Assembly (NCBI GenBank): GCA_024681435.1
Contig: JAILAV010000179.1
Location: forward strand, 1-42,821
Length of the DNA: 42,821 bases
DNA from: Pseudobutyrivibrio sp.
Lineage (GTDB): Bacteria; Bacillota; Clostridia; Lachnospirales; Lachnospiraceae
Direction of reading: 5' to 3'
Numbering within the stretch: position 1 is the stretch's first letter; every line of letters begins with the position of its first letter. Below are positions 1-42,821 of this stretch, piece by piece. Made by a program: the position numbers and the translations under genes. The notes under the pieces are model-generated. The model was not told where the DNA came from. It searched no databases and saw only the letters and a list, made by a program, of their open reading frames with translations.

Positions 1-83
1 AAGACGATAAGGTAGATAGGTTCAAGGTGTAAGTGTGGTAACACATTCAGCTGATGAATACTAATAGATCGAAGGTTTATTCT
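1..83 (+). rRNA. 23S ribosomal RNA, 3' end (partial)
   Basis: The first ~80 bases match the conserved 3' end of bacterial 23S rRNA (helices near 2850-2900), including AAGACGATAAGGTAGATAGG and the stretch CTGATGAATACTAATAGATC. The gene enters from the left edge, so only the end is seen. The exact 3' end near base 83 is estimated by comparison with the known Bacillus/Clostridia terminus. The following 120 bases contain no 5S rRNA consensus. Confidence 0.93.
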
Positions 84-158
84 AAAAGAAGATGTGTAGC
101 TTGTTAATAGGATTACAAGTCTTACTGTGTGAAGTTTTGAAGTTGCTATAAGAATTTT

Positions 159-184
159 TAGCAAGCCAATCGCTTGCTATTTTC
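159..184 (+). terminator. Hairpin after 23S rRNA (weak terminator or processing stem)
   Basis: TAGCAAGC and GCTTGCTA form an 8-bp perfect stem around a 5-base loop, followed by only TTTTC. It sits between the 23S gene and tRNA-Ala. The U-tract is short, so it may be a processing signal rather than a true stop; tRNA-Ala may still belong to the rRNA transcript. Confidence 0.4.
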
Positions 185-202
185 GTATTATAGAATAGAT
201 TT

Positions 203-275
203 GGGGGCGTAGCTCAGTTGGGAGAGCACCTGCCTTGCAAGCAGGGGGTCAAGAGTTCGAATCTCTCCGTCTCCA
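203..275 (+). tRNA. tRNA-Ala (anticodon UGC)
   Basis: A 73-nt cloverleaf with acceptor GGGGGCG/CGTCTCC containing the G3:U70 pair that marks tRNA-Ala, D-arm AGCTCAGTTGGGAGAGC, anticodon loop CTTGCAA (TGC) and T-loop TTCGAAT. The discriminator is A73 and CCA is not encoded. It follows the 23S rRNA gene rather than lying in the 16S-23S spacer. Confidence 0.97.
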
Positions 276-278
276 CTA

Positions 279-308
279 AGTTCTTGCTTAATTAGCAAGA
301 ACTTTTTT
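279..308 (+). terminator. Rho-independent terminator after tRNA-Ala
   Basis: AGTTCTTGCT and AGCAAGAACT form a 10-bp perfect stem with a 5-base loop, followed by a run of T. It starts four bases after the tRNA and ends the rRNA/tRNA transcript. Confidence 0.9.
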
Positions 309-344
309 ATTGAAAAAATATGTGAAAATTTTGTGATTTTCCTA

Positions 345-373
345 TTGAAAGCGACTATAAGTTATGTTACTAT
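345..373 (+). promoter_or_regulatory. Sigma-A-type promoter for tRNA-Trp
   Basis: TTGAAA, 17-base spacer, TACTAT. It lies about 58 bases upstream of tRNA-Trp and just after the previous terminator, so tRNA-Trp seems to be transcribed on its own. Confidence 0.6.
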
Positions 374-430
374 TTATAAGTCGCGTGGGTGAGGGACTCA
401 AATTAACTTTGGGTTTTTCGCTTACGATTT

Positions 431-501
431 AGGGGACTGGTCAAATGGTATGATAGGGGTCTCCAAAACCTTTGGTGGGAGTTCGATTCTCTCGTCCCCT
501 G
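431..501 (+). tRNA. tRNA-Trp (anticodon CCA)
   Basis: A 71-nt cloverleaf with acceptor AGGGGAC/GTCCCCT, D-stem GTCA/TGAT, anticodon loop CTCCAAA (CCA), T-arm GGGAG/CTCTC around TTCGATT, and discriminator G73, which is usual for tRNA-Trp. The anticodon stem has two G-U pairs. CCA is not encoded. Confidence 0.95.
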
Positions 502-510
502 TTTGACTAA

Positions 511-553
511 AGTCAGAAATGTTGAAGATTCAATGTTTCTGGCTCTTTTTTTA
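511..553 (+). terminator. Terminator after tRNA-Trp
   Basis: AGTCAGAAA pairs with TTTCTGGCT, with an extended inner stem (TTGAA/TTCAA), followed by CTTTTTTT. It separates tRNA-Trp from the first protein gene. Confidence 0.85.
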
Positions 554-583
554 TAAAAAATATTTATTGGAGGAGAGGGCGTA

Positions 584-793
584 ATGGAAAGAGAGTTTCT
601 TGAAGAAAAAGAGTTTACAAAACTTTTAGTTGGTAAGAAATACAAGATGTATTTTGAGGATAATGACTGCGTAGTTGCTGAAACAGAAATTGGGGATATT
701 GTTGTTGCGTTTAGTCAGTATGAATACTATGGAATGTCTGGGGATGAATTAGAAAAAAGAATTTATGACGGGATTAATAGCCGTAATAAATAG
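584..793 (+). CDS. Small conserved-looking protein of unknown function (69 aa)
   Basis: I do not recognise a family. The ORF has a strong GGAGGAG site about 10 bases before the ATG. It encodes a charged, acidic soluble protein with an aromatic-rich middle (residues 40-51, including QYEYYGMSG) and no signal peptide or membrane segment. It lies 18 bases before the methionine sulfoxide reductase gene with no terminator between, so the two are probably co-transcribed. The antisense ORF at 403-645 runs through tRNA-Trp and is a shadow. Confidence 0.7.
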   Translation: MEREFLEEKEFTKLLVGKKYKMYFEDNDCVVAETEIGDIVVAFSQYEYYGMSGDELEKRIYDGINSRNK

Positions 794-811
794 TTATACA
801 AGGAGATTTTT

Positions 812-1264
812 ATGACAAATTATAATTTAATTACAGAACAGATTAGATCACTTGCAGAGGATGAGAAATGGTTTGTACCAGTTATGGCAAATGCATCAGC
901 TTTGCTTTATGACAATATGGAAGATCTTAACTGGGCTGGATTTTATATTATGAGAGATGGTGCACTTGTACTTGGACCATTTCAGGGAAAAATTGCATGT
1001 ATCAATATCCCAGTAGGAAAGGGAGTTTGTGGTACTGCTGTAGCTAAGGATGAAACAATTTTAGTTGAAGATGTTCATCAATTCCCTGGTCATATTGCTT
1101 GTGATAGCGCTTCAAATTCTGAGATAGTTGTTCCTATTCATAAAGATGGAAAAGTTGTTGCAGTTCTTGATATAGATAGTCCAAAACTTTCTAGATTTTC
1201 TGAAGACGATAAAACTGGTCTAGAAGAATTCGTAAATACGATAGAAAGAGTTATTGAATTTTAA
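812..1264 (+). CDS. msrC: Free methionine-(R)-sulfoxide reductase, GAF-domain type (fRMsr)
   Basis: This is a single GAF domain of 150 aa, the usual length for the fRMsr family. These cytosolic enzymes reduce free methionine-R-sulfoxide with thioredoxin-linked electrons. The family signature is clear: LNWAGFYI near residue 39, GPFQGKIAC (C63), GKGVCG (C73) and HIACDSASNSEIVVPI (C97). All three cysteines that serve catalysis and resolution in the E. coli enzyme are present. An AAGGAG site precedes the ATG. It is probably the second gene of a two-gene unit with the unknown 69-aa protein and would protect an anaerobe from oxidised methionine. Confidence 0.93.
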   Translation: MTNYNLITEQIRSLAEDEKWFVPVMANASALLYDNMEDLNWAGFYIMRDGALVLGPFQGKIACINIPVGKGVCGTAVAKDETILVEDVHQFPGHIACDSASNSEIVVPIHKDGKVVAVLDIDSPKLSRFSEDDKTGLEEFVNTIERVIEF

Positions 1265-1328
1265 AAATTTTTCTTGAATAGGCTAATCTTTTTTGCGATT
1301 TTAAATATTTAGTATTATTATATATATA

Positions 1329-1355
1329 TCTTCAAAATTAAATTTAATTTGAAGA
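1329..1355 (+). repeat. Near-perfect AT-rich inverted repeat upstream of the chemoreceptor gene
   Basis: TCTTCAAAATTAAA is followed directly by TTTAATTTGAAGA, a 13-bp inverted repeat with one extra A and no spacer. It lies 28 bases before the MCP start codon, after a TA-rich stretch that could hold a -10 element. It could be an operator or a leader hairpin. There is no U-tract, so it is not a normal terminator. Confidence 0.55.
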
Positions 1356-1383
1356 ATAATTTATCGCAAGAGAGGTCGAGGTT

Positions 1384-3399
1384 ATGAGAAAAGCGAATGC
1401 TCAAAAGAGCAACAAAACAACAATAACATGGAGCAAAAGTATTAAAACAAAATTGATAGTAGCCATGTTATTAGTCGCCATGGTACCGCTAGTAATAGCT
1501 GTTTCAATTAGTTATTACACATCCACAACAAAGGCAAAAGCCGATGCAATTGATTCACTTGAATGGCAAGCTTGGTATGTGGAAGCGGCAATTGGCACAG
1601 TGATTCAGAGTAATGAATCATCAATAAAATCTTTTGCGGAATCACCTACTACAATTTCTTATATGAAAGGTGAAGAAATTGATTTAAACGAGCTAAAAGA
1701 GCAAATGAAATCAATAGATGATTATCTTGCTGATGGCAATGTTTTAGTTATTTCTGACGCTAATGGGCAGATGGTTCTTAGAGATGATGACGGCGATTTA
1801 GTAAATATTAGCGAGCGGGAGTATTGGCAAGAAGCTATGAAGGGACAATTCGCTGTATCTAACGCACTTGAAAGTGCATCTACTGGAGTTAGAAGCATAT
1901 GCATGGCAGCTCCAATCATTGATCCAACTACACAACGAGTTCTTGGAACAGTTCATCGAAATTACAATTTAAATGATTTCCACAACATCCTTGCTGAAGA
2001 ATGCGACGAAGGTTTCGTAGTAGACCGTAATGGTGATATGCTAGCTCATTCTCAGTATGAGATTAATGCTGGTGATGATGTAATGAACTTTAGCCAGTCG
2101 CCTTATATGACAAGCGACGATATTGAGGGTTCATATCGTTCTACAGCAGCTGGGTATCCAACTTATTTAGCATATGCTAAGGATACACTTTCTGGCTTTA
2201 CAGTTTGTGTAGCAGTTAAGGAAAACATTGTAATGTCATCTGCTAGGCAATCAGCACTTATAGTAATTGCTATTGGTGTTATTCTTCTTATTATCGTAGC
2301 AATTATTTCCATTATTCTTGCAAACGGCTTCACAAGGCCTATTAACGCAGTTAATGAATCACTTTCAGATTTGGCAGATGGTAGATTTAAGAAAATTTCA
2401 GGATATTCAAAGCGAGAAGATGAGTTTGGCGAGATAGTAAAGAGCTCAAATTCAGTTATTGAAAAATTAGACGAGATTGTTGGGCATATCAAATCTTCAG
2501 CTTCTACAGTAGGAAATTCTTCTGAGGAGCTTTCGGATATGGCAAATCAGATTTCTTCTACTACCGAAGGAGTTTCAACTGCGGTTCAAGAAATCGCTAG
2601 TGGTGCAGCACAGCAGGCAGAAGAAATTCAGCAGGCAGCAGAGAATGTTGGTAGAATTACAGATGCTGTTGGCGGTGTTCAGAATTCAACAGATGAGATG
2701 GAAAGTCTTGCAGCTAGAATGAAGGATGCTTCAGAAACATCAAGCAAGTCTCTTTCAAATCTTCAGGATTCTAGTAGTGAAATGACTGCTAAAATCGAAG
2801 AGATTGCAAAGACAATTGGTGCAACTCAAAAAGCTGTTGCAGATATTAATGAAAGAGTTGAGGGTATTTCAGGCATCGCTTCTCAGACAAATCTTCTTTC
2901 ACTTAATGCTTCAATTGAGGCAGCAAGAGCTGGAGAAGCAGGTAGAGGTTTTGCGGTTGTAGCTGAGGAAATTAGAAAGCTTGCAGATGATTCTGAGAAT
3001 ATGGCTCAGGAAATTCGCCAGGTTATGGATGTACTTTTATCTGAGGCTGAGCAGGCTGTTGCAGCTGCCGAGCTTGTGCGTCAGGGTAATATTGAACAGC
3101 AAGAAGCATTGGGAGATACCTTAAGCTCTGTAAATGGAATGCTTAGCGATATTGAAGAAACTGTTATTGGTGTTAAGAGAATAGCAGGTGGAGCAAATAC
3201 TTGTGTTGAATCAAACGAAGTCGTTTCAGATGCTATGTCATCACTATCAGCAATTTCAGAGGAAAATGCAGCATCTTCTGAGACCACAGGAGCTTCTGTA
3301 CAGGAGCTTTCTGCAACAGTATCTATTTTAGCAGATTCGGCAACTGGCTTGAGAGAAGTGGCTGAAAAGCTTAATCAGGAGATGTCATTCTTCAAATAA
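1384..3399 (+). CDS. Methyl-accepting chemotaxis protein with extracellular Cache domain (671 aa)
   Basis: A membrane chemoreceptor that would pass ligand binding to CheW/CheA. A short cytoplasmic start leads into TM1 (about 24-46). A ~240-residue extracellular region with double-Cache features follows ([12 protein letters not shown], then GTVHRNYNL). TM2 lies at about 289-313, then HAMP with the FTRPI start, then a long helical signalling domain. The conserved hairpin tip is near 500-535 ([20 protein letters not shown]) and identifies the family with certainty. The ligand cannot be told. An AGAGAGG-type site precedes the ATG. The gene stands alone, with an inverted repeat upstream and a terminator downstream. 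Confidence 0.95.
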
Positions 3400-3414
3400 A
3401 TAATAGTTATTTTT

Positions 3415-3449
3415 AAGGATTCAGTTTTACTTAAAGCTGAATCCTTTTT
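3415..3449 (+). terminator. Terminator after the first MCP gene
   Basis: AAGGATTCAG and CTGAATCCTT form a 10-bp perfect stem with a 12-base loop and a T-tract. Confidence 0.9.
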
Positions 3450-3460
3450 CGTAGGATTGA

Positions 3461-3489
3461 TTGAATAAAAAAATAGACAGTGTTATAAT
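3461..3489 (+). promoter_or_regulatory. Sigma-A-type promoter for the EAL-like/HDOD gene
   Basis: TTGAAT, 17-base spacer, perfect TATAAT. The predicted start near 3496 lies just before a tandem 13-bp repeat, with the coding region starting at 3574. Confidence 0.75.
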
Positions 3490-3504
3490 AATGTTAAATA
3501 TTCT

Positions 3505-3530
3505 GAATATTCAGTCAGAATATTCAGTCA
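3505..3530 (+). repeat. Tandem 13-bp direct repeat in the leader of the EAL-like/HDOD gene
   Basis: GAATATTCAGTCA occurs twice head to tail, exactly, and each copy contains the palindrome GAATATTC. A weaker AATATT follows. The position just downstream of the promoter suits a repressor-binding site; no known regulator is recognised. Confidence 0.7.
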
Positions 3531-3573
3531 AATATTGGTATGACAATTACTATGATTTAAAAGGAGAAGGATT

Positions 3574-4794
3574 ATGCTAGCTACTTTAGTACCACTATTT
3601 AACGGAGACATGTCTGTTGCGTCGTATTGCTTATACGCTCAAAAGGAAAATATGTATGAGCATCCACACTTGCTTGGTGCAGGAAAATATGATGGAGCAG
3701 GAGCTATTGTTGGTATCGAAGTATTTGAAAGTGTTTCAGAGGATGATCTTGTTTTAAATTGCAGCATCATTATTCCAATTAATAACATTTCCTTATTCTC
3801 TAATATTGAAGAACAGTTAAAGGGATTTGATGGTCGTATTATTTTATTAGTAGATCAGAGTATCAAGCCTGAGGAATCTTACAATAAGAGATTACTTGAC
3901 TTAAAAAGCAAAGGCTTTAAGCTCGCGATGAAGGACTTACCTATAACAAGTATCGATACATTTAAGTTTATGCTTGATGATTTTGATTTATTCTTAATTA
4001 ACAGCGAAGCTGGTGATGTTATTGAACAGGCTAAGGAGTTCAGAAAGGTTCTTCCTAATATGGATTTCTGTGCTGAAAATCTTCATTCAGTTGAGGAGTT
4101 TGAGAAGGCAAAGGAATCTGGTTTATTTAAAATCTTCGAAGGTACATTCTTCAGAGTACCTATTAATAAAGGGGATACACAGATTTCACCTATTAAGATT
4201 AACTACGTGAAGTTGATGAAGGTAGTTAATGATGTGGATTTTGATTTGGAGGATGTCGCTAATGTTGTAGGCCAGGATCCTGCTTTATCAATTGAACTTT
4301 TACAGATTGCAAATAGACTTACTATTAATTCTCATATTCGTTCAATTGCTCAGGCAACAGCGCTTCTTGGACAGAAGGAATTGAGACGTTGGCTTAATAC
4401 AACATTATTCAATGGACTTGCTACTGGTAAGCCTAATGAAATCGCTAGATTGTCGTTGATTAGAGCTAGATTTGCTGAGAATCTTGCACCAGTGTTTGAT
4501 TATGCAATGCGAAAAGATGAGCTATTCCTTATGGGATTGTTTTCTTTAATAAATCTTATTCTTGATATGCCTATGGAAGAGGCTTTAAATGAATTAGGTG
4601 TTAGCAATGAAATCAAAAATGCATTGGTTAATGACGATGGAATCTTTGCGCCACAGCTTGAGTTCTTACTTAGCTATGAAGCTGGAGATTGGCAGGAAGT
4701 TTCAAGATTAATGGTTCTACATGATATCGAAATGCATGATGTGTATGAAGCATATGTTGAAGCATTAAAGTGGTATGGTAATATGTTTATCTAA
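3574..4794 (+). CDS. EAL-like/HDOD-domain signalling protein, YuxH type (406 aa)
   Basis: The C-terminal half (about 200-400) is an HDOD domain, including DLEDVANVVGQDPALSIELL and the helix RSIAQATALLGQKELRRWL. The N-terminal half aligns in layout with the EAL-like domain of YuxH-type proteins and ends with FEGTFFRVPI, which matches the QGYFFSKP-like end of EAL domains. The EAL motif and metal-binding acidic residues of a working phosphodiesterase are not present, so I infer a degenerate domain that binds or scaffolds rather than cleaves c-di-GMP. Family members act in motility and stress signalling. AAGGAGAAGG precedes the ATG. It is a single-gene unit between a promoter and a terminator. 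Confidence 0.88.
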   Translation: MLATLVPLFNGDMSVASYCLYAQKENMYEHPHLLGAGKYDGAGAIVGIEVFESVSEDDLVLNCSIIIPINNISLFSNIEEQLKGFDGRIILLVDQSIKPEESYNKRLLDLKSKGFKLAMKDLPITSIDTFKFMLDDFDLFLINSEAGDVIEQAKEFRKVLPNMDFCAENLHSVEEFEKAKESGLFKIFEGTFFRVPINKGDTQISPIKINYVKLMKVVNDVDFDLEDVANVVGQDPALSIELLQIANRLTINSHIRSIAQATALLGQKELRRWLNTTLFNGLATGKPNEIARLSLIRARFAENLAPVFDYAMRKDELFLMGLFSLINLILDMPMEEALNELGVSNEIKNALVNDDGIFAPQLEFLLSYEAGDWQEVSRLMVLHDIEMHDVYEAYVEALKWYGNMFI

Positions 4795-4813
4795 TTTCAC
4801 AATAATAACGTTT

Positions 4814-4849
4814 AAAGCCTCAGGCCTTTTGGTTTGAGGCTTTGTTTTT
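4814..4849 (+). terminator. Terminator after the EAL-like/HDOD gene
   Basis: AAAGCCTCA pairs with TGAGGCTTT around a GC-containing loop, then GTTTTT. Confidence 0.85.
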
Positions 4850-4911
4850 ACAAAAATACTATATATTGAGAAGCTTGTGCAATAATTAATAAATCTAGGG
4901 CAATAAACGCA

Positions 4912-4940
4912 TTGACATAGTATTGAAATGATGATATAAA
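4912..4940 (+). promoter_or_regulatory. Strong promoter for the HPr-like gene
   Basis: Consensus TTGACA, 17-base spacer, TATAAA. A 6-bp inverted repeat, ACGTTT-ATTA-AAACGT (4950-4965), follows in the predicted 5' leader and could be an operator. Confidence 0.8.
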
Positions 4941-4998
4941 TTAGCAGGTACGTTTATTAAAACGTTTTAGTTAGTTGTGAAATTAGGAGTTGATTTTT

Positions 4999-5226
4999 AT
5001 GAAATTTAAGATTAGATTAGAGAATACACAGGATGCTGAGGAATTTGTAAGAGCAGCATCAAAATTTGGAGGTAATATTGACCTTCATAGCGGAGTTGTT
5101 TATATTGATGGTAAGTCACTTTTAGGTATCCTTGCCATGGGTATAAAAAGAGAACTTGATGTATATGTTTCAGAGCATAATCCATCAGCATTTAAAAATG
5201 CAGTTAAGAAATTTGTTGTAGCTTAA
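4999..5226 (+). CDS. HPr-family protein lacking the catalytic histidine (Crh-like, 75 aa)
   Basis: The length and the segment VYIDGKSLLGILAMGI match the second half of HPr, including a serine (S40) in the position of the Ser-46 site phosphorylated by HPr kinase. The N-terminal active-site loop (TGLHARPA in HPr) is replaced by QDAEEFVRAA, so there is no histidine to carry phosphate from enzyme I. That pattern recalls Crh, a purely regulatory HPr paralogue. I chose the ATG at 4999 because AGGAG lies 9 bases upstream; the track's TTG at 4990 directly abuts that site. It has its own strong promoter and terminator. Whether S40 is phosphorylated is inference. Confidence 0.85.
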   Translation: MKFKIRLENTQDAEEFVRAASKFGGNIDLHSGVVYIDGKSLLGILAMGIKRELDVYVSEHNPSAFKNAVKKFVVA

Positions 5227-5234
5227 TATACATA

Positions 5235-5264
5235 AACCTGTGGCGTGCCACAGGTTGTTTTTTT
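5235..5264 (+). terminator. Terminator after the HPr-like gene
   Basis: AACCTGTGGC and GCCACAGGTT form a 10-bp perfect stem with a tiny GT loop, then GTTTTTTT. It ends two bases before the helicase ATG. Confidence 0.93.
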
Positions 5265-5266
5265 AC

Positions 5267-7672
5267 ATGAAAGTATCGAGATTAATTACTCCCGAGGGAG
5301 AAAAGGCCCAAATAAATATTTCTGTTAGAAATCTAGTTGAGTTTCTTCTTAGAGAAGGAGATATTGATGACAGAAAAGGTTCTGTAGACCCATTCGAGGC
5401 CATGCAGGCGGGTAGTAGGATCCATAGAAAAATTCAAAATTCTATGGGTCCATTTTATAGTGCAGAAGTTCCTTTGAAATTTCAGGTAGAATACGAAGAC
5501 TATATTCTAGGACTGGAGGGCCGTGCTGATGGCCTGGTATTAGATAGAGATGAAAATGGTGATGTGGTTACTGCTACAGTTGATGAGATAAAGGGAATGT
5601 ACATGGATGTCATGACCTTTGAGAAGCCTGTTCTTGTACATGAAGCGCAGGCTAAGTGCTACGCCTACATGGTTGCCAGCGAGTATAATCTTGAGACAAT
5701 AGAAGTTCAATTAACCTATGTCAGTCTTGAAACTGAAGAAATTAAATATTTCAATCAGCTATATACATATGATGAAATTGAAGAGTGGTTTTTGACAATC
5801 ATTGGCATATTTAAGAAATGGGCCGATTTCCAGTATTATCATAAGATGGAGCTTTTAGAGTCTGTTCAGGGATTGGATTTTCCTTATGAATATCGAGATG
5901 GTCAAAAGAAGCTTGTAAGTGATGTATATCGAACTATCTATAGACGAAAGATTTTATTTATGCAGGCTCCAACCGGTACTGGAAAGACCATTGCAAATGT
6001 TTTCCCTGCAGTAATGGCTCTTGGGCAGAATTTGGCAGAGAGAGTATTTTATCTTACTGCTAAAACGGCAACAGCTATAGCAGCAAGAGACGCATATAGC
6101 TTACTTGTAAGCAAGGGCTATGAAGGCAAGACCATTATGCTTACAGCAAAAGATAAAATGTGTATGTGCGATGAGGCTGATTGTAATCCTGATAATTGTC
6201 CTTATGCTCGTGGACATTTTGATAGAATAAACGATGCTATATATGAGGTAATTACAAAAGAGACTGTTATTACTCGTGATGTGATACTTGGTTATGCTGA
6301 GGAATATGTTGTGTGTCCTTTCGAGCTAGCTTTGGATATTAGTACTTGGTGCGAAGGGATAATTTGCGATTATAACTATGTGTTTGATCCAAATGTTTAT
6401 CTAAAGCGCTTTTTTGCAGAGGGTAAAAATGGAGAGCATATCTTCTTAATTGATGAGGCTCACAACATGGTTGATAGAGCCAGAGAAATGTATTCTGAGG
6501 ATTTGATAAAAGAAGAAGTTCTCTCTATAAAAAGATATGCAAAGCCTGTTAGCAAGAAGCTAGTTAATGCTTTAGAAAAATGTAACCGAATTCTTCTTGA
6601 ATATAAGAGAGAATGCGATAGGGATATAACTGTTCTTGATGATATAGATACGCTGATGAGTGCCTGCGATAATATCCAAATTATATTGGAGCAACTTTTT
6701 AAGAAGGAAATAAAGTTTGGAATATATCAGGATGAAGTTATAGATTTCTATTTCAGACTTAGAAATTTTACAGCTCTTGCATATCAGCAGGACAGTGACC
6801 ATTATAGAATCTATTGTGATTTTGATGAGGATAAGAATTTTCATCTTCATCTATATTGCATTGATCCATCTGCGCAATTACAGGATAGACTTAGGATGGC
6901 AAGATCTACTATCTATTTTAGTGCGACACTTTTGCCCATCGATTATTATAAGGACCTTCTATGTAATGAAAAGGATGTATACGCTATATATGTGGACTCT
7001 GTTTTTGACCAAAAGAATAGATTACTTTTGCTTGGTACAGATGTTACTAGCAAGTATACTAGGCGTGGAGAAGATGAGTATCTTAAATTTGCAAAATACA
7101 TACAGACTATCGTAAATGCGAATCGAGGCAATTACATGGTCTTTTCTCCATCCTACAAATTCTTAGAAGAAATTCAGCAAAAATATGAGGCTTTTAGAGA
7201 TGATGTTGATGTCATAATTCAAAAGCAAAATATGACTGAACAGGAAAGAGAAGAGTTTCTTGGAGAATTTGATAAAAATAGAAGCAAGGCTATGGTGGCA
7301 TTTTGCACGCTAGGTGGAATCTTTTCAGAAGGAATAGATCTTGTTGGAGGAAAACTTATCGGCTCTATTATTCTTGGGCCAGGACTTCCACAAGTTGGAA
7401 ATGAGCGAAAGCTTATGTCAGATTTCTTTGATGATAATGGCAAAAATGGATTTGAGTACGCATATTTATACCCTGGAATGAATAAAGTAATTCAGGCGGC
7501 AGGCCGTCTAATTAGGACAAAGGATGATGTGGGAGTTATAGCATTACTTGATGAAAGATTTAGATTTTCAAGTTATAGAAAAACATTTCCAAGGGAATGG
7601 AATGATGCTACGTTTACCACAATTGATGATATTTCGTTAAAATTAACAAATTTCTGGTCAAAAAAGCCTTGA
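5267..7672 (+). CDS. DinG/XPD-like superfamily 2 DNA helicase with N-terminal RecB-like nuclease domain (801 aa)
   Basis: The N-terminal ~200 residues carry PD-(D/E)XK motifs: GRADGLV, then DEIKGM, then QAKCYAYM (QxxxY). The helicase core has Walker A QAPTGTGKT (~232), a four-cysteine cluster CMCDEADCNPDNC (~299-311) typical of the iron-sulfur domain of XPD/DinG helicases, DEAH (396-399), and the C-terminal motifs GGIFSEGIDL and QAAGRLIRT. It is therefore a likely 5'-3' ATP-dependent DNA repair helicase fused to a nuclease, cytosolic. I start it at the ATG at 5267, because the track's GTG at 5240 lies inside the preceding terminator stem. That leaves almost no Shine-Dalgarno sequence, so expression may be weak or use an unusual start. 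Confidence 0.9.
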   Translation: MKVSRLITPEGEKAQINISVRNLVEFLLREGDIDDRKGSVDPFEAMQAGSRIHRKIQNSMGPFYSAEVPLKFQVEYEDYILGLEGRADGLVLDRDENGDVVTATVDEIKGMYMDVMTFEKPVLVHEAQAKCYAYMVASEYNLETIEVQLTYVSLETEEIKYFNQLYTYDEIEEWFLTIIGIFKKWADFQYYHKMELLESVQGLDFPYEYRDGQKKLVSDVYRTIYRRKILFMQAPTGTGKTIANVFPAVMALGQNLAERVFYLTAKTATAIAARDAYSLLVSKGYEGKTIMLTAKDKMCMCDEADCNPDNCPYARGHFDRINDAIYEVITKETVITRDVILGYAEEYVVCPFELALDISTWCEGIICDYNYVFDPNVYLKRFFAEGKNGEHIFLIDEAHNMVDRAREMYSEDLIKEEVLSIKRYAKPVSKKLVNALEKCNRILLEYKRECDRDITVLDDIDTLMSACDNIQIILEQLFKKEIKFGIYQDEVIDFYFRLRNFTALAYQQDSDHYRIYCDFDEDKNFHLHLYCIDPSAQLQDRLRMARSTIYFSATLLPIDYYKDLLCNEKDVYAIYVDSVFDQKNRLLLLGTDVTSKYTRRGEDEYLKFAKYIQTIVNANRGNYMVFSPSYKFLEEIQQKYEAFRDDVDVIIQKQNMTEQEREEFLGEFDKNRSKAMVAFCTLGGIFSEGIDLVGGKLIGSIILGPGLPQVGNERKLMSDFFDDNGKNGFEYAYLYPGMNKVIQAAGRLIRTKDDVGVIALLDERFRFSSYRKTFPREWNDATFTTIDDISLKLTNFWSKKP

Positions 7673-7686
7673 AAAATTATTAGGAC

Positions 7687-7751
7687 ATGTGAATGAATTG
7701 TGATATACTTACTACAACTGTGGGGGTTGTGGCATATCACAATTTTCACAT
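7687..7751 (+). promoter_or_regulatory. Long inverted repeat with inner hairpin upstream of purL
   Basis: A left arm (7687-7706) ending AATTGTGATAT pairs with a right arm (7734-7751) starting ATATCACAATT, about 18 bp with one 2-base bulge. Inside is a second stem, ACAAC/GTTGT (7714-7730), with a G-rich loop. TATACT at 7704-7709 could be a -10 element, in which case this is a DNA operator; if transcription starts upstream it is an RNA leader. It does not match purine, ykkC/PRPP or ZTP riboswitch consensus, nor a PurR box. Confidence 0.55.
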
Positions 7752-7780
7752 ACATAAAATAAATATCACGGAGGTGTAAT

Positions 7781-10700
7781 GTGGGCAAAGTAAGAAGAGT
7801 TTACGTTGAAAAGAAACCACAATTTGCAGTATCTGCTAAGTCACTGTATTCCGAAATAGGAAGTTACTTAGGCATCAAGAATGTTACAGGAGTCAGGGTT
7901 TTGATTCGGTATGATGTTCAAGATGTTTCTGACGACGTTTTTAAGAAAGCTATTAAAACAGTTTTTTCGGAGCCACCTGTCGATGATGTTTATGAAGAAA
8001 CATTTGATTACGATGGCAGAGTATTTTCAGTTGAATTTTTACCAGGGCAATTTGACCAGCGCGCTGATTCTGCGGAGCAGTGTCTAAAGCTCTTAAATGA
8101 GAATGAAGAACCTACTATTCATACAGCAACTACCTATGTAATTGAGGGTAGCATTACTGACGACGAATTTGATGCTATAAAGTCGCATTGTATTAATCCT
8201 GTTGATTCTAGAGAGACTTCTCTTGATAAGCCAGAGTCTCTATCTAATAATTTCGATGAACCAGCCGACGTCAATACATTTGACGGTTTCGTTTCTATGG
8301 CTGAGAATGATTTACGCAATTTATATGACTCCTTAAATCTTGCTATGACATTTAAGGATTTCCTTCATATTCAGAACTATTTTTCCAATGATGAACATAG
8401 AGATCCAACTGTTACAGAAATCAGAGTATTAGATACTTATTGGTCTGATCACTGTAGACATACTACTTTCTCTACTGAACTTAAAAACGTTACTATTGAG
8501 GATGGCTACTACAAGACTCCTATTCAGGATACTTTTAACGATTACCTTGATAACTTTAAGATTCTCTACAAAGATAGAGATGATAAGTTTGTATGTCTTA
8601 TGGACTTAGCTCTTCTTGCTATGAAGCGTCTTAAGGCTGATGGTAAGCTTGAGGATCAGGAAGAGTCAGATGAAATTAATGCATGTTCAATCGTTGTTCC
8701 TATCAATGTAGATGGAACAGAGGAAGAGTGGCTCATCAACTTCAAAAATGAGACACACAACCATCCTACAGAAATCGAGCCATTTGGTGGTGCTGCTACA
8801 TGTCTTGGTGGCGCAATCCGTGATCCACTTTCAGGACGTACATATGTATATCAGGCAATGCGTGTCACAGGTGCGGCAGACCCTACAGTTTCTGTAAAGG
8901 ATACTATGGAAGGAAAACTTCCACAGAAGAAGCTTGTTCGTGAGGCAGCTCACGGTTATTCATCTTATGGTAACCAGATTGGTCTTGCTACAGGATATGT
9001 AAAAGAAATTTATCATCCAGATTATGTTGCAAAGCGTATGGAGATTGGTGCTGTTATGGGTGCTGCTCCAAGACGTGCTGTACAGCGTCTTAATTCTGAT
9101 CCAGGAGACAAGATTATTCTACTTGGTGGACGTACTGGTCGTGATGGTATCGGTGGTGCTACAGGTTCTTCAAAGGCACACAATACAGAGTCTACAGCAG
9201 TTTGCGGTGCTGAGGTTCAGAAGGGTAATCCACCTACAGAAAGAAAGATTCAGCGTCTTTTCAGAAGAGAAGAGGTTTCTTACATTATTAAGAAGTGTAA
9301 CGATTTTGGTGCTGGCGGTGTATCTGTTGCAATCGGTGAGCTTGCTCCTGGTCTTACAGTTGATTTGGACAAGGTGCCAAAGAAGTACGCAGGTCTTGAT
9401 GGAACAGAGCTTGCTATTTCAGAGTCACAGGAGCGTATGGCAGTAGTTGTTGCTCCAGCAGATGTTAATAAATTCCTTCAGTATGCAGCAGAGGAAAATC
9501 TTGAGGCTGTTGAAGTTGCAGTAGTTACTGAGGAGCCACGTCTTGTACTTAATTGGAGAGGTAAGGAAATTGTTAACCTTTCTAGAGCATTCCTTGATAC
9601 AAACGGTGCACATCAGGAGACAGACGTTTATGTAGAGCTTCCTGATAGCGATAACAAATATATAGATAAGATTGGTATTGAAAAGGTAGCTGAGGATGTT
9701 GCAAAGGGTGACTTTAGAGCTGCTTGGTTAGATTCACTTGCAGATTTAAATGTTTGTTCACAGAAGGGTCTTGTTGAAATGTTCGATGGTTCTATCGGAG
9801 CAGGTTCAACACTTATGCCATTCGGTGGAAAGTATCAGCTTACAGAGACACAGGCAATGGTTGCTAAGGTTCCAGTAGCTGATGGCAAGACAGATGCAGT
9901 TACAATGATGGCATACGGCTTTAATCCATATGTCAGCGCATGGTCACCATATCACGGTTCACAGCTTGCAGTTTTAGAGTCTGTAGCAAGAATCGTAGCA
10001 ACTGGTGGTGATTACAAGAAGATTAGATTTACATTCCAGGAGTACTTCCGCAGAATGAGCGAGGATCCAAAGAGATGGAGCCAGCCATTTGCAGCACTTC
10101 TTGGTGCATATAAGGCACAGATGGAATTCGGACTTCCTTCAATTGGTGGTAAGGATTCTATGTCAGGAACATTTAATGAAATCGATGTTCCACCAACACT
10201 TGTTTCTTTCGCAGTAGATGTAGCTAAGGAGCAGGATATTGTTACACCTGAGTTAAAGGAAGCTGGCGATAAGCTCTTCTTAATTAGAGTTCTTCGTGAC
10301 AATTACGATCAGCCAAACTACCAGCAGGCTAAGGCTATCTTCGAGGTAGTAAGACAGATGGTAGAGCTTGGAAGCATTAAGGCTGCATATGCACTTGACG
10401 CTAACGGACTTGTACCTGCTGTTTCAAAGATGGCATTTGGTAACAAGCTGGGTGTTAAGCTTTACGATGAATGTCAGTCAGTATTACTCTTTGGCTGTGT
10501 AATCGGAGATATCGTAGTAGAAGTTTCTGAGGATGGAGCACTTGCAATTAAGGGTGAGCTTGAGAAGCGCGGTCTTGCAGACTACGGATATGAAGTAGGC
10601 GAGGTTACAGCTGATGCTACATTTGCATACAAAGATGTAAAGATTTCTGTTGATGAAGCTATTGCAGCATGGACAGGTACTCTTGAAAAGGTATTCAAAA

Positions 10701-11581
10701 CTCGTAGCCATGATGATACAAGCATTGTTAATACAGGACTTTACGAGGAAAAGAATTTCTACATTTGCAAGAATAAGATTGCAAAGCCTAGAGTATTCAT
10801 TCCAGTATTCCCAGGTACAAACTGTGAGTACGATTCAGCTAGAGCATTTGAAAATGCTGGTGCTATCACAAATGTAAAGGTATTTAAGAACCAGACAGCA
10901 GAGGATATCAGAGAATCAGTAGATGAATTTACCAGAGCAATTGCTCAGTCACAAATTGTTATGTTCCCAGGCGGTTTCTCAGCAGGTGATGAACCAGAGG
11001 GTTCTGCTAAGTTCTTTGCTACAGCCTTTAGAAATGAAAAGATGAAAGAGGCTATTCACGGTTTACTTAACAATCGTGACGGTTTGATGCTTGGTATCTG
11101 TAATGGTTTCCAGGCTCTTATCAAGCTTGGCCTTGTACCATACGGGGAAATTCATACGCAGAAAGAAGATTCTCCAACACTTACTTACAACACAATCGGA
11201 CGTCATATTTCAAAGATTGCATATACTAAGGTAGTCAGCAACAAGTCTCCATGGCTTGCTGGTGCAAAACTTGGTGAGACATATTGTTCTCCAGCTTCTC
11301 ATGGTGAGGGACGTTTTGTTGCTCCAGAAGCTTTGATTAAGAAGTTATTTGAGAACGGCCAGGTAGCTACTCAGTATGCAGATATTGATGGCAATATATC
11401 AATGGACGAAGAGTGGAATATCAACGGAAGCTACTGTGCAATCGAGGGTATTACTAGCCCTGATGGTAGAGTATTCGGTAAGATGGCTCACGCTGAACGT
11501 AGAGGTGAGGGAGTTGCTCTTAACATCTACGGTGAGCAGGATCTTAAGATTTTTGAAGCAGGCGTAGATTACTTCCGCTAA
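7781..11581 (+). CDS. purL: Phosphoribosylformylglycinamidine synthase, single-chain PurL (1266 aa)
   Basis: Catalyses ATP- and glutamine-dependent conversion of FGAR to FGAM, step 4 of purine synthesis. The length fits the large single-chain type, in which the synthase and the glutaminase (PurQ) are fused. Motifs in order: YWSDHCRHTTF, FKNETHNHPTEIEPFGGAAT, GRTGRDGIGGATGSSKAH, ISESQERMAVV, IGGKDSMSGTF. The C-terminal class I glutamine amidotransferase follows: GTNCEYD, FPGGFSAGDEP, GICNGFQAL with nucleophile C1107, and the HAERRGEG end holding the His/Glu pair. Translation starts at a GTG, 6 bases after GGAGG; the overlapping ATG at 7779 is out of frame. Clostridia commonly use this fused form, so no smPurL/PurS is expected. 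Confidence 0.97.
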   Translation: MGKVRRVYVEKKPQFAVSAKSLYSEIGSYLGIKNVTGVRVLIRYDVQDVSDDVFKKAIKTVFSEPPVDDVYEETFDYDGRVFSVEFLPGQFDQRADSAEQCLKLLNENEEPTIHTATTYVIEGSITDDEFDAIKSHCINPVDSRETSLDKPESLSNNFDEPADVNTFDGFVSMAENDLRNLYDSLNLAMTFKDFLHIQNYFSNDEHRDPTVTEIRVLDTYWSDHCRHTTFSTELKNVTIEDGYYKTPIQDTFNDYLDNFKILYKDRDDKFVCLMDLALLAMKRLKADGKLEDQEESDEINACSIVVPINVDGTEEEWLINFKNETHNHPTEIEPFGGAATCLGGAIRDPLSGRTYVYQAMRVTGAADPTVSVKDTMEGKLPQKKLVREAAHGYSSYGNQIGLATGYVKEIYHPDYVAKRMEIGAVMGAAPRRAVQRLNSDPGDKIILLGGRTGRDGIGGATGSSKAHNTESTAVCGAEVQKGNPPTERKIQRLFRREEVSYIIKKCNDFGAGGVSVAIGELAPGLTVDLDKVPKKYAGLDGTELAISESQERMAVVVAPADVNKFLQYAAEENLEAVEVAVVTEEPRLVLNWRGKEIVNLSRAFLDTNGAHQETDVYVELPDSDNKYIDKIGIEKVAEDVAKGDFRAAWLDSLADLNVCSQKGLVEMFDGSIGAGSTLMPFGGKYQLTETQAMVAKVPVADGKTDAVTMMAYGFNPYVSAWSPYHGSQLAVLESVARIVATGGDYKKIRFTFQEYFRRMSEDPKRWSQPFAALLGAYKAQMEFGLPSIGGKDSMSGTFNEIDVPPTLVSFAVDVAKEQDIVTPELKEAGDKLFLIRVLRDNYDQPNYQQAKAIFEVVRQMVELGSIKAAYALDANGLVPAVSKMAFGNKLGVKLYDECQSVLLFGCVIGDIVVEVSEDGALAIKGELEKRGLADYGYEVGEVTADATFAYKDVKISVDEAIAAWTGTLEKVFKTRSHDDTSIVNTGLYEEKNFYICKNKIAKPRVFIPVFPGTNCEYDSARAFENAGAITNVKVFKNQTAEDIRESVDEFTRAIAQSQIVMFPGGFSAGDEPEGSAKFFATAFRNEKMKEAIHGLLNNRDGLMLGICNGFQALIKLGLVPYGEIHTQKEDSPTLTYNTIGRHISKIAYTKVVSNKSPWLAGAKLGETYCSPASHGEGRFVAPEALIKKLFENGQVATQYADIDGNISMDEEWNINGSYCAIEGITSPDGRVFGKMAHAERRGEGVALNIYGEQDLKIFEAGVDYFR

Positions 11582-11591
11582 AATCAAACGT

Positions 11592-11626
11592 AAATCCAAG
11601 GTATCTTTTATACCTTGGATTTTGTA
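11592..11626 (+). terminator. Terminator after purL
   Basis: AAATCCAAGGTA and TACCTTGGATTT form a 12-bp perfect stem. The T-tract is short (TTTTGT), so termination may be incomplete. Confidence 0.7.
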
Positions 11627-11630
11627 AAAT

Positions 11631-11694
11631 AGCTTCTGATTAAAATGTATAAATATCAGATGGCGCTAGCATAAAAACTCGGCTCAGAAGCGAG
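11631..11694 (+). promoter_or_regulatory. carAB leader with mutually exclusive hairpins
   Basis: GCTTCTGA (11632) can pair perfectly with TCAGAAGC (11684). Its TCTGAT part can instead pair with ATCAGA (11655), and CTCG/CGAG (11678/11691) can form a separate small stem. A possible -10 (TATAAA, 11648) lies between. This could be an attenuation-like leader or an operator. I see no PyrR-binding consensus and no T-tract terminator. Confidence 0.4.
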
Positions 11695-11726
11695 AGGTAG
11701 AATAAAAAGGGTAGAAAAGAGGAAAA

Positions 11727-12797
11727 ATGAAAGCATTTTTGATTTTGGAAGATGGAACAGTATTTGAGGGAACTAGCATTGGTTCTACCAGAGAAGTCAT
11801 CAGTGAGATTGTATTCAATACATCTATGACTGGATATTTGGAGGTCCTTACAGACCCTTCATATGCAGGTCAGGCAGTATGTATGACATATCCTCTGATT
11901 GGTAATTATGGTATTACACCTGATATGGAAAGCGGCAGACCATGGCCAGACGGTTTTATTGTAAGAGAACTTAGCCGTATTCCTTCAAACTTCAGATGTC
12001 AGGGTACAATACAAGATTTTCTTGTAAAGCACGATATACCAGGTATTGCTGGTATCGATACAAGAGCACTTACAAAAATCTTGCGTGACCGTGGAACAAT
12101 GAACGGTATGATTACTACAAATGAAAACTATAACTTTGAAGAGATTCAGCCAAAGCTTAAGGCATATCAAACAGGAGATGTAGTTTCAAAGGTAACATGC
12201 GAGTCAAAATCAGTTCTACCAGGCGCTGGCAAGAAGGTTGCTCTTTTAGATTTTGGAGCAAAGAAGAATATTGCAAAATCTCTTAATGACAGAGGTTGCG
12301 AGGTTACAATTTACCCAGCACACACAAAGGCTGAAGAAATCCTTAAGACAAATCCAGATGGAATTATGCTTTCAAACGGACCTGGAGATCCAAAGGATTG
12401 TGGCCCAATCATAGATGAAGTAAGAAAACTATACGAAAGTAACACACCTATATTTGCAATTTGCCTCGGACATCAGCTTATGGCTCTTGCAACAGGTGCG
12501 GATACACACAAGCTTAAGTATGGTCACCGTGGTGGTAACCATCCAGTAAAGGATTTAGAGACAGGTCATGTATATATTTCATCACAGAATCATGGTTATG
12601 TAGTAGATACTGACAAGCTCGATCCAAAGGTTGCTACACCTGCATTCGTAAATGTAAACGATGGTACAAATGAAGGACTTAAATATACAGGAAAGAACAT
12701 TTTCACTGTTCAGTTCCATCCTGAAGCATGTCCAGGACCACAGGACAGCGGATATTTGTTTGATAGATTTATTAAGATGATGGGAGGAAATCAGTAA
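11727..12797 (+). CDS. carA: Carbamoyl-phosphate synthase, small (glutaminase) subunit
   Basis: Hydrolyses glutamine and passes ammonia to CarB for carbamoyl phosphate, the precursor of pyrimidines and arginine. The 356-aa length is normal. The N-terminal CarA domain (VFEGTSIG, MTGYLEVLTDPSYAGQ) is followed by a class I glutamine amidotransferase: LSNGPGDP, FAICLGHQLMALA with nucleophile C246, and VQFHPEACPGP with the catalytic His-Glu. A GAGG site precedes the ATG. The stop codon overlaps the carB start by one base (TAATG), so the subunits are translationally coupled. No pyr or arg genes are adjacent in this window. Confidence 0.97.
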   Translation: MKAFLILEDGTVFEGTSIGSTREVISEIVFNTSMTGYLEVLTDPSYAGQAVCMTYPLIGNYGITPDMESGRPWPDGFIVRELSRIPSNFRCQGTIQDFLVKHDIPGIAGIDTRALTKILRDRGTMNGMITTNENYNFEEIQPKLKAYQTGDVVSKVTCESKSVLPGAGKKVALLDFGAKKNIAKSLNDRGCEVTIYPAHTKAEEILKTNPDGIMLSNGPGDPKDCGPIIDEVRKLYESNTPIFAICLGHQLMALATGADTHKLKYGHRGGNHPVKDLETGHVYISSQNHGYVVDTDKLDPKVATPAFVNVNDGTNEGLKYTGKNIFTVQFHPEACPGPQDSGYLFDRFIKMMGGNQ

Positions 12798-15700
12798 TGC
12801 CAAAGAGAAGTGACATTAAGAAAGTAATGGTGATTGGTTCTGGTCCTATCGTCATTGGACAGGCGGCGGAATTCGATTATGCCGGAACTCAGGCTTGTCG
12901 TTCACTTAAGGAAGAGGGCGTGGAGGTATGCTTGGTAAACTCAAACCCAGCTACAATCATGACCGATAAAGAAATCGCTGATCAGGTTTATATCGAGCCT
13001 CTTACAGTTGATGTTTTAAAGCAGATTATTATTAAGGAAAAACCAGATTCACTTCTACCAACACTTGGTGGACAGGCTGGACTTAACCTTGGTATGGAGC
13101 TTGCTGAGTCAGGATTTTTGGCTGAGCAAGGAGTAAAGCTTATCGGAACTACAGCAGAGACAATTTTTAGAGCTGAGGACAGACAAGCATTTAAGGACAC
13201 CATGGAAAAGCTTGGTGAGCCTGTTGCAGCATCACTTGTAGTAAATACAGTAGAAGATGGTATTAAGTTTACAAACACTATTGGTTATCCGGTAGTACTT
13301 CGTCCGGCTTATACACTTGGTGGTTCAGGCGGTGGTATCGCTCACAATCAGGCGGAGCTTGTTGAGATTCTTACAAATGGTCTTCGTCTTTCACGTGTAC
13401 ATGAGGTACTTGTAGAAAGATGTATTGCTGGTTGGAAGGAAATAGAGTATGAAGTAATGCGTGATGCAAACGGTAACTGCATCACAGTATGTAACATGGA
13501 AAACATCGATCCTGTTGGTGTACATACAGGTGACTCAATCGTAGTTGCTCCTTCACAGACACTTGGTGATAAAGAATACCAGATGCTTCGTACCAGTGCG
13601 CTTCGTATTATCGATGAGCTTGGTATCACAGGTGGATGTAATGTACAGTATGCTCTTCATCCAGAGAGTTTTGAATACTGCGTAATCGAGGTAAATCCTC
13701 GTGTATCTCGTTCATCAGCCCTTGCATCTAAGGCTACAGGTTATCCAATTGCAAAGGTAGCAGCTAAGATTGCCCTTGGTTATACACTTGATGAGATTCC
13801 AAATGCTATCACTAAGAAGACATTCGCATCCTTCGAGCCAATGCTTGATTATTGCGTAGTTAAGATTCCACGTCTTCCATTTGATAAGTTTATTACTGCA
13901 ACCAGAAAGCTTACAACACAGATGAAGGCTACTGGTGAGGTTATGTCTATCTGCAATAATTTCGAGGGAGCCCTTATGAAGGCTATCCGTTCATTGGAGC
14001 AGCATGTAGATTCACTTATGAGCTACGACTTCTGCAATATGACAGATGAGGAGCTTAATGAGGCTCTTACAGTAGTTGACGATAGAAGAATTTACTGTAT
14101 CGCAGAAGCACTTCGCAGAGGTGTTTCATACGAGAAAATCCATAATATTACACAGATTGATATCTGGTTTATTGATAAGATTAAGATTCTCGTTGAGATG
14201 GAGCAGCGTCTTGCAAGCGAGGAGCTTACAGTAGAGCTTCTTAAGGAAGCAAAGCGAATTGAATTCCCAGATAACGTAATTGCTCAGCTTAATGGAAAGC
14301 TTACAGAAGAGCAGGTTCGCAAGATGCGTTATGACAACGGTATCGTTGCAGCTTACAAGATGGTTGATACCTGTGCAGCAGAGTTTGATGCCATGACTCC
14401 TTACTATTACAGTGTATATGGAAGCGAGAACGAAGCTGTAAAGACTAATGACAGAAAGAAAGTACTTGTACTTGGTTCTGGTCCAATCCGTATCGGACAA
14501 GGTGTAGAGTTTGACTATTGTTCAGTTCACGCTACTTGGGCATTTGCTAAGGAAGGTTGGGAGACAGTCATCGTAAACAATAACCCAGAGACAGTTTCAA
14601 CTGACTTTGATATAGCAGATAAGCTTTACTTCGAGCCTCTTACAAATGAGGATGTAGAATCAATTGTAAATCTTGAAAAGCCAGACGGAGCTATCGTACA
14701 GTTCGGTGGTCAGACAGCTATCAAGCTTACAGAGCACCTTATGAAAATCGGTGTGCCAATTCTTGGAACAAAGGCAGAGGATGTAGATGCAGCAGAGGAT
14801 AGAGAGCTCTTTGATGAAATCTTAGAGCAGACACAGATTCCTCGTGCAGCAGGTGGTACAGTATTTACAGCAGAGGAAGCAAAGGAAGTTGCAAATCGAC
14901 TTGGTTATCCAGTACTTGTACGTCCTTCATACGTACTTGGTGGACAGGGTATGCAGATTGCTTTCAATGATGAGGAGATTGAGATGTTCATGGACATCAT
15001 CAATCAGATTGCTCAGGATCATCCAATTCTTGTAGATAAGTATTTACAGGGTAAGGAGATTGAGGTAGATGCCATCTGCGATGGAGAAAATATTTTAATC
15101 CCTGGTATCATGGAGCATATCGAGCGTACTGGTATCCACTCAGGTGATAGTATTTCAGTTTATCCTGCTCACACAATTAGTCAGGATATTAAGGATAAGA
15201 TTGTAGATTATACAGAGCGTCTTGCAAAGGCACTTCACGTACTTGGCATGATTAACATTCAGTTCATTGCCATGGATGGGGAGGTATATGTAATCGAGGT
15301 TAACCCACGAAGCTCTCGTACAGTGCCATACATCAGTAAGGTTACAGGTATTCCAATCGTAGACCTTGCAGCAAAGGCAATCCTTGGTCACAAGATTACA
15401 GATATGGGATACAAGCCAGGTTTACAGCCAGAGGCAGATTACATCGCTATCAAGATGCCAGTATTCTCATTTGAAAAGCTTCGCGGAGCTGAGATTAGCT
15501 TGGGACCAGAAATGAAATCGACTGGTGAGTGCTTAGGTATTGCTAAGACCTTCGAGGAGGCTCTTTACAAGGCATTCCTTGGAGCAGGAGTTGTTCTTCC
15601 AAAGTACAAGCAGATGATTATCACTGTAAAAGATGCTGATAAACCAGAAGCTTTAGAGGTTGCTAAGAGATTCGAAAAACTTGGTTACACAATTTACGCG

Positions 15701-15997
15701 ACACGTTCAACTGCAAAGTACTTACAGGACGGCGGTGTTGATGCTCGTTGGGTAAACAAAATTACTCAGGAATCTCCAAACGTAATGGACCTTATCTTAG
15801 GTCACAAGATTGATCTTGTCATTGATACACCTACTCAGGGACACGGTGATAAGACTAGAGATGGATTCCTTATCAGAAGAAATGCCATCGAGACAGGTAT
15901 CAATTGTATCACAGCAATGGATACTGCAGTTGCTCTTGCAACATCACTTGAGAGTGCGACAACAGAATATACACTTGTAGATGTAGCAAAGATATAA
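12797..15997 (+). CDS. carB: Carbamoyl-phosphate synthase, large subunit
   Basis: Synthesises carbamoyl phosphate from bicarbonate, ammonia and two ATP, in complex with CarA. The 1066-aa protein shows the expected internal duplication. Each half opens with VMVIGSGPIVIGQAAEFDY or VLVLGSGPIRIGQGVEFDY, has ATP-grasp loops RPAYTLGGSGGG and RPSYVLGGQGM, and metal-binding VIEVNPRVSRSSALASK and VIEVNPRSSRTVPYISK. The last ~130 residues form the allosteric MGS-like domain (IYATRSTAKYLQDGGVDA). Its start overlaps carA by one base. Nothing is truncated. Confidence 0.98.
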   Translation: MPKRSDIKKVMVIGSGPIVIGQAAEFDYAGTQACRSLKEEGVEVCLVNSNPATIMTDKEIADQVYIEPLTVDVLKQIIIKEKPDSLLPTLGGQAGLNLGMELAESGFLAEQGVKLIGTTAETIFRAEDRQAFKDTMEKLGEPVAASLVVNTVEDGIKFTNTIGYPVVLRPAYTLGGSGGGIAHNQAELVEILTNGLRLSRVHEVLVERCIAGWKEIEYEVMRDANGNCITVCNMENIDPVGVHTGDSIVVAPSQTLGDKEYQMLRTSALRIIDELGITGGCNVQYALHPESFEYCVIEVNPRVSRSSALASKATGYPIAKVAAKIALGYTLDEIPNAITKKTFASFEPMLDYCVVKIPRLPFDKFITATRKLTTQMKATGEVMSICNNFEGALMKAIRSLEQHVDSLMSYDFCNMTDEELNEALTVVDDRRIYCIAEALRRGVSYEKIHNITQIDIWFIDKIKILVEMEQRLASEELTVELLKEAKRIEFPDNVIAQLNGKLTEEQVRKMRYDNGIVAAYKMVDTCAAEFDAMTPYYYSVYGSENEAVKTNDRKKVLVLGSGPIRIGQGVEFDYCSVHATWAFAKEGWETVIVNNNPETVSTDFDIADKLYFEPLTNEDVESIVNLEKPDGAIVQFGGQTAIKLTEHLMKIGVPILGTKAEDVDAAEDRELFDEILEQTQIPRAAGGTVFTAEEAKEVANRLGYPVLVRPSYVLGGQGMQIAFNDEEIEMFMDIINQIAQDHPILVDKYLQGKEIEVDAICDGENILIPGIMEHIERTGIHSGDSISVYPAHTISQDIKDKIVDYTERLAKALHVLGMINIQFIAMDGEVYVIEVNPRSSRTVPYISKVTGIPIVDLAAKAILGHKITDMGYKPGLQPEADYIAIKMPVFSFEKLRGAEISLGPEMKSTGECLGIAKTFEEALYKAFLGAGVVLPKYKQMIITVKDADKPEALEVAKRFEKLGYTIYATRSTAKYLQDGGVDARWVNKITQESPNVMDLILGHKIDLVIDTPTQGHGDKTRDGFLIRRNAIETGINCITAMDTAVALATSLESATTEYTLVDVAKI

Positions 15998-16008
15998 AAA
16001 ATACTAGA

Positions 16009-16049
16009 AACTATCCTATAATCATATATGTTATAGGGTAGTTTTTTTA
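16009..16049 (+). terminator. Terminator after carAB
   Basis: AACTATCCTATAA and TTATAGGGTAGTT pair over 13 bp (one G-U) with a 9-base loop, then TTTTTAT. Confidence 0.92.
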
Positions 16050-16096
16050 TTTAGGAAAACTTCTGTATAATACATATAGAAGATTGGAGGGAAAGT

Positions 16097-16651
16097 ATGA
16101 TTTTATATCATGTTGGCTTTGAGAAAATAAAAAATCCTGATGTTCATTATGGCAGAAAGAATGCTGATTTTGGGCAGGGCTTTTATCTAACAGATGATAA
16201 AGATTTTTCTTATAGATGGGCGAAGGAGAAAGAAGGGGCAGATACAATTTTAAATACATACGAATTAGACCTTTCCAAATTAACAGTTAGGACGTTGAAT
16301 CGCGACAATAATTGGACAGAGTATATCTATCATAATAGAAATAGAATGCCAGACATTTATACGGAAGATGTAATAATAGGGCCAATTGCAAATGATATTA
16401 TTTATGATGTGATGGGAATTATTACCAGTGGTATGATTCCAAGGGATATTGCAATGTCACTTTTATTAATTGGACCTGAATACAAACAGATTGTTTTGAA
16501 GACAAAAAATGCTGCAGCAAATCTTAAGTGGATTTCAAGTGAAATAATCACTCATGATAAATTAGAAATCTCTCATGAGAAAATGAAAGAAGAAGAAGAA
16601 AACTACCAGCAATTATTTGCAAATGAGTTGGAAAGATTGCTTGAATATTAA
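16097..16651 (+). CDS. DUF3990-family protein (184 aa), possible ADP-ribosyltransferase-fold toxin
   Basis: The N-terminus has the family pattern: LYHVGFEKIKNPD, then GRKNADFGQGFYLTDDKDFSYRWA. The H/Y and FYLT elements are reminiscent of the nucleotide pocket of ADP-ribosyltransferase-like folds. DUF3990 proteins often occur in small cassettes with DUF3791 proteins and are suspected toxin-antitoxin partners. Here no partner lies on either side: carB ends before it and a flavodoxin follows. A GGAGGG site lies 5 bases before the ATG, and a TATAAT (16066) overlaps the end of the carB terminator. The C-terminal ~30 residues are a charged helix. Family assignment is fairly firm; function is inference. 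Confidence 0.8.
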   Translation: MILYHVGFEKIKNPDVHYGRKNADFGQGFYLTDDKDFSYRWAKEKEGADTILNTYELDLSKLTVRTLNRDNNWTEYIYHNRNRMPDIYTEDVIIGPIANDIIYDVMGIITSGMIPRDIAMSLLLIGPEYKQIVLKTKNAAANLKWISSEIITHDKLEISHEKMKEEEENYQQLFANELERLLEY

Positions 16652-16666
16652 TTAATAAAAAGATAA

Positions 16667-16695
16667 TTGACTTTTAGAAAATATAGGATTATATT
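16667..16695 (+). promoter_or_regulatory. Promoter for the flavodoxin gene
   Basis: TTGACT, 17-base spacer, TATATT, followed by a leader of about 60 bases to the ATG at 16763. Confidence 0.75.
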
Positions 16696-16762
16696 AAAGG
16701 TATTAATTGAGTACAATTAAATAGCATAAGTTGTAATAGATTCGAAATACGGAGGTCAAATT

Positions 16763-17158
16763 ATGGTAGCAGTTAGATATTATTCAAAATCGGGAAATAC
16801 AAAGTTATTGGCAGAGGCCATCGGAAGAGGTGCTGGAGTATTGCCTATTTCTGTAGATGAGGATAGTGCTAAGATTACAGAAAATATCGATGTACTTTTT
16901 ATCGGCGGAGCTTTATATGCTTACGGACTTGATAAAGTGATGAATGAGTATCTTGCAGGAATAGATGGCACTAAAGTAAAGAAAGCAGTTGTATTTTCAA
17001 CTTCATGGATTTCAAAGCATTCTATTGATTTAATTAAGAAAGCACTTAAGGAAAAGGGCATTGAAGTCGCTGATGAGACATGCTATGTAAGAAGCAAGCC
17101 AAATGATAAGCAGCTTGCTGAAGCAGAAGCATTTGGTAAAAAGATGATTTCTTGCTAA
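16763..17158 (+). CDS. Flavodoxin-family protein (131 aa)
   Basis: The N-terminal YYSKSGNTKLLAEAI is the phosphate-binding loop of flavodoxins, which holds the FMN phosphate. IDVLFIGGALYAYGLDK and VVFSTSW correspond to later strand/loop elements around the isoalloxazine ring. It is somewhat short for a full flavodoxin (about 140-150 aa) and lacks the usual acidic electron-carrier surface, so it may be a flavodoxin-like oxidoreductase domain rather than a general carrier. It has its own promoter and a GGAGG site. The next gene, another FMN protein, lies 106 bases downstream on the same strand. Confidence 0.85.
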   Translation: MVAVRYYSKSGNTKLLAEAIGRGAGVLPISVDEDSAKITENIDVLFIGGALYAYGLDKVMNEYLAGIDGTKVKKAVVFSTSWISKHSIDLIKKALKEKGIEVADETCYVRSKPNDKQLAEAEAFGKKMISC

Positions 17159-17264
17159 TTTAATTTTGATTTAAACATAAAATTAAATTGCGCGCAAGAT
17201 ACTTGCATCTTATTAAAAACTGAGTTATCATAAAGAAAGAAATTTATTAAGGAGGAGTAATTTC

Positions 17265-17657
17265 ATGGAAAGAGTAGAAAAGTTTCTTAAGGAAGCAGAC
17301 ACTTATTTTCTTGCAACAGTAGATGGGGATCAGCCAAGAGTTAGACCTTTTGGAACTGCTCACATCATCGAAGGTAAGTTATACATTCAGACAGGAAAAT
17401 CTAAAGATGTATCAAAGCAGATTCATGCAAATCCAAAGGTAGAGGTTTGTGCATTTAAGGATGGCAAGTGGCTTCGTGTTGCTGGTGAGCTTGTATCTGA
17501 TGATAGAAGAGAGATTAAGCAGGCTATGCTTGATGCTTATCCATCATTACAGAGCATGTACTCAGCTGATGATGACAACACTGAAGTATTATACTTTAAG
17601 GATGCAACAGCTACATTTTACTCATTTACAGACGCACCTGAAGTTGTGAAATTTTAA
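17265..17657 (+). CDS. Pyridoxamine 5'-phosphate oxidase-like FMN-binding split-barrel protein (130 aa)
   Basis: A single PNPOx-like domain: ADTYFLATVDGDQPRVRPFGT, then LYIQTGKSKDVSKQIHANPKVEVCAF, then WLRVAGELV. These are conserved strands of the flavin-binding split barrel. Its length fits the small family members of anaerobes, which act as flavin or F420-type reductases rather than true PdxH, and the PLP-specific tail is absent. An AAGGAGGAG site precedes the ATG. The 106-base gap upstream holds only AT-rich imperfect repeats, so it may be read together with the flavodoxin. The substrate is unknown. Confidence 0.85.
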   Translation: MERVEKFLKEADTYFLATVDGDQPRVRPFGTAHIIEGKLYIQTGKSKDVSKQIHANPKVEVCAFKDGKWLRVAGELVSDDRREIKQAMLDAYPSLQSMYSADDDNTEVLYFKDATATFYSFTDAPEVVKF

Positions 17658-17699
17658 TTAAAGTATTCGAAAAAAGACAACATAATATAGAATTAGTAG

Positions 17700-17750
17700 T
17701 ATAATAAATTAGGGCTTAGGGGGATTAACTCTTAAGCTCTATTTTTATTT
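17700..17750 (+). terminator. Terminator-like hairpin between the PNPOx-like gene and lrgA, preceded by a TATAAT box
   Basis: AGGGCTTAGGG pairs with CTCTTAAGCTCT (17711-17740, several G-U pairs), followed by ATTTTTATTTT. A TATAAT at 17700-17705 would start transcription just at the hairpin. Either this simply ends the upstream transcript, or it attenuates an lrgAB transcript. No other promoter is visible between the hairpin and lrgA. Confidence 0.6.
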
Positions 17751-17766
17751 TAAGGAAGTGTAGAAA

Positions 17767-18123
17767 ATGAAGTATTTGAGACAGTTTCTAATTATTCTGG
17801 CGGTGTCACTTGTTGGAGAAATCCTAAAAATGGTTCTTCCATTACCGGTTCCTGCTAGTATTTATGGAATGGTATTGATGTTTGTACTGCTTTTGACAGG
17901 TATTTTAAAGCTTGAACAGGTTAGAGATACCGGTAGATTTCTTATTGAAATTATGCCAGTAATGTTTGTTCCAGCAGGAGTTGGCCTTATGTCATCATGG
18001 AATGTATTAGAACCTGTTTTATTACCAGTTTCTATTATTACCGTAATTACGATATTTACTGTTATGGGAGCAACAGGTATTGTTTCCCAGTTTATTATTA
18101 GAAAAAGTGGTAAGGAGGCGTAA
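17767..18123 (+). CDS. lrgA: CidA/LrgA-family holin-like membrane protein (118 aa)
   Basis: A small four-helix integral membrane protein with the family signatures LVGEILKMVLPLPVPASIYGMVL and FVPAGVGLMSSW. Length and gene order match LrgA/CidA, which acts with LrgB/CidB in murein-hydrolase control and has also been linked to pyruvate and by-product transport. AAGGAAG precedes the ATG. Five bases separate it from lrgB, so the two form an operon. I call it LrgA only by position and size; CidA cannot be excluded. No LytSR-type regulator is nearby. Confidence 0.9.
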   Translation: MKYLRQFLIILAVSLVGEILKMVLPLPVPASIYGMVLMFVLLLTGILKLEQVRDTGRFLIEIMPVMFVPAGVGLMSSWNVLEPVLLPVSIITVITIFTVMGATGIVSQFIIRKSGKEA

Positions 18124-18128
18124 GAGTT

Positions 18129-18821
18129 ATGACTGAGTTTATGCAAAATAGCGCTTATGCTGGAGTTACCATTAGTCTTACAGCATATGCATTGGGTTCG
18201 TGGTTAAAAAGAAAATTTGGATTTGCCTTTTTTAATCCATTATTAATTTCTATTATTGTGACAATCGTTGCTCTTGTAGGTACAGGTGTTGATTACGAAA
18301 CATACAATGAAGGTGCCAAGTATTTAACATGGCTTCTTACACCAGCAACAGTATGTCTTGCTATTCCTCTTTATGAGGAGTGGGAGCTTCTTAAGAATAA
18401 CGCAAAGGCGGTAATTCTTGGAGTATTGGCTGGAGTTATTACAAGTCTTGTGACAGTATTTTTATGCGCTAGACTTATGGGATTAAATCATAAAAATTAT
18501 GTTTCATTGCTTCCAAAGTCAATTACAACAGCTATTGGAATGGGAGTATCCGAAGAATTAGGTGGATATGTTACTATCACTGTTGCTGTAATTGTCATTA
18601 CAGGAGTAATAGGCAATATTCTGGGAGAAGCAATTTGTAAGCTATTTAGAATTAAAGAGCCTATATCTAAAGGTTTGGCATATGGTACTGCCGCACATGC
18701 TATCGGTACAGCAAAGGCTATGGAGCTAGGAGATGTTGAGGGAGCCATGAGCTCGCTTTCAATAGCTGTAGCTGGTATATTAACAGTAGTTCTTGCAACG
18801 TTTTTTGCAGGTTTGATTTAA
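18129..18821 (+). CDS. lrgB: LrgB/CidB-family membrane protein (230 aa)
   Basis: A 230-aa polytopic membrane protein with LrgB family features: FNPLLISIIVTI near the start, LLTPATVCLAIPLYEEW in the middle, and LPKSITTAIGMGVSEELGG plus YGTAAHAIGTAKAMELG in the second half. These GTA-rich membrane loops are the most conserved part of the family. It partners LrgA. A GGAGG site ends inside lrgA, indicating coupled translation. It is followed by a bidirectional terminator shared with the convergent aldo/keto reductase. Confidence 0.93.
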   Translation: MTEFMQNSAYAGVTISLTAYALGSWLKRKFGFAFFNPLLISIIVTIVALVGTGVDYETYNEGAKYLTWLLTPATVCLAIPLYEEWELLKNNAKAVILGVLAGVITSLVTVFLCARLMGLNHKNYVSLLPKSITTAIGMGVSEELGGYVTITVAVIVITGVIGNILGEAICKLFRIKEPISKGLAYGTAAHAIGTAKAMELGDVEGAMSSLSIAVAGILTVVLATFFAGLI

Positions 18822-18830
18822 TATTAAAAA

Positions 18831-18854
18831 TAAGCACCTCATAAGAGGTGCTTA
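18831..18854. terminator. Bidirectional terminator between lrgB and the aldo/keto reductase
   Basis: TAAGCACCTC and GAGGTGCTTA form a 10-bp perfect stem with a 4-base loop. It has A/T-rich flanks on both sides, fitting use by both convergent genes. Confidence 0.85.
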
Positions 18855-18857
18855 TAA

Positions 18858-19712
18858 TTAGGCTTCATCAGGGCCATGACCACTGTTTCCATAAGGTGGA
18901 ATTTCATCAATGGCAGTCATGTCATCACTTGATAGTTCAAAATCAAAGACTTCTGAATTTTCAACTATTCTAGAAGGAGTAACTGATTTTGGTAATGGTA
19001 AAATATCGTGCTGTATTTCCCATCTGAGTATTATTTGAGCAACAGATTTTCCATATTTACTAGCCAATTCTTGTAAAAGAGGATGCTCAAGTGATTTTCC
19101 ACGACCAAGAGGACTCCAAGCTTCCACAAGGATTCCTTTTTCATGGCAATAATCAACGGTTTCTTTTTGTAAAAAGCCAGGATTTACTTCAATCTGATCT
19201 ACAGCAGGAATAACATCCATATCAATGATAGTTTCCAAATGATGTGGTAGGAAATTTGATACACCAATAGCTTTTACTTGGCCTGATTTATAGATTTCCA
19301 TCATTGCCTTCCAGGTATTTCGATTTGTGTTTTTCCAATCATCGTCAAAGGCATATGAAGAAGGCCAGTGAACCAGATAGAGATCAAGGTAATCTAGTTG
19401 CATTTCATCCATTGTTTTTTCAAATGCAGCAAGAGTTTTGTCATAACCTAATTCTGTCTTCCAAACTTTGCTAGTGACAAAAATATCCTCACGGGTTGCT
19501 TTGCCTTCAGCAATAAAGTCTTTGATGGCATTGCTTACGTATTTTTCATTTTCATAAAATGCAGCGGTATCGATATGGCGATAACCTAAATCCAAAGCTT
19601 TTTTTACAGAAGAATAAGCATCAGCTGCATCTTTGATTTTGTATGTGCCATATCCAAGAATTGGAATTGATGTGCCGTTATTTAGTTTGATTCGAGTGGC
19701 TAGTGTATCCAT
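18858..19712 (-). CDS. Aldo/keto reductase (284 aa)
   Basis: An NAD(P)H-dependent carbonyl reductase of the 2,5-diketogluconate reductase-like group. The catalytic tetrad is intact: D48 and Y53 (GYRHIDTAAFYENE), K82 (VTSKVWKT) and H115 (LVHWP). Cofactor-binding motifs follow: AIGVSNFLP, VDQIEVNPG, and EAWSPLGRG with the C-terminal LPKSVTPSRIVEN. Length is standard. The minus-strand start has GGGAGGG 7 bases upstream, and a TATAAT at 19743-19748 (minus) is a likely -10. It is transcribed divergently from the esterase, with about 106 bases between them. Confidence 0.95.
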   Translation of the reverse strand: MDTLATRIKLNNGTSIPILGYGTYKIKDAADAYSSVKKALDLGYRHIDTAAFYENEKYVSNAIKDFIAEGKATREDIFVTSKVWKTELGYDKTLAAFEKTMDEMQLDYLDLYLVHWPSSYAFDDDWKNTNRNTWKAMMEIYKSGQVKAIGVSNFLPHHLETIIDMDVIPAVDQIEVNPGFLQKETVDYCHEKGILVEAWSPLGRGKSLEHPLLQELASKYGKSVAQIILRWEIQHDILPLPKSVTPSRIVENSEVFDFELSSDDMTAIDEIPPYGNSGHGPDEA

Positions 19713-19818
19713 ATTAAACCCTCCCTTATATTTATTGAGCCAATTATAGCATTTTAGACATTTAAAATATAGATGAAGTGATTTAGAATAATAATATAAA
19801 AAAAGGGAGAAAAATATA

Positions 19819-20565
19819 ATGAAACAGTTTTATATTGAAGATGATGGGATTAAATTAAACGCAAAATTAGATATGCCTGAGAATAGCCCAAAGAAGTGTC
19901 CTTTATGTCTTGTTTTTCATGGGTTTACTGGTCATATTGAAGAAGATCACATTGTGGCAGTGGCTAAGGCTATGAATGAAGTGGGGGTAGCCACTCTCAG
20001 AGTAGATTTATATGGTCATGGAAATAGTGATGGAGAATTTGAAAATCACAACCTTTATAAATGGCTTAACAATATAATGACTGTTACAGATTATGCTAAG
20101 AAATTAGATTTTGTTACTGATTTATATATCTGCGGTCACTCACAGGGGGGACTTGCAGTTACACTTGCAGCAGCTATGGAGGGTAGTTTGTTTAAAGCAC
20201 TTATTCCTCTTGCTCCTGCATACCTTATTCCTGTTGGTGCTAGAGCAGGAGTTTTACTTGGTCAGCCTTTTGATCCAAGCAATATCCCAGATTTTTTGAT
20301 TTCATGGGATGATAGAAAACTTAGCGGCAATTATATTCGTGTGGCCCAGACAATTGATTGTGACAAGGCTATCAAGAAATATCAGGGTAAAGTGCTTATT
20401 GTTCATGGTGATGAAGATGAGGCAATACCTTTAGATTTCTCGATTTCAGCATCTGAGAAATTTACAGATTGCAAATTAGTAATAGTAAAAGGTTCTAATC
20501 ACTGTTATGACAATCACTTGGATTCAGTGGTAGAAGCCATAAAGGATTTTTTAAAGTCCATATAG
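19819..20565 (+). CDS. Alpha/beta hydrolase, feruloyl/cinnamoyl esterase-like (248 aa)
   Basis: The sequence closely follows what I recall of Est1E, the feruloyl esterase of Butyrivibrio proteoclasticus, with a constant +3 offset. Nucleophile S108 is in ICGHSQGG, acid D200 in VHGDEDEAIP, and base H228 in GSNHCYD, against S105/D197/H225. The HGFTGH oxyanion loop and the lid region (ARAGVLLGQPFDPSNIPD) are present. There is no signal peptide, so it acts in the cytosol on imported hydroxycinnamoyl-sugar esters released from plant cell walls. A GGGAG site precedes the ATG. No xylanase or transporter genes are adjacent. Substrate is inferred from similarity only. Confidence 0.9.
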   Translation: MKQFYIEDDGIKLNAKLDMPENSPKKCPLCLVFHGFTGHIEEDHIVAVAKAMNEVGVATLRVDLYGHGNSDGEFENHNLYKWLNNIMTVTDYAKKLDFVTDLYICGHSQGGLAVTLAAAMEGSLFKALIPLAPAYLIPVGARAGVLLGQPFDPSNIPDFLISWDDRKLSGNYIRVAQTIDCDKAIKKYQGKVLIVHGDEDEAIPLDFSISASEKFTDCKLVIVKGSNHCYDNHLDSVVEAIKDFLKSI

Positions 20566-20616
20566 TAAGACAATAATAATTCACATTTTAATGATAAAAT
20601 TCAACTAGTATTTATT

Positions 20617-20643
20617 CGTGAGAATAATTACACAATGCTCACG
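20617..20643 (+). repeat. Inverted repeat upstream of the second MCP gene
   Basis: CGTGAG and CTCACG, 15 bases apart, lie about 30 bases before the MCP start codon. Possible operator. No sigma-D/FliA promoter consensus could be placed here. Confidence 0.35.
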
Positions 20644-20672
20644 TTTAATATATTTATTTTCTGGAGGTATTT

Positions 20673-22382
20673 ATGATAAAGAAAAGAAATGAAACTGTTA
20701 ACTTGCATTCCATTTATGTGAAGATTTTAGTGCTTGTATTAATAAGCGTTATTGCATTCTTTGCACTAAACATCGCTTATATCATTCCACGCGCTAAATC
20801 AACAATTCAAAAAGTTAACGAGAACAATATGCAGGATTTAGCTACATTATGTTCTGAACTTGTTGAAGAGGAAATCTTACTTAAGGGTGCAGATGCCGTT
20901 GATTATGATGCTTTAAAGCCTATCTTTGATGGAAGAGGTCTTAATGGCATCGAATCAAGCTCTATATATGTAGTTGATGGTGATGGAATCTTCTTGTATC
21001 ACAAGAAAACAGAAAAGGTTGGTACAGAAGTTTTTAATGAGGATGTTAAAAATGTCCTTAAGGCGATTCCAACTGGTAATTATCAGCCAAATGGTATTTT
21101 CCACTATGTAGATGAAAATGGTGTAGCTAAATATAGCTCTTACCAGGTTATTGAGTCCCAAGGCTGGGTTACAGTTGCTGTAGCAAATGAGTCTGAGATT
21201 ATGGCTGAGATTAATCAAATTAGAAATCTTGGTATTCTTCTTTCATGTGTAGTTGCTGCTCTTGTAATATTTGTTGGTGTAGTTGCTGCTAAGGGTATTA
21301 CACGTCCAATTAGGATTATCACAAACGTAATTGATAACGTTGGTAGATTAGACTTTACTGAAAACGATGCTCTTGAGCATATTGAAGATAACAAGGATGA
21401 GACAGGTACAATGGCTAGAGCTGTTGCTACAATGGAGAAGAGCTTACGCGATATCGTAGAAAGAATCGCAAGTACATCTGTTGATCTTGAGGGACATGCC
21501 CTTAGACTTAAGGATATTACTGCAGAAATCGATTCAGCTAATGCTGATAACTCTGCTACATCTGAGGAGCTTGCAGCTAGCATGCAGGAGACAAGTGCTA
21601 CTACTGATGTTATCAGTGAGAGAACTGCTCGCATAAAAGAGAATGCTGATGAAATCGCTGAAGAGGCTAAGGTTGGTGCTAATAGCGCTGTTGAAACAAA
21701 GAAGAAGGCTAATGAAGTTTACAATGAGACAGTAGCAGCTAAGGAAAAGACAGAACGTATTTACGAAGAGATTAATGTTCAAGGACAGGAAGCTCTTGAA
21801 AAATCAAAGGCTGTTGAGAAGGTTAATGCATTGGCTGCTGCAATTCAGGATATTGCTAGCCAGACAAATCTTCTTGCTCTTAATGCTTCAATTGAAGCGG
21901 CTCGTGCAGGTGAGGCAGGTAGAGGTTTTGCTGTAGTTGCAACAGAAATTGGTGGATTGGCAACTCAGTCAAGTGATACAGTTTCTGGTATTATGGAAAT
22001 TGTTTCAGAGGTTCAGAGCTCTGTTAATTTAATGAATCAGTGCTTAACAAGAACTCTTGAATACATTGAAAAAGACATAGCTCATGATTATGATAATTTC
22101 TTGCAGATGGCTGATAATTATAAGCTTGATGCAGAGAACTTCTCTGATGCAATGACACAGATTTCTGATAAGATTTCTGAATTGCAGGAAGCTACTACAG
22201 AAATCTCTGAATCAGTTGATGAGATTTCAAGAACTGTTGGTGAGGCAGCAGAGGCTGTAACAACAGTAGCAGAAAAGGCTACAGACGTAGCAAACCTTTC
22301 AGATGGAGTTGTAAAGGTAGTAGGTGAAACAGAAGAGAATTCTGATGAATTGAGGAATATCAAAGATTCATTCACTATTTAA
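20673..22382 (+). CDS. Methyl-accepting chemotaxis protein (569 aa)
   Basis: A chemoreceptor with TM1 at ~14-38. A Cache-like extracellular domain of about 145 residues includes [20 protein letters not shown] and the [10 protein letters not shown] end. TM2 lies at ~186-208, then HAMP beginning ITRPI, then the signalling domain with the conserved tip near 395-425 ([34 protein letters not shown]). The extracellular part is smaller than in the first MCP, which suggests a single-Cache sensor and a different ligand. A CTGGAGG site precedes the ATG. Its 3' end overlaps the convergent minus-strand gene by 8 bases, with no terminator between. Confidence 0.95.
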
Positions 22383-22770
22383 ATATATCTAAGATTTTTT
22401 GTAGCAAGCTCTTATTCCTTTTCTTGTAAGTGAATTCGAGCTTGCTATATTTAGATAGAGGATCTGCTTTAGAATCAAAGCGTGTTAGGAAAATACGCAT
22501 CCAAACAACATCCTCGTCTTTACCCTGAAACTCGTCGAAGCTAGTTTCAGCATTATTAAGGCCCTCATAACGGGCCTTTATTTTATTTAATCTTTCTATT
22601 GTCGCATCCCATTCTGGTAGAACATCACGAACGTCTATTACGGCAAGTTTCATTCTTTTGACATATTCTCCAACACCATTTTCTTCAATTTTAAAATGCT
22701 TGGATAAGATGAAATCAAAGTATTTGTATTCGTCAAAGAAATTTTCGTTTGTAATTCTATTCTTGTTCAT
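22375..22770 (-). CDS. Unknown protein (131 aa), third gene of the GGDEF/PilZ operon
   Basis: I do not recognise the family. It is a soluble, charged protein with a helix-rich middle ([19 protein letters not shown]) and a basic C-terminal tail ([17 protein letters not shown]). I start it at the ATG at 22770, which has AAGGTGG 9 bases upstream. The track's longer form to 22839 would overlap the PilZ gene and has no ribosome-binding site. It lies 31 bases behind the PilZ gene, so a role linked to c-di-GMP output is plausible but only from context. Its stop codon lies inside the convergent MCP gene. Confidence 0.75.
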
Positions 22771-22801
22771 AATAAAACCACCTTCATGGGCTAAATCATG
22801 C

Positions 22802-23515
22802 TTAATGCCAACGTTTGATTTCCTTTTGATTCCAACCATGCGCAGCCACAGATTGTTCTGCGGTTTTCTTTCGCTTGGCAGTGTTCTTTATTGCGTCGTC
22901 TAAGCTTAGTATTTTAGCAACCTCGTATTTGTATTTTGTTGAGATGGCACAACCAAGTAGTTGATTGTCACCATCTAGTATCATTGTTCGAACGATTCTG
23001 ATTGGAAAGATGGTCTCTTTATTTATAAACTTGATTAATATAGGTGATCCGTTTGTTAAAGCTTCGCTGTGGCGTACCTTAACGCCAACACCGCCATAGG
23101 AGATATTTACAGCCTCTCCTTTGATTAAAACACCGTCCTGAGTTATTTCTACAGGCTCACTGATTTTTGTTCGTTTAAATCTACGTCGTTCACATTGTAC
23201 ACCAATATCAATCTGGGTTAAGACTAGACCAAATTTCTGACCATTTTCTTTTGATGTAATTACCTTTACATTGTCCCACATATAAGCTTTTTTATTATGT
23301 GTACAATAAAGGGTAGGACGAGTATTTTTGAATTTCCAATCCAAGGAAACAACCTTGCCCTTCCATCTGAATTTAATTGGCTCAAAGCCGAGATAGTAGG
23401 ACGTTGGTTTTTCAAGCTTTACATTTAAGAGCTTAAGTGGAATTTCAATTCTTCGCCTGTTTTTTGTGATTTTGATGTAAGGTTTGTTTGCGTTTGTAAT
23501 ATCTGATAGTTTCAT
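22802..23515 (-). CDS. PilZ-domain c-di-GMP receptor protein (237 aa)
   Basis: The second half is a PilZ domain with both c-di-GMP contact motifs: the arginine cluster CERRRFKR (RxxxR) and NISYGGVG (D/NxSxxG), about 30 residues apart. The N-terminal ~110 residues form a separate beta-rich domain, resembling the YcgR-like layout in which it would touch the flagellar motor or another target. I prefer the ATG at 23515, since GAGG lies 6 bases upstream and the ATG at 23527 has none. The start lies 17 bases after the GGDEF gene, so producer and receptor are co-expressed. Confidence 0.88.
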   Translation of the reverse strand: MKLSDITNANKPYIKITKNRRRIEIPLKLLNVKLEKPTSYYLGFEPIKFRWKGKVVSLDWKFKNTRPTLYCTHNKKAYMWDNVKVITSKENGQKFGLVLTQIDIGVQCERRRFKRTKISEPVEITQDGVLIKGEAVNISYGGVGVKVRHSEALTNGSPILIKFINKETIFPIRIVRTMILDGDNQLLGCAISTKYKYEVAKILSLDDAIKNTAKRKKTAEQSVAAHGWNQKEIKRWH

Positions 23516-23532
23516 ATTCTCCCTCATGGATA

Positions 23533-24978
23533 TTATCGACGCTTCTCTGGGTGCTGTTCATAGAAGGCATTTTTGTCTTCATACATATTTTCATCTGCAT
23601 ACCTCATTGCAAGACGAAGATTACCAGAGGACTCGTCATGATAATGTCCGATAGCAAAGTTAAGCCAGTTTGGATCACAGGCAAGTTTCCTCAACTGAGA
23701 AAGCTTTTGTAAAAACTCTTCCTCAGTACTATCTAGAGATATTATAGCAAATTCATCCCCTCCAGCTCTATAAATTTTATCATTATAGAATACTTCTTTT
23801 AGGACTTTTGCAGCATCCTTTAGAAGTTGATCACCTGAATTATGACCACCATTATCATTTATTGTCTTCAATCCATTTAAATCGCAGAAGGCAACTGAGA
23901 ATGGTTTAGGCTCTAGCTTTAGCTTTAGAGATAGTTCATCGACATTTACATTCATGCAATTTCGGTTAAATACTCCTGTAAGCATATCAACGTTGCTAAG
24001 ATATTCAAGCTTCTCTAAAAAGGCGTGGTTTGCCACTTCTGCAGTAAGGAAGAATGATATAAGTTCTATAGTTTCCTTTATGCGAGTTAAGTTTGTAGTA
24101 TCAAAATTAGATATATATAGATATCCTATTATTGTTCCATGATGTAAAAATGGCATAAGACATAGAGTTTTTCCATTGGCATCTATAAAGGTTTGGAGCC
24201 ATTTTGGAGCCAGAGTCTTATAATGCTTAATATCATCATCGTTTCTAATGATGATATTGTTTGTTTCTGCAACAAGACTTTCCCAACATCCTACGATTTC
24301 GTAATCAAATTTGGAAAAGATATCTTTAATACAATATGCATTGTCTTTGACAGATTCGCTTATAATTTCAAATTTTTCTTGTTCTTTATCAATTGTTAAA
24401 ATACATGCGTCAATAGAACCTGTGTATTCTCGGATATCATTTGTAACAATATCCATGCTGGCGAAGAAATCGCGCTCGTTTCGCAGTTCTAAGCATACCT
24501 TAATTACAAAACTGGATATATCTGGTGAAACAGCAGAAAATTTACCGGTATCCATTTCTTTGTTAAGAGCGTACATAAATTGGCAGTAGGAGATATTTTC
24601 TTCATGATTACAATTTATAGGAAGAAGAAAGTCTTCAGTCCAATAACCATACATTTTTGTGGTATCAACATAGGTGTGAATATGCTCATTGTTCCATGCG
24701 GCTCTAAAGCAGATGTCTTCAAATTTAGGTTCCTTTGGAATATGTGCAGTATAAGGTTTTCCCTCGATTACTTCGTCAAAATCCTCAAAGCTAACATTAT
24801 TTTGACCTTCAATTTCGTTAAACAAGTCATAGTAGCTTCTCTTAAAGATATCATTAACAGCAAAAAAATTTATATCTCCACAGCTTCCATCAGGCAATTT
24901 TTCAACAGAAAGAATGGTACATGGAAGGGTAGACTTATTAGCTAAATTTTTCAATTCTTGATAGAGTTGATTCTTCAT
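23533..24978 (-). CDS. GGDEF-domain diguanylate cyclase with N-terminal sensory region (481 aa)
   Basis: The C-terminal ~165 residues form a GGDEF domain with an intact active site (YRAGGDEFAII, residues 406-410) and the MLTGVFNRN and FCDLNGLKTIND signatures, so it should make c-di-GMP from GTP. The R of the inhibitory RxxD site upstream is replaced (FYND), so normal product inhibition is unlikely. The N-terminal ~310 residues have no membrane segment. They include a PAS-like region and a likely GAF-like domain (CLMPFLHHGTIIGYLYI), suggesting a cytosolic sensor. Start chosen at 24978, where GCGAGG lies 6 bases upstream; the track's 25062 start adds 28 residues without a site. First gene of an operon with PilZ. 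Confidence 0.92.
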   Translation of the reverse strand: MKNQLYQELKNLANKSTLPCTILSVEKLPDGSCGDINFFAVNDIFKRSYYDLFNEIEGQNNVSFEDFDEVIEGKPYTAHIPKEPKFEDICFRAAWNNEHIHTYVDTTKMYGYWTEDFLLPINCNHEENISYCQFMYALNKEMDTGKFSAVSPDISSFVIKVCLELRNERDFFASMDIVTNDIREYTGSIDACILTIDKEQEKFEIISESVKDNAYCIKDIFSKFDYEIVGCWESLVAETNNIIIRNDDDIKHYKTLAPKWLQTFIDANGKTLCLMPFLHHGTIIGYLYISNFDTTNLTRIKETIELISFFLTAEVANHAFLEKLEYLSNVDMLTGVFNRNCMNVNVDELSLKLKLEPKPFSVAFCDLNGLKTINDNGGHNSGDQLLKDAAKVLKEVFYNDKIYRAGGDEFAIISLDSTEEEFLQKLSQLRKLACDPNWLNFAIGHYHDESSGNLRLAMRYADENMYEDKNAFYEQHPEKRR

Positions 24979-25125
24979 TAATATCCTCGCAATAAATGGA
25001 CGTACACTATTGTATATGTATTTATTGTATTGGATATTTGTGCTTACTTTGTGAAAAACCATAGATATAGGAAAAAATTATCGTTATGTATAAAAATATT
25101 TTAGAATTAAAATGTAAAAACTATG

Positions 25126-25154
25126 TTGCATTACTTCGTATATATATATATAAT
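25126..25154 (+). promoter_or_regulatory. Promoter of the folT riboswitch transcript
   Basis: TTGCAT, 17-base spacer, perfect TATAAT. It lies 16 bases before the riboswitch 5' stem, the expected spacing for a leader RNA. Confidence 0.8.
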
Positions 25155-25169
25155 CATAAAAAAATAAAT

Positions 25170-25264
25170 GCAGAGTAGACTGTAAAGCGTTAAGTGCTAG
25201 GTGAACAGGGAGTTGTCACTTGGACGAAGGATTTAGCCGCGGTTTTATGGTCGCATCCCGCTGC
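25170..25264 (+). ncRNA. Tetrahydrofolate (THF, class I) riboswitch
   Basis: The leader matches the THF-I/folT aptamer: GAGTAGAC near the 5' side, GCGTTAAGTG, the loop GGTGAACAGGGAGTTGTCAC, then GGACGAAGG, CCGCGG and GCATCCCGCTGC closing on the first stem (GCAG/CTGC). The gene immediately downstream is folT, the classic target. Expected to bind reduced folates and lower folT expression when folate is plentiful. Confidence 0.93.
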
Positions 25265-25325
25265 TACATAGTGAGATTAACACCTCCAATGTAGACAAAG
25301 GATACTGCAAAGGAGGTGCTTTTTT
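25264..25325 (+). promoter_or_regulatory. Expression platform of the THF riboswitch (Shine-Dalgarno sequestration)
   Basis: CACCTCC (25281-25287) is the exact complement of GGAGGTG (25312-25318), which contains the folT ribosome-binding site. A competing hairpin, CTACAT (25264-25269) with ATGTAG (25289-25294), would trap CACCTCC in its loop and free the site. CTACAT abuts the riboswitch closing stem, giving a plausible switch. TTTTTT before the ATG would also allow termination. The on/off assignment is inference. Confidence 0.8.
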
Positions 25326-25847
25326 ATGAACAAACTTAGAGACACAAAGACACTTACACTTGCAGCAATGTTGACAGCTATTGGAATTATCTTAGGATTT
25401 TTCAAATTACCTATCAATCAATTTATCGAAATTAGATTTGGGTCATTGCCAGTAGCTATGGCAGGAATGTTGCTTGGTCCAATTCCTGCTGCTGTAGTAG
25501 GAGCGCTGGTTGATATCGGTGGATTTATTGTGAAGCCTACAGGCCCATATTTCCCTGGATTCACTATCAGTGGAATCGTTACGGGATTAATATTTGGTTT
25601 CGCATTATATAACAATAAGCCATCAGTTCTTAGAGTGTTTGTGGCACAGGTGATTTACACAATTGTTGTTGGCCTAGGAATGAACACTTATTGGCTAAGC
25701 CTTCTTTATTTAAAGAATGGATATATTGCAGCACTTATTATGAGATTGCCAAAGGAATTGATTATGATTCCGGTATACACAATTTTGTATGTCATTGTTC
25801 TTAAATCCTGTGAGAGATTTAAATATTTATTTTTGAAAACAGCATAA
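25326..25847 (+). CDS. folT: Folate-specific ECF transporter S component (173 aa)
   Basis: A membrane protein of about six helices with the S-component start RDTKTLTLAAMLTAIGIILGFFKLP and the folate-family features IRFGSLPVAMAGMLLGPIPAAVVGALVDIGGF and GPYFPGFTISGIVTGLIFG. FolT binds folates and works with the shared ECF energising module (EcfA, EcfA', EcfT), which is not in this window. The start uses AGGAGG 9 bases upstream, the same site masked by the riboswitch. It supplies folate in the neighbourhood of metH. A weak terminator follows. Confidence 0.93.
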   Translation: MNKLRDTKTLTLAAMLTAIGIILGFFKLPINQFIEIRFGSLPVAMAGMLLGPIPAAVVGALVDIGGFIVKPTGPYFPGFTISGIVTGLIFGFALYNNKPSVLRVFVAQVIYTIVVGLGMNTYWLSLLYLKNGYIAALIMRLPKELIMIPVYTILYVIVLKSCERFKYLFLKTA

Positions 25848-25849
25848 GT

Positions 25850-25897
25850 ATAATAAGCCTAGGGCCGGAGGTTTTGCTCTAGGCTTTATTATATTTA
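25850..25897 (+). terminator. Weak terminator after folT
   Basis: TAATAAGCCTAGGGC pairs with GCTCTAGGCTTTATTA (one extra T), forming a long stem. It is followed by TATTTA rather than a clean T-tract, so some read-through into the HD-mnmA-metH genes is possible. Confidence 0.55.
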
Positions 25898-25908
25898 GGA
25901 GAACAAAA

Positions 25909-26499
25909 ATGACTGATAGATTAAAAAAACAGTTAGAGTTTGCTTTAGAAATAGATAAGGAAAAGAATATCTTTAGGCAAACACATCTTTCTAATCACGG
26001 AAGAAATGAGAACGATGCTGAGCATGCTTGGCATATGGCTATAATGGCATATTTATTAAAGGAGTATTCCAACGAACCTGTCGATATTGGTAAAGTAATG
26101 CTTATGTGTCTTATCCATGATATTGTGGAGATTGAGGCTGGAGATACATATGCTTATGATGAGGAAAATAAAAAGACTCAGGCTGCAAGAGAAGAGGCTG
26201 CAAAGCAGCACATCTTTGGAATGCTTCCTAAGGATCAGGCGACAGAGTTAATGGCTCTATTTGATGAGTTTGAAGCATATGAAACTGCTGAAAGTAAATT
26301 TGCTCGTGCAATGGATAATTTACAACCTCTTATTCTAAATGACAGTAACGGTGGAGAGGATTGGAGAGAGCATGGTGTCTGTGCCACACAGGTTCACGGT
26401 AGACAGGATAAGACTGCATTGGGTTCACAGACTCTATTTGAGGTTGTGGATTCTATAATTAAAGCCAATGTAGAGAAGGGAAATATTAAAGACGAATGA
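25909..26499 (+). CDS. HD-domain phosphohydrolase (YfbR/HDDC2-like 5'-deoxynucleotidase family, 196 aa)
   Basis: A compact HD domain with the metal ligands H (NDAEHAWHMA), HD (CLIHDIVEIEAGDTY) and a later D (ARAMDNLQPLIL). Family members remove phosphate from (deoxy)nucleoside 5'-monophosphates. Length fits. An AGGAGAAC site precedes the ATG. The stop overlaps the mnmA start by four bases (ATGA), so they are translationally coupled. Substrate specificity cannot be read from sequence. Confidence 0.88.
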   Translation: MTDRLKKQLEFALEIDKEKNIFRQTHLSNHGRNENDAEHAWHMAIMAYLLKEYSNEPVDIGKVMLMCLIHDIVEIEAGDTYAYDEENKKTQAAREEAAKQHIFGMLPKDQATELMALFDEFEAYETAESKFARAMDNLQPLILNDSNGGEDWREHGVCATQVHGRQDKTALGSQTLFEVVDSIIKANVEKGNIKDE

Positions 26500-27563
26500 A
26501 AGCACTTATAGCTATGAGTGGTGGCGTTGATAGTAGCGTGGCAGCTCTTTTAATGAAAGAAAAAGGGTACGAATGTATAGGTTGTACCATGAAATTATAT
26601 GCTAATGAAGATATTGGTGTATGTAAATCCAACACCTGTTGTTCGTTAGATGATGTGGCGGATGCTAAATCTGTAGCAAGACGTCTTGATATACCACATC
26701 ATACTTTTAATTTCCAGGATAAATTTAGAGAGACTGTAATTGATGATTTCATTAATTGCTACGAGCATGGTATGACACCTAATCCATGTATTCAATGTAA
26801 TAAGCATATGAAGTTTAATGAGTTATATCGTCGAGCACAAATTTTAGGATGCGATAAGATTGTTACAGGTCATTATGTGAGAATTCGTAAATGCGATAAT
26901 GGATACCAGCTTCTAAAGGGATTAGATGTTAATAAGGATCAAAGTTATGTTTTATATAATATGACTCAAGATGAGTTGGCTCACACAGAGTTCCCTCTTG
27001 GAGAACTTTCAAAGGATGAAGTTAGACGTATAGCTGAGGAGCATGATTTTATCAATGCTAATAAGCCGGATAGTCAGGATATATGCTTTGTTCCTGATGG
27101 AGACTATGTATCAGCTCTTAAGAGATTTACAGGAAAAGAATATAAGCCAGGTGAATTTGTTGATAAGGATGGCCAGGTATTAGGCGAGCATAAGGGAATT
27201 GTAGGATATACCATCGGTCAGAGAAAGGGACTTGGTATTTCTGCCGAGTACCCACTATATGTTACTGAGCTTGATGTACCTAATAATAAAGTCATACTTG
27301 GAAAGAACGAGGATTTATTCTCAAAGGATGTATTGGTAAAAGACATTAATTGGATTGATCCAACTGATGTTAGAGAAGAGTTTGATTGTTCAGCTAAGGT
27401 TAGATATAGAATGTCTGACCAGCCATGTCATGTGGTTAGAATAGATGCTACAACTGCTAGAATTACATTTGATGAGCCACAGAGAGCTATTACTCCAGGT
27501 CAATCGGCTGTATTTTATGATGGAGAGGTAGTACTTGGCGGCGGAACTATTGTTAGAGAATAA
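26496..27563 (+). CDS. mnmA: tRNA-specific 2-thiouridylase MnmA (355 aa)
   Basis: Adds sulfur to U34 of tRNA-Lys, -Glu and -Gln, using ATP and a persulfide. The PP-loop is AMSGGVDSSVAALL at the start. The catalytic cysteines are C98 (TPNPCIQCN) and C197 (KPDSQDICFV). The central and C-terminal tRNA-binding barrels follow (GYTIGQRKGLGIS, LGGGTI end). Length is normal. CCSLDDVADAKSVA corresponds to the usual region after the PP-loop. It overlaps the HD gene by four bases and lies 23 bases before metH, so it sits inside an operon. Confidence 0.96.
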   Translation: MKALIAMSGGVDSSVAALLMKEKGYECIGCTMKLYANEDIGVCKSNTCCSLDDVADAKSVARRLDIPHHTFNFQDKFRETVIDDFINCYEHGMTPNPCIQCNKHMKFNELYRRAQILGCDKIVTGHYVRIRKCDNGYQLLKGLDVNKDQSYVLYNMTQDELAHTEFPLGELSKDEVRRIAEEHDFINANKPDSQDICFVPDGDYVSALKRFTGKEYKPGEFVDKDGQVLGEHKGIVGYTIGQRKGLGISAEYPLYVTELDVPNNKVILGKNEDLFSKDVLVKDINWIDPTDVREEFDCSAKVRYRMSDQPCHVVRIDATTARITFDEPQRAITPGQSAVFYDGEVVLGGGTIVRE

Positions 27564-27586
27564 TGTGGCACTTTAAGGAGTAAGAA

Positions 27587-30010
27587 ATGACCAGGGCAGA
27601 ATTTAGAGAATTACTTGAAAGCAGAATAGTTTTTATTGATGGGGCAACAGGTACAGAGCTACAAAAGCGTGGCATGCCAGCTGGAGTTTGCCCAGAAAAA
27701 TGGATTATTGAAAATCCATGGGCAATACAGGAGTTACAAAAGGCATATTATGACGCAGGTTCTGACATTGTTTTGGCACCTACATTTACAGCTTCTCGTA
27801 TTAAGCTTTCTGAATATGGGCTAGAAGATAATCTGGTGGAAATGAACAGACAACTGGTTCGTCTTACTCGCCAGGTCGCAGGAGACAGGGGGCTTGTTGC
27901 AGCAGATATATCCATGACAGGTAAGCAACTATTTCCTCTTGGGGATTTGATGTTTGAAGACCTTGTAGATTGCTATAAGGAGCAGGTAGAGGCTATTATG
28001 CAAGAGGGGGTAGATTTATTTGTTGTTGAGACAATGATGAGCCTTCAGGAATGCCGTGCAGCAGTCCTAGCAATAAAAGAGACTTGTGACCTACCTATTA
28101 TTGTTTCTCTTACATTTAATCCAGATGGAAAGACACTTTATGGAACATCACCAGACACAGCTATGATTGTGCTGGAGTCTATGGGTGTTGACTGCGTAGG
28201 TATGAATTGTAGTACAGGGCCTGATGCTATGCTTGAATTGGTGCAGCAGATGGCTGCAGTTGCAAATATTCCTATTATTGTAAAGCCTAATGCAGGCTTG
28301 CCAGAATTAGAGGATGGCAAGACCGTATATAAAATGGGACCTGCAGAATTTACAGATGCCTGTGAGAAGCTATATAAAGCTGGCGCATGGCTTTTCGGTG
28401 GATGTTGTGGTTCTACACCAGACCATATTAGAGCCTTAGTATCTAGAATGAAGGATAAGCCTCAGCATAAGATAGAGGAGAAGTCTCTTCGTGTTGTTAC
28501 TTCTGAGAGAATGAATACATGGATAGATCTAGATGGACCATTCATGGTTATCGGTGAAAGAATTAATCCTACTGGAAAGAAAAAGTTTCAGGCATCCCTA
28601 TTAGAAGGCTCAATGTCTATGGTATTGGATTTTGCCAGAGCCCAGGAGGAAAAAGGCGCAAACATTCTTGATGTAAATATGGGTATGAATGGTATTGATG
28701 AGAAGAAGATGATGGTTGATAGCATTTATGAGATTACATCAGCTGTTGATTTGCCTCTTTGCCTTGATACTAGTCATGTGGATGTTATGGAGGCTGCCCT
28801 TAGAGTTTATCCGGGACGTGCTCTTATTAACTCTATTTCAGCTGAAAAAGAAAAGATGGAGCCACTTCTTAAGCTTGCTAAGAAATATGGTGCCATGTTT
28901 ATTACACTTCCTTTATCAGGCGCTGGACTTCCAAAGGATATAGAAGAGAAAAAGCAGCACATCAATACAGTTCTTACAGCTGCACAAAACATTGGTTTAA
29001 AGAAAGAGGATGCTGTAGTAGATGTTTTGGTTCAGACTGTTGGTGCTGAAGGTACAGCTGGCTTACAGTGTTTTGAAACTATTGAATATTGCAAAAACGA
29101 ATTAAATCTTCCTACAGTATGTGGTCTTTCGAATATTTCTTTTGGCATGCCAAATAGACCATTTGTTAATACTACATATCTTACTATAGCAGTTAGCAAA
29201 GGCCTGACTATGGCTATTGCAAATCCAGATCAAGACATGCTTATGTATTGCGCTAAAGCTGCAGATACACTTATGAATAAGCCGGGAGCACTGGAGAAGT
29301 ATGCATCACTGCCTGTACTGGAAACAGGTGTTAAAAAGGCCGGTGTGCAGCAGGATGCAGCTGCAAAGGACAATTCTACATCAGTAGATTCACCTATAGC
29401 AGAATGTGTAATCAAGGGAAAGAAAGAACAGATTGTTATAGAGGTTCAAAAGGCTCTTGATGAAGGTATAGAACCTCAGACTATTATAGAGGAACATCTT
29501 ATAAAGGGAATCAATGTAGTAGGTGACCTCTACGATAAAAAGAAGTATTTCTTACCACAGCTTATAGCTGGTGCTAATGCCATGGAAACTGGTATGAAAG
29601 TTATTGAGCCATTGCTTGCTGGTCAGGAAGGAGATGCTAAAGCCACAATTGTTATAGCCACAGTAGAAGGAGATATCCATGACATTGGAAAGAACCTTGT
29701 GGCACTGATGTTAAAGAATTACGGCTACAATGTTATTGATTTAGGAAAAGATGTACCAGCTGAAACTATTATAGATAAGGCTGTAGAGGTTAATGCTGAT
29801 ATTATTGGTTTATCAGCCCTTATGACCACAACAATGATGCGTATGGATGATGTTGTTAAGCTGGCAAAGGATAAAGGTTGCAAGGCACAGATTATCATCG
29901 GTGGTGCATGTATAAATGAGTCCTTCAAGGATGAGATAAGTGCGGATGGATATTCAGCAGATGCAGCAGAGTGCGTTAAGCTTGTAGCTAATTTAATGAG
30001 TAAGTTCTAA
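27587..30010 (+). CDS. metH: Cobalamin-dependent methionine synthase, without reactivation domain (807 aa)
   Basis: Transfers a methyl group from methyl-THF to homocysteine through cobalamin. Domains: homocysteine S-methyltransferase (1-~290) with zinc cysteines in VGMNCSTGPDAM and FGGCCGSTPDHI; pterin-binding domain (~315-570) from MVIGERINPTGKKKF; B12 cap and Rossmann domains (~600-807) with the cobalt-ligand motif GDIHDIGKN (H698). The ~330-residue C-terminal SAM-dependent reactivation domain of E. coli MetH is absent, as is usual in Clostridia. AAGGAG precedes the ATG. No cobalamin or SAM riboswitch lies before it. The neighbouring FolT could supply its folate. Confidence 0.95.
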   Translation: MTRAEFRELLESRIVFIDGATGTELQKRGMPAGVCPEKWIIENPWAIQELQKAYYDAGSDIVLAPTFTASRIKLSEYGLEDNLVEMNRQLVRLTRQVAGDRGLVAADISMTGKQLFPLGDLMFEDLVDCYKEQVEAIMQEGVDLFVVETMMSLQECRAAVLAIKETCDLPIIVSLTFNPDGKTLYGTSPDTAMIVLESMGVDCVGMNCSTGPDAMLELVQQMAAVANIPIIVKPNAGLPELEDGKTVYKMGPAEFTDACEKLYKAGAWLFGGCCGSTPDHIRALVSRMKDKPQHKIEEKSLRVVTSERMNTWIDLDGPFMVIGERINPTGKKKFQASLLEGSMSMVLDFARAQEEKGANILDVNMGMNGIDEKKMMVDSIYEITSAVDLPLCLDTSHVDVMEAALRVYPGRALINSISAEKEKMEPLLKLAKKYGAMFITLPLSGAGLPKDIEEKKQHINTVLTAAQNIGLKKEDAVVDVLVQTVGAEGTAGLQCFETIEYCKNELNLPTVCGLSNISFGMPNRPFVNTTYLTIAVSKGLTMAIANPDQDMLMYCAKAADTLMNKPGALEKYASLPVLETGVKKAGVQQDAAAKDNSTSVDSPIAECVIKGKKEQIVIEVQKALDEGIEPQTIIEEHLIKGINVVGDLYDKKKYFLPQLIAGANAMETGMKVIEPLLAGQEGDAKATIVIATVEGDIHDIGKNLVALMLKNYGYNVIDLGKDVPAETIIDKAVEVNADIIGLSALMTTTMMRMDDVVKLAKDKGCKAQIIIGGACINESFKDEISADGYSADAAECVKLVANLMSKF

Positions 30011-30029
30011 AAGAATTTATAGAGGTTTT

Positions 30030-31076
30030 ATGGAAGAGAAAAAACATAAACGAAGAGTACATTATTCTGGTAAGTACCCAAAGAAGTTTGAGGAAAAATA
30101 TAAAGAGCATAACCCTGAAAAGTACGCGGATACCATTGAGCATGTTATTTCTAAGGGTTCTACACCAGCTGGTATGCATATTTCCATTATGGTGCAGGAA
30201 ATACTTGATTTCTTGCAGATAAAACCAGGGCAACAGGGCTTGGATTGTACTCTTGGTTATGGCGGCCATACAAGAAAGATGCTTGAACAGCTTCAGGGCC
30301 AGGGGCGTATATACGGATTGGATGTTGATCCGATTGAATCCGCAAAGACGGTAGAAAGACTAAGAGGCTTTGGTTTCGGTGAGGATATTTTCCAGTTTAG
30401 ACTTATTAATTTTGCTAATATAGATAAGGTTGCCGAGGAAGTTGGTAAGTTTGATTTTGTGTTGGCTGATTTAGGTGTTTCATCAATGCAGATTGATAAT
30501 CCAGAAAGAGGTTTTTCGTATAAGATTGATGGGCCTCTTGATTTACGACTTAACCCGAAACATGGTGAAAGTGCAGCAGAGCGACTTCATAATATTACAG
30601 AAGAAGAGTTTATTGGAATGATGATTGAAAATTCTGATGAGCCTTATGCCAAAGTGATAGCTCATAAAGTATTTTCTCTTATGGCAAAGGGTAATTCTAT
30701 GGACACCACTACAGCACTTCGCGAAGCTATAGCAGAAGCTTTGTGGAAGGTGCCAAAGGAAGAAAAGGATCAGGCAATAAAGAAAAGCTGCGCTCGTGTT
30801 TTTCAGGCGCTTCGTATAGACGTTAATAGTGAATTCGAAGTTTTATATTCTTTTCTAGAAAAGCTACCTGGCATATTAAATCCAGGAGGTCGTGTGGCAA
30901 TTTTGACCTTTCATTCTGGTGAGGATAGATTGGTTAAAAAATCATTTAAAGAGCTTGCAAAAGAAGGAGTTTATTCGGATGTATCTTCAGATGTAATCCG
31001 TCCATCTGTTGAGGAATGCCGTATCAATCCAAGAAGTAAATCTACAAAGATGAGATGGGCTATAAAGGGAGAATAG
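30030..31076 (+). CDS. rsmH: RsmH-like 16S rRNA (cytosine-N4)-methyltransferase, paralogue outside the dcw cluster (348 aa)
   Basis: SAM-dependent methyltransferase of the RsmH/MraW family. Matching motifs are LDCTLGYGGHTRKML, VLADLGVSSMQIDNPERGFSY, DGPLDLRLN, RVFQALRIDVNSE, HSGEDRLVKK and INPRSKSTKMRWA. It differs from canonical RsmH in a basic ~45-residue N-terminal extension (HKRRVHYSGKYPKKF), GMHISIMVQE in place of the usual HxPVLLxE start, and HSGEDR in place of HSLEDR. Canonical rsmH lies beside ftsL and division genes; this one follows metH by 19 bases. It may be a second copy with a different target, or the only copy. AGAGGT precedes the ATG. Confidence 0.85.
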   Translation: MEEKKHKRRVHYSGKYPKKFEEKYKEHNPEKYADTIEHVISKGSTPAGMHISIMVQEILDFLQIKPGQQGLDCTLGYGGHTRKMLEQLQGQGRIYGLDVDPIESAKTVERLRGFGFGEDIFQFRLINFANIDKVAEEVGKFDFVLADLGVSSMQIDNPERGFSYKIDGPLDLRLNPKHGESAAERLHNITEEEFIGMMIENSDEPYAKVIAHKVFSLMAKGNSMDTTTALREAIAEALWKVPKEEKDQAIKKSCARVFQALRIDVNSEFEVLYSFLEKLPGILNPGGRVAILTFHSGEDRLVKKSFKELAKEGVYSDVSSDVIRPSVEECRINPRSKSTKMRWAIKGE

Positions 31077-31147
31077 GAATTTGCTTGAGATGATTATTCA
31101 GCAAATTCCTCATATATAAAAAAGTATTGCGAATATTATATTTTCGG

Positions 31148-31176
31148 TTGACAATGCCCTTTTTGAATGTTATATT
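31148..31176 (+). promoter_or_regulatory. Promoter of the tRNA-Val/tRNA-Met unit
   Basis: Consensus TTGACA, 17-base spacer, TATATT, about 35 bases before tRNA-Val. Confidence 0.85.
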
Positions 31177-31210
31177 TTAACAGTCGCTTGAAGCAATAGC
31201 AACAAGCTCT

Positions 31211-31283
31211 GGGATCTTAGCTCAGCTGGGAGAGCATCTGCCTTACAAGCAGAGGGTCACAGGTTCGAGCCCTGTAGGTCCCA
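31211..31283 (+). tRNA. tRNA-Val (anticodon UAC)
   Basis: A 73-nt cloverleaf with acceptor GGGATCT/AGGTCCC, D-arm AGCTCAGCTGGGAGAGC, anticodon loop CTTACAA (TAC) and T-loop TTCGAGC. Discriminator A73; CCA not encoded. Confidence 0.96.
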
Positions 31284-31308
31284 TTTAGTTCGAAAATATT
31301 ACGTATAT

Positions 31309-31382
31309 GGCGAGATAGCTCAGTTGGCTAGAGCACGCGGTTCATACCCGCGGTGTCGAGGGTTCGAATCCCCCTCTCGCTA
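31309..31382 (+). tRNA. tRNA-Met (anticodon CAU), elongator type
   Basis: A 74-nt cloverleaf with acceptor GGCGAGA/TCTCGCT including the G1-U72 pair of Gram-positive elongator tRNA-Met, D-arm AGCTCAGTTGGCTAGAGC, anticodon loop TTCATAC (CAT) and T-loop TTCGAAT. It is not initiator-like, since it has no C1:A72 mismatch or GGG/CCC anticodon stem. A lysidine-type tRNA-Ile2 is less likely from overall similarity. Confidence 0.92.
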
Positions 31383-31439
31383 CGCAACAAGAAGGAATCC
31401 ATTCGGATTCTTTTTTTGTTGTGTAGCGGAGGGGGATTC
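31366..31439 (+). repeat. Inverted repeat made of the tRNA-Met 3' end and a downstream reverse copy
   Basis: The T-loop/acceptor 3' strand of tRNA-Met and its flank (31366-31390, ending CGCTACGCAACAA) reappears in reverse complement at 31416-31439 (TTGTTGTGTAGCG, then GAGGGGGATTC), with one deletion and one substitution. The terminator hairpin lies between the arms. Too close to perfect to be chance; origin unknown. Confidence 0.85.
31394..31417 (+). terminator. Terminator after tRNA-Met
   Basis: GAATCC and GGATTC form the core stem with a 4-base loop, followed by seven T. It lies in the centre of a much larger inverted repeat (31366-31439). Confidence 0.85.
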
Positions 31440-31709
31440 TATACTTAATCAAACCACGGGTCTCCCGCGACGACCAATCCGGTAGGCGAGAATTCGAATC
31501 ATTGCTTTCACTTGCAGTAACTGGCGGAGATCATAGTTGGATTTAGACTTTAAATCGACGTTTTCTTCGTACTGATGTTTTTCGATCGTTAAAGTAAACA
31601 TGATGCAAGAAAAATAATTATATTTAGGCATTTTTGCTATCAAAGACACATTTGTAACATATTTAGCTAATAGAATCTCAAACAAGTTACAAAACACGGC
31701 ACCAGATTT
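31440..31709. other. Intergenic region with a GC-richer patch; no supported gene
   Basis: After the reverse tRNA-Met copy comes a stretch (about 31456-31510) that is richer in GC than its surroundings. It contains CGGGTCTCCCG and a T-loop-like TTCGAATC, but no cloverleaf folds. Then ordinary AT-rich sequence leads to the PepSY gene. The minus-strand ORF 31449-31721 crosses the PepSY ribosome-binding site, and I do not accept it. Likely tRNA debris or the remnant of an old integration. Confidence 0.5.
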
Positions 31710-31723
31710 TGGAGGGTACAATT

Positions 31724-32002
31724 ATGATGAAGAAGTTATTTGCATCTATTTTTACATTTGCAGGTACAGCTTATGCATTTGCAGCTGAAGAAGCAGTAGT
31801 TATTACTGAGGATGATGCATTACAAATTGCACTTGATACAGCAAACTTTAAGGCTACATCTATTCAATATCCTAAGGTTTGGGATGATACTAATGATGGA
31901 ACAGCTATTTACAAAGTTGTATTTTATGTTGGCCCTGTTGAATTTGCATATCAAATTGATAAAGCTTCAGGTGAAGTATTAGCATCTGAGATTAATGACT
32001 AA
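31724..32002 (+). CDS. Secreted PepSY-domain protein (92 aa)
   Basis: A signal peptide (MMKKLFASIFTFAGTAYAFA, cleavage near AFA-AEE) precedes one PepSY domain: ITEDDALQIALDTANF, then YKVVFYVGPVEFAYQIDKASGEVLASEIND. PepSY domains are found as inhibitors or chaperones of secreted peptidases and in wall-associated proteins. The ATG at 31724 is chosen because GGAGGG lies 8 bases upstream; the track's TTG start overlaps that site. It stands alone between the tRNA region and a terminator. The target is unknown. Confidence 0.85.
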   Translation: MMKKLFASIFTFAGTAYAFAAEEAVVITEDDALQIALDTANFKATSIQYPKVWDDTNDGTAIYKVVFYVGPVEFAYQIDKASGEVLASEIND

Positions 32003-32036
32003 TTAAATTTGAAAACTGGAAATTGAGAAATTATTT

Positions 32037-32066
32037 GGGGCACCTCAACAAGGGTGCCATTTTTGT
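32037..32066 (+). terminator. Terminator after the PepSY gene
   Basis: GGCACC and GGTGCC pair around an 8-base loop, then ATTTTTG. Confidence 0.8.
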
Positions 32067-32129
32067 TAAGTATAGATAATACAGTATATTAGTATTGCAT
32101 GTTATACAAAAGATAGAAAATGTAGAAGT

Positions 32130-32159
32130 TTGACAATATATAACTATACAGGGTAATAT
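32130..32159 (+). promoter_or_regulatory. Promoter for the 312-aa secreted protein
   Basis: Consensus TTGACA, 18-base spacer, TAATAT, about 50 bases before the ATG. Confidence 0.75.
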
Positions 32160-32211
32160 AGCAATATTGATCTATAAATCTCATAGAGGGGATGAAAGGT
32201 AGGAGTTTTTA

Positions 32212-33150
32212 ATGAAAAAGATTTTATCAATGATGTTGGCTTTAGCGGCAGTAATTACATGTGTTACAACAAGCTCTATTACTGCGAGTGCAGCTTCGCC
32301 TGTTGAAGAGCTGTATGCCGTTATGAAGCAGAGTGATGGTTTAGTTGTAAATGGTAAGAGCTATGATTCCATTGCAATTGCAAAGTTACTAAAGGTACAG
32401 AGCCCAATTGTGACTTCGATAGCTGGTTATGAGTATCAATATCAAAATGAGTATGATGACTTCGGATATTTTTGGCGAAGTGATAGAAGAATTATACTTA
32501 TGAGCAACGGCTCATCAAATTATGAGAATCAAGAAAATGTTGTATATTATGATGTGTTATATGATGCGGTCAAAGGTGGTGTTGTTCCAGCAGCGCAAGC
32601 AGCAGAAGCAAATAAGCCATGTCAACTTATGAGCGCTAACTCTGATATATATAATTCAGTAACTGGTGGATTTACTACAAATGAACTTGCAGCTAGAAAT
32701 ATTAATGCTCAATTTTTAGCATCTTACATGCAGGCCCATAATTTTACATCTGCAGAAGATGTGGTTAAGTATTTGATGGCTAATGGTGTTGTATTTTGCA
32801 AAGTAGATATTGTTGATACAGGTATGACTGGTCGCAATAAATATAAGACAACACGCATACCTATGCCAAGTGATGTTGTTCTTTCAACACCTTCAGATTC
32901 AGGTCCATACTCAGCTGTAATTGGTAATTTAACAATTAGTTATAGCATAGACGAAGTTAGTGGTGGCGGTACTATTGTTTATGATGATAACGGTGGAATT
33001 ATCAGTGATACAAGTTTAAGCGGTAGAGGTTGTACTTTAGGTATTAGCGATTCTAAAAATCAATTTAGAATAAGCTCAACTATGCTGGGTAATAATATTC
33101 GTACTACATTTGGTAATTCACCATATGAATATCAAAAAACAGAATTATAA
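32212..33150 (+). CDS. Secreted protein of unknown function (312 aa)
   Basis: I do not recognise a domain. A clear signal peptide (KKILSMMLALAAVITCVTT, cleavage near ASA-ASP at ~27) is followed by a polar, Ser/Asn/Tyr-rich protein with no anchor, LPxTG or repeats. The tyrosine-rich stretch GYEYQYQNEYDDFGYFW (~72-88) and a glycine-rich, strand-like C-terminus suggest a folded extracellular beta-rich domain. Two Cys after the signal peptide, C137 and C195 (approximate), plus one near 276, could allow one disulfide. It has its own promoter (TTGACA-18-TAATAT), ribosome-binding site GTAGGAG and terminator, so it is a stand-alone unit. Confidence 0.8.
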   Translation: MKKILSMMLALAAVITCVTTSSITASAASPVEELYAVMKQSDGLVVNGKSYDSIAIAKLLKVQSPIVTSIAGYEYQYQNEYDDFGYFWRSDRRIILMSNGSSNYENQENVVYYDVLYDAVKGGVVPAAQAAEANKPCQLMSANSDIYNSVTGGFTTNELAARNINAQFLASYMQAHNFTSAEDVVKYLMANGVVFCKVDIVDTGMTGRNKYKTTRIPMPSDVVLSTPSDSGPYSAVIGNLTISYSIDEVSGGGTIVYDDNGGIISDTSLSGRGCTLGISDSKNQFRISSTMLGNNIRTTFGNSPYEYQKTEL

Positions 33151-33159
33151 GATTGTTAT

Positions 33160-33188
33160 GGCCGGTTATTAAATAATCGGCCTTTTTT
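33160..33188 (+). terminator. Terminator after the 312-aa secreted protein gene
   Basis: GGCCGGTTA and TAATCGGCC form a GC-rich stem around TTAAA, then TTTTTT. Confidence 0.9.
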
Positions 33189-33197
33189 CTAAAATAT

Positions 33198-33229
33198 AGT
33201 TAGACAAACCTAACTGCTGGTGTTATACT
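33198..33229 (+). promoter_or_regulatory. Metal-regulator-like operator overlapping the -35 of the HMA gene promoter
   Basis: AGTTAGACAAACCTAACT (33198-33215) is a 6-bp inverted repeat resembling DtxR/IdeR/MntR boxes (TTAGGTTnnCCTAA). Its TAGACA forms the -35 of a promoter with 17-base spacing to TATACT (33224-33229). A second, imperfect TAGACAAA occurs at 33249. A repressor bound here would block the promoter. Confidence 0.65.
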
Positions 33230-33265
33230 AATCGCAAAATTAAGGAGGTAGACAAATAGGTAATT

Positions 33266-33523
33266 ATGGTTAAGACAACACTAGAGATAGAAGGTATGAT
33301 GTGTGGCATGTGTGAGTCACATATAAATGATGTTATTAGAAAAGTAGTTCCTGATGCAAAGAAGGTTAAGAGTTCTCATTCTAAAGGAGAGAGTGTTTTT
33401 ATTTCAGATAAAGAACCTGGCGAAGAAAAAATCATGGCTGCTATAGCAGAGACAGGTTATGTAGTACATTCAGTACATACAGAACCATATACAAAGAAGT
33501 TTTTAGGGTTTTTGTCTTTTTAA
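33266..33523 (+). CDS. Heavy-metal-associated (HMA) domain protein, copper-chaperone-like (85 aa)
   Basis: A single ferredoxin-like HMA domain with the metal-binding MCGMC motif (EGMMCGMCESHIND), followed by the expected second half (VFISDKEPGEEKIMAAIAETGYVV). Such proteins carry Cu(I) or another soft metal between transporters and targets. The C-terminal FLGFLSF tail is hydrophobic and unusual for a soluble chaperone. Two possible ribosome-binding sites are present, a strong AAGGAGG 17 bases away and a weak AGG 5 bases away, so translation may be modest. No P-type ATPase or CsoR gene is adjacent, and the operator looks iron/manganese-type rather than copper-type. Confidence 0.88.
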   Translation: MVKTTLEIEGMMCGMCESHINDVIRKVVPDAKKVKSSHSKGESVFISDKEPGEEKIMAAIAETGYVVHSVHTEPYTKKFLGFLSF

Positions 33524-33587
33524 GCGCAGATTGTCATCCAAAAATCTTGTATAATAATATTAGGAGCTTAGATATTTGGAGGGGTCT

Positions 33588-34358
33588 ATGGAAAAGAAAA
33601 AAATATCCGCGCTAGTCATTGCTATTTGCACTATTTCTATTACATCTTGTGGCGTGGAACAAATAGTAGATAATGGACAAAATGATACACAGCAAGAAAC
33701 AAGTGCAATGGAAGAGCCATCACCTGTAGTAGAAGATGCAGCTCAAAATACAGATGATAATGTTGTTATTGAAATTACAGAAGGATATGTTAATTCGCCT
33801 GAATTTCAAGAAGCATTTGACAGTAATATAAGGATTGGCGGGCCGTATCATCCGGCAGGTGCTGCTGAGGTTACTGAATATAGCGATTGGCAGGAAGCAT
33901 ATGATGCTTTGATTCAGGATTTGAATTCGGAAGGTGATTCTATTGATCCTAAGATGATATATGTAAACGATGATGATATTCCTGAAATGGTATATGAGCC
34001 TTCAGAGAACAATATGATTATTGCAACTTTTGATGGAGAATACATTAATCTATTTAGTAGTAAGTTATCATCTATGAGTTACATTGAAAAGGCAAATAAT
34101 CTTTATGCTACAGAGCGAGTTGGTGCCTACTATGACGATTATGTAGTTGCAATTAAGGATGGCGCATGGGTTCAAATTGCCTATGGAGTTAGAGGTCCTA
34201 TTGATGAGTGGGCAGAGGATAGCTTTGATGAAAATGGTGAGCCAATTATTTCATATTGGTTACTTAATGACGTGGAGCTTAAATCTCAAGAAGATTATGA
34301 TAATGAATTTAAAAAGTTTTATGACCCTGCATATGCAAAGGCTGTAGAAATGGAATAA
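33588..34358 (+). CDS. Lipoprotein of unknown function (256 aa)
   Basis: The N-terminus MEKKKISALVIAICTISITSC has a lipobox-like ITSC, so it is probably lipidated at C21 and held on the outer face of the membrane. A ~35-residue acidic, Gln/Thr-rich linker leads to an acidic globular domain (ITEGYVNSPEFQEAFDSN, then WQEAYDALIQDL, then YVNDDDIPEMVYEPSENN). The DDDIPEMVY part resembles the calcium-loop-like D-x-D-x-PE motif seen in many clostridial lipoproteins with no known role. ATG at 33588 is chosen because GGAGGGG lies 4 bases upstream. A TATAAT-like box sits at about 33550. A terminator follows. Confidence 0.82.
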   Translation: MEKKKISALVIAICTISITSCGVEQIVDNGQNDTQQETSAMEEPSPVVEDAAQNTDDNVVIEITEGYVNSPEFQEAFDSNIRIGGPYHPAGAAEVTEYSDWQEAYDALIQDLNSEGDSIDPKMIYVNDDDIPEMVYEPSENNMIIATFDGEYINLFSSKLSSMSYIEKANNLYATERVGAYYDDYVVAIKDGAWVQIAYGVRGPIDEWAEDSFDENGEPIISYWLLNDVELKSQEDYDNEFKKFYDPAYAKAVEME

Positions 34359-34370
34359 ACTATTAAACCT

Positions 34371-34412
34371 AAAAGCAAGTCGGTTACCAAGTGTAGCTGA
34401 CCTGCTTTTTTT
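34371..34412 (+). terminator. Terminator after the lipoprotein gene
   Basis: AAAAGCA/TGCTTTT and GTC/GAC with further pairs form a long imperfect hairpin followed by a T-tract. The T-tract runs straight into the next promoter's repeat box. Confidence 0.85.
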
Positions 34413-34417
34413 ATTTC

Positions 34418-34447
34418 AAGGTTAATTTAAGATTGCGATTTTATACT
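34418..34447 (+). promoter_or_regulatory. Response-regulator-type box and promoter before the small protein/RR/HK operon
   Basis: AAGGTT (34418) and AAGATT (34429), 11 bp apart, replace a normal -35 sequence; TATACT (34442-34447) is the -10. The whole TTCAAGGTTA-to-minus-10 layout recurs at 36940-36969 before the RND genes. Two direct repeats at one-helical-turn spacing are the usual binding site of OmpR/PhoB-class regulators. Confidence 0.75.
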
Positions 34448-34490
34448 GATTAAAATAGTTATTTCTAAAATCATAAGGAAGGTGAAAATC

Positions 34491-34922
34491 ATGGAAATTA
34501 GTATAATTACAAATGGAACTGAGATGATGACAAAAACAGATCAAAACACAACAAAAGCAAAAGTGGAAAACAAAGAAGTATCACAAAAGGTTGATTCAGA
34601 AAATGGCTTAGAATTAAGCAAAGCTGAGAACCCAAAAACTAAAGGAGACTCATTGGAAATGAGTGATAAGTACAATTTTATTAGCAAGGATGGTGATACT
34701 GTAGAATTATCAGAAACTGCTGAATCTATGAATGATTCAGAAGAATCTGATGATGGTATTATTAAACCTAAAAAGAAAATTATATCTGAAGGAAACATGA
34801 AGCTTGCTAAAACAAGTATTTCAGATGCAACATTAGCTAAAATGTCAAAAGCTAAATTACAACAATTATTGGCAGCAGGACAAATTAGTAGGCAGCAATA
34901 TAACAAAGCAGTAAAGAAATAA
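34491..34922 (+). CDS. Small acidic protein with SHOCT-like C-terminus, first gene of the two-component operon (143 aa)
   Basis: I do not recognise the whole protein. Residues ~20-95 are polar and probably disordered, and contain three similar short elements (GLELSKAEN, DSLEMSDKY, DTVELSETAES). The last ~30 residues, KAKLQQLLAAGQISRQQYNKAVKK, look like a SHOCT short C-terminal domain. The DTVELS element is also reminiscent of FlgM, but that is a weak similarity. No signal peptide. ATG at 34491 is chosen since AAGGAAGGTG lies just upstream and the track's GTG lies within it. It is preceded by the response-regulator-type promoter and has no terminator before the RR gene, so it is likely part of the circuit. 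Confidence 0.72.
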   Translation: MEISIITNGTEMMTKTDQNTTKAKVENKEVSQKVDSENGLELSKAENPKTKGDSLEMSDKYNFISKDGDTVELSETAESMNDSEESDDGIIKPKKKIISEGNMKLAKTSISDATLAKMSKAKLQQLLAAGQISRQQYNKAVKK

Positions 34923-34996
34923 AAGTAGTGCTAGCAATATACCTAGGAGTAGACTTCAACCAAGGAGTTAAAGTAAAATGAGGTCAGGAGGCTATT

Positions 34997-35671
34997 ATGA
35001 GAGTATTAATAGTTGAGGATGAAAAAGAAATTGCAGATGGTGTAGCGGGGATATTGAATGGAGAGGGATATAATACCGATGCTGTCTATGATGGAGAAGA
35101 TGGACTGGACTATATTCTTTATGGCTTTTACGATATTATTCTTTTAGATGTAATGTTGCCAGGTCTTAATGGTTTTGATATTTTGAAAAAAATCAGAGAT
35201 AAGGGAATAAGCACACCTGTAATTATGTTAACTGCAAAGTCCCAAGTGGAAGATAAAATCCAGGGGCTAAATCTTGGCGCTGATGATTATTTAACAAAGC
35301 CTTTTGATGCTGGGGAGTTACTTGCTAGAATACGAGCTAGAATAAGGAATACCGCTGATCTTTCAGAAAATGTTTTATCGGCATACGATATCAGCATTGA
35401 TACTTCTACATATCAGTTAAAGAAAGGGGATAAAGCTATCAAACTTTCTAAAACTGAGTATCAAATGTTGGAATGTCTGATGATGAATAAAGGCCAGATT
35501 TTGCCAAAGAATACCATAATTAATAAAGTATGGGGATTTGATGAATCTGGTGATTATAATAATCTTGAAGTATATGTTTCTTTCTTGCGTAAGAAATTGA
35601 AGTTTGTTGGTGCCAGTGCTTGCATAGTAACGCAAAAAGGCGTGGGATATAGTTTGAATGCAGGAGTGTGA
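34997..35671 (+). CDS. OmpR/PhoB-family response regulator (224 aa)
   Basis: The receiver domain (1-~115) has the acidic pair in VEDEKE, phospho-acceptor D51 (LLDVMLPGLNGFD), the T/S in MLTAKS and K in LTKPFD. The winged-helix DNA-binding domain (~130-224) has LSKTEYQMLECLMMNKG and VYVSFLRKKL, ending VTQKGVGYSLN. CAGGAGG lies before the ATG. The histidine kinase starts 3 bases after its stop, so the pair is co-translated. It probably controls its own operon and the RND pump through the AAGGTT repeats. Confidence 0.96.
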   Translation: MRVLIVEDEKEIADGVAGILNGEGYNTDAVYDGEDGLDYILYGFYDIILLDVMLPGLNGFDILKKIRDKGISTPVIMLTAKSQVEDKIQGLNLGADDYLTKPFDAGELLARIRARIRNTADLSENVLSAYDISIDTSTYQLKKGDKAIKLSKTEYQMLECLMMNKGQILPKNTIINKVWGFDESGDYNNLEVYVSFLRKKLKFVGASACIVTQKGVGYSLNAGV

Positions 35672-35674
35672 TAA

Positions 35675-36877
35675 ATGGTTTCTGATTTAAGAAAAAAATT
35701 TGTTATAGTCACGACCACACTGATGATTGTTATTTTTGGTGCTTTTTTTATAGTGACTCAAATAGCTAACTTATATTGGACCAAGGTTGACACAGCAGAC
35801 TTTTTATATACTCTTGCGTATAGCGATTTCTTTCTTACAGATATTGATGGTTCTGTGGAGGATACTATAGAAACTATTATAGAGGAAGATAATCCAATCT
35901 TTGGAATTATAGTGGATAAAGCTGGAAATATGTTATCTTCCAAGACTGTTGGAAATTCGGCAAGGCCTACAATTTCACAGACTACTATAGCTAATATATT
36001 AAAAGCTGATACTAAAGAATATAGGATAAACAGTTATGTTTATGCAAGAAGACAACTAGAAGATGAGAAGACACTTATCGTAATTACGGATACATCTATT
36101 GATGATAATTTCACTACGAAATTGATTAGCACAATTGGAATAGCTATTTGTGGAATTATCATATTAGTATTAATTACATTTTATCTTTCAAGATTTGTAA
36201 CGGAGCCAGCTAAGGCAGCTTTACTTAGAGAAAAACAATTCATCTCAGATGCCAGTCACGAATTGAAAACTCCTCTTGGAGCTATTAGCATTAATGCACA
36301 GGCATTGAGTGCAAATATGCCAGAGAACATATATACAAGAAATATAATCAATGAATCAAATAGGATGGCAAGATTGATCGAAAAGTTACTTACTCTTTCA
36401 AAATTTGATGAGGGTAATATATCTTCTCAAGAAAAAATATCTTTATCTAATTTGGCTTATGAAATATTTCTTACATATGAAAGTTTGGCATTTGAAAAGG
36501 GCTTTACATACAACTACGAAATTGAAAATGATATAGATATTATTGGAAACGCGGATGAAATAAGGCAGTTAATGACAATACTTGTGGATAATGCTATTAA
36601 GAACACCAATGAAAACGGTTCTATAGAGATATGTTGCAAAAGTGTTAATGGTGAAGTTGAGCTGGTTGTAAAAAATACAGGTGTAGGTATAAGTGAAGAG
36701 GATTTGCCTCATGTATTTGAGCGTTTTTATACTTCTGATACATCAAGGAGTAATAAAAGCTTTGGGCTGGGACTTGCCATTGCAAATGCTATAGTAAAAG
36801 AACACAATGGTAAGCTTCAAGTTAGCAGTATACAAAATCAATATACAGAGTTTACCGCAAGCTTTAAAACAATTTAA
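35675..36877 (+). CDS. Sensor histidine kinase (400 aa)
   Basis: Membrane sensor with TM1 at ~9-31 and an extracytoplasmic sensor of ~115 residues (TADFLYTLAYSDF to DTSIDDNFTTK). TM2 is at ~149-172. The HisKA domain has phospho-acceptor H195 (SDASHELKTPLGA), followed by HATPase_c with the N box (LVDNAIKNT), G1 (NTGVGISEEDL), F box (ERFYTSD) and G2 (SFGLGLAIA). No HAMP domain is obvious between TM2 and the dimerisation helix. The stimulus is unknown. Its position before a pump under the same box suggests it senses a toxic or envelope signal relieved by efflux. Confidence 0.95.
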   Translation: MVSDLRKKFVIVTTTLMIVIFGAFFIVTQIANLYWTKVDTADFLYTLAYSDFFLTDIDGSVEDTIETIIEEDNPIFGIIVDKAGNMLSSKTVGNSARPTISQTTIANILKADTKEYRINSYVYARRQLEDEKTLIVITDTSIDDNFTTKLISTIGIAICGIIILVLITFYLSRFVTEPAKAALLREKQFISDASHELKTPLGAISINAQALSANMPENIYTRNIINESNRMARLIEKLLTLSKFDEGNISSQEKISLSNLAYEIFLTYESLAFEKGFTYNYEIENDIDIIGNADEIRQLMTILVDNAIKNTNENGSIEICCKSVNGEVELVVKNTGVGISEEDLPHVFERFYTSDTSRSNKSFGLGLAIANAIVKEHNGKLQVSSIQNQYTEFTASFKTI

Positions 36878-36891
36878 GAATAGGTTTTACA

Positions 36892-36938
36892 AGGGCATTG
36901 TAGCTAGTGAAAAATCACTTGTTACAATGCTCTTTTTT
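36892..36938 (+). terminator. Terminator after the histidine kinase gene
   Basis: AGGGCATTGTA and TACAATGCTCT pair over 11 bp (one G-U), with a small inner stem (AGTGA/TCACT), then TTTTTT. Confidence 0.9.
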
Positions 36939-36939
36939 C

Positions 36940-36969
36940 AAGGTTATTTTAAGGTTGCCCTATTATCAT
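36940..36969 (+). promoter_or_regulatory. Response-regulator-type box and promoter before the RND efflux operon
   Basis: AAGGTT (36940) and AAGGTT (36951), 11 bp apart, with TATCAT (36964-36969) exactly 13 bases after the start of the second repeat, as at the sister site 34418-34447. No TTGACA-like -35 is present, so activation by a bound regulator is expected. Confidence 0.78.
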
Positions 36970-37000
36970 ACACAAGGATATACAGAAAGGAGCTGAAAAA

Positions 37001-38674
37001 GTGAAGAATTATAAATATTTAAAACGAATATCTTCTGTTTTATTATTAGCCACTATTCTTTTATCTGGATGTGGAAGTGAAGAAGAGAATGTTGAAGAAA
37101 CAAAGATAGATGTCGAAGCAGAAAGTCCTACAGTAAAGAGCATATCTCAAATGGGAAGCTTTATAGGTACCATAGAGACTGAAGAAAAAATATCTGTTAT
37201 ACCAAATCTTTCGGGAAAGGTAACTGCATTAAATTATAAGGTTGGAGATCATGTTAATGCTGGAGATGTTTTGTTTACCTTAGATGATCGTGAATATCAG
37301 ATAGAAAAGAGAACTGCTGAAGCTAACGTAAGAGCTGCAAGCGCCACTTTAGATGCACAAAATATAAGAAATCGAGAAGTTCAGGTTGCAGCTAATGAGG
37401 CAATAGGTTCTGCTGATGCAAAATCAATTGAACTAAAGAATTCAATTAATAATTCGGCAAGAGAGGAGGAAAACTCTCGTAGAAAACGTGATAGCTACAA
37501 TAGCGCAGCTAATTCTTACAAGGATGAAGAGAATAGAATTAGTAAAATGAAAGGTGAGGCTGACAATCGTATTAACAGCGCTAATTCTAAAATTAGTGAA
37601 TTAAATTCTATTAAAAGTGTATACGATGAAATATCTTCCTCAGATGACCCTGCGACAGTTGCAAAAAATAATGGAGTTGATGAAAGTGATATAGGTTCAT
37701 CAACAGATGCATCAGAGATAGCAAATATATATTTAAGCAAAAAAACACAATATAGCTCTGTGGATGAAATTACATCAGCTATAGATAGTGCTGCGGAAGA
37801 AGTAAAAACAGCTGAGAATGAAAAGAAAGAATTGGAAAGTTCTTACAATAATGCAGTTGTATCACGAGTTGAGGCTGAAGCTAATGCAAATATAGAAAGC
37901 TCCAATATGACATCAGCCCAGGAGGCTAAAAAGCTTGCAAATAGAGCTAGTCAGGATTATGAGAATTATACAAAGAAATCATTGATTTCAGATGCGCAGG
38001 CTAAAGTTGCAGAAGGAAATGCAACTAAAATCACAAATGAGTCTGCTGTTACAACATCAACATCAGAACTTGAAGCTGCAAATTTAAAAATAGAGAACAC
38101 AGTAATAAAAGCTCCTATAAGTGGAATTATACAAGAAATAAATGTAAAGCAGTTTGAGGTGGCATCTGATCAGTCTGTTGCAGTTGTTATTTCAAATCCT
38201 GCAGCAAAAAAAGCGGTGTTCTATGTTACAGAGGAAGTAAAGAACAATGTAAAAGTAGGCCAGAAGGTTCTCATAACAAAAAATGACACAGAGTATGATG
38301 CTCAGGTTGCTAATGTAGCAAATACGCTTGATGAACAAAAGAAATTGTATAAAGTTAGCGCTACATTATCTGCAGATGCGCAAGCTGCATTTGATACTGG
38401 TCAGAATGTAAAGCTTTCTACAAGTATTAAAACTGATAACGATGCCACAACTATACCTGTTGGTGCAGTTTATTATAGTGAAGGCAAAGCCTATGTTTAT
38501 ACAGTTGAAAAGAATAAGGCTATAAAGAAGGATATAGAAGTTGGTATTGTGGATAAAAATGATGCAGAAGTTATTTCGGGCTTGACACAAAAGGACAAGG
38601 TAATTTCTAACTGGTCATCTCAGTTAAAGGATCAATCAGATGTTAATGTTAAGAAGAAAGTAGAAAAATCATGA
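37001..38674 (+). CDS. RND efflux adaptor lipoprotein (HlyD/MFP family, 557 aa)
   Basis: Membrane-fusion partner of the RND pump. Signal sequence with lipobox ILLSGC (C near 24) anchors it to the outer membrane face. The lipoyl/barrel start (ISVIPNLSGKVTALNYKVGDHVNAGDVLF) is followed by an unusually long, charged helical region (~100-350) predicted as a coiled-coil hairpin. The second lipoyl half follows (IENTVIKAPISGIIQEINVKQFEV), then beta-barrel and membrane-proximal domains (VGQKVLITKNDTEYDAQV, AVYYSEGKAYVYTVE). Adaptors of this family are usually 350-450 aa, so the hairpin is long. GTG start with AAGGAG 8 bases upstream. It overlaps the pump gene by four bases (ATGA). Confidence 0.92.
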   Translation: MKNYKYLKRISSVLLLATILLSGCGSEEENVEETKIDVEAESPTVKSISQMGSFIGTIETEEKISVIPNLSGKVTALNYKVGDHVNAGDVLFTLDDREYQIEKRTAEANVRAASATLDAQNIRNREVQVAANEAIGSADAKSIELKNSINNSAREEENSRRKRDSYNSAANSYKDEENRISKMKGEADNRINSANSKISELNSIKSVYDEISSSDDPATVAKNNGVDESDIGSSTDASEIANIYLSKKTQYSSVDEITSAIDSAAEEVKTAENEKKELESSYNNAVVSRVEAEANANIESSNMTSAQEAKKLANRASQDYENYTKKSLISDAQAKVAEGNATKITNESAVTTSTSELEAANLKIENTVIKAPISGIIQEINVKQFEVASDQSVAVVISNPAAKKAVFYVTEEVKNNVKVGQKVLITKNDTEYDAQVANVANTLDEQKKLYKVSATLSADAQAAFDTGQNVKLSTSIKTDNDATTIPVGAVYYSEGKAYVYTVEKNKAIKKDIEVGIVDKNDAEVISGLTQKDKVISNWSSQLKDQSDVNVKKKVEKS

Positions 38675-41600
38675 GAAAGTTTATAAAAACAGTTTTGGAA
38701 CGCCCAGTTGCTGTAGTTGTTAGTGTAGTCGCGCTTATTCTATTCGGTGTTAGTTCCATGACTGGTATGTCTTTGGAATTATATCCCCAGACAAGTTATC
38801 CAATGCTATTTGTTAGTACGATGTATCCTCAGGCAGGCCCTGAGGAAATAGAAAGACTTATTACACAAAAAATTGAAGAGTCTTGTGGAACTTTATCTGG
38901 ACTAAAAGAAATGTCCTCTACATCAAGTGCAGGAATGTCTGAGGTTACATTTCAATTTGCCTATGGCACGGATTTAGGAACGGCTCGAACTCAATTACAG
39001 GAAGCTCTTGAAGATGCAAAAATGGAATTTCCTGAAGGAGTTCAATCTCCTAGTATTGTATCAATGAATAATACAGCAGATGCGGCTATATCAATATCAA
39101 TTGAATCTAGCAAGAAGAATGTTGATGTACGTTCATTAGTTAAGCAACAGGTTGTTCCTGAACTCAAGAAGATAAATGATGCAGCAGCTGTAAAATGGTA
39201 TGGTGGTAATGAAAGATATATTTCGGTAGAGTTACATCCTGAATTGGTTGGACAATACAATCTTGATATTGGTAGTATTTCAGATATGATAGCTGCTGCG
39301 AACATGGAAGCTGCAGCAGGACAAGTTGCATATGGTAATCAAAATCTTAATGTAAGTGCTAAGGTTAAATATGCAGATGTCGACGCTTTGAAAAATATAC
39401 CTATATCTTTAAAAACAGGAGAAGTAATTCATTTAAGAGATATTGCAAATGTCCATTATGGAGATATGGAGCCAGATAGTTATAGCCGATTTAATGGTAA
39501 GGACAACATATCTGTTGATATAACAAAAAAACAAAAAGCTAATGTTATTTCGCTATCTAAGGATGTTAAAAATGTCCTTGAGAGAATTAAAGAGAAAAAT
39601 CCTGATTTGAATATTGAGGTAATATTTGATTCAAGTGAAACTATTGTAAAATCCATCAAATCTATCGGGCAGACACTGTTCCTTGGTGTAGGGTTATCAA
39701 TGCTTGTACTATTCATATTCTTTGGAGATTTAAAAGCAAGTTTGATAGTAGGAAGTTCGATGCCTATATCATTGTTGGCGACATTTATTTTGATGAATAA
39801 AATGGGATTTACTCTAAATCTTATAACTATGAGTGCGCTAGTTATTGGTATAGGTATGATGGTTGATAATGCAATCGTTGTCATAGAAATGTGTTTCAGA
39901 AAGCGCGATGAAGGATTTAGTTTTAAAGAAGCAGCCTATGAAGGAACATCCCTTATTGTAAATTCCGTTTTAGCATCCACATTGACATCAGTTGTAGTAT
40001 ACTTACCACTTGCTGGTTTGCAGGGAATGTCTGGACAAATGTATAGTCCTCTGGGATACACTATCGTATTTGCGTTAATGGCATCTTTAATATCAGCTAT
40101 TACACTTATTCCTTTGTGTTTCTCAAAATACAAGCCTGTGGAAAAGAAAGAGCTTCGAATTAATGAATTATTAGAAAAGCTTGGTAATTTATACCAACGA
40201 GGAATGCCAATAGTATTAAAGCACAGAATTGTAGTAATCGTCGTATCTCTTTCTTTAATGGTTACTTCAGCGCTTATAGCTACAAGATTGCAAATGGAGC
40301 TTATGGCTGCATCAGATGAAAAGCAGGTTTCTGTGGAACTTACATTTAAGCCGGGGCTGGATCTTAAGATCATGGACGAAATTACTAAGCACTTTGAACA
40401 ATTTGTTTCAGCTGATAAGGAAGTTGAAAACTATAGTGCAATGGTTTCTAAGGAAGAAGCTAAATCTACTATTAATGCCTATATTAACAAGAAAACAAGA
40501 CATTCTACTCAGCAAATTATTGATAGATGGAATAAAGACCTTGCGCATTTTGATGACAGATGTGAATTCAAAGTAAGTTTGGCTGACCCAGAAGGAATGG
40601 GAGATATGGGCGGAGGAAATGTTGTAGAAATTGCGTTGAAGAGTAGTAATTTAGATAATTTAAAAGACGCTTCTAAACAAATCCAAGAACTAGTATCTAA
40701 AAAGCCAGGAGTATTAACGGTACAAAATACTTTATTGCAAGGTGGATTTAAAGCCGAGGTTGTTATTGACCCAGAGCTTGCACTTAGCCGTGGGTTTACA
40801 ACATCTCAATTAGGTGATCTTTTACGCCAAAAGGTATCTGGTAAAAAGGCTATAGATGTCACAGTTGATGATAGAAAATTTGATGTTATGGTGGAAGAGC
40901 CAAAAGAACTGAGAGGCGATATAGGGGCATTAGAAAATATGAGCTTTATGAACGAAAACGGTGATTTCGTTCCATTTAGCGAAATAGCCCATGTTGAGTA
41001 CAAGGATATTCCTCAGAATATCATTAGAACTAATGGCCAATATGAAGGAAGTATTAAGGTAACACTTCCGGCCAATAAAGTTCAAAAATTATCTGAAGAA
41101 ATTAAGAAAGAAGTTAAGGAAATTAGTTTACCTGATAATGTTAGCTTAGGAGAAACAAGAGCTGAAGAAAGCATGGAAGAAGAGTTCTCTGGCATAGGAA
41201 AAGCAATTTTTTCTGCTGTTTTCTTAGTATTTATGGTAATGGCTATACAGTTTGAGTCTATACGTAATTCACTTCTTGTTATGTTCTGTATACCATTTAG
41301 CGCAATTGGATCTATTCCATTGCTATTTATTACTAATACTAAGTTGAGTATGACTTCATTAATGGGATTTTTGATGTTGGCAGGTATCGTTGTTAATAAT
41401 GGTATTTTGCTTTTGGATACATCAAATGAAAATGCAAAGTCTATGCCAATGGAGGATGCAGTAATTTTGGCTGGAAAATCTCGATTAAGACCGATTCTTA
41501 TGACTACAATGACAACGATTTTATCAATGCTGCCAATGTGTATTTCCCGAGGCGGAAGCGAAGACTCAATGAAGGGCATGGCAATTGTTATTATTGGAGG

Positions 41601-41694
41601 TTTAACAGCATCAACAATACTTACATTTTTCCTTTTGCCAACTTTCTATTTAATTATTCAAAAGAAAAAGGTTAAGTACGCATATAATGAATAA
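38671..41694 (+). CDS. RND-family efflux transporter, HAE1/SwrC-like (1007 aa)
   Basis: A proton-driven 12-helix pump of the AcrB superfamily. TM1 (~12-32) is followed by a large external loop (YPQAGPEEIERLITQKIEE). TM2-TM6 include VIGIGMMVDNAIVVIEM, with the proton-relay Asp at 399; the second Asp of AcrB is Asn here, common in SwrC-like pumps. The second external loop has GETRAEESMEEEF, and the last helices have MLAGIVVNNGILLLDTSNE and RLRPILMTTMTTILSMLP. Length is normal. In Gram-positives such pumps export surfactants, bile-like compounds, lipids or drugs without an outer-membrane channel. Co-translated with its adaptor; likely controlled by the upstream two-component system. Confidence 0.96.
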   Translation: MRKFIKTVLERPVAVVVSVVALILFGVSSMTGMSLELYPQTSYPMLFVSTMYPQAGPEEIERLITQKIEESCGTLSGLKEMSSTSSAGMSEVTFQFAYGTDLGTARTQLQEALEDAKMEFPEGVQSPSIVSMNNTADAAISISIESSKKNVDVRSLVKQQVVPELKKINDAAAVKWYGGNERYISVELHPELVGQYNLDIGSISDMIAAANMEAAAGQVAYGNQNLNVSAKVKYADVDALKNIPISLKTGEVIHLRDIANVHYGDMEPDSYSRFNGKDNISVDITKKQKANVISLSKDVKNVLERIKEKNPDLNIEVIFDSSETIVKSIKSIGQTLFLGVGLSMLVLFIFFGDLKASLIVGSSMPISLLATFILMNKMGFTLNLITMSALVIGIGMMVDNAIVVIEMCFRKRDEGFSFKEAAYEGTSLIVNSVLASTLTSVVVYLPLAGLQGMSGQMYSPLGYTIVFALMASLISAITLIPLCFSKYKPVEKKELRINELLEKLGNLYQRGMPIVLKHRIVVIVVSLSLMVTSALIATRLQMELMAASDEKQVSVELTFKPGLDLKIMDEITKHFEQFVSADKEVENYSAMVSKEEAKSTINAYINKKTRHSTQQIIDRWNKDLAHFDDRCEFKVSLADPEGMGDMGGGNVVEIALKSSNLDNLKDASKQIQELVSKKPGVLTVQNTLLQGGFKAEVVIDPELALSRGFTTSQLGDLLRQKVSGKKAIDVTVDDRKFDVMVEEPKELRGDIGALENMSFMNENGDFVPFSEIAHVEYKDIPQNIIRTNGQYEGSIKVTLPANKVQKLSEEIKKEVKEISLPDNVSLGETRAEESMEEEFSGIGKAIFSAVFLVFMVMAIQFESIRNSLLVMFCIPFSAIGSIPLLFITNTKLSMTSLMGFLMLAGIVVNNGILLLDTSNENAKSMPMEDAVILAGKSRLRPILMTTMTTILSMLPMCISRGGSEDSMKGMAIVIIGGLTASTILTFFLLPTFYLIIQKKKVKYAYNE

Positions 41695-41757
41695 TGTTGT
41701 ATAATATTTTTATCTTAATCAGACTCTTTAAGAGTTATGAGATGGAGTATAGTAAAT

Positions 41758-42498
41758 ATGCTAAAAGATAAAGATATTAGAGAGCCGCTTTTTGAATTCT
41801 TAGAGATAGAGTACGGTAAAACTAGAATAATTGAAGAAAAAATGATGGGACAGTCAAGGGCAGATGTGATCATGGTTATCACCTCTGCCCTGGTTGGGTT
41901 AGAGATTAAATCAGATGCTGACACATACACTAGACTGGAAAGCCAGGTGAAGGACTATGACAAATACTTTGATTACAATATTGTTGTAGTAGGAAGTAGT
42001 CACGCTATGCATGTAGAAGAGCATGTGCCAGAACATTGGGGAATTATCACCGTAGATGAAATTGATGATAAGCCTGATTTTTATTTTCTTAGAAGACCAG
42101 CTATAAATAAGAAAATGAAACTTAATCGCAAGCTGGAATTGCTGTGGAGGCCAGAGTTATCGATTCTTCTTAATAAATTTAATATGCCTGCTTATGAGGC
42201 GAAAAGTAAAATATTTGTTAGGAAAAAACTAATAGAATGGACAAAGATGCCTCTTACCCAAGCTAATATTACCAGGATTAAAAGATCAGCTAAGGCAGAA
42301 GGAATAGAACCTGTAATTCCTGAATCAAGAATTAATCCCGATGATTTGAATAAAGAAATTAGTGAATTATTATTTGAACGAGATTATGAAAAGATGTTGG
42401 CCGAAATTGCAGAGTATCGAAAGCTTCATTCGCCAAGGAGAAGAGGACCGAAAAAAACCACTAGAATTAAGCGTGTTAGACGACTTAGTAAAAAATAA
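41758..42498 (+). CDS. sce7726-family protein, nuclease-like fold (246 aa)
   Basis: The N-terminal half fits the sce7726 family: MLKDKDIREPLFEFLE, then RADVIMVITSALVGLEIKSDADTYTRLESQ, then YDKYFDYNIVVVGSSH. The D-(x)n-ExK arrangement (RADV...LEIKSD) followed by a QxxxY-type QVKDY is characteristic of PD-(D/E)XK nuclease folds, so a DNA- or RNA-acting role is plausible but unproven. The C-terminal ~60 residues are basic (RRRGPKKTTRIKRVRRLSKK), fitting nucleic-acid contact. I prefer the ATG at 41758, since GGAG lies 10 bases upstream and the family typically begins near MLNDKDIRE. A TATAAT at 41700 may be its -10. Confidence 0.85.
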   Translation: MLKDKDIREPLFEFLEIEYGKTRIIEEKMMGQSRADVIMVITSALVGLEIKSDADTYTRLESQVKDYDKYFDYNIVVVGSSHAMHVEEHVPEHWGIITVDEIDDKPDFYFLRRPAINKKMKLNRKLELLWRPELSILLNKFNMPAYEAKSKIFVRKKLIEWTKMPLTQANITRIKRSAKAEGIEPVIPESRINPDDLNKEISELLFERDYEKMLAEIAEYRKLHSPRRRGPKKTTRIKRVRRLSKK

Positions 42499-42540
42499 TT
42501 AAAAGTACCTATAAAAAATCATTATAGGTACTTTTAATTT
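42497..42540. terminator. Terminator after the sce7726 gene
   Basis: An 18-bp perfect inverted repeat (AAAAGTACCTATAA / TTATAGGTACTTTT with flanking AATT) around a 7-base loop. A-run and T-run flanks would work in both directions. Confidence 0.92.
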
Positions 42541-42550
42541 TCTTAAAATG

Positions 42551-42559
42551 TGGTATTAT
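42551..42559 (+). promoter_or_regulatory. Extended -10 promoter for the solute-binding lipoprotein
   Basis: TGGTATTAT (TGn plus TATTAT) 35 bases before the ATG, right after the preceding terminator. No clear -35. Confidence 0.45.
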
Positions 42560-42593
42560 GTATAAAAATACATCGAAAAGGAATAAATATCCA

Positions 42594-42821
42594 ATGAAGA
42601 AGAAACTAACATTATTACTATGTTTAGTTGCAGCGCTCTTTTTAGTAGGCTGTGGAACTAAACAAGAAGAAACAAAAATAATTTCTACTATTGATGACCT
42701 TGAAGGAGCAACTATTGGTGTTCAGCTTGGTACAATAGGAGATATTTATGCATCAGATTACGAGGGAGATGATGCGGGAACTACTATTGTTAGATATAAC
42801 AAAATTACTGATGCTGTTCAG
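42594..42821 (+). CDS. ABC transporter substrate-binding lipoprotein, family 3 (amino-acid type), partial at the 3' end
   Basis: This gene is not in the ORF track because it runs off the window. The 76 codons visible encode a lipoprotein signal (MKKKLTLLLCLVAALFLVGC, lipobox LVGC), a short polar linker, then STIDDLEGATIGVQLGTIGD, the typical first strand of family 3 solute-binding proteins (IxDLKGKxIGVQxGT), which usually bind amino acids. AAAGGA lies 11 bases before the ATG. Ligand and partner permease lie beyond the window. Confidence 0.85.
   Translation, partial: MKKKLTLLLCLVAALFLVGCGTKQEETKIISTIDDLEGATIGVQLGTIGDIYASDYEGDDAGTTIVRYNKITDAVQ

Follow-up and report, generated by a model that had tools for sequence, protein, structure and literature searches.

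The near-perfect inverted repeat that follows the tRNA-Met gene in the Pseudobutyrivibrio DNA analysed here (a stretch of 42,821 nucleotides, referred to as the window) is probably the 5′ arm (S′) of a degraded, tRNA-targeting hairpin mini-element situated behind the tRNA gene and its intrinsic terminator (T). Elements of this kind, which appear to be mobile, are located behind certain tRNA genes of Lachnospirales from rumen and gut. The intact form consists of the tRNA, T, S′ as an antisense copy of the tRNA 3′ half, a fold-back at a tRNA hairpin, a segment X, a structured core, and a segment Y, arranged in this order, and T is frequently present once more after Y. Near the T loop, the sense tRNA 3′ half is divided into X and Y, which flank the core. 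S′ pairs with both of them, providing the upstream strands of helices that enclose the core; S′ matches the tRNA tail because X/Y and this tail are the same sequence. At tRNAs, the element would restore an intact tRNA in front and leave a displaced T-arm/acceptor fragment behind. The copy present in the window would be a fossil; the features of the locus are compiled in Table 1.

Table 1. Features of the tRNA-Met locus, given as positions in the window
Feature	Position	Strand	Basis
tRNA-Val(TAC), leading gene of the tRNA pair	31210..31284	+	ARAGORN; Rfam
tRNA-Met(CAT), host tRNA, whose 3′ half is the source sequence S	31309..31383	+	ARAGORN; Rfam, 61.6 bits
Sense arm, made up of the tRNA-Met T-loop/acceptor strand and the 7-nt spacer GCAACAA	31366..31390	+	sequence
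Intrinsic terminator T: hairpin and T-tract, inside the inverted repeat	31389..31416	+	terminator scan; fold
Well kept inverted copy S′, covering spacer and acceptor strand/T arm	31416..31439	-	sequence, blastn, fold
Decayed rest of S′, via T arm, variable loop, and anticodon arm	31440..31469	-	alignment to tRNA-Met antisense
Deletion junction, about 45 bp gone	31470..31471		alignment with relatives
Core tail CGACCAATCCGGTAGGCGAGA (consensus CGACCGAGCCGGCAGGCGAGA)	31471..31491	+	covariance model R1
Scrap of displaced sense tRNA T loop, ATTCGAATC (in relatives TCGAATCCCCCTCTCGC...)	31492..31500	+	sequence, alignment

The arms of the repeat read GAATCCCCCTCTCGCTACGCAACAA and TTGTTGTGTAGCGGAGGGGGATTC, the reverse complement of the latter being GAATCCCCCTCCGCTACACAACAA. 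They are identical at 23 of 25 positions and differ by one 1-nt indel and one G/A exchange, which results in a G·U pair in RNA. The initial annotation had described this repeat together with the terminator nested in it, and direct reading, folding, and blastn all confirm the description. A blastn search of the locus against its own genome returned the inverted self-match at 31366–31439 (E = 4.8e-10), and the segment 31360–31450 folds at −57.2 kcal/mol (z = −12.0), with none of 200 shuffles as good. When a 91-nt fold was slid along both strands of the whole window, the locus ranked first with −57.3 kcal/mol, leading the runner-up (−34.6 kcal/mol) by 22 kcal/mol. A repeat search on the locus was empty, probably owing to the indel, which also renders an ungapped palindrome scan uninformative. 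The GC-containing stem followed by a T-tract that marks an intrinsic terminator is found at T, and this assignment applies to T only and not to S′. The open reading frames beside the locus encode rsmH, a PepSY protein, and products without assigned function; one of 90 amino acids on the minus strand (31449–31721) has no significant family in Pfam and was taken as spurious. Elsewhere in the window, a THF riboswitch is located at 25169–25265 (Rfam, 81.6 bits).

The positions initially given for the inverted copy were right, but S′ goes on past 31439 in decayed form. Over its whole length, it agrees with antisense tRNA-Met at 37 of 51 positions, which was not equalled in any of 1000 shuffles, and it ends in the palindrome CCACGGG-TCT-CCCGCG, the point of fold-back to the sense orientation. 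In relatives, the return to sense takes place at the anticodon-arm palindrome CCGCGGG-GCT-CCCGCG-ATGTCGAGGGG, and the sense tRNA 3′ half that follows is split near the T loop by a structured core of ~55 nt, resuming as TCGAATCCCCCTCTCGC. The ~45 bp missing from the window correspond to sense GTCGAGGGG plus the core helices P1/P2, which are present in the relatives G016 and G005. The remnant is matched by the covariance model R1 at 31457–31492 (20.1 bits, E = 0.0013) in a deletion form; that only the core tail is left in the window, at 20 bits, counts against the mini-element reading.

For comparison, 22 loci from the same genus were considered together with loci from other genera, G000 denoting the window's own genome. 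The tRNA-Val/tRNA-Met pair is kept in the same-genus genomes and the tRNA-Met sequence is nearly constant across the genus, whereas the region after tRNA-Met varies. S′ is near perfect in G012, G014, G016, G019, G013, and the window, and clearly recognisable though degenerate in G022, G018, G005, G023, G001, and G009. Others show it in reduced form, and in G017, G015, and G024, it is undetectable at the tRNA-Met locus. In the better preserved relatives, the T arm and acceptor of the tRNA are present again at the end of the element, as a displaced direct copy, and in G005 (L035), the tRNA tail, the terminator, and the first part of S′ then occur again. Uniform conservation of copy and flank at ordinary spacing is, thus, not observed, and the suggestion in the initial annotation of an old integration or recombination at the tRNA 3′ end survives this comparison, with the insert read as a tRNA-derived mini-element. 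The inverted copy itself is no attachment (att) repeat, because att repeats are direct and the copy would be an inner arm of the element. Just downstream of the tRNA-Met element (L036, L037, L039), repeated units of the form CTGTCACAAGAGCAACGGAAAATGTGG...TTGTGACAG were observed in several relatives.

The order of tRNA, terminator, S′, and a sense half with core recurs at Met, Leu(CAG), Pro(CGG), and a second CAT tRNA; the same layout is found at tRNA-Met of another genus (L228), with two tandem units of 167 bp each, and tandem units are also present at L095, L209, and L073. At Gly(GCC), Lys(CTT), and Arg(ACG), the core is reversed. The tRNA-linked units are 158–286 bp long and free of genes, and S′ starts directly at the terminator in the Met, Leu, and one Pro locus. 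Alignments of S′ to its own tRNA gave p ≤ 0.015 at Met, Leu, Pro, Lys, the L102 Gly locus, and the L210/L228 loci, and p values of 0.006–0.03 at the Pseudobutyrivibrio Gly loci, these values being approximate as they derive from mononucleotide shuffles; in most loci with p ≤ 0.015, the own tRNA outscored the other tested tRNAs. At Gly and Lys, S′ is partial only, and at Arg, it is weak, with no significant alignment to the own tRNA, which counts against the mini-element reading. A survey of 88 regions downstream of tRNAs, covering the own genome, G009, and the element loci, revealed an S′ signal only at those tRNA kinds that bear the element, the exceptions being neighbouring tRNA genes and a single borderline Thr. 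The tRNA-Gly of the own genome possesses S′ and a copy of the tRNA tail with no core within 400 bp and with island-like sequence behind; this S′ without core likewise speaks against the mini-element. As a separate observation, larger integrated-island-like sequences with GGGTAC-type repeats abut tRNA-Gly tail copies at the tRNA-Gly loci L050, L068, L079, and L185; in L050 and L068, the displaced tRNA tail stands alone.

The core is 51–57 nt long and begins with P1 and with P2, a hairpin closed by TCC-AGT-GGA; P3, which is optional, comes next, and GACCGA, a short P4, and GAGA complete the motif. The left flanks of the core are mostly GARGG-like. Its helices covary strongly: in 11 hand-picked rows, 27 two-sided changes were counted versus 11 ± 2 in shuffles, and in 51 model hits, 171 cells had changed on both sides versus 53 ± 6 in shuffles, with 94.8% of all cells paired, the latter alignment being fitted to the covariance model and, hence, biased in its favour. 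P4 is weak in the covariation test. The core tail motif is contained in 26 of the 29 genus genomes, with 1 to 13 copies each, beside certain tRNAs and inside REP-like repeats. On the level of the order Lachnospirales, model R1 detected the core in 41 of 295 genomes from 25 genera, and in a phylum-wide sample of 300 genomes, in a single genome outside the order. None of the 4227 Rfam families matches the core, also when core-bearing loci were searched in sensitive mode; over these loci, Rfam returned only tRNA and chance-level microRNA/sRNA models far below their gathering scores. The literature search gave no match to the exact core sequence and nothing relevant among the described Lachnospiraceae repeats, and the core is absent from the plasmid collection. 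A hammerhead-like ribozyme identity was rejected by eye, the essential CUGAUGA/GAA residues being absent. Given the negative Rfam and literature searches, the core is an apparently unnamed mobile RNA/DNA motif. In the phage collection, one unannotated 7.4-kb human-gut scaffold (MT837213.1; L344, 6094–7420) ends in tRNA, terminator, and reversed core. Four more cores are present in G000, namely L208 (C29:3153–3209), L347 (C107:16505–16561), L350 (C90), and L352 (C49); one of them follows a tRNA-Arg tail, another is part of a REP, and two are located elsewhere with near-identical flanks.

Judged from filled and empty sites in the compared genomes, the core behaves as a mobile insertion, the evidence coming from REP and coding contexts at two non-tRNA loci and not from tRNA-Met. 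At one of them, a ~103-bp unit of REP plus core follows a conserved gene (L128/L312–L319), between the stop codon and the next start codon; it is present in G014, G041, G018, G007, and G044, while the orthologous sites in G023, G005, and G015 are empty. At the other (L212, G148:C6, 1501–1557, minus strand), a core of 51–53 nt interrupts a phage-type gene in its first codons, with an apparently open frame, and the phage-encoded relatives L232, L233, and L235 from IMG/VR lack it, making this a clean filled/empty pair. The notion that the core always enters a pre-existing hairpin was abandoned, since several non-tRNA sites are devoid of a hairpin in the reconstructed empty flank; the inverted-repeat setting is, thus, not universal.

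REP/BIME sequences are short, intergenic palindromic repeats that are present in many copies. The core resembles them in that it sits inside a REP-like repeat, the closing stem of which covaries (GCCTT/AAGG in 18 copies, GGCTT/AAGC in 19, mismatched in 4; in 37 of 41 copies, the partner strand thus matches the G/C swap). It differs in that the core constitutes an extra motif and that the tRNA-linked form has tRNA-derived arms. A short extragenic palindrome with many copies per genome is realised by the REP-plus-core form only, unlike the tRNA-Met form, which is a locus-specific copy. Rickettsia palindromic elements are small structured inserts found between genes and in coding sequence. Compared by description, the likeness lies in the occurrence of the core between genes and once, apparently in frame, in coding sequence; the core, however, is 51–57 nt long, is no plain palindrome, and belongs to a different taxon.

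Among the explanations that dispense with a hairpin mini-element, a remnant of an ordinary tyrosine-integrase island is unlikely. In such a remnant, the tRNA would be regenerated by attL, the displaced T-arm fragment would be attR, and the core would flank the att site as a conserved sequence of that island family. Genomic islands in tRNA genes, as compiled in Islander, are brought about by tyrosine integrases, and crossovers in the T loop are documented (PMC4383910). Such islands are defined by the combination of a regenerated tRNA with a displaced fragment; an intact tRNA is indeed present at one end of the element, and the displaced 3′ fragment is full in L035, L228, L211, and L095, with only ATTCGAATC remaining in the window. 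Tandem insertions and the T-loop position are further shared traits, and the larger island-like inserts at tRNA-Gly, in L050 and L068, abut the same sequences. Against an island stand the occurrence of the core in REP repeats and coding sequence away from any tRNA, the inverted S′ arm, which is foreign to att sites, and the gene-free tRNA units, which at 158–286 bp are too short to hold an integrase gene; nor was an integrase found at the locus in the window. A replication error pure and simple, in which the terminator hairpin acted as fold-back point, the tRNA tail was copied backwards by template switching, and no mobile element took part, is improbable, even if S′ begins at the terminator in the Met, Leu, and Pro loci named above and fold-back takes place at hairpins. 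Template switching generates quasi-palindromes and extends and perfects palindromes (PMC3820800), and the element resembles these in the outward growth of an inverted copy from an earlier hairpin. Yet, it is linked to a conserved core and a second sense copy, S′ is nearly restricted to core-bearing tRNA kinds, and it is found in several genera with the same core downstream, which an error alone would not bring along.

According to the initial annotation, the copy could pair with and block the tRNA 3′ half in read-through RNA. For a hairpin of this kind, sequestering the tRNA 3′ half and, thereby, limiting tRNA-Met or directing nuclease cleavage, speaks the very stable fold, which is in competition with the tRNA's T arm and acceptor. 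The terminator, however, lies between the arms, and S′/tRNA pairing is physically possible only in read-through RNA. Moreover, S′ ranges from exact to undetectable in close relatives with an almost constant tRNA, a pattern that is not expected from a function depending on S/S′ pairing. On these comparative grounds, regulation of the tRNA by S′ is unlikely, and a regulatory or RNA-processing hairpin as the explanation of the locus is highly improbable. A palindrome arisen by chance is practically negligible in view of its z-score, its lead over all other folds of the window, and its recurrence in relatives.

If the hairpin mini-element is the right reading, S′ and the second sense copy may have been made by fold-back copying, with template switching at the terminator and at the tRNA hairpins; alternatively, S′ could have been created when the element entered the T loop. 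The core may be moved by an enzyme supplied in trans, and the tRNA-linked copies may have moved as units. More tentatively, the core could represent an undescribed class of very small (51–57 nt) mobile structured elements of Lachnospirales, which would be inserted with precision behind a G-rich, GARGG-like motif and frequently within hairpins. At tRNAs, this insertion would be coupled to fold-back copying of the target, by which each host tRNA would gain a matched antisense tail while the functional tRNA is kept.

A striking palindrome behind a tRNA gene is, thus, explained as the probable fossil of a widespread structured mini-element, the motif of which occurs at tRNA tails, within REP repeats, and at least once inside a gene. 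For annotators, this serves as a warning that a tRNA-tail palindrome of this kind is not necessarily a regulatory structure. Should insertion and fold-back of the target indeed be coupled, this would be an uncommon means of invading an essential gene while keeping it functional.

Follow-up and report, generated by a model that had tools for sequence, protein, structure and literature searches.

A small disordered protein at the head of a probable two-component and RND-efflux regulon in Pseudobutyrivibrio is a putative stray member of a Lachnospiraceae family found in flagellated species

The presence of an unrecognised small gene directly ahead of an OmpR-type response regulator (RR) and its histidine kinase (HK) raises the question as to what its product does there, and whether it acts on the two-component system (TCS) or is simply controlled by it. 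The gene lies at 34491..34922 on the plus strand of the window, by which we mean the whole stretch of 42,821 nucleotides of a Pseudobutyrivibrio sp. contig that was analysed. A sequence-only reading had described its product as a disordered acidic N-terminus with three related short elements joined to a SHOCT-like C-terminus, and had proposed it as a third partner of the TCS with a loose likeness to FlgM. The open reading frame runs exactly as it had been called, with an ATG behind a good Shine-Dalgarno sequence (AAGGAAGG), and is a real gene encoding a protein of 143 residues. The reverse strand holds just one open frame, of 121 aa, which is unrelated and unsupported. Its description as unrecognised stands.

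An intrinsic-terminator-like stem-loop with a T tail (34379..34401, plus strand) sits right behind the preceding ORF; one such stem was found against about one expected by chance, and if it closes the unit of the preceding gene, a new unit would begin at 34491. Only 74 bp separate the gene from that of the OmpR-type regulator (34997..35671, plus strand; Pfam Response_reg 4.6e-31, Trans_reg_C 6e-21), with no terminator called in between, and the sensor histidine kinase follows (35675..36877, plus strand; HATPase_c 1.6e-25, HisKA 5.4e-15) with two transmembrane segments by inspection. Beyond it on the same strand are an HlyD-type membrane-fusion protein, the efflux-pump adaptor (37001..38674, HlyD_3 1.8e-14), and an RND efflux transporter of the AcrB/AcrD/AcrF family (38671..41694, ACR_tran 1e-211). 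Directly 3' of the RND gene, 41737-42498 encodes a 253-aa protein with no Pfam match at E <=1. The upstream region 31709-34358 is a run of small unassigned genes, three of them exported-looking by their N-termini, comprising a PepSY protein (31709-32002), a secreted-looking 312-aa protein (32212-33150), an HMA-domain protein (33266-33523) and a lipoprotein-like 260-aa protein (33576-34358).

The strongest pointer to how the gene is controlled is a putative RR box at 34418..34435 (plus strand), 55 bp 5' of the start codon at 34491, which is an 11-bp direct repeat (AAGGTTAATTTAAGATTG) of the OmpR/PhoB-site kind. A second, near-identical box (AAGGTTATTTTAAGGTTG; 36940..36957, plus strand) lies 5' of the pump operon. 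The two box regions are identical at 25/30 bases, in comparison with a maximum of 23 among 60 shuffled pairs and of 20 elsewhere in the window. Exact matches to the pattern common to both occur at these two sites only in the whole assembly, a uniqueness that is partly by construction as the pattern was derived from the sites themselves. A wide regulon was rejected, since sites with 2-3 mismatches are no commoner in the genome than with the reversed control. The closest orthologous TCS, in a genome of another genus (G421), lends independent support: its regulator is 57% identical to that of the window and its operon is preceded by AAGGTTTATTTAAGGTGG (L120:9486-9503, minus strand), two mismatches from the pattern; the box at 34418-34435 is therefore very probably that of the window regulator. 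With a box directly upstream, a near-identical one before the pump genes and a related one before the nearest orthologous RR-HK pair, the gene is very probably the first of an autoregulated RR-HK operon, and from this position it is likely to belong to the TCS regulon. The sequence-only reading was right to place it first after the regulator's own box, which it has in common with the pump. The first gene of the G421 operon, behind the same kind of box, encodes a PAP2-like membrane protein (named by eye from its sequence; L120:8754-9404, minus strand) that is not a relative of the window protein; different genomes put different genes at the head of this operon, a place that seems open to exchange.

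Direct orthologues of the window protein were absent from 61 relatives, where of five weak matches only one (L006) proved to be a true, distant relative, and none was found in a single-sequence search of an 84,980-species collection or among 72,556 plasmids. Weak profile matches to penicillin-binding proteins and HlyD hairpins were dismissed as chance after reading. The way into its family was a very weak match in a sister species (E=0.92) in which two common motifs appeared on reading, and the family was then extended stepwise, first within the genus, next to other genera and finally to 69 loci in a named species collection, all of them in Lachnospiraceae and mostly from the rumen (Pseudobutyrivibrio, Butyrivibrio, Eubacterium oxidoreducens and uncultured relatives). 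In total there are about 77 non-redundant loci besides the window copy, and no Pfam or NCBIfam model recognises the family over its cut-off. Members are defined by a motif A, S-x-D-G-D-T-(V/L), followed by a motif B, L-x-x-(L/M)-x-x-x-G-x-I-S-x-x-x-Y; most are disordered proteins of 180-366 aa with S-x-D-G-D-T-(V/L)-Q-V-S and a hairpin of consensus (S/T)-D-x-x-L-x-Q-(M/L)-Y-L-x-G-(E/D)-I-S-x-x-D-Y-(D/N)-x-E-(M/I)-x-x-R. The window protein carries both motifs, as SKDGDTVEL and LQQLLAAGQISRQQY. Scored by a family profile from which it was left out, it reaches 23.8 bits, where the best of 5,000 shuffles reaches 10.7; a 57-member profile, again without it, gives it 28.5 bits, where the best of 3,000 shuffles reaches 9.3 and the best non-member among 2,099 ORFs 13.8; the N-terminal part contributes 10.9 bits and the C-terminal part 23.3. 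Identity to the relatives is only about 20%, and we read the window protein as a diverged stray member of an unnamed Lachnospiraceae family, so far of gut and rumen bacteria.

The same genome holds a canonical family copy of 235 aa (L139, G000:C63:9195-9899). Its neighbour, in this and other species of the genus, is pyruvate formate-lyase, to which no metabolic connection is evident. Two further features were seen among the family loci. In 9/83 a small protein of about 110-120 aa without a Pfam match is encoded 3' of the family gene on the same strand, for example at L183:7932-8288 (plus), L146:7754-8095 (minus) and L190:6976-7302 (minus), with an S-P-M-S-M-N-P-I-like start in several, and it may work together with the canonical family. 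One locus (L144, G027:C28) has identical family-gene copies at 6017-6691 (minus) and 12034-12708 (plus), inverted and within 7 kb, which could stem from a recent inverted duplication or be a mirror artefact of the assembly.

With no hydrophobic segment (maximum 19-residue Kyte-Doolittle value 0.25), the window protein itself should be cytoplasmic. Its N-terminal 100 residues are acidic and polar (23% D/E, 30% S/T/N/Q), and AlphaFold2, run with 34 relatives, predicts order only in residues 110-143, in agreement with the N-terminal disorder proposed earlier. There it predicts helices at 112-116, 120-129 and 134-142 with a pLDDT of 90-96, corresponding to motif B and the SHOCT-like C-terminal helices (34824..34916, plus strand; L..L...G.IS...Y, pLDDT >90); around the DGD turn it predicts a weak beta-hairpin. 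The hairpin fold has no match at E <2 among solved structures, and a profile search of PDB sequences gave nothing below E 0.3. The three elements are LELSKAE (residues 40-46; 34608..34628), LEMSDKY (residues 55-61; 34653..34673) and VELSETAE (residues 71-78), all on the plus strand, the last being run into by motif A, SKDGDTVEL, within the weakly predicted beta-hairpin (34683..34724). The core [LVIM]E[LVIM]S, a pattern picked after the repeats had been seen, occurs at least three times in just 3/100,000 shuffles of the protein, and the elements therefore exceed what composition gives. That much of the earlier claim stands; conservation does not, as LELS-type repeats have no counterpart in 54/57 family relatives, the first two elements are not conserved, and only the third overlaps a conserved motif, S-x-D-G-D-T-V.

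What the family members do have in common is a flagellated host. FlhA is present in 153/299 background genomes of the bacterial family (298 genera), and all 16 of the family-bearing genomes in that sample, counted by reading profile matches, carry it (hypergeometric p=1.5e-5). So do 50/50 further family-bearing genomes reached through the named collection, some of them perhaps near relatives of the first 16, giving 66/66 in all; the family is confined to flagellated species as far as tested. Shared descent within one motile clade, instead of function, may explain part of this association, and it is a real alternative because published comparisons with Butyrivibrio name flagellum biosynthesis as one of the roles of Pseudobutyrivibrio-specific genes (PMC6912079). 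No family gene stands beside a flagellar operon in the loci read. Three candidate links were rejected: sigma-D promoters 5' of family genes (1/23 against 0.54 by chance), GGDEF neighbours (32/617, 5.2%, against 18/223, 8.1%, around RND genes) and chemoreceptor neighbours (12/617, 1.9%, against 3/223, 1.3%, around RND genes).

The reading that we prefer, with a probability of roughly 0.4, is that a small protein of a flagellate lineage has been recruited into a TCS/RND-efflux regulon, where its hairpin would dock on a partner more likely to be related to motility than to be the TCS. A short, diverged second family member would have been set behind an OmpR-type box at the head of the RR-HK operon, so that triggering of the kinase would lead the regulator to raise its own level, that of the small protein and that of the pump; we infer both the binding of the box by the regulator and the co-transcription. 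The soluble unfolded N-terminus would act as a tether with short motifs, its repeated V/L-E-L/M-S elements may offer further weak contacts, and the C-terminal hairpin would be the docking unit by way of a face made of the conserved L, G-x-I-S and Y. The target would most likely be whichever partner the family serves in flagellated cells, in flagellar export, assembly or regulation, and a flagellar component is a more likely partner than the TCS, as flagella are the trait common to the genomes that carry the family. The result may be a coupling of pump induction to motility through this putative partner. TCS-controlled RND operons are familiar, BaeSR-type regulons being an example, and the window resembles them in having an OmpR RR-HK pair adjoining MFP-RND genes with common tandem-repeat boxes; it differs in that the operon starts with an extra small disordered protein and in that the RND pump belongs to a Firmicute lineage. 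In its fullest form, in which an undescribed Lachnospiraceae family of flagellum-associated regulators has had one copy recruited as a TCS effector and the RND response also sets motility through the hairpin protein, the proposal is speculative and on balance unlikely.

The foremost alternative is the one from which the question started, that this copy in particular is a third partner of the TCS, its hairpin binding the DHp helices of the kinase or the regulator and closing a feedback loop in the manner of Sda, MgrB or PmrD. The gene comes first after the box of the regulator itself, its product is cytoplasmic by prediction with a small helical hairpin, and unrelated small modulators of kinases and regulators such as Sda, KipI, MgrB and PmrD are well known (PMC12471899). 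The likeness to these four is that of a small protein which here stands beside a TCS and is probably controlled by it. Sda is moreover a helical hairpin too. The differences are that no sequence relation to any of them is shown and that the family has no TCS linkage anywhere else. The gene-neighbourhood survey which the sequence-only reading had called for bears this out, as none of 77 other non-redundant family loci (homologues and not orthologues of the window copy) adjoins an OmpR-type RR and HisKA kinase pair; the RR and HK matches within 5 genes of family loci are all distant (<=34% identity) and comprise hybrid kinases, an AraC-type response regulator and other receiver proteins. Conversely, the nearest orthologous TCS lacks a family protein and has the PAP2-like protein in the slot, and plain target genes often occupy the first slot of autoregulated operons. 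When a syntenic operon was sought through the kinase, regulator and pump, all matches had other neighbours (kinase <=43%, RND <=47% identity), and no orthologue of the window copy or of its operon was found. The sequence-only reading had named unlinked orthologues or unconserved repeats as what would tell against its proposal, and at the level of the family both are what we see. The claim is thus best divided: membership of the TCS regulon is likely, but the window protein does not appear to be a conserved third partner of two-component systems. Having diverged, lost its tail and gained repeats, the window copy may have acquired a partner of its own within the TCS; as an account of this locus we nevertheless consider the third-partner reading unlikely.

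The features that set this copy apart could also mean that the duplicate is decaying or drifting, a shortened family member that persists in the operon with its function gone. In most relatives the hairpin lies 70-140 residues from the C-terminus, and the 70-90 residues that usually come after it are absent from the window protein, which ends 6 residues past the hairpin; having lost this tail, the window copy may be without the family function. Another short member (L179) ends 29 residues past the hairpin, and a long tail is therefore not universal in the family. Long divergence (about 20% identity to relatives), the lost tail and the absence of a detected orthologue would all suit decay. On the other side, the reading frame, the Shine-Dalgarno sequence, the S-x-D-G-D-T-V motif and the key hairpin residues (L, G, I, S, Y) are all intact, the protein has a lysine-rich end and a clean stop after the hairpin, and a dedicated regulated promoter has apparently been kept. 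We regard decay as quite unlikely.

Improbable to much the same degree is that this is a true SHOCT-domain protein with a general SHOCT function in protein or nucleic-acid binding or in localisation. SHOCT has been described as a C-terminal two-helix unit of about 30 residues around a conserved glycine, of unknown function (PMC3581485). The window protein shares this layout, with helices 120-129 and 134-142 flanking G130 and the last residue at 143, inside the 50 residues from the C-terminus taken as the limit. SHOCT is also its best single Pfam match (15.2 bits, E=0.019 for the whole protein; 17.8 bits, E=0.0027 for the last 43 residues) and the commonest match of the hairpin in the family, appearing at E <=10 for 11/38 relatives' hairpin fragments where the next best Pfam family appears for 5. 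Against this, 17.8 bits is the best score of any family member tested and none reaches the curated cut-off of 27 bits for PF09851, the hairpin is internal in most relatives, and the family has the additional N-terminal S-x-D-G-D-T-V motif. The earlier SHOCT assignment holds only as a sub-threshold resemblance of a helical hairpin.

More improbable still is a FlgM-like anti-sigma factor or export substrate, whose D-x-V-x-(L/I)-S element and helices would bind sigma-28 or the export gate and allow the TCS to silence late flagellar genes: the protein is small and soluble with a disordered N-terminus, its order of parts is that of the FlgM of the genus (a DEVQIS element, then IK..I..GTYDV), and the restriction of the family to flagellated hosts fits the hunch of the sequence-only reading, but homology is undetectable by profile comparison (hhalign against 22 FlgM proteins of relatives gives a probability of 0.5% over 12 aligned columns), a local FlgM profile gives the window protein 2.9 bits with the family at noise level, the Pfam scan did not report FlgM (PF04316) for it, there is no sigma-D promoter, and the genome carries a separate bona fide FlgM (G000:C87).

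Recruitment of a flagellate-lineage hairpin protein into an efflux regulon, if true, would point to an unnamed family whose presence tracks flagella in Lachnospiraceae and to a testable route from an envelope or efflux stress signal to motility in rumen and gut bacteria. Should there be no such coupling, the family, which like its distribution is new and open to test, would still give the genetics of motility in Butyrivibrio-type bacteria a concrete target that is small and easy to delete.
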